NCBI GenBank assembly: GCA_018241325.1
Contig: JAFEEB010000021.1
Location: forward strand, 109,292-145,924
Direction: 5' to 3'
DNA: 36,633 nucleotides
Source of the DNA: Pseudomonadota bacterium
GTDB taxonomy: Bacteria; Pseudomonadota; Gammaproteobacteria; Burkholderiales; Burkholderiaceae_C
The position numbers and the translations under genes are program-made. The notes beneath the pieces were generated by a model, which saw nothing but the letters and a program-made list of their open reading frames with translations, was not told the DNA's origin and searched no databases. Below are positions 1 through 36,633 of the stretch, piece after piece. Positions within the stretch are counted from its first letter, which is position 1; each line of letters begins with the position of its first letter.

Positions 1-1
1 C

Positions 2-529
2 ACCGAGTTCGCCCGCATCATGACGGGTTTTGGCTGCACGGTTCTCGGCCACGACGCGCTTGAGAATCCTGCATTCCTGGCGCTCGGCGGCCGCTACGTC
101 GGGCTCGACGAGGCGCTCGCGCAGGCCGACGTGGTCTCGCTGCATTGCCCGCTGACGCCGCAGACGCATCACCTGATCGACGCGCCCCGGCTGGTCACCT
201 GCAAGCCGGGTTTGATTCTGGTCAACACCAGCCGTGGCGCGCTCGTTGACACGGACTCGGTCATCGAGGCGCTCAAGGCCGAGCACCTGGGCGGCGTGGC
301 GATCGACGTGTACGAGCAGGAGGCGGATGTGTTCTACCGCGACTGGTCCAGCAGCATCGTGGCCGACGACACGCTGGAGCGGCTGCTGTCGTTCCACAAC
401 GTGATCGTCACCGGCCACCAGGCGTTCTTCACGCGCGAGGCCATGAGCACGATCAGCCGCACGACGATCGCCAGCATCGGGCAGTTCGCGCGCGGCGAGC
501 GCCTGACGGACGAGCTGGTCGCGGCGTGA
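2..529 (+). CDS. ldhA: D-lactate dehydrogenase (NAD+), C-terminal part; 5' end outside window
   Basis: This is the 3' part of a D-2-hydroxyacid dehydrogenase that reduces pyruvate to D-lactate with NADH in the cytosol. The frame is open from base 2, so the gene starts upstream of the window; the first ATG at position 20 is internal. The visible part holds the end of the Rossmann domain and the second half of the catalytic domain. The family's active-site residues can be seen: Arg in NTSRGALVD, Glu in DVYEQEADVF and His in VIVTGHQAFF. The VTGHQAF and LHCPLTPQT motifs are typical of E. coli LdhA rather than of phosphoglycerate or glyoxylate-reductase relatives. It lies upstream of a pyruvate:ferredoxin oxidoreductase module, so both act at the pyruvate node. 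A general 2-hydroxyacid dehydrogenase is the alternative. Confidence 0.85.
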   Translation, partial: TEFARIMTGFGCTVLGHDALENPAFLALGGRYVGLDEALAQADVVSLHCPLTPQTHHLIDAPRLVTCKPGLILVNTSRGALVDTDSVIEALKAEHLGGVAIDVYEQEADVFYRDWSSSIVADDTLERLLSFHNVIVTGHQAFFTREAMSTISRTTIASIGQFARGERLTDELVAA

Positions 530-792
530 ATTCACCGACCGGGTGCAGTACGGCGTGCCGCCATGCGCGCTGCTGCAGCGGTCATGAAAGCGGGGTCCAG
601 GACCCTGGCAGGAGGCGGATGTGCATGGTTTCGAGGCATTTTTGAATCAGCGGCCGTTCATCGCGCTGCGCCTTGCGATGCGCCTGGGCCATGCGCCCGG
701 GCACAAGCGCGTTGACACCGAAGCCGTCCCCCGCCACTTCGATAGATAGGCAGCCCCTTTCCGCGCGATGCGCACACCACAGGAAGACCGCA
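530..792. other. intergenic region between ldhA and the MFS gene
   Basis: This stretch of 263 bp has no convincing gene. A minus-strand frame ending at 582 reads like protein for about 55 residues up to roughly 752, but it has no good start and then runs antisense into the MFS gene. It could be a gene remnant. I saw no clear terminator hairpin or promoter. Confidence 0.4.
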
Positions 793-2091
793 ATGCCCAC
801 GACAGCCCTCAAGCCCTCGAACCCACCGTCCTCGGTCTCGCCGGCCGAGCACCTGCGCCTGGCCTTCATCTCGGCCTGGCTGCTGTGCAGCATCTTCTAC
901 TTCGCGCAATACGCGCTGCGCTCGGCGCCGGGTGTCATGCTCGACGAATTGGGCGCCGCGCTGGCGCTGGACAAGGTGGCGCTGGGGTCCCTGGTGGGGC
1001 TGTACTACTACACCTATGCCGTGTTCGCCATCATCGCCGGCGCGGCGCTGGACCGCTCCGGGCCGCGCGGCGTGGTGCCGGCGGGCATCGTGGCGGTGGC
1101 GCTGGGCGCCATTTTGTTCGGCATGGGCGAGGTGTTCACGGCGCAGACCGGCCGCCTGCTGCAGGGCGCGGGATCGGCCGTGGCCTTCACCGGCGCGGTC
1201 TATCTGGCCACGCGCGGCTTTCCCAAGGAGTGGCTGGCCACCGCCGTCGGCGTGACGCAGTGCTTCGGCATGCTGGGCGGCTCGGCCGGGCAGTTCGCGG
1301 TGGGGCCCATGGTTCGCTCGGTCATGCCTTGGCAACAGTTCTGGTTCATCTCCGGCCTGATGCTGCTGATCCTGGCCGTGGGCATGGCGCTCATCACGCC
1401 CAGCCGCAAGACCTACGAGAGCGCGCCGGCGCAGTCAACGTCCTGGATCACCATGCTGGCGCCGTACAAGACGGTGCTGTCCAACCCGCAAAGCTGGCTG
1501 TGCGGGGTGATCGCCGGGCTGCTGTTTCTGCCCACCACGGTGTTCGACATGATCTGGGGCGTGCCCTTCCTGCGCGAGGGCATGCACGTGCCGATCTCCG
1601 AGGCGGTGGCGCGCGCCAGCATGGTGCCGCTGGGTTGGGTGGTGGGCTGTCCGCTGCTGGGCTACATCGCCGACCGCATCGGCCGGCGCAAGATCGTCAC
1701 CATCGGCGGCGCGCTGTTGCTGGCGGTCACCTTCGCGGGCGTGCTCTACCTGCCGGCCGGCAGCGCGCCGCCCTACGTCCTGGGCCTGCTGATGGGCATC
1801 GGCTCGGGCGCGGCAATGATCCCCTACACCGTCATCAAGGAAGTCAATCCCGACGAGATCAAGGGCTCGGCCACCGGTGCCATCAACTGCCTGGTGTTCT
1901 CGATGACGGCGCTGATCAACCCGTGGTTCGGGCGCATGCTGGCCGGCATGACACCGGCCGGTCAGCCCATCGGCCTGGCGCAGTTCCAGCAAGCCGGCAG
2001 TGTGCTGCTGGGTGGCGTGGTGCTGGCCATCGTGCTCACCTTCCTGCTGCGCGAAACCGGTTTTGCCGCGCAACGCCCGGCACCCAGGTAA
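793..2091 (+). CDS. MFS transporter
   Basis: This is a 12-helix major facilitator superfamily permease of 432 residues, acting in the inner membrane. I chose the ATG at 793 because AGGAAG lies a few bases upstream and the protein then begins with a short cytoplasmic segment followed by the first helix (ISAWLLCSIFYFAQY). The open frame reaches back to 673, but that extension does not look like protein. The loop motif GYIADRIGRRK between helices 8 and 9, and LDRSGPRGVVPAG between helices 2 and 3, are the two MFS A-type motifs. The substrate cannot be read from sequence. Its place between D-lactate dehydrogenase and the pyruvate oxidoreductase genes suggests an organic acid, which is inference. 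It is 83 bp upstream of the next gene and may share its transcript. Confidence 0.85.
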   Translation: MPTTALKPSNPPSSVSPAEHLRLAFISAWLLCSIFYFAQYALRSAPGVMLDELGAALALDKVALGSLVGLYYYTYAVFAIIAGAALDRSGPRGVVPAGIVAVALGAILFGMGEVFTAQTGRLLQGAGSAVAFTGAVYLATRGFPKEWLATAVGVTQCFGMLGGSAGQFAVGPMVRSVMPWQQFWFISGLMLLILAVGMALITPSRKTYESAPAQSTSWITMLAPYKTVLSNPQSWLCGVIAGLLFLPTTVFDMIWGVPFLREGMHVPISEAVARASMVPLGWVVGCPLLGYIADRIGRRKIVTIGGALLLAVTFAGVLYLPAGSAPPYVLGLLMGIGSGAAMIPYTVIKEVNPDEIKGSATGAINCLVFSMTALINPWFGRMLAGMTPAGQPIGLAQFQQAGSVLLGGVVLAIVLTFLLRETGFAAQRPAPR

Positions 2092-2174
2092 GACCACGCC
2101 GATTGCACAGCGTCCGCCAACCGACGGCGGCCAAACGCCGTCGGCCCGCCCCTTGAAACCCACAGGAGAACGTC

Positions 2175-3866
2175 TTGGCCTTCAAACTCGACGACATGAC
2201 CCAGGTACTGGCCCTCACCACCCGCAAGGGCGTGGGCAGCCTGCGCTGGCAAAAGCCGCAGTGGATCGACTTTTTGCCTCCCTGCAACCACGCCTGCCCG
2301 GCGGGCGAGGACATCCAGGCCTGGCTGGCGCTGGCCCAGGCCGGGCGCCACGCGGACGCGTGGCGCACCCTGGTCGAGAACAACCCGCTGCCGTCCACGC
2401 ACGGGCGCGCCTGCTACCACCCCTGCGAGTCCAGCTGCAACCGCGCGGCGCTGGATGCACCCATCGCCATCCATGCGGTCGAGCGCTTTCTGGGCGATTT
2501 GGCCAGCGACAACGCCTGGACGGTGCCAGTGGCTGCGCCGTCGGGCAAGCGGGTGCTGATCGTCGGCGCCGGGCCGGCCGGGCTGTCGTGCGCGTGGCAG
2601 CTGGCGCGCCGGGGCCATGCGGTGGAAATCCGCGACCAGAACCCGAACCCCGGCGGCATGATGGCCTACGGCATCCCTGAGTACCGGCTGCCGCGCACCG
2701 ATCTGCAGCGCGAGATCGCCCGCATCACCGCGCTGCCGGGCGTGACGCTGCGCTGCGGCGAGCGCGTGGATGACGTGGCGCGGGCGCGCCGCGAGGGCGG
2801 CTTCGACGCCGCCTTCGTCGCCGTCGGCGCGCAGCTCAGCAACCACCTGGACATCCCGGCGGTGGACGGGCGGCGCATCGTCGATGCCGTTGGGCTGCTT
2901 GACCAGGTGCGCCGCGACGAACGCCCCTTGCTGGGCCGCGTGGTCGTGGTCGTGGGCGGCGGCAACACCGCCATGGACGCAGCCCGCACCGCCCGGCGCC
3001 TGGGCGCCGAAGAAGCCGTGCTGGTCTATCGGCGCGATGCGGCGCACATGGGCGCGCATCCGGACGAGGCCGAGGAAGCCTTTGCCGAGGGCGTGAAGGT
3101 CAAGTGGGTCAGCACGGTGCAGCAGTTCGGCGCCAAGGGCGTGGTCATCGAGAAGATGGCGTTGGGTGCCGATGGCCAGCTCACGCCCACGGGCGAGACC
3201 GAGCAGCTGGCCGCCGATTCGGTGCTGCTTGCCGTGGGCCAGCACAGCGACCTGGCGCTGCTGGCCGGTTCGCCCAGGGCCACCACCGCGCAGGGCGTGG
3301 TTCAGGTCGGCGAGCAGATGATGACCGGCGAGGACGGCCTGTTTGCCGGCGGCGACTGCATTGGCGGCGCACGCACCATGACCACGGCGGTGGGCCACGG
3401 CAAGGCGGCGGCGCGCAACATCAATGCCTGGCTGCGTGGCGAGCGCTACGTGCACCGCACATCCCACCGCATCGTCAACTACGACGACCTGCACCTGCCC
3501 GGCTACCTGGAGGCCCCGCGCAGCCAGCAGCGCGAGGTGCCGCCGCAGCTGCGTGCCGACTTCGGCGAAGTGGTCTCCGGCCTGTCGCCGGCGCAGGCGC
3601 GCTACGAGGCCGAGCGCTGCCTGTCGTGCGGCAACTGCTTCGAATGCGACAACTGCTTTGCCGCCTGCCCCGAGCAGGCCATCCAGCGGCTCGGCCCCGG
3701 CCGCGGCTACGCGGTCGATACCGAGCTGTGCACCGGCTGCGCGATCTGCTTCGAGCAGTGCCCTTGCCACGCCATCGAGATGGCGCCCGAACCGACTGCC
3801 GCCACGCTGCCCATCGGCAGCCTGGGCGAGCCCGTGGCGCCCGCGCGCTTCAAGGTGCGGCCATGA
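2175..3866 (+). CDS. GltD-like FAD/NAD(P)H oxidoreductase with C-terminal 2x[4Fe-4S] ferredoxin domain
   Basis: This 563-residue redox flavoprotein is related to the small subunit of glutamate synthase and to PreT/DPYD N-terminal halves. The TTG at 2175 is the likely start, with AGGAGA just upstream at 2164-2169. In order it has an N-terminal Fe-S region (Cys37, 41, 80, 84, 88), an FAD-binding GAGPAG at 131-136, an NAD(P)H-binding GGGNTAMD at 261-268, the second FAD contact AGGDCIGG near 391-398, and a C-terminal bacterial ferredoxin domain with two cysteine sets at 482-499 and 519-530. The architecture fits electron transfer between NAD(P)H and ferredoxin-type clusters. Its stop overlaps the PFOR start (ATGA), so it is probably the dedicated electron acceptor or donor for PFOR. 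That pairing is inferred from context; the family assignment is firm. Confidence 0.88.
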   Translation: MAFKLDDMTQVLALTTRKGVGSLRWQKPQWIDFLPPCNHACPAGEDIQAWLALAQAGRHADAWRTLVENNPLPSTHGRACYHPCESSCNRAALDAPIAIHAVERFLGDLASDNAWTVPVAAPSGKRVLIVGAGPAGLSCAWQLARRGHAVEIRDQNPNPGGMMAYGIPEYRLPRTDLQREIARITALPGVTLRCGERVDDVARARREGGFDAAFVAVGAQLSNHLDIPAVDGRRIVDAVGLLDQVRRDERPLLGRVVVVVGGGNTAMDAARTARRLGAEEAVLVYRRDAAHMGAHPDEAEEAFAEGVKVKWVSTVQQFGAKGVVIEKMALGADGQLTPTGETEQLAADSVLLAVGQHSDLALLAGSPRATTAQGVVQVGEQMMTGEDGLFAGGDCIGGARTMTTAVGHGKAAARNINAWLRGERYVHRTSHRIVNYDDLHLPGYLEAPRSQQREVPPQLRADFGEVVSGLSPAQARYEAERCLSCGNCFECDNCFAACPEQAIQRLGPGRGYAVDTELCTGCAICFEQCPCHAIEMAPEPTAATLPIGSLGEPVAPARFKVRP

Positions 3867-6800
3867 GCGCGGCCAAGAAGATGGAGAACACCATGACGAC
3901 CCCCATCCCGCTTGAAACCATGGACGGCAACACCGCCGTCACCTGGATCGCCTACCGCGTCAACGAAGTCTGCGCGATCTACCCGATCACGCCATCCTCG
4001 GTGATGGCCGAGCTGGCCGACACCTGGTCGGCCGCCGGGCAGCGCAACCTCTGGGGCCAGATCCCGGTGGTGCAGGAGATGCAGGCCGAGGGCGGCGCCG
4101 CCGGCTGCGTGCACGGCGCGCTGCAGTCCGGCGCGCTGACCACGACGTTCACCGCGTCGCAGGGGCTGATGCTGATGCTGCCCAACATGTACAAGATCGC
4201 GGGCGAACTCACATCCACCGTGTTCCACGTCGCGGCGCGCGCGCTGGCCTCGGCGGCGTCGTCGATCTTCGGCGACCACCAGGACATCATGGCCGCGCGC
4301 GACACCGGCTTTGCCATCCTGGGCGCGGCGTCGGTGCAGGAGGGCCACGACCTGGCGCTGATCGCGCAGGCCGCCACGCTGGCCGGGCGCGTGCCCATCA
4401 TCCACTACACCGACGGCTTTCGCACCTCGCACGAGTACAACGGCGTGTCGCTGATTCCGGACGAACAGATCCGCGCGATGATCGACGAAGGTCTGGTGCG
4501 CGAGCACCGGCTGCGTGCGCTCAGCCCCGAGCACCCCGTCATCCGCGGCACCTGGCAGAACCCCGACACCTACTTCCAGGCGCGCGAGGCCGGCAACCCG
4601 TTCTACACGCGCATGCCCGGCGTGGTGCAGCAGACCATGGACCGCTTTGCCGAGCTGACCGGGCGCCGCTACTCGCTGGTGCGCTATGACGGGCCACTGG
4701 ACGCCGAGCGCGTGGTGGTCAGCATGGGCTCGGGCGCCGAGGTGGTGCGCGAGACGGCCGCCTGGCTGAACGCGCAAGACCCCAAGCAAAAGGTCGGCGC
4801 CATGCAGATCCTGCTGTATCGCCCCTTTCCGGTCGATGCCTTTTTGGCCGCGCTGCCGGCCAGCGTGCGCAGCGTCGCCGTGCTGGACCGCACCAAGGAG
4901 CCCGGCGCGCCGATGGAGCCGCTGCACGCCGACGTCATTGGCGTGCTGGCGCAGGCCGTGGCCACCGGCCGGCGCGCCAGCATGCCGCGCGTGATCGGCG
5001 GGCGCTACGGGCTGTCGTCCAAGGACTTCCACCCCGGCATGGCCAAGGCGGTGTTCGACGAGGCCGCGCGCGAGCAGCCGCACGACGGTTTCACCGTGGG
5101 CATCGACGACGACGTGGGCCACACCAGCCTGGCGTATGACGCCCAGCTGGACATCGAACCCGCGAGCACCGTGCGCTGCCTGTTCTACGGCCTGGGCGCC
5201 GACGGCACCGTGGGCGCCAACAAGAACAGCGTGAAGATCCTGAGTGGCATTCCCGGGCGCTATGCGCAGGCCTACTTCGACTACGACTCGCACAAGTCCG
5301 GCGCCGAGACCACCTCGCACCTGCGCTTCGGCAACCAGCCGATCGCCGCGCCCTACCTGATCCGCGAGGCGCATTTCGTCGCCTGCCACAAGTTCGACTT
5401 CCTGCGCCGCATCGACGTGCTGGGCAAGGCCCGGGCCGGCGGCACCTTCCTGCTCAACAGCCCCTATGGCCCCGACAAGGTCTGGGACCATCTGCCGCGC
5501 GAAGTGCAGCAGACGCTGATCGATCGCAAGCTCAAGTTCTGGGTGATCGACGCCTCCGACGTCGCCATGCGCGCCGGCCTTGGCATGCGCACCAACACCA
5601 TCTTGCAGACCTGCTTCTTTCACCTGGCGCAGGTGCTGCCGCCCGACGAGGCCATCGCGCAGATCAAGCACGCCATCGAGAAGACCTATGGCGCCAAGGG
5701 GCGCAACCTGGTGCAGCTCAACTTCGCGGCGGTCGATGCCGCACTGGCCGGCCTGCACGAGGTGCGCGTGCCCGATCGCGTGAGCGCGCGCAACCCCATC
5801 CCGCCCATCGTGCCGGCCGACGCGCCGCTGTTCGTGCGCCAGATCACCGGCGAAATCATGGCCGGGCGCGGCAACGCCATTCCCGTCAGCCACATGCCGG
5901 TGGACGGCACGTTTGCGGCGGGCACGACGCGCTTCGAAAAACGCAACATCGCCGTCGAAGTGCCGATCTGGGACCCGGACCTGTGCTTCCAGTGCGGCCA
6001 GTGCAGCATCGTGTGCCCGCATGCGGTGATCCGCTCGGCCTCGTACGAGGCCAAGGCGCTCGAAGGCGCGCCGGCGACGTTTCCGTCGGCACCCGCCAAC
6101 GCACGCGGCTACCCCGATGCGCGCTTCACGCTGCAGTTCTACGTCGAGGACTGCACCGGCTGCGGCGTGTGCGTGGAGGCCTGCCCGGCCATCAGCCCCA
6201 CCGACCCCAAGCACCGCGCCATCAACATGGGCGAGAAGCTGCCCATCCTCGAGCGCGAGCGCACCCACCTGGCGTTCTTCGAGACCCTGCCCAAGGCCGA
6301 TCGCGCCCACGTCAACATGGCCAATGTGCGCGGCGTGCAGTTCCTGGAGCCGCTGTTCGAGTTCAGCGGCGCCTGCGCCGGCTGCGGCGAGACGCCGTAC
6401 CTGAAGCTGATCTCGCAACTGTTCGGCGACCACATGCAGGTGGCCAATGCCACGGGCTGCTCGGCCATCTACGCCGCCAACACGCCGGCGCACGCCTGGC
6501 GCGCCAATGGCGAGGGCCGCGGCGTGGCCTGGGCCAACTCGCTGTTCGAGGACAACGCCGAGTTCGGCCTGGGCTACCGCCTGGCCATCGACCAGCAGGG
6601 CGCGCTGGCGCGCTCGCTGCTCACGCAACTGGCCGGCGATGTCGGTGCCGACCTGGCCGACGCGCTGCTGGCCGGCGCGCAGCAGCAGGGCGAGGCCGCG
6701 CTGGTGGCGCAGCGCGAGCGCGTTGCGCTGCTGCGCCAGCGCCTGGCCGGCATCGTCCGGCCCGAGGCGCGCTCGCTCGAGGCCGTGGCCGACTTCCTGG

Positions 6801-7489
6801 TGCGGCGCAGCGTGTGGATCATCGGCGGTGACGGCTGGGCCTATGACATCGGCTACGGCGGCCTGGACCATGTGCTGGCGCAGGGGCGCGACGTGAACGT
6901 GCTGGTGCTCGACACCGAGGTCTATTCCAACACCGGCGGCCAGTCGTCCAAGGCCACGCCGCTGGGCGCTTCGGCCAAGTTCGCCGCCGCCGGCAAGCGG
7001 GTGCCGCGCAAGGACTTCGGCATGCAGGCCATCACCTACGGCAACGTCTATGTCGCGCAGATCGCGATGGGTGCCAACCCCGAGCAGGCGCTGATCGCGC
7101 TGCGCGAGGCCGATTCGTATCCGGGCCCGTCGCTGATCCTGGCGTACTCGCAGTGCATCGCCCACGGCATCGACATGCGCACCGGCATGAAGCAGGCCGC
7201 GCGCGCCGTGGCCAGCGGCTACTGGCCGCTGTTCCGCTTCGACCCGCGCATGCGCAAGGCCGGGCTCAACCCCTTCCGCCTGGACTCGACGCGCCCGCGC
7301 ATCACGCTGGAGGACTACGCCTATCGCGAGCTGCGCTACAGCAGCCTCAAGCGCAGCAACCCCGAGTCGGCGGCCGAAATGCTGGTGCAGGCGCAGGCCT
7401 CGGTCGATGAGCGCTACCGCATGTACGAAGACTTCGCCGCGCGCGACGGCGCGCGCTTTCTGCCGCACTGGGAGGACGCCACATCATGA
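3863..7489 (+). CDS. nifJ: pyruvate:ferredoxin (flavodoxin) oxidoreductase, single-chain
   Basis: The enzyme oxidatively decarboxylates pyruvate with CoA to acetyl-CoA and CO2, passing electrons through Fe-S clusters to ferredoxin or flavodoxin. The full homodimeric-type chain of about 1,208 residues is present. YPITPSS (40-46) marks domain I. Domain V carries two [4Fe-4S] motifs, Cys708/711/714/718 and Cys764/767/770/774. The thiamine-PP domain has the proximal-cluster ligands Cys838, 841, 866 and 1098, the GGDGWAYDIG motif near 988-997 and NTGGQ at 1023-1027. All expected ligands are there, so it should be active. ATG 3863 overlaps the previous stop. ATG 3893, with GGAGA at 3883-3887, is an equally plausible start and matches the usual N-terminus of the family. 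Another 2-oxoacid substrate cannot be excluded. The 3' end overlaps the next gene by ATGA. Confidence 0.93.
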   Translation: MSAAKKMENTMTTPIPLETMDGNTAVTWIAYRVNEVCAIYPITPSSVMAELADTWSAAGQRNLWGQIPVVQEMQAEGGAAGCVHGALQSGALTTTFTASQGLMLMLPNMYKIAGELTSTVFHVAARALASAASSIFGDHQDIMAARDTGFAILGAASVQEGHDLALIAQAATLAGRVPIIHYTDGFRTSHEYNGVSLIPDEQIRAMIDEGLVREHRLRALSPEHPVIRGTWQNPDTYFQAREAGNPFYTRMPGVVQQTMDRFAELTGRRYSLVRYDGPLDAERVVVSMGSGAEVVRETAAWLNAQDPKQKVGAMQILLYRPFPVDAFLAALPASVRSVAVLDRTKEPGAPMEPLHADVIGVLAQAVATGRRASMPRVIGGRYGLSSKDFHPGMAKAVFDEAAREQPHDGFTVGIDDDVGHTSLAYDAQLDIEPASTVRCLFYGLGADGTVGANKNSVKILSGIPGRYAQAYFDYDSHKSGAETTSHLRFGNQPIAAPYLIREAHFVACHKFDFLRRIDVLGKARAGGTFLLNSPYGPDKVWDHLPREVQQTLIDRKLKFWVIDASDVAMRAGLGMRTNTILQTCFFHLAQVLPPDEAIAQIKHAIEKTYGAKGRNLVQLNFAAVDAALAGLHEVRVPDRVSARNPIPPIVPADAPLFVRQITGEIMAGRGNAIPVSHMPVDGTFAAGTTRFEKRNIAVEVPIWDPDLCFQCGQCSIVCPHAVIRSASYEAKALEGAPATFPSAPANARGYPDARFTLQFYVEDCTGCGVCVEACPAISPTDPKHRAINMGEKLPILERERTHLAFFETLPKADRAHVNMANVRGVQFLEPLFEFSGACAGCGETPYLKLISQLFGDHMQVANATGCSAIYAANTPAHAWRANGEGRGVAWANSLFEDNAEFGLGYRLAIDQQGALARSLLTQLAGDVGADLADALLAGAQQQGEAALVAQRERVALLRQRLAGIVRPEARSLEAVADFLVRRSVWIIGGDGWAYDIGYGGLDHVLAQGRDVNVLVLDTEVYSNTGGQSSKATPLGASAKFAAAGKRVPRKDFGMQAITYGNVYVAQIAMGANPEQALIALREADSYPGPSLILAYSQCIAHGIDMRTGMKQAARAVASGYWPLFRFDPRMRKAGLNPFRLDSTRPRITLEDYAYRELRYSSLKRSNPESAAEMLVQAQASVDERYRMYEDFAARDGARFLPHWEDATS

Positions 7490-8496
7490 CCGCCATCGAC
7501 TTGCGCACGCGCTATCTCGGGCTGGATCTGCCCCATCCGGTGGTGGCCTCGGCCTCGCCGCTGACCCGCAGCGTCGAGGGCATCTGCCAACTCGCCGATG
7601 CGGGCGCCGCGGCCGTGGTCATGGCCTCGATCTACGAAGAGCAGATCGTCGCGGCCGAGCTGGCCGAACTGGCCCTGCTGGAGGCCGACGGCGGCACGCA
7701 CCCCGAGGCCAGCGGCGGCTTCTTCCCGGCCACCGTCACCGAGCGCAGCGTGCTCGACCAGCGGCTGGAAACCCTGCGCCGCGCCGCGGAGCGTGCCGGC
7801 ATCCCGGTCATCGCCAGCCTCAACGGCGTGTCGCGCGCCGGCTGGACCGACTTTGCCGGCCAGCTCGAGCAGGCGGGCGCGGCGGCCATCGAGCTCAACG
7901 TGTTCCGCATTCCGGCCGACCTGTCCGAGGACGGGCCGCACATCGACCGTGAATGCGTGGAGGTGCTGCGCGCGGTCAAGGCCAGCGTTCGCATCCCGGT
8001 GTCGGTCAAGCTCTCGCCGTTTCACAGCAGCACCGGCCACTTCGCGTTGCAACTGGTGCAGGCCGGGGCCGATGGCCTGGCGCTGTTCAACCGCTTCTAC
8101 GAGCCCGACATCGACCTGGCCACGCTGCGGCCGCAACCCGACTTCGACCTGAGCACGCCGGCGGACGTGCGCCTGGGCCTGACCTGGATGTCGCTGCTGC
8201 ATGGGCACTTGGGGCACACCTCGCTGGCCGCCACCTCGGGCGTGTGGAGCGGCGATGACGTGGTCAAGTACCTGCTGACCGGCGCCGACGTGGTGATGAG
8301 CACATCGGCCCTGCTGCGCCACGGGCCGCAGCACGTCGGCGTGCTGGTGCACGGGCTGCGCGACTGGATGGAGCGGCACGGCATCGCCACGCTGGACGCG
8401 CTGCGCGGGCGGCTGTCGGCGGCGCAGCGCGGCGGTGATCCGGGGGCGTTCCTGCGGGAGCAGTACCGCGCCATCACCACGTCGCGCCGGCTTTGA
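7486..8496 (+). CDS. dihydroorotate dehydrogenase-like FMN protein of a PFOR cluster
   Basis: This is a 336-residue TIM-barrel flavoprotein of the dihydroorotate dehydrogenase family. FMN-contact regions can be seen: the N-terminal ASASPLTRS, VSVKLSPF with Lys175, ALFNRF, and the C-terminal ATSGVWSGDDVVKYLLTGAD segment that binds the FMN phosphate in relatives. True class 1 enzymes carry a catalytic Cys or Ser in the loop that reads LNxSCPN. Here the equivalent is LNVFRIP (137-143), so the usual base is missing and orotate formation is doubtful. The start ATG overlaps the PFOR stop (ATGA), and the pair GltD-like plus DHOD-like resembles the two halves of dihydropyrimidine dehydrogenase (PreT/PreA). 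A role as electron-transfer partner of the module is inference. Confidence 0.82.
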   Translation: MTAIDLRTRYLGLDLPHPVVASASPLTRSVEGICQLADAGAAAVVMASIYEEQIVAAELAELALLEADGGTHPEASGGFFPATVTERSVLDQRLETLRRAAERAGIPVIASLNGVSRAGWTDFAGQLEQAGAAAIELNVFRIPADLSEDGPHIDRECVEVLRAVKASVRIPVSVKLSPFHSSTGHFALQLVQAGADGLALFNRFYEPDIDLATLRPQPDFDLSTPADVRLGLTWMSLLHGHLGHTSLAATSGVWSGDDVVKYLLTGADVVMSTSALLRHGPQHVGVLVHGLRDWMERHGIATLDALRGRLSAAQRGGDPGAFLREQYRAITTSRRL

Positions 8497-8559
8497 CGGG
8501 CGCACGGCAGGACGGGTTCACGCGGGCGAGGCCGCCCTCGATTGATCCACAATCGGGCC

Positions 8560-9792
8560 ATGAGCTCATCCGATCCGATGGCGCCGCTGACCGCGCTGAT
8601 TCACCACCCCTACCAGGCACCCTCCGCTTTCGCCGCGCCGCAGCCCGGCGTGTTCAAGGCCTCGACGGTGTTCTTTCCCAACGTCGCGGCCATGCGCGCG
8701 CGCGACTGGAAGGACAAGAGCAGCTACACCTACGGCCTGCACGGCACGCCGACCACCTTCACGCTGGAGGAGCGCATCGCCACGCTGGAGCACGGCACGC
8801 ACTGCGTGCTGCTGCCCAGCGGCCTGGCGGCGGTGGCCTGCGCGTCGCTGGCCCTGCTCAAGTCGGGCGACGAGGTGCTGATCCCCGACAACGCCTACGG
8901 CCCCAACAAGGCGCTGACCGAGGGCGAGCTGGCGGCCTGGGGCATCACGCACCAGTACTACGACCCGCTGGACGTGGCCGACCTGGCCGCGCGCATCAAC
9001 GAGCGCACGCGCCTGGTGTGGCTGGAGGCCGCGGGCTCCATCACGCTGGAGTTTCCCGACCTGATCGAGCAGGTGCGCCTGTGCCGCGCGCGCGGCGTGA
9101 CTTGCGTGCTGGACAACACCTGGGGCGCGGGCCTGGCCTTCAACCCGTTCGATCTGGACGAGCAGGGCCTGGGCGTTCATGTCTCGGTGCATGCGCTGAC
9201 CAAATACCCCAGCGGCGGCGGCGATGTGCTGATGGGCAGTGTGGTCACGCGCGATGCGGCCTTGCACCGCAAGATCCTGCTCAGCCACATGCGGCTGGGC
9301 TTTGGCGTGAGCGGCGGCGACGCCGAGACCGTGCTGCGCGCGCTGCCCAGCATCGCGCTGCGCTACCACGCGCAGGACCAGGCGGCGCGCGCTCTGGCGC
9401 GCTGGTGCGCCGCGCAGCCCCAGTTCGCGCAGGTGCTGCACCCGGCGCTGCCCGGCGCGCCAGGCCACGCCCACTGGCAGCAGCTGTGCGGCGCGGCCGA
9501 CGCGCGCGGCGGTGGCGCCGCGGCCGGCCTGTTCAGCGTGCTGGTGCACGAGCGCTACACGCAGGCGCAGGTCGATGCGTTTTGCGATGCGCTGCGCCTC
9601 TTCAAGCTCGGCTACAGCTGGGGCGGGCCGATCAGCCTGGTGGTGCCCTACAACCTGGCCGCCATTCGCGCCAACGGCTGGCCCGCGCACCTGGCGCGCG
9701 GCACGGTGGTGCGGTTTTCGACCGGGCTGGAAGACGTGGCCGATTTGCAGGCCGACCTGGCGCAGGCGCTGGACCGGGCGTTGCCGACCTGA
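8560..9792 (+). CDS. metC: cystathionine beta-lyase / Cys-Met metabolism PLP enzyme
   Basis: This PLP-dependent lyase of the Cys/Met metabolism family (410 residues) likely splits cystathionine to homocysteine, pyruvate and ammonia. The PLP lysine is Lys215 in HALTKYPSGGGD. SSYTYGLHGTPT (54-65) holds the substrate and cofactor tyrosine region, LPSGLAAV (85-92) contacts the phosphate, and DNTWGAG (185-191) supplies the ring-binding Asp. GVHVSVHALTKYPSGGGDVLMG is closer to beta-lyases than to gamma-synthases. The open frame starts with TTG at 8542, but ATG 8560 gives the family N-terminus. No Shine-Dalgarno is present; instead CACAAT ends 6 bp before the ATG. It follows the DHOD-like gene by 63 bp and makes pyruvate, the PFOR substrate, although the link may be chance. 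Confidence 0.85.
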   Translation: MSSSDPMAPLTALIHHPYQAPSAFAAPQPGVFKASTVFFPNVAAMRARDWKDKSSYTYGLHGTPTTFTLEERIATLEHGTHCVLLPSGLAAVACASLALLKSGDEVLIPDNAYGPNKALTEGELAAWGITHQYYDPLDVADLAARINERTRLVWLEAAGSITLEFPDLIEQVRLCRARGVTCVLDNTWGAGLAFNPFDLDEQGLGVHVSVHALTKYPSGGGDVLMGSVVTRDAALHRKILLSHMRLGFGVSGGDAETVLRALPSIALRYHAQDQAARALARWCAAQPQFAQVLHPALPGAPGHAHWQQLCGAADARGGGAAAGLFSVLVHERYTQAQVDAFCDALRLFKLGYSWGGPISLVVPYNLAAIRANGWPAHLARGTVVRFSTGLEDVADLQADLAQALDRALPT

Positions 9793-10074
9793 GGTCCCTG
9801 GCCCGCGGCCGCGCGACGGACGCCTTGCCGGCAAAACCTTGATTTGAGGCAAGCATTGCCTTCGCTCCCCTGCGCCGCGCATGGACAGGCGCGCCCTGCG
9901 ACGTGACAATGACCGCACCGCTCTGGCATGCGGCCGCGTGGATCTGCCCGCATCGCTGCGCGTGAAGCGCAGAGCCATTCGCCGCAGGCTTTTTCTTGCC
10001 CGCACCCGTGCAGTGCATGGTGCTGCGAACCGCCGGATCGGCCCCCATCCTCCACCCGCAAAGGAGCTTGAACC
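9793..10074. other. intergenic region upstream of the butanediol dehydrogenase gene
   Basis: These 282 bp contain no gene I can support; the short open frames on either strand lack good starts and protein-like composition. The last bases hold the strong ribosome-binding site of the next gene (AAAGGAG at about 10059-10065). I could not find a convincing sigma-70 or sigma-54 promoter by eye. Confidence 0.4.
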
Positions 10075-11142
10075 ATGAAAGCAGCACGCTTCCACGCCCG
10101 CGGCGACATCCGCATCGAAGACATTCCAGAGCCTACCGTGGCCCCCGGCACCGTCGGCATCGACGTCGCCTGGTGCGGCATCTGCGGCACCGACTTGCAC
10201 GAGTTCATGGAGGGGCCGATCTTCATTCCGCCCTGCGGCCACCCGCACCCCATATCGGGCGAGTCCGCGCCCGTCACCATGGGCCATGAGTTCTCGGGCG
10301 TGGTCTATGCCGTCGGCGAAGGCGTGACCGACATGCAGGTGGGCCAGCATGTGGTGGTCGAGCCCTACATCATTGCCGACGACGTGCCCACCGGGCCGGG
10401 CGAGCGCTACCACCTGTCCAAGAACATGAACTTCATCGGCCTGGGCGGTCGCGGCGGCGGCCTGTCTGAAAAGATTGCCGTCAAGCGCCGCTGGGTGCAC
10501 CCGATCTCCAACGCCATTCCGCTGGACCAGGCGGCCCTGATCGAGCCCCTGTCAGTAGGCCACCACGCCTATGTGCGCAGCGGCGCCAAGGCCGGCGACG
10601 TGGCGCTGGTGGGCGGCGGCGGCCCCATCGGGCTGTTGCTGGCGGCCGTGCTGAAAGCCAAGGGCCTGAAGGTCATCATCACCGAGCTGAGCGCCAAGCG
10701 GAAGGAGAAGGCGCGCGAGTCCGGCGTGGCCGATCACATCCTCGACCCGTCCCAGGTGGACGTGGTGGCCGAGGTGATGAAGATCACCGGCGACCAGGGC
10801 GCCGACGTGGCCTTTGAATGCACCAGCGTCAACAAGGTGCTCGACCAACTGGTGGCCGCCACCAAGCCGGGCGGCGTGGTGGTGATCGTGTCGATCTGGA
10901 GCCATCCGGCCACCATCAACGTGCACAGTGTGGTGATGAAGGAGCTGGACGTGCGCGGCACCATCGCGTACTGCAACGACCACCAGGAAACCATCAAGCT
11001 GGTGGAGGAAGGCAAGATTGACTTGACCCCCTTCATCACCCAGCGCATTCAGTTGCAGGATTTGATCTCGCAAGGCTTTGAAACGCTGATCCACAACAAC
11101 GAATCGGCGGTGAAGATCATCGTTCAGCCCCGGCTCAAGTAG
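10075..11142 (+). CDS. 2,3-butanediol dehydrogenase, zinc-type MDR family
   Basis: This medium-chain zinc dehydrogenase of 355 residues interconverts acetoin and 2,3-butanediol with NAD(H). Catalytic zinc ligands are Cys37 in WCGICGTDLHEF and His71/Glu72 in MGHEFSG. The Rossmann motif VGGGGPIGLL is followed by an acidic residue (ITELSAKRK), which favours NAD over NADP. The segment from about 90 to 120 (VVEPYIIADDVPTGPGERYH) lacks the four cysteines that hold the structural zinc in most MDR alcohol dehydrogenases, so this is the cysteine-free subgroup. AAAGGAG precedes the ATG at good spacing. It stands alone, 282 bp after the PLP lyase, and fits the fermentative theme of the region. Sorbitol/threonine dehydrogenase relatives are the alternative but share fewer motifs. 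Confidence 0.87.
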   Translation: MKAARFHARGDIRIEDIPEPTVAPGTVGIDVAWCGICGTDLHEFMEGPIFIPPCGHPHPISGESAPVTMGHEFSGVVYAVGEGVTDMQVGQHVVVEPYIIADDVPTGPGERYHLSKNMNFIGLGGRGGGLSEKIAVKRRWVHPISNAIPLDQAALIEPLSVGHHAYVRSGAKAGDVALVGGGGPIGLLLAAVLKAKGLKVIITELSAKRKEKARESGVADHILDPSQVDVVAEVMKITGDQGADVAFECTSVNKVLDQLVAATKPGGVVVIVSIWSHPATINVHSVVMKELDVRGTIAYCNDHQETIKLVEEGKIDLTPFITQRIQLQDLISQGFETLIHNNESAVKIIVQPRLK

Positions 11143-11238
11143 CGGCAGCGCCAGGCAGCGGGCTTGCGGCGGGGCGGATCGGCCACGCTGCAAGCTGCCC
11201 GCCGCTTCTTGAAAAGGCGTCGGAGGCCGCTTGGCAAT

Positions 11239-11285
11239 CAAGCGAATTTGATAGCACGCGGCGCTTGCTGGTCAAGCGCTGGGCA
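11239..11285. repeat. dispersed intergenic repeat, copy A
   Basis: The core is the perfect inverted repeat GCGCTTG (11261-11267), CTGGT, CAAGCGC (11273-11279), preceded by TTTGATAGC and followed by TGGG. Copies B (14608-14665) and C (32815-32872) share the same order and spacing. Read on the minus strand it contains TTGACC (11270-11275), 16 bp, TATCAA (11248-11253), which resembles a promoter pointing back toward the butanediol dehydrogenase gene. Confidence 0.7.
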
Positions 11286-11290
11286 GCGTT

Positions 11291-11318
11291 TTGTCTTGAG
11301 CTGCGGGCCGCTTATGAT
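11291..11318 (+). promoter_or_regulatory. sigma-70-type promoter of the DUF2189 gene
   Basis: TTGTCT at 11291-11296 and TATGAT at 11313-11318 are separated by 16 bp, close to the sigma-70 consensus in otherwise GC-rich DNA. They lie 25 bp upstream of the chosen ATG at 11344, which places the transcript start just before the gene. Confidence 0.6.
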
Positions 11319-11343
11319 GCCGCATTTCACTGGACGCCCCTCC

Positions 11344-12180
11344 ATGACCGACAGCGATCCCGCCATCAAGCCCGAGCCCGAGCCGGCATACCGGCCCTAC
11401 GTGCCCCCGCCTTCGACGGTGCCGCAGGCCGTCATGCGGCCCCTGGGCCTGCTCGATCCCTTGCGCTGGCTGCGCGCCGGCGCGCGCGACTTTGGCGCCG
11501 CGCCGGGCATCGGCCTGTTCTACGGCGGGTGCTTCTGGGCCATGGCGCTGGTGCTGGGGCTGGTGTTTCGCAACCGGCCCGAGTACGTCATGTCGATCGC
11601 CTCGGGCTGCCTGCTGCTGGGGCCTTTTCTGGCCATGGGCCTGTACGAGGTCAGTCGCCGGCGCGAGCAGGGCATGGCGCCCACCCTCGGCGCCTCGGCC
11701 ACCTGCTGGGAGCCGCACCTGCGCAGCATGGCGATGCTGGTGCTGGTGCTGATCGTGCTGGAGCTGCTGTGGGGCCGCGCCTCGCTGGTGGTGTTCGCGG
11801 TGTTCTTCAACACCGGCATGCCCTCCACCACGGGCGTGGTGCAGGCCATCTTCAACCCCGACAACCTGGACTTCGTGGGCGTGTACCTGCTGGTGGGCGG
11901 CCTGTTCGCGCTGCTGGTCTATTCGACGGCGGTGGTGTCGATCCCGATGATTCTGGACCGCGACACCGACGCCATCTCGGCGGCCATCACCAGCATCCGC
12001 GTGGTGGCGGCCAACCCGATCACCATGGGGTGGTGGGGCGCGCTGATCGCGCTCCTGATCGCCCTGGCCCTGCTGCCCTGGGGCGCCGGCCTGCTCGTCG
12101 TCGGGCCGGTGCTCGGCCACGCCAGCTGGCACGCGTACCGCGGCGCGGTGCGCTGGCAGGAGCCCCCGGCGGCGGCCTGA
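11344..12180 (+). CDS. DUF2189 integral membrane protein
   Basis: This is a 278-residue membrane protein of the DUF2189 family, function unknown. After a proline-rich cytoplasmic N-terminus (residues 1-35) come about six hydrophobic helices, beginning with IGLFYGGCFWAMALVLGLVF and ending with ALIALLIALALLPWGAGLLVVG. The family signature region is the GPFLAMGLYEVSRRREQG segment after helix 2. ATG 11344 is chosen because it lies just downstream of a good promoter and gives the expected length; the frame is open back to 11164 but that part overlaps the repeat and promoter. The stop codon abuts the stop of the convergent selU gene with no bases between them. Confidence 0.8.
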   Translation: MTDSDPAIKPEPEPAYRPYVPPPSTVPQAVMRPLGLLDPLRWLRAGARDFGAAPGIGLFYGGCFWAMALVLGLVFRNRPEYVMSIASGCLLLGPFLAMGLYEVSRRREQGMAPTLGASATCWEPHLRSMAMLVLVLIVLELLWGRASLVVFAVFFNTGMPSTTGVVQAIFNPDNLDFVGVYLLVGGLFALLVYSTAVVSIPMILDRDTDAISAAITSIRVVAANPITMGWWGALIALLIALALLPWGAGLLVVGPVLGHASWHAYRGAVRWQEPPAAA

Positions 12181-13236
12181 TCAGCCCGCCAGAATCCGCG
12201 CGCTGGCCGCATCCAGAGCCGCCTCGGAGCGATCGGCCAGCGGCACCGCCTGCGCCTGCTCGAACTGGCTGAAATTGCGCCGGGTCGATGTGGCGTAGCC
12301 GGGGTCGTAGTGTTTCTCCAGCAGCTCGCGCACGACGGCTTCGGTGTGGCCGGCGGCGATCTGCGCCTTCCAGCCCTCGATCACCGCGCGTCCGCGCAGG
12401 TTCACCAGGGTGTCCAGGCGCTCGCCAAAAAAGGCCGGGTTGCTGACGAAGAAGGGGTAGTCCTCCAGCAGCAGGGCCACGCGCTCGTCCGGACTCAAGT
12501 CCACGCGCAGGCAGGCGCCTGCGCGCATGGCGGCGACCAGCGGCTCGGGCAAGGTGACGTTGCCCACCTTCTTGCTTTCGGCCTCCACGTACACCGGTCG
12601 CGTGGCGTCCAGCGCGCGCAGGCTGTCCCACACCGTCATCTCGAAGTGCTTTTGCGACGGTTGCGCAACGCCCGGGATCAGGCCCAGCACCGAGGCGCGG
12701 TGGCGCGCCAGCGCCTCCAGGTCCAGCACCTGCGCGCCGGCGCGCGCCAGTGCATGCAGCAGCCGTGTCTTGCCCGATCCGGTGGGCCCGCAGATCACGC
12801 GCCAACTCAGGCGCACGACCTGCGAGGATAGGTCGGCCAGCATGGCGGCGCGAAACGCCTTGTAGCCGCCCTCGAGCAACTGCACGCGAAAGCCGACTTG
12901 CCCCAGCACCAGCGCCAGCGCGCCGCTGCGCTGCCCGCCGCGCCAGCAGTACAGCAGCGGTTGCCAGCCCTTGGGCTTGTCCATGCAGTGCTGCTCGATG
13001 TGCGCGGCGATGTTGCGCGCCACCAGGGCCGCGCCGCGCTTGCGCGCCTCAAAGGGGTTGACCTGCCGATACAGGGTGCCGACCTCGACGCGCTCGGCGT
13101 CATGCAGGCTGGGCCAGTTGACGGCGCCAGGCAGGTGGTCGATGGCGAACTCGCCTTCACTGCGCGCATCGACGATGGTGCCAAAGCGGCCCAGCTGCGC
13201 CAGCGCCTGATCGGCCGGAATGCGCTGCACGCTCAT
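12181..13236 (-). CDS. selU: tRNA 2-selenouridine synthase
   Basis: SelU (MnmH) replaces sulfur by selenium in the wobble 2-thiouridine of tRNAs for Lys, Glu and Gln, through a geranylated intermediate, using selenophosphate. The 351-residue protein has an N-terminal rhodanese domain with catalytic Cys97 in LLYCWRGGQRSG, the same position as in E. coli. A P-loop GPTGSGKT follows at 150-157. The frame stays open far upstream, but the start at 13236 gives the family N-terminus and overlaps the tesA stop by ATGA, so the two are translationally coupled. Presence of this gene implies a selenophosphate synthetase (selD) elsewhere in the genome. Length and key residues are normal. Confidence 0.92.
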   Translation of the reverse strand: MSVQRIPADQALAQLGRFGTIVDARSEGEFAIDHLPGAVNWPSLHDAERVEVGTLYRQVNPFEARKRGAALVARNIAAHIEQHCMDKPKGWQPLLYCWRGGQRSGALALVLGQVGFRVQLLEGGYKAFRAAMLADLSSQVVRLSWRVICGPTGSGKTRLLHALARAGAQVLDLEALARHRASVLGLIPGVAQPSQKHFEMTVWDSLRALDATRPVYVEAESKKVGNVTLPEPLVAAMRAGACLRVDLSPDERVALLLEDYPFFVSNPAFFGERLDTLVNLRGRAVIEGWKAQIAAGHTEAVVRELLEKHYDPGYATSTRRNFSQFEQAQAVPLADRSEAALDAASARILAG

Positions 13237-13877
13237 TTCAAGAGCTTTCGCAGCTCGGGCCAGACGTTGCCCAGGATCGTCGGGTGCGCCGCCGCCGTGG
13301 GATGAATGCGGTCGGGTTGAAACAGCGCGGTGGCGTTGGGCGCGTCGGCCACGCCCTTGAGCAGAAACGGCACCAGCGCGGTTTGACGCGCCTTCGCCAC
13401 TTGCGCAAACACGGCCTGAAAGCGCCGGCTGTAGTCCGCGCCATAGTTGGGCGGCACCTCCATGCCGGCCAGCAACACCTTGGCGCCGGCCTGCTGGGCG
13501 GCCTGCGCCATGGCGCTCAGGTTGGCCTCGGTCGTGGCCAAAGGCAGGCCGCGCAGGGCGTCGTTGCCGCCCAGCTCGATGATGAGCACGGCCGGGGCGT
13601 GTTTCTTCAGCAGGGCGGGCAGGCGCGCGCGTCCGCCCGCCGTGGTGTCGCCCGAGACGCTGGCGTTGACCACCTGCGCGGTGATCTTTTCGGCGGCGAG
13701 CTTTTCTTCGAGCAAGGCCACCCAGCCGCTGCCGCGCGCAATGCCGTATTCGGCGCTCAGCGAGTCGCCCAGCACCAGGATCGTCGGGGGTTCGGCCGCC
13801 CAAGCCGCCGGCGCTGCGCCGAGGGCCAGCGCGGTCAGGATAAAGTGTCGTCGGTTCAAATCAATCGGCCTTTTCAT
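13233..13877 (-). CDS. tesA: SGNH-family arylesterase / thioesterase I, exported
   Basis: This 214-residue lipase/esterase of the GDSL (SGNH) family resembles E. coli TesA, a periplasmic lysophospholipase and acyl thioesterase. Block I is ILVLGDSLSAEYGI with the nucleophile Ser, block II has the Gly in NASVSGDTT, block III is ELGGNDALRG with the oxyanion Asn, and block V is PDRIHPTAAAH with the catalytic Asp and His. An N-terminal RRHFILTALALGAAPAAWAAE stretch looks like a signal peptide with an AWA-A cleavage site; the RR pair may mean Tat export but the motif is weak. The ATG shares two bases with the divergent ATPase gene. It runs into selU by a 4-bp overlap. The tesA/ybbA divergent pair is also found in E. 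coli. Confidence 0.88.
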   Translation of the reverse strand: MKRPIDLNRRHFILTALALGAAPAAWAAEPPTILVLGDSLSAEYGIARGSGWVALLEEKLAAEKITAQVVNASVSGDTTAGGRARLPALLKKHAPAVLIIELGGNDALRGLPLATTEANLSAMAQAAQQAGAKVLLAGMEVPPNYGADYSRRFQAVFAQVAKARQTALVPFLLKGVADAPNATALFQPDRIHPTAAAHPTILGNVWPELRKLLK

Positions 13878-14610
13878 GACGGATCTATCTACGGAGCCGG
13901 CGCCCGGCGCGGCGCCCGCGCCCATCATCGCGGTGGAGCATGTCTTCAAGTCGGTGACCGACTCCACCGGCACCCTGGATATTCTGCGCGATATCGACTT
14001 TGCGCTGGCCGCGCGCGAGACGGTGGCCATCGTCGGTGCCTCGGGCTCGGGCAAGAGCACGCTGCTGTCCATCATCGCCGGGCTGGACACACCCACCCGC
14101 GGCACGGTGCGGCTGGCGGGGCAGGACTTGTTCGCCGTGGACGAGGACGCACGCGCCGCCTGGCGCGCGCGCCAGGTCGGCTTCGTGTTCCAGAGCTTTC
14201 AGCTGCTGGGCAACCTGACCGCGCTGGAGAACGTGATGCTGCCGCTGGAGCTGGCCGGCCGCAAGGACGCACGCGCGCAGGCCGCCGAGATGCTGGCGCG
14301 CGTGGGCCTGGGCCAGCGCCTGCGCCACTACCCCAAGGTGCTCTCGGGCGGCGAGCAGCAGCGCGTGGCGCTGGCGCGCGCCTTCGTGGTGCGCCCCGCC
14401 GTGCTGCTGGCCGACGAGCCCACTGGCAGCCTGGACTTCGCCACCGGCGCCACGGTGATGGAGCTGATGTTCGAGCTGAACCGCGAGCTGGGCACCACGC
14501 TGGTGCTGGTCACGCACGACCTGGCGATCGCGGCGCGCTGCCAGCGTCGGCTGACCATCGACGCCGGGCGCGTGACCGAAGACCGTGACGAGCGCGTCGA
14601 AGCACTATGA
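13876..14610 (+). CDS. ybbA: ABC transporter ATP-binding protein, YbbA/LolD family
   Basis: This is a 244-residue ABC ATPase of the MacB/LolD class. Walker A is GASGSGKST (54-62), the signature is LSGGEQQ (156-162), Walker B is VLLADEP (176-182), and the H-loop is LVTHD. The segment SFQLLGNLTALENVMLPLELAG is typical of YbbA and LolD. ATG 13876 interlocks with the tesA start on the other strand (CATG), and no Shine-Dalgarno is visible on either side. In E. coli the permease ybbP follows ybbA. Here the gene ends at a repeat and a convergent phospholipase gene, so no partner permease lies next to it; it is either an orphan or works with a permease elsewhere. Confidence 0.87.
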   Translation: MTDLSTEPAPGAAPAPIIAVEHVFKSVTDSTGTLDILRDIDFALAARETVAIVGASGSGKSTLLSIIAGLDTPTRGTVRLAGQDLFAVDEDARAAWRARQVGFVFQSFQLLGNLTALENVMLPLELAGRKDARAQAAEMLARVGLGQRLRHYPKVLSGGEQQRVALARAFVVRPAVLLADEPTGSLDFATGATVMELMFELNRELGTTLVLVTHDLAIAARCQRRLTIDAGRVTEDRDERVEAL

Positions 14611-14665
14611 AAACAAGAGCTGCTTGCGCACAAGGGATAAGCGCTGGCGGCTGTTTTGCCTTTGG
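14608..14665. repeat. dispersed intergenic repeat, copy B
   Basis: This copy lies between the convergent ybbA and phospholipase D genes. It shares AGCTGCTTGCGC and ATAAGCGCTGG with copies A and C at the same spacing, but the stem is imperfect. The promoter-like boxes seen in A and C are degraded here (TTATCC, 16 bp, TCTTGT on the minus strand). Confidence 0.55.
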
Positions 14666-14671
14666 TTTTGG

Positions 14672-16117
14672 TCAGAGCTGAAAACCCACGGTGGCGACAA
14701 TGCCCTCGCCGATGTCGCGCCACCAGTTGGGCGGCTGCGCCGAGGCGGGCGCGCCTTGGTGCGCGGTCTGCACGATCCACTGGGCCAGCCATTCGATCTC
14801 GCGCGGCCCGTAGAAGGCGGCCATGGCCTCGTAGTTGATGAACAGGCTGCGACTGTCCAGGTTGGCCGATCCGCACAGCGCCAACGCGTCATCGACCACC
14901 ACGGCCTTGGCGTGCAGCATGGTCGGCACCAGGCGCACCTGCGCGCCGGCGGCCACCAGATCGCGCACGGCACGCCCGCGCGCCCAGTCGGCCAGCCGGT
15001 GGTTGGAGCGGTGCGGCAAGACCAGGGTGATGTGCAGCCCGCGCTTGGCGGCCAGCACCAGGGCTTCGAGCAGACCTTCGTCGGGCACGAAGTAGGGCGT
15101 GGCCAGCAGCAGGCGCCGCTCGGCATGAAAGGCGCTGGACACGAGGAGCGCGTGCAGGATGTCCTCGTGAAAGTCCGGGCCGCTGGGCACCCACTGGGCC
15201 AGGGTCAGCTCGGCGGTTGGTGTGCTCGGGTCGGGCGGCAAAGCCGGGGGCGAGCCATCGGCGCCCGCATGCCGCGCCAGGCGCTCGGCGTAGTCCAGCC
15301 GCGTGGCCTTGCGTGCACCGCGGGCAATGTGCCAGTCCCCCTCGAACAAGGCCAGAGCCTGCGCGGCCAGTGCGCCGTCGGCGACGAAGCTCAGGTCCAG
15401 CCAGGCCGGTTCGCCCACGCGGCCGATGAAGTATTCGTTGGCCATGTTGCGCCCGCCGGCCCACAGGCGCATGCCGTCGGCCACCACGATCTTGCGGTGG
15501 TTGCGCAAGTTGGTGCGCCCGCGCCCCGGAAGGCCCAGTGCCGGCACGAACAGGCGCGTTTGCACGCCGGCGCTTCGCAGCAGCGCGTCGTGGCTGTGTC
15601 CGCTCTTGAGGTTGCCGATGCTGTCGATCAGCAGGCGCACCTGCACGCCGGCGCGCGCCTGCTCGGCCAGGGCCGCGGCCACCGTGGCGCCCACCTCGTC
15701 GTCGCCCAGCACGTAGGTGCAGATGTCCAGCGTGTGGCGGCTGGCGGCAATCACGCTGCGCAGCTGCTCGAGCGCCGCGTCCCCGTCGGCAGCAAAGCGC
15801 ACGCTGGCTTGGGGCTGCGCGCCCGCCACGCCCAGCGCGGCCAACAAGCGCGTGGCCCACGGCGGCGCCGCGTGCGCCCAGGGCCCGCTGGGCGCGGGCT
15901 GGCGGTGCGTGGCCGGCCGCAACAGCTTGCGCGTGCCGAAGATCAGGAACAGCGGCAACCCCAGGTACGGAAAGGCCGCGATGCCGAACACCCAGGACAT
16001 CGCCGCATAGGGGTGGCGCCGCTGGCGCCGCACCCGCGTGACCACGATGTAGGTCAGCAAGCCCGCCGCCACGAAGGCGGAATGCTCCAGGGGGGACAGG
16101 TGGGGCAGGGCGATCAT
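14672..16117 (-). CDS. cls: cardiolipin synthase-like phospholipase D protein
   Basis: This membrane-bound phosphatidyltransferase of 481 residues is of the cardiolipin synthase type, joining two phosphatidylglycerols. Two N-terminal hydrophobic helices (about 13-28 and 41-60) anchor it. The two HKD motifs are complete: NHRKIVVADG with His207/Lys209/Asp214 and LHAKAVVVDD with His402/Lys404/Asp409, each followed by the usual GGRN or GSANLDSRS. The start at 16117 gives the standard short tail before helix 1. It is divergent from rlmB with about 100 bp between and convergent with ybbA. It could be a paralogue of ClsA with different headgroup preference; sequence alone does not tell. Confidence 0.87.
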   Translation of the reverse strand: MIALPHLSPLEHSAFVAAGLLTYIVVTRVRRQRRHPYAAMSWVFGIAAFPYLGLPLFLIFGTRKLLRPATHRQPAPSGPWAHAAPPWATRLLAALGVAGAQPQASVRFAADGDAALEQLRSVIAASRHTLDICTYVLGDDEVGATVAAALAEQARAGVQVRLLIDSIGNLKSGHSHDALLRSAGVQTRLFVPALGLPGRGRTNLRNHRKIVVADGMRLWAGGRNMANEYFIGRVGEPAWLDLSFVADGALAAQALALFEGDWHIARGARKATRLDYAERLARHAGADGSPPALPPDPSTPTAELTLAQWVPSGPDFHEDILHALLVSSAFHAERRLLLATPYFVPDEGLLEALVLAAKRGLHITLVLPHRSNHRLADWARGRAVRDLVAAGAQVRLVPTMLHAKAVVVDDALALCGSANLDSRSLFINYEAMAAFYGPREIEWLAQWIVQTAHQGAPASAQPPNWWRDIGEGIVATVGFQL

Positions 16118-16216
16118 GGGCGGCTGGCCTGCGATGATGCCTGAGTCGAACGCGGGTTGGCCATGGCTGCACCCCGCGGCGCCGACCGCTCGGCGTCGGC
16201 ATCGATAATGGCCGCC

Positions 16217-16951
16217 ATGCCATCACCCAAAGTTCTGTTCGGCTTTCATGCCGTGGGCGTGCGCCTGAAGACCGCGCCCGCGTCCATCGTCGAGATGTAT
16301 GTCGATGCCACGCGGCGCGACGCGCGGATGAAGCAGTTTCTGGCGCGCGCGGCCGAGGCGGGGGTGCGCGTGATCGAGGCCGACGGGCCGCGGCTGGCCA
16401 AGCTGTGCGGCGGCGTGGGGCACCAGGGCGTGGTGGCGCGCGTGCAGGCCATCGAAGGCGGACGCACGCTGGATGAGTTGCTGGACGATCTGGCCGATCC
16501 GCCCCTGCTGCTGGTGCTGGACGGCGTGACCGACCCGCACAACCTGGGCGCCTGCCTGCGCGTGGCCGACGGCGCCGGCGCGCACGCCGTGATCGCGCCC
16601 AAGGACCACGCCTGCGGCATCAACGCCACCGTGGCCAAGGTCGCCAGCGGCGCGGCCGAGACCATGCCCTACTTCATGGTCACCAACCTGGCGCGCACCT
16701 TGAACGAGCTGAAAGAGCGCAGCATCTGGATCATCGGCACGGCCGGAGAAGCCGAGCAAACCGTGTATCAGGCTGACTTGGCAGCGCCCACCGCCCTGGT
16801 GCTGGGCGCCGAGGGGCCAGGCCTGCGGCAATTGACGCGCAAGACCTGCGATACGCTGGTGCGCATCCCGATGATGGGCGCGGTCGAGAGCCTCAACGTG
16901 TCGGTGGCCAGCGGCGTGTGCCTGTACGAGGCGCGGCGACAACGCGGTTGA
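16217..16951 (+). CDS. rlmB: 23S rRNA (guanosine-2251-2'-O)-methyltransferase RlmB
   Basis: This SpoU-family RNA methyltransferase methylates the 2'-O of G2251 in the peptidyl-transferase loop of 23S rRNA. The 244-residue protein has an N-terminal substrate-binding domain ([13 protein letters not shown]) and the trefoil-knot SPOUT domain with its three motifs: [27 protein letters not shown] and [18 protein letters not shown]. The frame is open from 16157, but ATG 16217 matches the family N-terminus. No Shine-Dalgarno is visible. GATAAT ends 7 bp before this ATG, which would fit a leaderless transcript; an in-frame ATG at 16208 is the alternative. The gene is normal in length and motifs. Confidence 0.92.
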
Positions 16952-17201
16952 CGCCTGCCGGGGGGCGCACCCTCGCGCTGCGGCCGGCGGGGCTCAAGGG
17001 CGACTCGGGCCTTGCGTTTGATCGCCTTTGCGCGGCCCGCGCGCTGGGCCCACGCGGCCGAGCGTGCGCGATTGTCCGACGACGAAGTCGGCGTCGTCCG
17101 ACAGACGGCGCCAGGATACGGCCCTACAGTGGTGGTAGCGGTCCGTGGCGCAAAGCGCAGCGGCCGCACCATTGTCCAAGCTATCCATGCGAGGTATGAA
17201 C
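16952..17201. other. intergenic region with an inverted-repeat element
   Basis: These 250 bp before the glycine-zipper lipoprotein have no supported gene. The notable element is a 31-bp near-palindrome at 17073-17103, listed separately. Downstream of it are possible -10 sequences (GGATAC near 17113, CTACAG near 17123). Confidence 0.4.
17073..17103 (+). promoter_or_regulatory. 31-bp imperfect palindrome, candidate operator
   Basis: TGTCCGACGACG (17073-17084) and CGTCGTCCGACA (17092-17103) are inverted repeats with one mismatched pair, separated by 7 bp. The same arms also give a direct repeat of GTCCGAC. It lies about 100 bp upstream of the lipoprotein start, a sensible place for an activator or repressor site. 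No binding protein can be named. Confidence 0.4.
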
Positions 17202-17432
17202 ATGAACCGATCCATTTCAACGAAAACCTTGAACGCCGCCGTGATCGCGGTGGCATTGCTCGGTCTCGGTGCCTGCAGTGGCATGACGAGACAAGACAAA
17301 AACACCGCCATCGGCGCAGGCGTGGGGGCGGTAGGCGGTGCGGTGCTGACTGGCGGCGGCGCGCTGGGCACGGTGGGCGGCGCCGCAGTCGGTGGCGTCA
17401 TTGGCCACGAGGTCGGCAAGGACAAGCGATAG
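17202..17432 (+). CDS. glycine-zipper lipoprotein, OsmB-like
   Basis: This is a small outer-membrane-type lipoprotein of 76 residues. The signal peptide runs to LLGLGAC, with the acylated Cys at position 25. The mature part is a glycine-zipper segment (AIGAGVGAVGGAVLTGGGALG and VGGAAVGGVIGHEVG), as in OsmB and other 2TM glycine-zipper proteins. I chose ATG 17202 because GAGG at 17191-17194 is 7 bp upstream; ATGs at 17187 and 17196 are in frame. Relatives are often induced by osmotic or envelope stress. The gene is monocistronic and convergent with the minus-strand operon that follows. A terminator with a T-tract was not found; GTTGC/GCAAC at 17445-17461 is a weak hairpin. Confidence 0.82.
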   Translation: MNRSISTKTLNAAVIAVALLGLGACSGMTRQDKNTAIGAGVGAVGGAVLTGGGALGTVGGAAVGGVIGHEVGKDKR

Positions 17433-17543
17433 CCGATGCGTGGGGTTGCGGCCGCAGCAACGGTTCGCCGATCTCGCCCTCAGCGCTGATCGTATTCCTG
17501 CTGCCGTGGCAACCGGCCTCGTCTTGCAGGGCGATCGCCTCGG

Positions 17544-17933
17544 TCATTGCATCGAGTGCAGGCCGATGCAGTTGCCCTCGGTGTCGTTGACAAGCGCGAT
17601 GAAGCCGTGGGGCGCGATGGAGAGCTTGGGTTTCATCACCTGACCGCCGGCGGCCTGAGCGCGCGCCTGTTCGGCCGCGCAGTCGCCGCAGCCGAAGTAC
17701 ACCAGCGACCCGCCACCGCCTGAGGGCACCCCGGCCATCTTCACCAGCATGCCGTTGGCGCCGTAGCTGGCCATGTTGTCGCCGGGGAAGAAACGCATCT
17801 GCGTGCCCGGCGCCAGGCCATCGGGCTCCTTCATCGGCTCCAGCTTGCACTGGAACACACTTTCATAGAACGCCTGCGCACGCTGCATGTCCTGCACGTA
17901 GATCTCGAACCAGACGACTGGGTTGGGTTTCAT
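17544..17933 (-). CDS. VOC family (glyoxalase/bleomycin-resistance-like) protein
   Basis: This 129-residue protein of the vicinal oxygen chelate fold starts VVWFEIYVQDMQRAQAFYESVF, the standard first beta-alpha unit, and ends with GFIALVNDTEGNCIGLHSMQ, the usual last strand with the metal-ligand Glu region. It belongs to the enzyme or binding family that includes glyoxalase I, bleomycin-binding and dioxygenase-like proteins; the substrate is unknown. ATG 17933 has AAGG about 9 bp upstream. It is the last of thirteen co-directional genes read from the TetR-controlled promoter near 24726, with a gap of 92 bp to the preceding DUF1772 gene, so it may also have its own promoter. Confidence 0.82.
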   Translation of the reverse strand: MKPNPVVWFEIYVQDMQRAQAFYESVFQCKLEPMKEPDGLAPGTQMRFFPGDNMASYGANGMLVKMAGVPSGGGGSLVYFGCGDCAAEQARAQAAGGQVMKPKLSIAPHGFIALVNDTEGNCIGLHSMQ

Positions 17934-18025
17934 GATGTGCACCTTTGGTGGGTTGAGAACGGAGAGGGCGAGTGATCGGATGTACCGCTTGAAGCGCCCG
18001 TTCGCAGCGCATGGCTTGAACCCGC

Positions 18026-18520
18026 TCATCGTCCGACGAGAAGCACCATCAACAGGGCGGCAATCACCGCGGACACCAGCGTCCTGACCGCATTCCAGCG
18101 GTTCCAGCGTGGCTCGAATCTGGCGCGTGCGGCACTCAGGGACGATGCATCCAGCGCCTCTACGTTCAGTGCATGGAGCCTCTTGTTCAGCGGAATGTTG
18201 GTGGCAATGGTTGGCCAGTGAACGCCAAGAACGTTGGCCAGTGCCGCCACCATTAGCAGCCAGCGCCAAGCACCGCTCAACTGGCCTACTCCCATGATCG
18301 TCACGGCGATCAGCGCCAGGAACGAACCCACCCACACCAGCATGAAGATCGGTTGATTGTTCTGAATGACGCCGTCCATCGCCTGAAAAGCCCGGATAAA
18401 TTCCCTGTCGTTCAATCCTCTGATGCCGGGCATGACCACCACGGCGAAGGCAAACAAGAAGCCCGCGACCAAAGAGCGCAGCAGGGTGGTCAGGACCAGG
18501 GCGCTTTCAAAGAGAGTCAT
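18026..18520 (-). CDS. DUF1772 (anthrone oxygenase-like) membrane protein, paralogue 1
   Basis: This is a 164-residue protein with about four transmembrane helices (roughly 5-32, 57-77, 83-105, 142-162) of the DUF1772 family, whose fungal members are annotated as anthrone oxygenases. The conserved NQPIF and NIPLNKRLHA segments and the FEPRWNRWNAVRT motif before the last helix can be seen. A second copy lies at 21909-22403; by hand alignment the two proteins have the same length and are about three quarters identical, and the bases just upstream of the start codons are also similar. The biochemical role in bacteria is not established. It sits between GST and VOC genes on the same strand. Confidence 0.82.
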   Translation of the reverse strand: MTLFESALVLTTLLRSLVAGFLFAFAVVVMPGIRGLNDREFIRAFQAMDGVIQNNQPIFMLVWVGSFLALIAVTIMGVGQLSGAWRWLLMVAALANVLGVHWPTIATNIPLNKRLHALNVEALDASSLSAARARFEPRWNRWNAVRTLVSAVIAALLMVLLVGR

Positions 18521-18605
18521 GGTCTTCGTCCCTCAGTGTTGAACGGTGACTTGCATGGCGATCTCCCAGCGTAATGGGATGGTGGGCGCCGTCAACGGGT
18601 TGTGA

Positions 18606-19268
18606 TCATCGGTCGATGTCCGGCGCGCCGACGCCTTGTCGCTCGGCGCACAGGCGCAGCGTGCGCTGCCAAGCGGGGCGCGCAAGGGCCCGTGCGCCGT
18701 AAGTTTTCAGCTGCGCGTACGGGTCGAGCAGGTCGGTATCACGTTCGGCCCGCAACACGGTCGCCAGCACAATGTCGGCCACCGTGAAGGTGTCGCAGGC
18801 GATCCATTCGCGGCCCTCCAGCCGGCGCTCCAGTCCATCGAGCCAGCGGCACGCATCCTTGCGCAGCGACGCAAGCCCCTCGCGCGCACCTGGGCCGCGC
18901 ACGCCGATGCCGATCATCGTCATCTCGAATAGCGGCCGCTCGACGGTGGCGATGGAGGCAAAGCACCACTGCATGACTTCGGTGCGGCCCGGCAAACCCA
19001 ACGGAATCAGCTTGCCCGCCTTCTCGGCGATGTAGAGCACGATCGCGCCCGACTCGGCGACGACGAAGCCCGCATCGTCGATCACGGGCACCTGGCGGAA
19101 GGTGCTGAGCCGGCTGTACTCAGGCCCGTCGAACTCGCCGCCTACGTAGTCCAGCGCGTGTACGCGATAGGGCAGGCCGGTTTCCTCCAGCGCCCATTGC
19201 ACGCGCAGGTCGCGGCCCTCGCAAGCCATGCCGGGGTAAACGCGGCCGAAGGCGTAGAGGGTGATCAT
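18606..19268 (-). CDS. glutathione S-transferase family protein
   Basis: This cytosolic GST-type protein of 220 residues has an N-terminal thioredoxin-like domain (MITLYAFGRVYPGMACEGRDLRVQ and the cis-Pro in TFRQVPVIDD, followed by the glutathione-binding AESGAIVLYIAEK). A C-terminal helical domain ends with the N-capping WIACDTFTVADIVLATVLR motif. Such proteins conjugate glutathione to electrophiles or isomerise them; which residue activates glutathione is not obvious here. It lies 24 bp from the SRPBCC gene upstream in the same transcript. Together with the GFA gene at the head of the operon it points to glutathione-linked chemistry. Confidence 0.88.
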   Translation of the reverse strand: MITLYAFGRVYPGMACEGRDLRVQWALEETGLPYRVHALDYVGGEFDGPEYSRLSTFRQVPVIDDAGFVVAESGAIVLYIAEKAGKLIPLGLPGRTEVMQWCFASIATVERPLFEMTMIGIGVRGPGAREGLASLRKDACRWLDGLERRLEGREWIACDTFTVADIVLATVLRAERDTDLLDPYAQLKTYGARALARPAWQRTLRLCAERQGVGAPDIDR

Positions 19269-19292
19269 GGTGATGGCTTCACGGCAAGGCAG

Positions 19293-19751
19293 CTACGCGC
19301 CACTTTCGTCCGGAATCTGCGCTTCGACCAGTTGCGCGAGCAAGGTCAGCGACTCTTGCCAGCCGAGGTAGCACGCTTCGACCGGAATGGCGGCAGGAAT
19401 GCCCTCCTGGGTGATGTTCAGCTCGGTCCCGCAGCTCACCGGTGTGAACGTGATGGTGGTGCGCATTTCGCCCGGCAGGTTCGGGTCGTCGAAGCGATCC
19501 GTGTGAACCAGCCGCTTGCCAGGTTCCAACTCCAGATACTGGCCGCCAAACGAGTGGCTGGCGCCGGTGGAGAAGTTGGTGAACGACATCCTGTACGAAC
19601 CACCCACGCGCACGTCGATGGCGTGCACCTTGCCCGTGAACCCGTGCGGCGGCAGCCACTTGGCCATGGCGTCGGCATCGACAAAGGCCTTGAAAATGCG
19701 CTCGGCGGGCGCCTTGAGGACGCGGTGAAGTTTGACGGTTCCGGTTGACAT
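19293..19751 (-). CDS. SRPBCC family protein (AHSA1/START-like), copy 1
   Basis: This is a 152-residue helix-grip protein of the Aha1/CalC-type SRPBCC family. The N-terminal VKLHRVLKAPAERIFKAFVD and the WLPPHGFTGKVHAIDVRVGG segment are the conserved opening; the C-terminal helix is YLGWQESLTLLAQLVE. The fold forms a hydrophobic pocket for small, often aromatic or lipid-like, ligands; bacterial members of this group have no agreed role. The ATG at 19751 is preceded by GGAG. The frame is open to 19805, but that extension overlaps the upstream gene's end and is less likely. A second family member lies at 22436-22843 with low similarity. Confidence 0.85.
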   Translation of the reverse strand: MSTGTVKLHRVLKAPAERIFKAFVDADAMAKWLPPHGFTGKVHAIDVRVGGSYRMSFTNFSTGASHSFGGQYLELEPGKRLVHTDRFDDPNLPGEMRTTITFTPVSCGTELNITQEGIPAAIPVEACYLGWQESLTLLAQLVEAQIPDESGA

Positions 19752-19788
19752 GGTTTTGATCTCCAGTGGGTTGTTCAATGCCCTGAAT

Positions 19789-20388
19789 TCAGCCGCGCCG
19801 CGCATCGGCGTCGGCTTGAATGGATGGTCCGCTGCCCTGGCGCCGGTAGTGCATGGCGACCGCGCCGCTGCGAAGGGGTTTCGCGCAAATCAGATCGAGC
19901 CGTCGCGTGCCGGGCAGCCCGCTCTGGTACAGGGTCGGGCCATGGCCGACGATCCTGGGGTGGACGAGAAACAGGTACTCGTCGATCAGATCCAGCCGGT
20001 CCAGCGCGGTCGCGAGCTTGCCGCTGCCAAGGAGCACGCCGGCCGGGGTCGCGTCCTTGAGCGCCTGCACGCCCGTGCGCAAGTCGCCGGCGATGTGATG
20101 GCTGTGGCGCCACGGAAAGTCCCTTCGCGTCGACGACACCACGTACTTGGGTTTGGTCTCCAGCTTGAGCGCCCACGCGCGGATCGCCGGCGATGCCTCG
20201 ACCTCGCCGCGGGCGACCAGGGGCCAGTAGCCCTCCATCATCTCGTAGGTCACGCGGCCCCAAAGCATCGCCCCTGCGTCGTCCATGAGGCGGGTGAAGA
20301 AGGCATGTGTCTCGTCATCGGCGATCCCTTCCCGATGGTCGATGCAACCGTCGAGGGTGACGTTGATGCTGAAGGTCAAGATTCCCAT
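19789..20388 (-). CDS. dihydrofolate reductase family protein (RibD C-terminal domain), copy 1
   Basis: This 199-residue protein has the DHFR/RibD-C fold. Characteristic blocks are FSINVTLDGCID at the N-terminus, MLWGRVTYEMMEGYWP for the phosphate and ring contacts, KYVVSSTRR, and GVLLGSGKLATALDRLDLIDEY plus HPRIVGHGPTLY near the C-terminus. Family members are NADPH-dependent reductases, but stand-alone bacterial copies mostly have no known substrate. ATG 20388 is chosen because the N-terminus then starts directly on strand 1; the open frame to 20754 is antisense shadow of the next gene. It follows the second DHFR-like gene by 22 bp. Confidence 0.85.
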   Translation of the reverse strand: MGILTFSINVTLDGCIDHREGIADDETHAFFTRLMDDAGAMLWGRVTYEMMEGYWPLVARGEVEASPAIRAWALKLETKPKYVVSSTRRDFPWRHSHHIAGDLRTGVQALKDATPAGVLLGSGKLATALDRLDLIDEYLFLVHPRIVGHGPTLYQSGLPGTRRLDLICAKPLRSGAVAMHYRRQGSGPSIQADADARRG

Positions 20389-20410
20389 GGCTGTGAATTC
20401 CTCGTAGCGG

Positions 20411-21091
20411 CTAACGCGTGAATGAATGACCGGCGCCCGTGTGTCCCTGCCGCCGCAGGACGACATGCGCGGCCTTCTCGGACGCGACGAACTCAACGCA
20501 TTCGTATCCCAGGGCCCGCAAGTCAAGCCCCGAGAACAGGGGCTCTCCGCACCCGAGCAGGACGGGCGAGATGGCGATGTGCAGCTCATCGACGAGGCCC
20601 TCACGAAGGTACTGTCGGATGGTGTCGGCCCCACCGCCGATGCGCACGTCCTTTGCGCCGGCGGCCTCGCGCGCTTTTGCGAGCACCTCGTGAATGCCGC
20701 CCGTGATGAAGTGGAACGTCGTGCCGCCTTCCATCTCGATGGGGGGACGGGCATGGTGGGTCAGGACGAACACCGGCACGTGGTAGGGCGGGTTGTCGCC
20801 CCACCAGCCTTTCCAATTCATGTCAGGCCAGTCGCCACGAATGGGGCCGAACATGTTCCTACCGAGAATCCAGGCACCGACATTTTGAAAGCCACGGGCG
20901 GCGAAGTCATCATCCACCCCCGTCGTGCCGCCCTCTTTGCCGAACAAGGTCCGCTGCAAGGTGCGTGTCGGCAGCAACCACTGGTGCAGTTCGGTCGCGC
21001 CAACCCCAAGCGGATTGTTGAGGTCCTGATTCGGCCCTGCGCCGTATCCGTCAAGCGAGATGGTGAAGCTGTTGACGCGGATTCGTGTCAT
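20411..21091 (-). CDS. dihydrofolate reductase family protein (RibD C-terminal domain), copy 2
   Basis: This is a second DHFR/RibD-C protein of 226 residues, clearly distinct from its neighbour. It opens with RVNSFTISLDGYGAGPNQ, has NVGAWILGRNMFGP as the nucleotide-contact region, VPVFVLTHHARPPIEMEGGTTF, and IGGGADTIRQYLREGLVDEL followed by HIAISPVLLGCGEPLF. It is likely NAD(P)H-dependent with unknown substrate. The start at 21091 gives the standard N-terminus; an in-frame ATG exists at 21127. Tandem, diverged copies of this family in a stress-type operon suggest two related substrates. Confidence 0.85.
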   Translation of the reverse strand: MTRIRVNSFTISLDGYGAGPNQDLNNPLGVGATELHQWLLPTRTLQRTLFGKEGGTTGVDDDFAARGFQNVGAWILGRNMFGPIRGDWPDMNWKGWWGDNPPYHVPVFVLTHHARPPIEMEGGTTFHFITGGIHEVLAKAREAAGAKDVRIGGGADTIRQYLREGLVDELHIAISPVLLGCGEPLFSGLDLRALGYECVEFVASEKAAHVVLRRQGHTGAGHSFTR

Positions 21092-21138
21092 CTTGTGCTT
21101 TCGTTTGGGCGCATAGCGCCGGATCACAAATGGCCCGT

Positions 21139-21840
21139 TCAGACCGTTTCACTGGTGCGCGCCCATTGCGCCACCGGCCGGCCGTCACGCCACCACCATG
21201 AGCCGGCGCTGTCCTGCTGCGGCCAGCCGGCCGGCGAGCTTTCCCACGACTCCTGCCTGCCGAAAACCGTGAGGTCGAGCAACTGCAGCGTGGGCAGCAT
21301 GGCTTCGACGCCGCGCTGCGTGGTCTCATAGGTCTGGAACACGTCGCCGCCGACGCGCAGGTAGCAGCGCAGGTCGCCGCCGTCGCGGATCTTCGGCAGC
21401 GCGTCCGACGTGTCGGCCGTCGAGTACCAAGGCATCGTCCAGCCCATGAAGTCGCGGTAGGCGGCAAGCTCGGGCCAGGAGCCGGCGCTGAAGACGGCGT
21501 AGCTCACGTCGCGCTCTGCAAGGTAGGCCCGCACGGTGTCATTCATTGCGACCTGCGTGTGCGTGCAGCCGGGGCATTGCTTGTCGTGCGGCGCATCGCG
21601 CTTCCACATGAAGTGATAGACGAGCAGCATCTGCCGGCCCTCGAACACGTCGTGCAGGCGCACCGGGCCGCCGGCGCCCACGACCGTGACCGACTCCATG
21701 CGCGTCATCGGCAGCCGCCGACGCGCCGCGGCCAGCGCATCGCCGGCGCGCGTGTGCGCCTTTTCGCGCGCCAGCAGTTCGGCGCGCGCGCGTTCCCACT
21801 CGGCGCGACCGACGATTTGGGGAGTGGGCGAAGCATTCAT
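21139..21840 (-). CDS. DUF899 thioredoxin-like protein
   Basis: This 233-residue protein belongs to DUF899, a thioredoxin-fold family of unknown function. The defining region is VYHFMWKRDAPHDKQCPGCTHTQ, where CPGC is the CxxC-type motif, followed by LAERDVSYAVFSAGSWPELAAYRDFMGWTMPWYS. ATG 21840 has AGGAG about 8 bp upstream, much better than the upstream in-frame ATG at 21912. A redox role is plausible from the CxxC and the fold but is not demonstrated for the family. It is the seventh gene from the promoter and sits between DUF1772 and DHFR-like genes. Confidence 0.82.
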   Translation of the reverse strand: MNASPTPQIVGRAEWERARAELLAREKAHTRAGDALAAARRRLPMTRMESVTVVGAGGPVRLHDVFEGRQMLLVYHFMWKRDAPHDKQCPGCTHTQVAMNDTVRAYLAERDVSYAVFSAGSWPELAAYRDFMGWTMPWYSTADTSDALPKIRDGGDLRCYLRVGGDVFQTYETTQRGVEAMLPTLQLLDLTVFGRQESWESSPAGWPQQDSAGSWWWRDGRPVAQWARTSETV

Positions 21841-21908
21841 GGCGTTTTCTCCTGAAGTTGAAGCGCCGCTTCTTGGAGTCTCCAACTGCAGCGCGTGGTA
21901 TGAGAGGT

Positions 21909-22403
21909 TCATCGTCCGGCGAGAACAACCATCAACAAGACGGCGACCAGGGTGGATACCAGTGTCCTGACCAGGTTCCAGCGGTTCCAGCGCGGCTCGA
22001 AGCTGGCGCGCGCGGCGCTCACCGATGTGTCATTCGACGCTTCGACGTCCACGGCATGCAGTTGTTTGTTCAGCGGGATGTTGATGGCAAAGGTCGGCCA
22101 CTGAACGCCGAGAACGTAGGCGAGCGCGGTCGCCACCAACAGCCAGCGCCAGCCGCCGGCCAACTGGCTCACCCCCACGATCGCTGCGACGATCAGCGCC
22201 ACGAACGAACCCATCCACACCAGCAGGAAAATCGGCTGGTTGTTCTGGATCACCCCGTCCATCACCTGAAAGGCGCGGACAAAGTCCTTGTCTTTCAAGC
22301 GCCTGATGCCGGGCATGACCACCACGGCGAAGGCAAACAAAAAGCCCGCAACCAGAGAACACAGCAAGGTGGTCAGAACCAGAGCGCTCTCGAAGCCGTG
22401 CAT
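21909..22403 (-). CDS. DUF1772 (anthrone oxygenase-like) membrane protein, paralogue 2
   Basis: This four-helix membrane protein of 164 residues is a close paralogue of the one at 18026-18520, with about three quarters of residues identical by hand alignment and no gaps. The conserved stretches LVAGFLFAFAVVVMPGIR, MDGVIQNNQPIF, NIPLN and FEPRWNRWN are shared. The bases around the start (CATGGT.TTCGTCC on the plus strand) also match, so the duplication included the ribosome-binding region. It lies 32 bp from the SRPBCC gene upstream. Function as for paralogue 1: unknown in bacteria, named after fungal anthrone oxygenases. Confidence 0.82.
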   Translation of the reverse strand: MHGFESALVLTTLLCSLVAGFLFAFAVVVMPGIRRLKDKDFVRAFQVMDGVIQNNQPIFLLVWMGSFVALIVAAIVGVSQLAGGWRWLLVATALAYVLGVQWPTFAINIPLNKQLHAVDVEASNDTSVSAARASFEPRWNRWNLVRTLVSTLVAVLLMVVLAGR

Positions 22404-22435
22404 GGTTTTCGTCCTTCCGTGCCGGGCGGGCGGCG

Positions 22436-22843
22436 TCAGGCGTGCGTCTCGACGTGGCGCTTGAAGCTGTTCAGGATGGCTTGCCAGCCCTGGCGCTGCT
22501 GATCGATAGGGTGTTCCGACTCGGCATCGAAAGTGACGCGGATGGTGACGCCATCCTTGTCCTCCACGAACTCGACCATGCCCACCCGTTCGCCGAACGC
22601 GTATTCGATCAACTTGTTTGAAACCACTTTCGTGTAGGTGCCGGCGAAGTCGAAACCGAAACTACCGTCCTTGGCCTCCATGCGCGAGGTGAACGCCCCA
22701 CCTTCGCGCAGATCCACGCTTGCGGCCGTGGTGTGCCAATCCTCCGACGCAGCGTTCCATTGCATGATGTCGCTGGGCGTGGTGTAGGTCTTCCAGACCT
22801 TTGCGACCGGTGCTTTTACGTTGGTTTGCACTGTGATTTTCAT
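22436..22843 (-). CDS. SRPBCC family protein (AHSA1-like), copy 2
   Basis: This is a 135-residue START/SRPBCC helix-grip protein. MKITVQTNVKAPVAKVWKTYTTPSDIMQWNAASEDW is the conserved beginning, and GWQAILNSFKRHVE is the long C-terminal helix; between them are the antiparallel strands that form the ligand cavity. Members of this subgroup often sit next to PhnB-type VOC genes, as here (85 bp from one). No ligand is known. The start ATG is unambiguous, since the protein begins directly on the first strand. Confidence 0.87.
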   Translation of the reverse strand: MKITVQTNVKAPVAKVWKTYTTPSDIMQWNAASEDWHTTAASVDLREGGAFTSRMEAKDGSFGFDFAGTYTKVVSNKLIEYAFGERVGMVEFVEDKDGVTIRVTFDAESEHPIDQQRQGWQAILNSFKRHVETHA

Positions 22844-22928
22844 GTTGATGCCTTGGTTCGAATACTGATCGCCTGCTGATCGGGAGCAGCGGAAGGGGGA
22901 GGGTTCAGCCGTCGGATCGGCGGGTGCT

Positions 22929-23414
22929 TCAATCGCGCACGGCCGCTTCGATGGCCGCGACGTCGATTTTTTTCATCTGCATCATGGCGTCGAAGGCGCG
23001 CTTGGCGGCGGCGCGGTCGGGACCGGTATACGCTTTGGTCAAAGCGATGGGCGTGATCTGCCACGAGATGCCCCATTTGTCCTTGCACCAGCCGCATTCG
23101 CTCTCCTGGCCGCCGTTGCCGACGATGGCGTTCCAGTAGCGGTCGGTCTCGGCCTGATCGACGGTGGCGACCTGAAACGAGAACGCCTCGCTGTGCTTGA
23201 AGGCGGGTCCGCCATTGAGTCCCAGGCAGGGAATGCCCAGCACGGTGAATTCGACGGTCAGCGCGTCGCCTTGCTTGCCGTCCGGGTAGTCGCCCGGCGC
23301 GCGGTGCACCGCGCCGACCGAAGAGTCGGGGAAAGTCCGGGCGCAAAAGCGCGCCGCCTCTTCAGCGTCGCGGTCGTACCAAAGGCAGATGGTGTTCTTG
23401 GCGGGTGTTGTCAT
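22929..23414 (-). CDS. VOC family protein, PhnB/demethylubiquinone-methyltransferase-like
   Basis: This is a 161-residue VOC-fold protein of the group mislabelled 3-demethylubiquinone methyltransferase. NTICLWYDRDAEEAARFCARTFPDS is the first unit, followed by VEFTVLGIPCLGLNGGP and FSFQVATVDQAETDRYWNAIVGNGGQESECGWCKDKWGISWQITP, the diagnostic stretch of the family. A C-terminal AFDAMMQMKKIDVAAIEAA helix completes it. The enzyme activity is unknown; there is no methyltransferase motif. It is 15 bp from the next VOC gene, so the two are certainly co-transcribed. Confidence 0.87.
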   Translation of the reverse strand: MTTPAKNTICLWYDRDAEEAARFCARTFPDSSVGAVHRAPGDYPDGKQGDALTVEFTVLGIPCLGLNGGPAFKHSEAFSFQVATVDQAETDRYWNAIVGNGGQESECGWCKDKWGISWQITPIALTKAYTGPDRAAAKRAFDAMMQMKKIDVAAIEAAVRD

Positions 23415-23429
23415 GGCGCTTGTCCCGGA

Positions 23430-23882
23430 TCAGGTCGGTGCCACCACGTTCACCAGCCACGGCGTGCCGAAGCGATCCGTGGTCATGCCGAAACCGGGCG
23501 ACCAAAAGGTGGGTGCATACGGCATCACGGTTTGGCCGCCCTGTGCCAACGCGTCGAACAGTCGCTTTCCTTCGGCGACGTCGGCAGCCTGGATCGACAC
23601 CCACAGACCCTGCGGTTTTTGATAGCCGCCACCGCAGGTGGCGGGGTCTTGTCCGGGCGCCACGGGCATGGTGTCCGAGCCCATCAGCGCTTGATCCTTT
23701 GCCTGCAGGTGCACATGCATGATGCGCTTTTTGGCCGCGTCGGGTAGCGGCGGCATTCCCTCGCCAGCGGGCATCTCGCCGAAGGTGCTCGTGTGGACGA
23801 TGGTGCCTTTGAACAGCTTGGCGTAGAAGGCAAAAGCCTCGGCACAGTTGCCGTCGAAGTTGAGGTAGGGGATGAATTGCAC
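23430..23882 (-). CDS. VOC family protein, PhnB/glyoxalase-like
   Basis: This 150-residue VOC protein of the PhnB type has the first unit IPYLNFDGNCAEAFAFYAKLFKG and the second GLWVSIQAADVAEGKRLFDALAQGGQ, ending in FGMTTDRFGTPWLVNV with the canonical metal-site region. It resembles glyoxalase-like antibiotic-resistance and unknown PhnB proteins. The substrate is not known. It forms a pair with the VOC gene 15 bp downstream; the two families are commonly neighbours in Proteobacteria. Confidence 0.87.
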   Translation of the reverse strand: MQFIPYLNFDGNCAEAFAFYAKLFKGTIVHTSTFGEMPAGEGMPPLPDAAKKRIMHVHLQAKDQALMGSDTMPVAPGQDPATCGGGYQKPQGLWVSIQAADVAEGKRLFDALAQGGQTVMPYAPTFWSPGFGMTTDRFGTPWLVNVVAPT

Positions 23883-23947
23883 GTGGTTCTCCTCGGGGTG
23901 GGTTGGGGAAACTGACGGGGTTGGAAATGTCGGGCGCGCGCGGTCCG

Positions 23948-24295
23948 TCAGGCCGAGCGGCCGTCGTGCTGCTTGATGGTCAACGCGTCCAGGTCGATCC
24001 CTTCGACGCAGCGCACGTTGATGGCGGCGACGGCATGGCCCTTGGGGTCGACGCCTTCGCCGTAGGGGTGAATGCCGCAGTTCGGGCAGAAGCGGTGCCG
24101 GATCACCTGCTCGTTGAAGGTGTAGCTCGACGCCGCGTCTTCAGGCGTGGTGAGCTTGAGCCCGGCGCGCGGCATGAACCACAGCAACGATCCCTTGCGC
24201 TGGCAGATCGAGCAGTTGCACGCTAGCACCTCCTTGATCTCGCCCTCGAACTCGACCGCCACGCGTCCGCAATGGCAACTGGCCTTGTATTTCAT
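23948..24295 (-). CDS. GFA family protein (glutathione-dependent formaldehyde-activating enzyme-like)
   Basis: This 115-residue zinc protein of the GFA (Mss4-like) fold carries seven cysteines in the family arrangement: Cys7 and Cys9 in ASCHCG, Cys26, 28 and 31 in ACNCSICQRKG, and Cys70 and 73 in FCPNCG. In the founding enzyme these bind two zinc ions and accelerate formation of S-hydroxymethyl-glutathione; most homologues have other or unknown roles. ATG 24295 is chosen over the upstream ATG at 24316 because GAGGA precedes it by about 6 bp. It is the second gene of the TetR-controlled operon and shares glutathione as likely cofactor with the GST gene. Confidence 0.87.
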   Translation of the reverse strand: MKYKASCHCGRVAVEFEGEIKEVLACNCSICQRKGSLLWFMPRAGLKLTTPEDAASSYTFNEQVIRHRFCPNCGIHPYGEGVDPKGHAVAAINVRCVEGIDLDALTIKQHDGRSA

Positions 24296-24337
24296 CGTGA
24301 GTCCTCGTTGAGTCATGTGGCTTGATGGCCATCGGCG

Positions 24338-24691
24338 CTACGCGTTCACCAGCACGCGAAAACCGCCAAAGATCATGCGCTGGCCGTCGAACGGCATTTC
24401 CTTGGGGCAGCGCGGGTCTTCCATCACGGCCTTCATGCCGGTGTCGCGCGCCTCGCGCGAGGGCCACACGATCCACGAGAACACTACGGTTTCATCGTCC
24501 TTGCGCTTGACGGCCATCGGCATCGAGGTGAGCTTGCCCTCGGGCACGTCGTCGCCCCAAGTCTCGACGACTTGGGTGGCGCCGTGCTCCCGGAAGATCT
24601 TGGCGGTCGTGTCCGCCAGCCGGCGAAACGCCTCCTTGTTGGCGGTGGGGACGGCGATCAGAAAGCCATCGACGTAGGCATCGGATTTCAT
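24338..24691 (-). CDS. DUF1428 family protein
   Basis: This is a 117-residue DUF1428 (YbaA-like) protein with a ferredoxin-like alpha/beta barrel fold and unknown function. The signature segments are YVDGFLIAVPTANKEAFRRLA, VVETWGDDVPEGKLTS, VFSWIVWPSREARD and MPFDGQRMIFGGF. ATG 24691 has AAGGA about 9 bp upstream; the in-frame ATG at 24721 overlaps the promoter and is unlikely. It is the first gene of the thirteen-gene operon, with the predicted transcript start only about 25 bp upstream, so it is the gene most directly controlled by the divergent TetR regulator. Confidence 0.87.
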   Translation of the reverse strand: MKSDAYVDGFLIAVPTANKEAFRRLADTTAKIFREHGATQVVETWGDDVPEGKLTSMPMAVKRKDDETVVFSWIVWPSREARDTGMKAVMEDPRCPKEMPFDGQRMIFGGFRVLVNA

Positions 24692-24706
24692 GGCGGCAGT
24701 TCCTTT

Positions 24707-24721
24707 GTGGACGATGTACAC
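24707..24721. promoter_or_regulatory. TetR operator half-palindrome site 1
   Basis: GTGGACGATGTACAC is an inverted repeat (GTGGAC, 3 bp, GTACAC) with one mismatch. It lies directly downstream of the -10 box of the minus-strand promoter, touching it, and is the partner of the similar site at 24745-24759. Centres are 38 bp apart. Confidence 0.65.
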
Positions 24722-24749
24722 TTATACGCTTGATGGATGTCGATGTGAA
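24721..24749 (-). promoter_or_regulatory. promoter of the 13-gene minus-strand operon
   Basis: On the minus strand, TTCACA (24744-24749) and TATAAG (24721-24726) are separated by 17 bp, close to the sigma-70 consensus. The -35 box lies inside operator site 2 and the -10 box touches operator site 1, so a bound dimer at either site would block RNA polymerase. Confidence 0.65.
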
Positions 24750-24759
24750 CAGTGTCCAC
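24745..24759. promoter_or_regulatory. TetR operator half-palindrome site 2
   Basis: GTGAACAGTGTCCAC is an inverted repeat (GTGAAC, 3 bp, GTCCAC) with one mismatch. It shares the pattern GTGnACnnnGTnCAC with site 1. It overlaps the -35 box of the operon promoter and lies 16 bp upstream of the tetR-type start codon, so autoregulation is likely. Confidence 0.65.
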
Positions 24760-24775
24760 GTAAAACCAAGTAAAA

Positions 24776-25447
24776 ATGTCGGATAAGGCTTCGCGTGCCG
24801 CGCGCGGCACCTACCGCCACGGCGACCTTCGCCGCGCGCTGCTGGAGGCGGGTGTGGCGCTGGCGCGCGAAGGCGGGCCGCAGGCGATCGTGCTGCGCGA
24901 GGCCACGCGTCGCGCCGGCGTGGTGCCCAACGCCGCGTACCGGCATTTCGCCAACCACCAGGCGCTGTTCGAGGCGGTGCGCGGCGTGGCGCTGTCGTAT
25001 CTGTCGCGGTCGATCGAGGCCGAGATCGCCGCCGCGCACCGCCTGCGCGAGCCGCGCCGGCGCGCGCGCGCCGCGCTGCGCGGCGTGGGCCTGGGCTACC
25101 TGCGCTTCGCGCGCCAGGAGCCGGGGCTGTTTCGCACCGCGTTTGCCGCGCGGCCGTTCGGCGTCGATGAGTTTGCTGGCGACGACGACGCGCCGCGCGG
25201 CGCCAGCGGGCTGGATCCGTTCCAACTGCTCTGCCAGGCGCTCGACGGCCTGGTCGAAGCCGGCCTGCTGCCGCCCGCACGCCGCCCGGGCGCCGAGTGG
25301 ATGGCCTGGTCGGCGGTGCATGGCATGGCGTTCCTGATGCTCGACGGTCCCTTGCGCGGCCTCCAGGACGCCGCATGTGGCCAACTTGCCGAGCGGCTGG
25401 TGGCGATGGTCGAACAGGGCCTGCTGGCCGCGCCGCACGCGCCGTGA
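24776..25447 (+). CDS. TetR/AcrR family transcriptional regulator
   Basis: This is a 223-residue TetR-family repressor. The N-terminal DNA-binding domain covers about 13-62: GDLRRALLEAGVALAREGG, then the helix-turn-helix IVLREATRRAGVVPNAAYRHFANHQALFEAV. The C-terminal ligand domain includes GLGYLRFARQEPGLFRTAF and a final amphipathic helix, a type commonly called WHG. The gene is divergent from the DUF1428 gene with an 84-bp gap that contains two similar 15-bp inverted repeats, a typical arrangement for a local repressor that also controls itself. The ligand is unknown; the target genes suggest an electrophile, aromatic compound or antibiotic. Confidence 0.9.
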   Translation: MSDKASRAARGTYRHGDLRRALLEAGVALAREGGPQAIVLREATRRAGVVPNAAYRHFANHQALFEAVRGVALSYLSRSIEAEIAAAHRLREPRRRARAALRGVGLGYLRFARQEPGLFRTAFAARPFGVDEFAGDDDAPRGASGLDPFQLLCQALDGLVEAGLLPPARRPGAEWMAWSAVHGMAFLMLDGPLRGLQDAACGQLAERLVAMVEQGLLAAPHAP

Positions 25448-25458
25448 GCGCGAGCCGG

Positions 25459-25482
25459 CGCGGCACGGCGTCGCGTGCGGCG
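25459..25482. terminator. GC-rich hairpin between convergent genes
   Basis: CGCGGCACG (25459-25467) pairs with CGTGCGGCG (25474-25482) in eight of nine positions around a 6-nt loop. It lies 11 bp after the tetR-type stop and 18 bp from the DJ-1 gene stop. There is no T-tract, so a terminator role is only suggested by position. Confidence 0.35.
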
Positions 25483-25500
25483 TGCGCAGGCCCGCATCGG

Positions 25501-26649
25501 TCACAGGCGCACCGGCGACGGCGGGTATTCGAGCTGCATCCTGACGACGTCGCCGGTGCGTTGGCCATAGCGCACGGCGATCGCTTGCAGTGCGTGGCGC
25601 AACGCGTGAGCGGGTGTCCGCTCGGCGAATGACTCGACCCTGTCGTCGAGCGTCCAGCTAGCCGCGACGCGATCCGGCACGATGCGCACGCCCTGGCTGG
25701 TGGTGACGGGCTGTGCGGCACCGGCGAACGTGACGGCGCCAGATCGATAGGTGCGCGACCAGGCATCGGCCACCAGCCCCAGCGCCACTTCGTCCATGCC
25801 CGGGCGCAGTTCGATGCCCATCTTTTCGTGGTTCCAGAACGCCAGCCTGTTCTCGAGAACCGTGGTGGCGAACGGGCGCGTGAATCGGAAGGCGCTGCTG
25901 TCGTGCCGTGCGTCCCATGAAGTCAGGCCGAGCTGATGGGCGACATCTTCGGCCTTGGCGCGCCCGGCGATGGCTTGGATCAACGTCAGCGTCATCGGCA
26001 TCGCCGCCGTGATGCCGGTGGTCGTCGCCACGCCCCGGTCCACCACCATCCGGCGGTCGGGCACGTAATCGATCGAAGGATGGCGCCGCAGCAACTCCTT
26101 GACGTAGTACCAGTGCGTGGTGGCGCGCCGACCGTCCAGCAGGCCTGCCGCGGCCGCCACTTTGGCGCCGGCGCAGACCGCGATGATGGTGGCGCCGCCG
26201 GCAGCCTGGCGCTGCAGCCAGGCGACGACCGTGGGGTCGTCGTCGCGGCTCATGGCCGGCACGATCACGTAGTCGGCGCCCTGGGGGTGCTGTTGATCGA
26301 ATTCGGCCAGGGTGGCGTCGGGCAGGACCGTGAGCGCCGGATAGAGCTGGACCGACCCCGGCCCGCTGGCCAGCAGGAGGACGTCGGCGACGCCCGCGCG
26401 CCGCAGGATTCCCGCCGGCATCAAATAGTCATTGGTCTCGGTGGCGTCGTTGATGCCGACGACGGCCACCAGCGGCCGCGCGCGCTTGGGCGGCTGCAGG
26501 CCCGCCAGCATGGCCGCCATCTCCGACTCTGGTACCTGCGGCGCCGAGACCACGGAGGCCGGCGGCAGGCTGAACAGCCAGCCGCCGAAGCCGAGCAGCA
26601 GCAGCGCCAGTGCGACGGCGCTCCCGGCGAGAAAGGTTCTGGGCTTCAT
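25501..26649 (-). CDS. membrane-anchored DJ-1/PfpI family protein
   Basis: This 382-residue protein has one N-terminal transmembrane helix (LAGSAVALALLLLGFGGWLF) followed by a DJ-1/PfpI domain. The nucleophile elbow is IIAVCAGAKVAAAAGLL with the conserved Cys, and ATTHWYYVKELLRRHPSIDYVPDRRMV matches the corresponding part of GlxA-type regulators. The region after about residue 245 has no helix-turn-helix and forms an extra domain I cannot name. The start at 26649 is preferred because GGAG lies 6 bp upstream; ATG 26661 is in frame. It is divergent from a GlxA-type regulator with an operator between them. It may be an enzyme of the isonitrile hydratase type or a sensor; this is not decidable from sequence. 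Confidence 0.8.
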   Translation of the reverse strand: MKPRTFLAGSAVALALLLLGFGGWLFSLPPASVVSAPQVPESEMAAMLAGLQPPKRARPLVAVVGINDATETNDYLMPAGILRRAGVADVLLLASGPGSVQLYPALTVLPDATLAEFDQQHPQGADYVIVPAMSRDDDPTVVAWLQRQAAGGATIIAVCAGAKVAAAAGLLDGRRATTHWYYVKELLRRHPSIDYVPDRRMVVDRGVATTTGITAAMPMTLTLIQAIAGRAKAEDVAHQLGLTSWDARHDSSAFRFTRPFATTVLENRLAFWNHEKMGIELRPGMDEVALGLVADAWSRTYRSGAVTFAGAAQPVTTSQGVRIVPDRVAASWTLDDRVESFAERTPAHALRHALQAIAVRYGQRTGDVVRMQLEYPPSPVRL

Positions 26650-26702
26650 CCGTGACTCCATGATGTTTCGATCAGTCCAGCCAACCGTACGCTCTTGCGG
26701 TG

Positions 26703-26737
26703 TGGCAGCAATGACAATTTCATGGTAATTTCTGCCA
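26703..26737. promoter_or_regulatory. inverted-repeat operator of the GlxA-type regulator
   Basis: TGGCAG (26703-26708) and CTGCCA (26732-26737) are the ends of a 35-bp inverted repeat; the arms agree as TGGCAGnAATnACnAT. It fills the short gap before the regulator gene and ends at its start codon. AT-rich inner bases contrast with the GC-rich surroundings. Confidence 0.65.
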
Positions 26738-27706
26738 ATGCGCCGCGTCGTGCTCGTCGTCTACCCGGGGTTCGAACTGCTCGACTTGTCGGGCCCGGCG
26801 TCGGTGTTCAACGGCGCCAATCGCGCCTTGGGCCAGCACGGCGCGGCGCCTGCATACGGCATTGAACTGCTGTCCGCGGCCGGCGGGCAGATCAGCAGCA
26901 GCAGCGGCGTCGCGGTCGATACGCGCGCCATCGACGCCAGGGCTGCCGGCCGGATCGACACCCTGCTCATCGTCGGCGCGGAGCGCGCGCCTTTGCAGGC
27001 CGCGATGGCCGACCCGCTCCTGCTGAAGGTGATGCCGGGGCTGGCGCGCGGCGCCCGCCGCTTCGGCTCGGTCTGCACCGGCGTGTTCGTGCTGGCGCGG
27101 CTCGGCCTGATCGAGGGCCGGCGCGTCACGACGCACTGGGACGCCAGCGCGCCGCTGGCGCGCGCCTGCGGCAGTACCGTCGATGCCGACGCCCTGTACG
27201 TCACCGATGGCCGGCTCTGGACTTCGGCCGGCGTCAGCACGGGCATCGACATGGCGCTGGCCATGGTGGCGCAAGACCTGGGCGCCGCCGTGGCCGGCGA
27301 GATCGCCAAGCGCCTCGTGCTGTACGCGCGGCGCCCGGGGTATCAGTCGCAGTTCAGCCCGTTGCTGAAGGCGCAGGCGCGCGCCGGCAGCCCGTTTGGC
27401 GAACTGATGGACTGGATTCAGACGCACCTCGACGCCCCGCTCGACGTGCCGGCGCTGGCCGACCGCGCCGCCATGACAGAGCGCACCTTTCACCGCAAGT
27501 TCACCGCCGCCGTCGGGCAGACGCCGGCGCGCTTCGTCGACACGGTACGGCTGGACGCGGCGCGCATGCTGCTGTCCCAGGGCCAGTCGCTGAAAGCCGT
27601 CGCGCGGCAGGTGGGCCTGTTTCCGGCCACGCGGCTGGCCGACGCGTTCGAGCGCCGTTTCGGCGTGACGCCGCGGCTGTTTCGCGAACTGCACGGCGAG
27701 TTCTGA
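26738..27706 (+). CDS. GlxA family transcriptional regulator (DJ-1/PfpI + AraC HTH)
   Basis: This is a 322-residue regulator with an N-terminal DJ-1/PfpI ligand domain (RVVLVVYPGFELLDLSGPASVF; FGSVCTGVFVLARLGLIEGRRVTTHW, with the conserved Cys) and a C-terminal AraC-type DNA-binding domain (LDVPALADRAAMTERTFHRKFTAAVGQTPARFVDTVRLDAARMLL, then QVGLFPATRLADAFERRFGVTPR). The nucleotides before the ATG carry no Shine-Dalgarno but TAATTT ends 6 bp upstream, which fits a leaderless transcript. It probably controls the divergent membrane DJ-1 gene and perhaps itself through the inverted repeat between them. The ligand is unknown. Confidence 0.92.
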   Translation: MRRVVLVVYPGFELLDLSGPASVFNGANRALGQHGAAPAYGIELLSAAGGQISSSSGVAVDTRAIDARAAGRIDTLLIVGAERAPLQAAMADPLLLKVMPGLARGARRFGSVCTGVFVLARLGLIEGRRVTTHWDASAPLARACGSTVDADALYVTDGRLWTSAGVSTGIDMALAMVAQDLGAAVAGEIAKRLVLYARRPGYQSQFSPLLKAQARAGSPFGELMDWIQTHLDAPLDVPALADRAAMTERTFHRKFTAAVGQTPARFVDTVRLDAARMLLSQGQSLKAVARQVGLFPATRLADAFERRFGVTPRLFRELHGEF

Positions 27707-27752
27707 CGGGCAGGCGTCAGAATCTCCCTGAACCAGCATCACGGCCCCCACC

Positions 27753-28715
27753 ATGCGCACACCCCACGGCATTCACGTCATCGACACCGGCTTCGTGCGC
27801 CCGCGCCTGGACGCGGCCTACCTGGTCGTCGAGAAGGGGCGAGGCGCCTTCATCGACTGCGGCGTCAACCATTCGGTGCCGCACCTGCTGGCGGCGCTTG
27901 ATGGGGCAGGGCTGGCGCCGAAGGACGTGGACTGGCTGATCCTGACGCATGTGCACCTGGACCATGCCGGCGGCGCGGGCGAACTGTTGCGCCATTTGCC
28001 CGGCGCCCGCCTGGTGGTGCACCCGCGCGGCGCGCGGCACATGATCGATCCCAGCCGCCTGTGGGCCGGCGCCACGGCCGTCTATGGCGAGGCCGAGATG
28101 CAGCGCAGCTACGGCCAGTTGGTGCCGGTGGCGGCCGATCGCGTGGTCGAGGCGCCCGACGGGCACGCGGTGGACCTGGCCGGCCGGCGCCTCGTCTGCC
28201 TGGACACGCCCGGCCATGCGCGGCACCACAACGCCATCTTCGATCCGGCCTCGGGCTGCGTGTTCAGCGGCGACACCTTCGGCGTGTCCTACCGCGAGTT
28301 CGATACCGCGCGCGGCCCCTTCATCCTGCCCGCGACCTCGCCGATCGAATTCGACCCGCCGGCGCTGCACCGCTCCATCGACCGCCTGGTGGCGCTCAAG
28401 CCCGCGGCCATCTATCCCACGCACTTCGGGCGCATCGAGCCGGTGGCGCCGCTGGCGCGCGAGTTGCATGCCCAGCTGGACGCCATGGTGGCCATCGGCT
28501 TCACCGCGCGCGCCGCCGGTGCAGCGGGTGCCGACCGCCACCATGCGCTGAAGGCCGGCCTGCGCCAGCTTTATGCCAGCCGCGCGGCGCAGCACGGCTG
28601 GACAGGCGACGCCGCCGAACTCGATCGCCTGCTGGCGATCGACATCGAGCTGAACGCGCAGGGGCTGGGCGTGTGGCTGGATCGCGGCGCGCCAGCGCGG
28701 GCCCATGAGCGCTGA
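27753..28715 (+). CDS. MBL fold metallo-hydrolase
   Basis: This is a 320-residue metallo-beta-lactamase-fold hydrolase. The metal-binding signature is THVHLDHAGG (His66, His68, Asp70, His71), followed by the His in DTPGHARHHN, the Asp in FSGDTFG and the His in YPTHFGRIEP, so both metal sites are complete. A C-terminal helical extension after about 230 distinguishes it from glyoxalase II. Substrate unknown; similar proteins are annotated as thioesterase- or lactonase-like. The 3' end overlaps the sirtuin gene by 11 bp, so the two are probably translated together. Confidence 0.87.
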   Translation: MRTPHGIHVIDTGFVRPRLDAAYLVVEKGRGAFIDCGVNHSVPHLLAALDGAGLAPKDVDWLILTHVHLDHAGGAGELLRHLPGARLVVHPRGARHMIDPSRLWAGATAVYGEAEMQRSYGQLVPVAADRVVEAPDGHAVDLAGRRLVCLDTPGHARHHNAIFDPASGCVFSGDTFGVSYREFDTARGPFILPATSPIEFDPPALHRSIDRLVALKPAAIYPTHFGRIEPVAPLARELHAQLDAMVAIGFTARAAGAAGADRHHALKAGLRQLYASRAAQHGWTGDAAELDRLLAIDIELNAQGLGVWLDRGAPARAHER

Positions 28716-29448
28716 CACGCCAACCCTGGACACGGTGCGCGCGTGGCTGTGGGCCGCGCGCCGCATTGCGGTGCTGACGGGCGCCGGGGTCAGCGCCGAA
28801 TCGGGCGTGCCGACCTTTCGCGACGCGCAGACGGGGCTGTGGGCGCGCTTTCGGCCCGAGGAGCTGGCCACCGAAGCGGCGTTTCGGCGCGACCCCGGGC
28901 GCGTGTGGGCCTGGTACGCCGAGCGGCGCGCCCGGCTGCAGGGCGTGCAGCCCAACGCGGGCCACCATGCGCTGGCCGCCTTCGAGCAGCGCCATCCGGG
29001 TCGCATGACGCTGATCACGCAGAACGTCGATGGGCTGCACCAGGGGGCCGGTAGTCGGGGGGTGCTGTGCCTGCACGGCGACCTGTTCGAGAACCGCTGG
29101 CTGGACGTGCCGCGCGACTGCTGCCGCATCGACGATGCCTGTGTCGGCCACCCGCCGTACTGTGACCGCTGCGGCAACCTCGTGCGCCCCGGCGTGGTGT
29201 GGTTCGGCGAGCCGCTGCCCTATGCCGCGCTGGACGCAGCGCAGCGGGCCGCGCGTGCGTGCGAGGTGATGCTGGTGGTCGGCACCTCGGGCCAGGTCCA
29301 GCCGGCGGGTGGGCTGGCCCGGCTGGCGCGTCAGGCGGGCGCCCGGGTGGTCGTCGTCAACCCCGAGCCGACCGAACTGGACGCTGTGGCCCATGCCATC
29401 CTGGCCGGGCCTGCGGCGCGACTCGTCCCTGAGCTGCTGGATTTTTGA
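28705..29448 (+). CDS. cobB: NAD-dependent deacylase, class III sirtuin (SIRT5/CobB-like)
   Basis: Sirtuins remove acyl groups from lysine using NAD+, giving nicotinamide and O-acyl-ADP-ribose. This 247-residue protein has the NAD motif TGAGVSAESGVPTFR (25-39), TQNVDGLH (105-112) and the catalytic His124 in LHGD. The pair Tyr71/Arg74 in WYAERR is the YxxR signature of class III enzymes that prefer succinyl and malonyl groups. The zinc module has Cys139/140, Cys146, Cys153 and Cys156; the first pair has unusual spacing. Removing acyl marks would tie in with acyl-CoA made by central metabolism, but that link is general. Co-expression with the MBL gene is likely from the 11-bp overlap. Confidence 0.9.
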   Translation: MSADTPTLDTVRAWLWAARRIAVLTGAGVSAESGVPTFRDAQTGLWARFRPEELATEAAFRRDPGRVWAWYAERRARLQGVQPNAGHHALAAFEQRHPGRMTLITQNVDGLHQGAGSRGVLCLHGDLFENRWLDVPRDCCRIDDACVGHPPYCDRCGNLVRPGVVWFGEPLPYAALDAAQRAARACEVMLVVGTSGQVQPAGGLARLARQAGARVVVVNPEPTELDAVAHAILAGPAARLVPELLDF

Positions 29449-29460
29449 TTGACTTCTGCA

Positions 29461-29482
29461 TCACGCGCGCCGACGCGCGTGA
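29461..29482. terminator. perfect 9-bp stem hairpin between convergent genes
   Basis: TCACGCGCG (29461-29469), loop CCGA, CGCGCGTGA (29474-29482). It lies 12 bp after the sirtuin stop and 9 bp from the stop of the convergent lipoprotein gene. No run of T follows on either strand, so it is a candidate bidirectional terminator or transcript end-protecting hairpin. Confidence 0.5.
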
Positions 29483-29491
29483 CGGGACGGC

Positions 29492-31045
29492 TCATTCCGA
29501 GGGTCGTTCGCGTCGTTCGTCGGCGTGTTTGCCGGGTTCCTTGGGCGCCGGGCGTGCGGCCTGCGGGCGCGGCGCTGCGGGGTGCTCGGCGGTGATCCGG
29601 GCGGCGCCGGGCGCGGCCCGCTCGACCGGGACGGGGGCGGGTTGGGGCGGGCGCGCCGCGTGCTCGGCCAGGGTGTTGCGCCGGGGTTCCGGCGCTTGCG
29701 GCGCCCGGGTGTTGGCGGGCCGCGCGGCGGGCTCGGGCTCGGGGCGGATCAGCGCCGGCCGGACTTCGCGCGGCCGCTCGTTGTCGCGCGCCTGGGGCGG
29801 GGGCGCCAGCGGGGGCATCTCAGGGCGCGGCGCCGAGCCGTCGATGCGCCGATCCGGCAGATGCTCCGGCGCCGTGCGGGCTTCGGGCACGCGCTCGAGC
29901 GGCGCCGGCGCGGTGGGCGCGTGTTCGACAGGCAGGCGCGCCTGCGGCGGGCGCGCATCGGGTCTCGGGGGCATGCCGGCCAGCGGTTCGCGGCGTTCGG
30001 GTGGCATGGCGCCCGCTGCGCGCTCGTTTGGGGGCGCGGGCGGTTGCGCGGCGTGCGCTGGCTGGCCGGGGGCCATCCGGCGCACGGGCTGCGGAGGCGG
30101 CAGGCTTGCAGCCTCGCGACCGGGCGCGGCCGCCAGGTTGAAGCGCTGCTGCGTTTGCGGCAGCGGCGCCTGCCAGTGCGTCATCGGCTTCACGGCGGCG
30201 GCCAGCGCGGCGTGCGCGGGCATGTCGCCACGGAACGCGCGGTGGTCGGCGGTGGCGCTGGCCGGCGCTTCGATGATCACGTTGCGCACGTTGGTGATGC
30301 GGTTGTTGATGACCGTGTTGTTCACCACCGTGTTGTTGATCGTCACGCCGTGGTTGTCGGCGATGTGCATGCCGCCGTGAATGATGGCCGGTGCGCCGGT
30401 GACCACCGCCGGCGGCGTGCCGATGGGGGCCGGCACGATCAGGCCCAGGGCCGAGCCCGGCGGCGGCGGCACGAACACGCCTTGGGGCCCCAGGGCCAGG
30501 GTGCCCACCACGCCGGGCAGGGCCACCGACAGCGTCAGGCGCAGCGTGGGGGGCGGCGGCACAAAGGCCAGGCCGGGCGCGCACCAAAAGCCGTTGACAA
30601 ACACGACGGCGTTGCCGCGGTGCTCATAGTACGGCTCGACCCACAGGTAGCCCGGGCGCGGCGGCGGCGCCCAATAGCCGGCCGACCAGACCCAGCGGCT
30701 TTGCCAGGCCCAGTAGCCGCCCACCCACACGGCATCGGCGAAAGGCGCGGGCGGCGGCGCCTGCACCAGCATGGGCGGAGGCGCCCAGGGCACCAGCAAG
30801 GGCGCGGGCTGCACCAAGGGCGCTTCGGCGTACACGCTGATGACGGGGGGCGGCTCGCTGAGCACCGCCGGCGCGGCCGCTGCGGGCGGCGGGCTGTAGG
30901 CCACGGGCTGCACCACGGTGCAGGCGCCCAGCAGCGCCGCGCTGGCCAGCGCAGCGCACAGCCCGGCCCGCTGCGGCTGCCAGCGGGCGGACGACGCACG
31001 CGTGCCGGCACCGCCCGTTGAAAATGCATGGGAATGGAACGACAT
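29492..31045 (-). CDS. proline/alanine-rich lipoprotein with aromatic (Tyr/Trp/Gly) repeat region
   Basis: This is a 517-residue exported protein of unknown function. The N-terminus has a basic stretch and hydrophobic segment ending in LLGAC with the lipid-attachment Cys42. Residues about 106-155 are rich in W, Y and G (WVGGYWAWQSRWVWSAGYWAP and PGYLWVEPYY), as in YXWXGXW-repeat proteins. An Asn/Thr-rich segment follows (NNTVVNNTVINNRITN). Residues beyond about 300 are a long, charged, Pro/Ala/Arg-rich tail with no fold visible. Its opposite strand is also open for 498 codons, which is a side effect of the GC-rich, repetitive tail. Start 31045 has AAAGG upstream. It is monocistronic. Confidence 0.72.
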   Translation of the reverse strand: MSFHSHAFSTGGAGTRASSARWQPQRAGLCAALASAALLGACTVVQPVAYSPPPAAAAPAVLSEPPPVISVYAEAPLVQPAPLLVPWAPPPMLVQAPPPAPFADAVWVGGYWAWQSRWVWSAGYWAPPPRPGYLWVEPYYEHRGNAVVFVNGFWCAPGLAFVPPPPTLRLTLSVALPGVVGTLALGPQGVFVPPPPGSALGLIVPAPIGTPPAVVTGAPAIIHGGMHIADNHGVTINNTVVNNTVINNRITNVRNVIIEAPASATADHRAFRGDMPAHAALAAAVKPMTHWQAPLPQTQQRFNLAAAPGREAASLPPPQPVRRMAPGQPAHAAQPPAPPNERAAGAMPPERREPLAGMPPRPDARPPQARLPVEHAPTAPAPLERVPEARTAPEHLPDRRIDGSAPRPEMPPLAPPPQARDNERPREVRPALIRPEPEPAARPANTRAPQAPEPRRNTLAEHAARPPQPAPVPVERAAPGAARITAEHPAAPRPQAARPAPKEPGKHADERRERPSE

Positions 31046-31246
31046 GAACAGAGCCTTTGCACGGGTCGGCTGCGCTGTGCGTGCATCGCCGCCATGACGA
31101 GCAAGGAGGCAGCCGAACGAGACCCTGGTTCAACGGCGCGGGCTGGCCGGCGGTTGACGCGGCCTGGGCGGGCCTGCGATTCGTCAGCGCCGGGACGTCA
31201 GCCGGGATGTCAAAAGGATCATGCCGTGATGAGACGGATCGGGCGC
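31046..31246. other. intergenic region with a 12-bp tandem repeat
   Basis: This 201-bp gap holds the promoter region of the lipoprotein gene. On the minus strand a TTGACA-type -35 (plus TGTCAA near 31208-31213) overlaps two tandem copies of GCCGGGAnGTCA at 31189-31200 and 31201-31212, differing at one base. I found no good -10 at the right spacing. Confidence 0.35.
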
Positions 31247-31843
31247 CTATACCCAACCCAGCGCGCCCAGCAGCGCCCCGGCGCCGATCAGCCACAGCAG
31301 GTGGATGCGCGTGCGCCAGACGATCAGCGTGGCGACGGCGGTCAGCAGCCACAGGTGCCAGTCGCGCGCCGGCTGGTCGTGCGCGGCGGTCAGCAGCCAG
31401 CCGGTGACCAGCAACAGGCCGATCACGATTGGCGCCATGCCCGCCTTGAAGGCGCGCACCGAGCGGCGCGTGCGATTGCGGTGCGCCCAGCGCGTGGCGG
31501 TGTAGGTCAGCACGCCCGAGGGCAGCAGCATGCCCAGCATGGTGACGAACGCGCCAGCGCCCGCCAGCCCGTAGGCGCGCCAGCCCGCTGCCGCGCCGCC
31601 GCCGGCGTTCAGTCCCACGTTCCAGCCCATCAGGGCCACGAACAGCACGTTGGGCCCGGGGGCCGCCTGGGCCAGCGCGATCGAGCCGTTGAACTGCGAC
31701 TCGCTCAGCCAGCGGCGGTCCATGACCAGGTAGCGGTGCATCTCGGGCGCCGTGCCGATGGCGCCACCCACCGCCAGCAGCGACAGCGACAGGTAGCGCA
31801 CGAACAAATCCAGCCAGTCGGCCGCGTTCATCGTGATGGTCAT
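31247..31843 (-). CDS. chrA: chromate transporter, short ChrA half (C-terminal partner)
   Basis: This 198-residue CHR-family membrane protein is one half of a split chromate efflux pump. It has about six hydrophobic helices, the LSLLAVGGAIGTAPEMHRYLV opening and the AQAAPGPNVLFVALMGW motif that matches the family APGPN signature. The ATG at 31843 overlaps the stop of the first half gene (ATGA), so both halves are made from one transcript in a fixed ratio and probably form a heterodimer. The open frame extends to 31996, but that part is a shadow. Export of chromate is inferred from the family. Confidence 0.87.
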   Translation of the reverse strand: MTITMNAADWLDLFVRYLSLSLLAVGGAIGTAPEMHRYLVMDRRWLSESQFNGSIALAQAAPGPNVLFVALMGWNVGLNAGGGAAAGWRAYGLAGAGAFVTMLGMLLPSGVLTYTATRWAHRNRTRRSVRAFKAGMAPIVIGLLLVTGWLLTAAHDQPARDWHLWLLTAVATLIVWRTRIHLLWLIGAGALLGALGWV

Positions 31844-32448
31844 GGCCGTGGCACCTCGCCGGCGCTGGACGCGGCAGGACGCAGGCAACGCCAGGCCCAC
31901 AGACAGCCGCCGCCGCCCAGCACCCCCAGCACCACCGCCAGCCGCACCCTGAACACCACCATGGCCAGCACGGTCAGCGCCACCAGCGCCAGGCACACCG
32001 CGCGCCCCATCGGGTTGCCGCGCAGGCCCGCGATCAGCTTGACGCCGGTGGCGATGATCAGCGCCGCCGCCACCGCGCCCATGCCGCGCAGCGCGCCCTG
32101 CGCCAGGGCTGAGTCGGCCACGGTGGCAAAGCCGGCCGCCAGCAGCAGCACCAGCACGCTGGGCAGCGCCAGCATGCCGGCCAGCGCCACCAGTGCGCCC
32201 GGCAAGCCGAAGTGGCGGTCACCGATCATCATCGACAGGTTGACCACGTTGGGTCCGGGCATGATCTGCGCCACCGCCCAGTCCTCGACGAACTGCTCGC
32301 GCGTGAGCCAGCGCTTGCGCTCGACCAGCTCGCGCTGCACCACCGCCATCACGCCGCCAAAACCCTGCAACGCGATCCAGCTGAAGGACCAGAACAGGTC
32401 GGCGCGCGAGCGCGGGGCGCCGGGGGCGTCGGTTGGCGCGGGTGTCAT
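31840..32448 (-). CDS. chrA: chromate transporter, short ChrA half (N-terminal partner)
   Basis: This is a 202-residue CHR-family half transporter. FWSFSWIALQGFGGVMAVVQRELVERKRWL, with the GFGG motif, and AVAQIMPGPNVVNLSMMIGDRHFGLPGALVALAG are the family signatures, followed by four or five further helices. The start ATG at 32448 is 2 bp after the arsC stop. Two-gene short ChrA systems are known in Proteobacteria. Linkage to arsC suggests a combined oxyanion-resistance operon; no chrB or arsR regulator is nearby. Confidence 0.87.
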   Translation of the reverse strand: MTPAPTDAPGAPRSRADLFWSFSWIALQGFGGVMAVVQRELVERKRWLTREQFVEDWAVAQIMPGPNVVNLSMMIGDRHFGLPGALVALAGMLALPSVLVLLLAAGFATVADSALAQGALRGMGAVAAALIIATGVKLIAGLRGNPMGRAVCLALVALTVLAMVVFRVRLAVVLGVLGGGGCLWAWRCLRPAASSAGEVPRP

Positions 32449-32450
32449 GT

Positions 32451-32804
32451 TCAGTCCAGCACGTCCAGGATTTGCTCCACCGGTCGCCCCAGCCGCGCGC
32501 CCTTGGGCGTGACGACGATCGGTCGCTCGATCAGCACCGGCGTGGCGTGCATGGCGGCGGCCAGCTGGTCGTCGGTGAGCGATGGGTTGTCCAGGCCTTG
32601 CTCCAGATACTCGGGCTGCTTGGTGCGCAGCAGGGCGCGCAGGGGCTGGCCGGTGGCCCTGGCGATGGCCTTGAGTTCGGCGGCGCTGGGTGGGTGCTTG
32701 AGGTATTCGACGATGGTGGGCGCTATGCCGCGCTCGCGCAGCAGGTCCAGCGCCTTGCGCGAGGTGCTGCACTTGGGGTTGTGGTAGATCGTGACGGCGC
32801 TCAT
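32451..32804 (-). CDS. arsC: arsenate reductase (glutaredoxin-dependent)
   Basis: ArsC reduces arsenate to arsenite using glutathione and glutaredoxin. The 117-residue protein has the reactive Cys12 in HNPKCSTSR and the arsenate-binding arginines Arg60 (LLRTK), Arg94 (IERPIV) and Arg107 (GRPVE) at the same positions as the R773 plasmid enzyme, so it should be functional; an Spx/YffB-like protein is less likely. A clear AGGAG lies 6 bp upstream of ATG 32804. It is the first gene of arsC-chrA-chrA and its promoter appears to lie inside dispersed repeat copy C. No arsB/acr3 or arsR is visible. Confidence 0.9.
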   Translation of the reverse strand: MSAVTIYHNPKCSTSRKALDLLRERGIAPTIVEYLKHPPSAAELKAIARATGQPLRALLRTKQPEYLEQGLDNPSLTDDQLAAAMHATPVLIERPIVVTPKGARLGRPVEQILDVLD

Positions 32805-32814
32805 GACATCTCCT

Positions 32815-32872
32815 GAAAACTATGATAATGATAGCTTCTTGCGCTTGATGGACAAGCGCTGGAGCCCGATTT
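32815..32872. repeat. dispersed intergenic repeat, copy C
   Basis: The perfect inverted repeat GCGCTTG (32841-32847), ATGGA, CAAGCGC (32853-32859) is preceded by ATAATGATAGC and followed by TGGAGC. It is the most complete of the three copies. It fills the gap between arsC and the muramidase gene. Confidence 0.7.
32828..32855 (-). promoter_or_regulatory. promoter of arsC-chrA-chrA, inside repeat copy C
   Basis: On the minus strand TTGTCC (32850-32855), 16 bp, TATCAT (32828-32833). A second TATCAT follows at 32822-32827. The expected start of transcription is about 10-20 bp before the AGGAG of arsC. Confidence 0.55.
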
Positions 32873-34089
32873 CATTCATAAATCAAGTACGATTGGCGCG
32901 CGTGCAGCCAGGCCTGCTCGTCGGCCGTTGCCAGTGCGTCCAGCGCGGCCGGCGGCGCTTTCGGGTCATCCACCCACTCGCGCAGCAGCGGGCTGCCGTT
33001 GATCAGGTCGATGGCCAGGCGGTCGTGCTCGTACTCATACGCAAAGTCGCGCCACAGCGGATAGTCGGGCGCTTGCCGGCGCAGCGCCTTGAAGGCCAGC
33101 GCCTGCAGGCGCCAGGGTTTGAAGGCGGCGTGGTCGTAGTGCGTGGGGTCTTCGACGTGGATCTGCACGCCCGCGCACAAGTGGCCGGCGTGCTTGTGAA
33201 AGGTGGGCTCGAACCAGCATTCGCGCAACACGCAGCCACGCAGCCAGTCGGGCGCCATCGCGCGCATGTCGGCCAGCAGGCGCGGCACGTCGATGTCGGG
33301 CGCGCCAAACAGCTCCAGCGGGCGCGTGGTGCCGCGGCCTTCGGACAGCGTGGTGCCCTCCAGCATCACGGTGCCGGCATAGGCGCGCGCCATGCCCAGG
33401 TTGGCGGCGTTGGGGCTGGGGTTGACCCAGGTGCGCCAGTCATCGGCGGCCAGGGGCCAGCCAAAGCCGGGTGCGGCGTCGGGCTGCCAGCCGTCCATCT
33501 CGATCACGCGGTATTCCAGGCGCAGGCCCAGCGTGGCGATGAACCAGTGGCCCAGCTCGCCCATCGTCATGCCGTGGCGCATGGGCATGGGGCCGGCGCC
33601 GACAAAGCTCTCCCAACCGGAGCGCAGCGTCAGGCCCTCCACCGGGCGGCCGGCGGGGTTGGGGCGGTCGAGCACCCACACGGCCTTGCCGTGCGCGGCG
33701 GCGGCCTCCAGCACGTAGCGCAGCGTGGTGATGAAGGTGTAGATGCGGCAGCCCAGGTCCTGCAAGTCCACCAGCAGCACGTCGAACGGTTCGAGCATGG
33801 CGGGCGTGGGGCGGCGCACCTCGCCGTACAGGCTGAACACGGGGATGCCATGGCGCGGATCGGTGAAGTCGCCGGATTCGACCATGTTGTCCTGCTTGTC
33901 GCCGCGCAGGCCGTGCTGGGGGCCGAAGGCGGCCGTGAGGCGCACGTCGGGCAGGGCGGCCAAGGCGTCCAGCGCGTGCGTGAGATCGCGCGTGACCGAG
34001 GCCGGGTGCGCCAGCAGGGCCACGCGCCGGCCCGCCAGGGGTGCGCGCAGGGCGGGGTCGTCGAGAAAGCGTTCGAGGCCGAATTTCAT
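32872..34089 (-). CDS. namZ: exo-beta-N-acetylmuramidase NamZ-like (DUF1343)
   Basis: This 405-residue protein is of the DUF1343 family, whose characterised member NamZ releases N-acetylmuramic acid from peptidoglycan fragment ends. Conserved blocks are VALLAHPASVTRDLTH, FGPQHGLRGDKQDNM, DLQDLGCRIYTFI, VLDRPNPAGRPVEG, and VMLEGTTLSEGRGTTRP. No signal peptide is visible, so it may work in the cytosol on recycled muropeptides, unlike the secreted Bacillus enzyme. The start overlaps the stop of the DOMON-like gene by 4 bp (ATGA), so the two are co-translated. Its 3' end meets repeat copy C. Confidence 0.87.
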   Translation of the reverse strand: MKFGLERFLDDPALRAPLAGRRVALLAHPASVTRDLTHALDALAALPDVRLTAAFGPQHGLRGDKQDNMVESGDFTDPRHGIPVFSLYGEVRRPTPAMLEPFDVLLVDLQDLGCRIYTFITTLRYVLEAAAAHGKAVWVLDRPNPAGRPVEGLTLRSGWESFVGAGPMPMRHGMTMGELGHWFIATLGLRLEYRVIEMDGWQPDAAPGFGWPLAADDWRTWVNPSPNAANLGMARAYAGTVMLEGTTLSEGRGTTRPLELFGAPDIDVPRLLADMRAMAPDWLRGCVLRECWFEPTFHKHAGHLCAGVQIHVEDPTHYDHAAFKPWRLQALAFKALRRQAPDYPLWRDFAYEYEHDRLAIDLINGSPLLREWVDDPKAPPAALDALATADEQAWLHARQSYLIYE

Positions 34090-34631
34090 GGACGGCGATT
34101 GTCGGGCACGCGCGCCGTCCAGCCGGCGGGGTGATGAAAGTCGGGCTGCGCGCGCGGGTGGGCCAGCGCCCAGTAGCTGAGTGTGCCGTCGGTCGTCTCG
34201 ACGACGGCGCTCAGGCCGAGCAGGCCGCCTGTGGCAGGCAGCGCGTCAGCGGGCAGCCAAACGTCCAGGGTGAGCGTTCGGGCGTCGTGGGCGCAGGCGA
34301 TGCGCGGCGCGGGGCCGGTGGGCGCGGCGGGGTCGCGCTGGCGTTCGGCGCTGAAGGCGTAGGCGGCCCAGTCGCCCGAGGGGGAAAAGTTGAACTCGCG
34401 GTAGCGCGGGTGGCCGGCCGTGCCGACGAAGGCCTCGAAGCAGGTGTGGCGCCACAGGCCGTCCGTGGGGCCGGGGTGCTCGGCCGGTGCGGGCAGTCGC
34501 AGCGCGTGCAGCGCGCCCACCAGGCGGTAGCTCAGTCGCCAGCCGTCGGGCGCGTCCGCCAGCGACACGTCCAGCCGGTGAACGGCGGTGCCGGGCGTGG
34601 CCGGGTGGGGCCGCAGCGGCCAGCAGGTCAT
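34086..34631 (-). CDS. DOMON-like domain protein
   Basis: This is a 181-residue protein of a conserved family usually annotated as DOMON-like. The segments DGLWRHTCFEAFVGTAGHPRYREFNFSPSGDWAAYAFSAERQRD and LSYWALAHPRAQPDFHHPAGW are its signature. Its beta-sandwich fold suggests binding of sugar or haem-like ligands in relatives; no catalytic residues are recognised. It overlaps the NamZ-like gene by 4 bp, which hints at a role in the same cell-wall sugar salvage, but that is inference. No signal peptide. Confidence 0.75.
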   Translation of the reverse strand: MTCWPLRPHPATPGTAVHRLDVSLADAPDGWRLSYRLVGALHALRLPAPAEHPGPTDGLWRHTCFEAFVGTAGHPRYREFNFSPSGDWAAYAFSAERQRDPAAPTGPAPRIACAHDARTLTLDVWLPADALPATGGLLGLSAVVETTDGTLSYWALAHPRAQPDFHHPAGWTARVPDNRRP

Positions 34632-34659
34632 GGCGTGCCTGGGCGCAACGGCGGGCGCT

Positions 34660-35073
34660 TCAGGCCGGTTGCGGGCTCAGGATCAACTGGGTCTGCGTGA
34701 CCACCGCGCACAGCTTGCCGTCGGCGTTGGTGACAGTGGTTTGCCACACCTGGGTGCTGCGTCCGCGGTGCAGGGCCACCGCCTCGCCGGTCACCACGGT
34801 GTCCACGGCGGCGCCGGCGATGAACTTGGTGCTGGAGTCGGTGGTGGTGGTGCTCTGGCCGGCCTTCAGGTTGAGCACCGTGCCGACGGCGCCCAGGGTG
34901 TCGGCAAAGGCCATGAACGAGCCGCCGTGCAGCCGCCCGCCGGCGGTGCACAGGTCGGGGCGCACGGTCATTTCGGCGCGCACGCGCTCGGGCGCGATCT
35001 CCAGCAGGCGCACGCCCATCAGGCCGGGCAGCAGGGGGTCGAGCAGGCGTTGCAAGGTGCTGAGGTCGAGCAT
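34660..35073 (-). CDS. PaaI family thioesterase (hotdog fold)
   Basis: This is a 137-residue hotdog-fold acyl-CoA thioesterase. RLHGGSFMAFADTLGAVGT is the hot-dog helix with the conserved HGG, and DSSTKFIAGAAVDTVVTGEAVALHRGRSTQVWQTTV is the strand region typical of PaaI/YbgC-type proteins. The likely substrate is an acyl- or aryl-CoA. It is 28 bp upstream of the DOMON-like gene on the same strand and so probably the first gene of a three-gene transcript; the functional link is unclear. Length is normal. Confidence 0.85.
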   Translation of the reverse strand: MLDLSTLQRLLDPLLPGLMGVRLLEIAPERVRAEMTVRPDLCTAGGRLHGGSFMAFADTLGAVGTVLNLKAGQSTTTTDSSTKFIAGAAVDTVVTGEAVALHRGRSTQVWQTTVTNADGKLCAVVTQTQLILSPQPA

Positions 35074-35155
35074 GGCGCGAGGCGTGTGTGAGGGCGTCCC
35101 AGCATAGCAGGCATCACGGGTGCAGCCCGTTACGGCGACGCTCGCCGGCCCTGCC

Positions 35156-35161
35156 TACAAT
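35156..35161 (+). promoter_or_regulatory. candidate -10 box of the CHRD lipoprotein genes
   Basis: TACAAT lies 68 bp upstream of the ATG at 35230 and is the only AT-rich hexamer in this gap. No matching -35 was found at 16-18 bp. A strong AAGGAGG at 35216-35222 precedes the gene by 7 bp. Confidence 0.4.
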
Positions 35162-35229
35162 CGCCTGACAAGATTGCACCGGGAGGCGATGCCTGTGCAA
35201 GTGTGCATTGACGCCAAGGAGGTTTGCCC

Positions 35230-35859
35230 ATGTTGATGTCCAGCTCGATTCGATGGCGCGCGGTGTTGGCCTTGCTGGCCGCCACGGTGTTGGCCAGCGC
35301 CTGTGGCACGGTCGATCTGGGGCCGCGCTACAGCCCGCCGCCGATCCGCCTGCCCGAGCCCTTGCCGGCCAGCCCGGCGTCGGCGCCGCCCGCGGTGCAG
35401 CCCATGCCGGTGCCGCCGCCGCAGTCCGTGCCGCAGCCGCTGCCGCCCATCGGCGCGCCGGCGCCGGCCCCCGTGGCCCCGGCGTCCGCCAGCCCCAACC
35501 TGGTGACCCTGACCACGCAGCTGGACGGCGCCAGCGTGATCCCGCCGGCGCGCAGCGGCGCCACGGGCCAGCTCGACGCCCTGTACGACGGCGCCACCCG
35601 CATGCTGCGCTGGAAGGCGTCATGGAACGGGCTGGCCGGTGCCATCACGGCGGTGCAGTTTCGCGGCCCGGCCGACGCCACGCAAATCGCCCAACCCGTG
35701 CTGCTTTGGCCCGGGCCCTTCGGCGATCGCTACGAGGGGCGTGCCACGCTCACGCCGTCGCAGGCCACCGACATGCTCAGCGGCCTGTGGTATGTCAGCG
35801 TGTTCACCAGCAGCTATCCGCAGGGCGAGTTGCGCGGCCAGTTGCGGGTGGTGAACTGA
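35230..35859 (+). CDS. CHRD domain lipoprotein 1
   Basis: This is a 209-residue exported lipoprotein. The signal segment ends at LASAC with the acylated Cys25. A Pro/Ala-rich linker (30-85) leads to a CHRD domain of about 115 residues: VTLTTQLDGASVIPPARSGATGQLDA, LRWKASWNGLAGAITAVQFRGPA and LSGLWYVSVFTSSYPQGELRGQL. CHRD domains occur in surface proteins of unknown role and take their name from chordin. ATG 35230 is fixed by AAGGAGG 7 bp upstream; TTG 35224 is not needed. Its stop overlaps the start of the next gene by one base. Confidence 0.82.
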   Translation: MLMSSSIRWRAVLALLAATVLASACGTVDLGPRYSPPPIRLPEPLPASPASAPPAVQPMPVPPPQSVPQPLPPIGAPAPAPVAPASASPNLVTLTTQLDGASVIPPARSGATGQLDALYDGATRMLRWKASWNGLAGAITAVQFRGPADATQIAQPVLLWPGPFGDRYEGRATLTPSQATDMLSGLWYVSVFTSSYPQGELRGQLRVVN

Positions 35860-36335
35860 TGCGGCTTGCCCGTCTTGCCGCGGGCGGCCTGCTGGCCGCC
35901 GTGCTGGCCGGTTGCGCGTCGGCGCCGGGCCCGCGCCGCGCGCCGCCGCCGGTGCCCGACCAGATGCCCGAGCTGGCGGCCTTCAGCGCGCATTTGAACG
36001 GCCAGCAGGCCGTGCCCACCAACGACAGCCGCGCGCAGGGCGAGCTGGTGGCGGTGCTCAACCGCAACACCGGCTTGCTGCGCTGGAAGCTCACCTTCAG
36101 CGGCCTGAGCGGCCCGGTGCGCGGCGGCAGCTTTCACAGCCCGGGCATGAGCGGCGAGATCGCGCCGCCCGTGGTCTCGCTGGGGCGCACGGTGCAAAGC
36201 CCCTCTGAGGGCCGCGCCATGCTGACGGCCCGGCAGCGCGCCGACTTGCTGACCGGGCAGTGGTACGTCAACCTGCCGACGGCGCGCTATCCCGACGGCG
36301 AGCTGCGCGGGCCGCTGATCGAGCAGCGGCGCTGA
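35859..36335 (+). CDS. CHRD domain lipoprotein 2
   Basis: This is a 158-residue lipoprotein with a clear signal peptide and LAGC lipobox (Cys19), a short proline-rich linker and a CHRD domain: FSAHLNGQQAVPTNDSRAQGELVAVL, LRWKLTFSGLSGPVRGGSFHSPG and LLTGQWYVNLPTARYPDGELRGPL. It is a tandem homologue of the preceding gene, so the pair arose by duplication and may form a complex in the periplasm or outer membrane. The ATG at 35859 uses the last base of the previous stop. The final Arg codon and stop (CGCTGA) merge into the first copy of the 134-bp repeat. Confidence 0.82.
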   Translation: MRLARLAAGGLLAAVLAGCASAPGPRRAPPPVPDQMPELAAFSAHLNGQQAVPTNDSRAQGELVAVLNRNTGLLRWKLTFSGLSGPVRGGSFHSPGMSGEIAPPVVSLGRTVQSPSEGRAMLTARQRADLLTGQWYVNLPTARYPDGELRGPLIEQRR

Positions 36336-36464
36336 AACAAAACACCCCCAGTCTCCACTCGCTGCGCGATGTTTCGCCTCCCCCCTTGCAGGGGGCATCG
36401 CCTGTGGGCGGGCATAGCCCTTCCACGGCGATCGCTGGCACGGCCTGCTCCGCGGCCGCTTGGC
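36331..36464. repeat. 134-bp non-coding repeat, copy 1
   Basis: The copy begins at GCTGAAA, which includes the stop of the preceding gene, continues with ACACCCCCAGTCTCC and CTCGCTGCGCGATG, and ends in CCGCGGCCGCTTGGC. It contains the hairpin CCCCC TTGCA GGGGG at 36381-36395. A second copy of equal length follows 169 bp downstream. Confidence 0.8.
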
Positions 36465-36499
36465 TCTTAGGGTTTCATGCGCTGCGGGTGGCGCGCCGC

Positions 36500-36633
36500 G
36501 CTGAAATGAAACACCCCCAGTCTCCACTCGCTGCGCGATGTTTCGCCTCCCCCCTTGCAGGGGGCATCGCCTGTGACCGGGGGGACCCCGGCCACGGCGA
36601 TCCCGCGCATGGCCTGCTCCGCGGCCGCTTGGC
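36500..36633. repeat. 134-bp non-coding repeat, copy 2, reaching the window end
   Basis: This copy has the same left end, the same hairpin (36550-36564) and the same right end as copy 1. The two differ mainly in the middle (around 36404-36440 and 36573-36609). The sequence between the copies, 36465-36499, is 35 bp. More copies may continue beyond the window. Confidence 0.8.

Follow-up and report, generated by a model that had tools for sequence, protein, structure and literature searches.

A TetR-family regulator with paired operators next to a variable row of thirteen genes: a probable modular xenobiotic-resistance operon

Introduction

What could hold together thirteen genes of families as different as DUF1428, GFA, VOC, RibD and glutathione S-transferase? 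The question is raised by a stretch of Pseudomonadota DNA of 36,633 nucleotides (the window), in which these genes stand beside a divergent gene for a TetR-family protein. The original prediction saw in them a TetR-controlled detoxification operon that captures and reduces a reactive aromatic or carbonyl compound. To our knowledge, no function has been assigned to several of the families, whose members are mostly encountered singly. We conclude that the locus is probably an inducible, modular xenobiotic-resistance operon, in which TetR would sit on two palindromic operators, be released by an inducer and thereby control a swappable protective kit.

Results

The interval 17544..25447 comprises thirteen genes on the minus strand and the TetR gene on the plus strand. 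According to the list of open reading frames, the start codons that we chose among the candidate starts and the Pfam domain calls, the thirteen genes form an unbroken row from 24691 down to 17544. In operon order from the DUF1428 gene the gaps are 42, 65, 15, 85, 32, 68, 47, 22, 37, 24, 85 and 92 bp; the predicted run with its gaps of 15–92 bp and its family assignments was thereby confirmed throughout. The row opens with DUF1428 (24338..24691, PF07237) and a GFA family protein with intact CxC and CxxC motifs (23948..24295, PF04828), followed by the PhnB/YjdN-like VOC1 (23430..23882, PF06983/PF00903), which has a GTG start and scores under the YjdN cut-off, and by VOC2 with a CGWC motif (22929..23414, PF06983). 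The middle part encodes SRPBCC/AHSA1 protein 1 (22436..22843, PF08327), DUF1772 copy a (21909..22403, PF08592), DUF899 with a CPGC motif (21139..21840, PF05988) and two RibD_C/DHFR-like reductases (20411..21091 and 19789..20388, both PF01872). The row ends with SRPBCC/AHSA1 protein 2 (19293..19751, AHSA1 Pfam match), a glutathione S-transferase (GST; 18606..19268, GST Pfam match), DUF1772 copy b (18026..18520), which shares 74% amino acid identity with copy a, and VOC3, a PF00903 glyoxalase-family protein with a CGDC motif (17544..17933). Anthrone_oxy (PF08592) is, we take it, the family earlier named DUF1772. The flanking landmark is a plus-strand gene for an rlmB-type SpoU methyltransferase (16217..16951). 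The neighbouring frame 14585-16144 had been considered as Rnr, an identity that is unsupported, as the frame has no Pfam match.

The thirteen genes may be read as a single transcript. Terminator-like sites in the region number 7, compared with 6.5 expected by chance, and one weak site lies on the operon strand (21145-21132). The 20 largest of 42 direct-repeat families consist of the DUF1772 pair and short matches; as no repeat among these 20 recurs between the genes in the manner of integron-type recombination sites, an integron cassette array was rejected. The GC content of the operon is lower than that of its surroundings, but since 21 of the 22 related operons measured are likewise GC-poorer than their flanks, low GC is insufficient as sole evidence of a recent import.

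The regulator (24776..25447, plus strand, divergent from the operon) matches both the TetR_N helix-turn-helix domain (PF00440) and the C-terminal domain PF13305 (TetR_C_33) above their cut-offs. The gap between its gene and the operon holds the same palindrome, about RTGKACRNYGTNCAY, twice. Predicted operator 1 (24745..24759) lies 16 bp ahead of the TetR start, and predicted operator 2 (24707..24721) lies 15 bp ahead of the DUF1428 start and 38 bp from operator 1; no further site within one mismatch was found elsewhere in the window. At least one site was present in 64 of 65 TetR loci and two sites in 50, compared with 0.007 per locus in two-base-block shuffles; the 65 loci share kinship and are therefore not 65 independent tests. 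The pattern had been derived from 36 of the loci, and among the 29 outside this derivation 28 had at least one site and 23 had two. The commonest spacing is 32 bp, found exactly in 28 of the 50 two-site loci, versus the 38 bp of the window. Locus L179 has no operator. A helix-turn-helix, a C-terminal domain and a conserved intergenic palindrome point to a TetR-repressed divergent operon. Control of the operon by a single TetR, as originally predicted, is well supported by the twin operators and their conservation.

A search of the pattern across the genus (29 genomes) gave 10 cases in which two perfect matches lie close together, every one of them at the TetR locus. The single-site pattern was no more frequent than its reversed control, and hence single off-locus sites are probably mostly chance matches. 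We inspected 14 off-locus matches, selected mostly by a match on both strands and not at random. Two of them directly precede a family-like stretch of a pool gene, one ahead of DUF899 in genome G012 and the other ahead of a RibD-GFA pair in genome G004, which is 78% complete and gave no TetR match. At both sites the longest open frame passes through the operator and a later start is assumed, and 10 of the other 12 matches sit within long open frames. The G012 and G004 sites are leads only as possible second TetR targets.

Within the genus, 14 of 29 genomes carry the TetR, the genome of the window among them, and in the family matches were found in 61 of 399 genomes (49 of the 61 were fetched); of 11 plasmid matches, 7 were read. 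Around these regulators the same operators and gene families recur across other genera, which shows that the row exceeds a chance run. The recurring pool comprises VOC, DUF1428, SRPBCC, DUF899, RibD/DHFR-like, GFA, GST, DUF4256 and other genes. The 65 loci carry between 0 and 15 recognised pool genes, and only 6 carry eight or more. A single VOC gene is all that is found in 12 loci and DUF1428 alone in 2, and six loci (L131, L132, L173, L179, L196 and L200) have no adjacent pool gene. A DHA2-like, exporter-like MFS gene occurs in 9 of the 65 loci; of five tested, three exceed the TIGR00711 cut-off. Together with GFA, GST and the CxxC-bearing DUF899 in the window, these exporters support the predicted detoxification theme.

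The operon adjoins rlmB in 23 of the 65 loci, the class of non-adjacent loci including at least four that reach contig ends (L048, L049, L170 and L199). These 23 loci show 22 different line-ups. Among relatives the genes follow no fixed order, but the order is not random either: for the 12 loci with the closest TetRs, mean shared adjacency was 0.70 versus 0.41 in shuffles (shuffle maximum 0.52), calculated for those pairs with four or more genes in common (57 of 66). The expectation of a conserved order therefore holds in part, as the order is non-random while the exact order occurs only in this genome. Recurrence of the pool and the partly kept order bear out the view of a coherent gene set. 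In addition, the TetR tree conflicts with the RlmB tree, which is most simply explained by transfer between genera.

The pool families are tied to this regulator to different degrees. Within the genus, 9 of 12 DUF1428 copies and 4 of 6 DUF899 copies lie at TetR loci, and elsewhere 12 of 30 DUF899 loci read with flanks of about 1.5 kb have a pool neighbour. DUF1772 belongs to the TetR operon in this genome only, and it was rejected as a guide to the system, with a pool-like neighbour at 3 of 31 loci from distant phyla (L021, L027 and L030). TetR relatives in other phyla have an upstream site within one mismatch in 6 of the 7 cases read, and one Deinococcus relative has a two-mismatch site only; in another class of the phylum an operator pair 33 bp apart accompanies a relative. 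Annotated DHFR-family genes lie close to the relatives from Streptomyces, Rubrobacter and two Deinococcus; one of these relatives also has DUF899 nearby and one an MFS gene. Near two Cupriavidus relatives no recognised pool gene was found.

Discussion

How might such an operon work? TetR would occupy both operators and keep its own gene and the divergent thirteen-gene operon off, until binding of a toxic small molecule or its product to TetR clears both operators and the whole set is switched on. Ligand binding is favoured over a thiol switch since the cysteines of TetR are poorly kept (C153 in 16 and C201 in 6 of 64 sequences). The VOC and SRPBCC proteins may bind or convert the compound, its reduction with NAD(P)H would probably fall to the RibD/DHFR-like proteins, a glutathione route would be offered by GST and GFA, and thiol-disulfide chemistry may be the part of DUF899. 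A DHA2-type exporter would share the job in some of the sister operons. Evolution would retain the switch, in many species also its place beside rlmB, and exchange the genes, resulting in a species-specific kit.

Alternatively, the genes could encode one fixed pathway that degrades or makes a single aromatic or polyketide-like compound, the substrate being sensed by TetR. The family names Anthrone_oxy and Polyketide_cyc2 would fit this, as would ChrI, a DUF1772 membrane protein and RiPP maturation partner, but the window copies fall far under the ChrI family cut-off (92.8 bits versus 275 for copy a, a distant relative). Moreover, none of the thirteen genes was found to belong to a family of ring-cleaving enzymes, CoA ligases or polyketide synthases or to encode a ketosynthase or other scaffold-making enzyme, DUF1772 is limited to the operon of this genome, and gene content differs too much between species, with 22 line-ups at 23 rlmB-adjacent loci. 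A fixed pathway is therefore not supported, and we regard it as improbable. The predicted substrate, a reactive aromatic or carbonyl compound, is likewise not supported, since nothing in our data points to it and the content is too variable for one pathway. An accretion site, i.e. a permissive, loosely selected spot that gathers stress genes while TetR controls the first one or two only, would explain the strong variation between species, the gaps of up to 92 bp, and the split GFA and shortened VOC2 of genome G024. It is rather unlikely in view of thirteen co-directional genes with short gaps, the absence of a second operator region from the window, a recurring, restricted pool in partly conserved order, and a link of TetR, operators and pool that also exists at places other than rlmB and extends to further phyla.

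Defence against thiol-seeking agents (metalloids, mercury-like agents or soft electrophiles) by conserved cysteines of VOC1, VOC2, VOC3, SRPBCC2, DUF899 and GFA is unlikely, too, although it explains several features. In matches covering at least 85% of the length and above a set identity, cysteines are conserved in VOC1 (34/34 and 33/34), VOC2 (four at 16/16), VOC3 (22/23 and 23/23) and SRPBCC2 (two at 14/14). CxxC is present in all 8 aligned DUF899 proteins. CGWC stands in 19/19 VOC2 rows, whereas of 16 VOC2b rows the 15 that were readable have CGWL/V; the VOC2 tree covered 33 rows over 100 bits. The operon proteins contain 1.62% cysteine compared with 1.00% across seven neighbours, of which TetR is one. 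However, two of these neighbours are likewise cysteine-rich (RlmB, 2.05%; frame 14585-16144, 1.35%), DUF1428 and SRPBCC1 have no conserved cysteine, relatives elsewhere share the cysteines of GFA and one of those in VOC1, and no metal-resistance family occurs among the thirteen genes. By sequence, no solved structure was found for DUF899.

A wider proposal can be made tentatively: TetR and its paired operators may be a mobile regulatory "socket" kept across phyla, which captures, swaps and reorders pool genes (DUF1428, DUF899, DUF4256, PhnB-like VOC, AHSA1, RibD_C, GFA), so that these families would belong together in a single unrecognised regulon that responds to toxicants and shares one class of inducer. 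A common switch with a defined DNA site would tie the families to one signal, and the ligand of one TetR, once found, would reveal the trigger for the entire pool. The 65 loci also provide a natural series on gain, loss and reordering of operon genes under a fixed control region.

No paper linking the pool to a TetR was found in searches of the open-licence PMC literature. DHA2/EmrB-type drug exporter operons (TIGR00711) are similar to the sister loci with such genes, whereas the window operon encodes small enzymes and binding proteins and, by Pfam, no exporter. The pool presumably resembles genes near ECF41/42. The ECF42 sigma factor has YCII-domain neighbours (PMC8999054), and a YCII gene is found in sister operon L169. 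Here, TetR and operators take the place of the sigma factor, and a scan of the thirteen genes, TetR and six frames nearby found no ECF gene. In Escherichia coli NemR-nemA-gloA, one electrophile-responsive repressor that senses through cysteines likewise controls a reductase and a read-through glyoxalase gene (PMC3739934). Our TetR has no such conserved sensing cysteines, and the locus differs in its families, its thirteen genes and its divergent arrangement with twin operators. For the two-gene glyoxal operon arqI-gloA2 of Pseudomonas aeruginosa, encoding a small ABM-domain protein and a glyoxalase and induced by a toxic aldehyde, the likeness is in theme only (PMC12274486). CssR of Corynebacterium glutamicum is also a TetR-family repressor and binds a palindrome between divergent genes, but its operator (TAA(G)TG-N13-CA(G)TTA) is different, and so are its targets, namely its own operon and one for an ABC transporter (PMC8176726).

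The putatively TetR-controlled operon of the window

In the source genome of the window (3.82 Mb, 93 contigs), 13 minus-strand genes lie between two plus-strand genes, rlmB (16217-16951) and the divergent TetR gene (24776-25447). Pfam searches bore out all the gene families originally predicted for this operon; the gap sizes of 15-92 bp depend on the start codons picked from the candidate starts. Since the two DUF1772 copies (21909..22403 and 18026..18520) share 74% protein identity and lie 3.9 kb apart, they are probably the result of a duplication. Their nearest outside relatives found were 50-61% identical and came from Acidobacteria, Desulfosarcina and relatives, Gemmatimonadota, cyanobacteria and others. 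Terminator-like sites across the operon region were at chance level (7 vs. 6.5), with one weak site where DUF899 ends, on the operon strand.

The 519-aa frame at 14585-16144 that adjoins rlmB had no Pfam match, and similar frames (51-61%) adjoin rlmB in ten congener loci read. On the other side, a DJ-1/PfpI-type gene (minus strand) and a GlxA-like AraC regulator with a DJ-1 domain (plus strand), together at 25501-27706, separate TetR from a metallo-beta-lactamase-fold gene. This pair looks to have been gained in the window or lost in genome G041, as there the metallo-beta-lactamase-fold gene directly adjoins TetR.

A conserved pair of predicted operators accompanies TetR

With a threshold of E ≤ 1e-30 and the window's genome counted, TetR was present in 14 of 29 genomes of the genus, 61 of 399 of the family (24 of 141 genera), 10 of 399 of the order and 8 of 396 of the phylum. 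We read 65 loci: 15 from the genus (including the window), 10 from searches of the order and for DUF899, and 40 further ones from the family. The operon adjoins rlmB in 23 of them, and in 12 of the 15 within the genus; in G024 it lies away from rlmB, which sits on another contig, and two further genus loci without this adjacency reach contig ends.

Comparison of the TetR-operon gaps of 36 loci identified palindromes with the pattern RTGKACRNYGTNCAY. The window contains only two matches within one mismatch (24707-24721 and 24745-24759), both in this gap and spaced 38 bp apart. At least one such predicted operator was found in 64 of the 65 loci and two in 50; shuffling these gaps in two-base blocks gave 0.007 sites per locus. 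As the pattern had been derived from 36 of these loci, the 29 others give the fairer figures: at least one site in 28, two in 23. The commonest spacing was 32 bp, about three helical turns (28 of the 50 two-site loci). In a scan of the genus (29 genomes), single sites were no commoner than in the reversed control, and close pairs among perfect matches were all at the TetR locus (10/10).

Operator-like palindromes also lie just before the family-like parts of a stand-alone DUF899 (L272, 3615-4338, genome G012) and of a RibD-GFA pair (L274, 2746-3526, G004). These are possible second targets of TetR; the longest frames span both sites.

The operons draw on an exchangeable gene pool

The 23 rlmB-adjacent loci had 22 distinct line-ups, in which the number of recognised genes ranged from 3 to 15; the longest (15, including YCII and DUF4256) is in G766 and the second longest (13) in the window. 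VOC1 was present in 23, VOC2-type and SRPBCC proteins in 22 each, VOC3 in 20, DUF1428 in 19, GST in 7, GFA in 6, and RibD1 and DUF899 in 5 each. DUF1428 was the first gene in 15 of the 23, and VOC1 preceded VOC3 in 20 of 20. For the 12 loci with the closest TetRs (57 locus pairs), shared adjacency was 0.70 vs. 0.41 in 500 shuffles (maximum 0.52). The gene order among relatives is therefore neither fixed nor random.

Long sets are a minority, with at least eight genes of these recurring families in 6 of the 65 loci; 12 loci had a single VOC, two a single DUF1428 and six no such gene, counts based on similarity to the window and sister proteins, so that dissimilar genes were possibly overlooked. 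Of the DUF1428 and DUF899 genes found in the genus, 9 of 12 and 4 of 6, respectively, were at TetR loci. Among 249 phylum genomes, DUF899 scored above the cut-off in 46; of 30 such loci, counted regardless of TetR, 12 had a pool-type neighbour within ~1.5 kb. Besides growing, the operon seems also to decay, since G024 (L046, 10449-11639) has a GFA gene in two frames and a VOC2 frame cut to 88 aa. In G787 (L166, 13512-14719), a chromate-transporter gene (PF02417) and a second similar frame lie between VOC3 and rlmB.

Detoxification operons under TetR control are well known. In the open-licence literature, outside which most subscription journals fall, we found no paper tying this gene pool to a TetR; as far as our search reached, the combination of a conserved regulator-operator unit and exchangeable genes is a new variant.

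Possible function

DHA2-type MFS genes belong to 9 of the 65 sister operons. Five were compared with NCBIfam: three scored above the TIGR00711 cut-off, the fourth slightly under it (222.8 vs. 230.2), and the fifth is a partial frame. Two of the nine loci adjoin rlmB (L167 and L198); L167 has a close TetR, and its MFS gene was recognised from 71% identity alone. Several operon products have conserved cysteine pairs. The cysteines of TetR are not conserved, unlike those of NemR (PMC3739934). Because of these exporters, the cysteine pairs of the products and the lack of conserved cysteines in TetR, we favour ligand-induced protection from a small toxic molecule as the putative role of the operon. 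The roles of single proteins are predicted from family membership, and the aromatic or carbonyl substrate proposed originally is one possibility among several.

Possible transfer of the regulator and of VOC2

The genus holds together in the RlmB tree (93/94), where G041 is sister to the window (97/97). In the TetR tree, nine loci of other genera fall together with G041, G024 and the window (100/99), and the remaining congeners lie elsewhere. The simplest reading is that TetR moved between genera by transfer; an old duplication followed by unequal loss is a possible alternative source of this conflict. 

TetR relatives with 43-64% identity occur on 11 plasmid records, of which we read seven (Streptomyces sp. 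Caat 7-52, Rubrobacter radiotolerans, two Deinococcus, two Cupriavidus and one Caballeronia). Six have an upstream site within one mismatch, and that of Deinococcus aetherius a two-mismatch site only. Near TetR are DHFR-family genes in Streptomyces, Rubrobacter and both Deinococcus, the latter also with alpha/beta hydrolases and a lactonase and one of them with DUF899. Rubrobacter has an MFS protein that shares 52% identity with the exporter of the sister operons, and Caballeronia a weak VOC match (34%); no pool gene was found near TetR in the two Cupriavidus records, where the region is unannotated. In G816, from another class of the phylum, the operator pair is 33 bp apart, and the first gene is SRPBCC-like, from a short match only.

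The VOC2 tree has two types, split at 100/100. The motif is CGWC in all 19 VOC2 rows read; of 16 VOC2b rows, 15 were readable and have CGWL or CGWV. Five loci (L048, L050, L172, L174 and L203) have the other TetR type and the window's VOC2 type. The window's VOC2 (22929-23414) is 84-86% identical to plasmid proteins of Gemmatirosa and the cyanobacteria Kovacikia and Crinalium, unusually high across phyla, which suggests that it is either strongly conserved or widely passed on.
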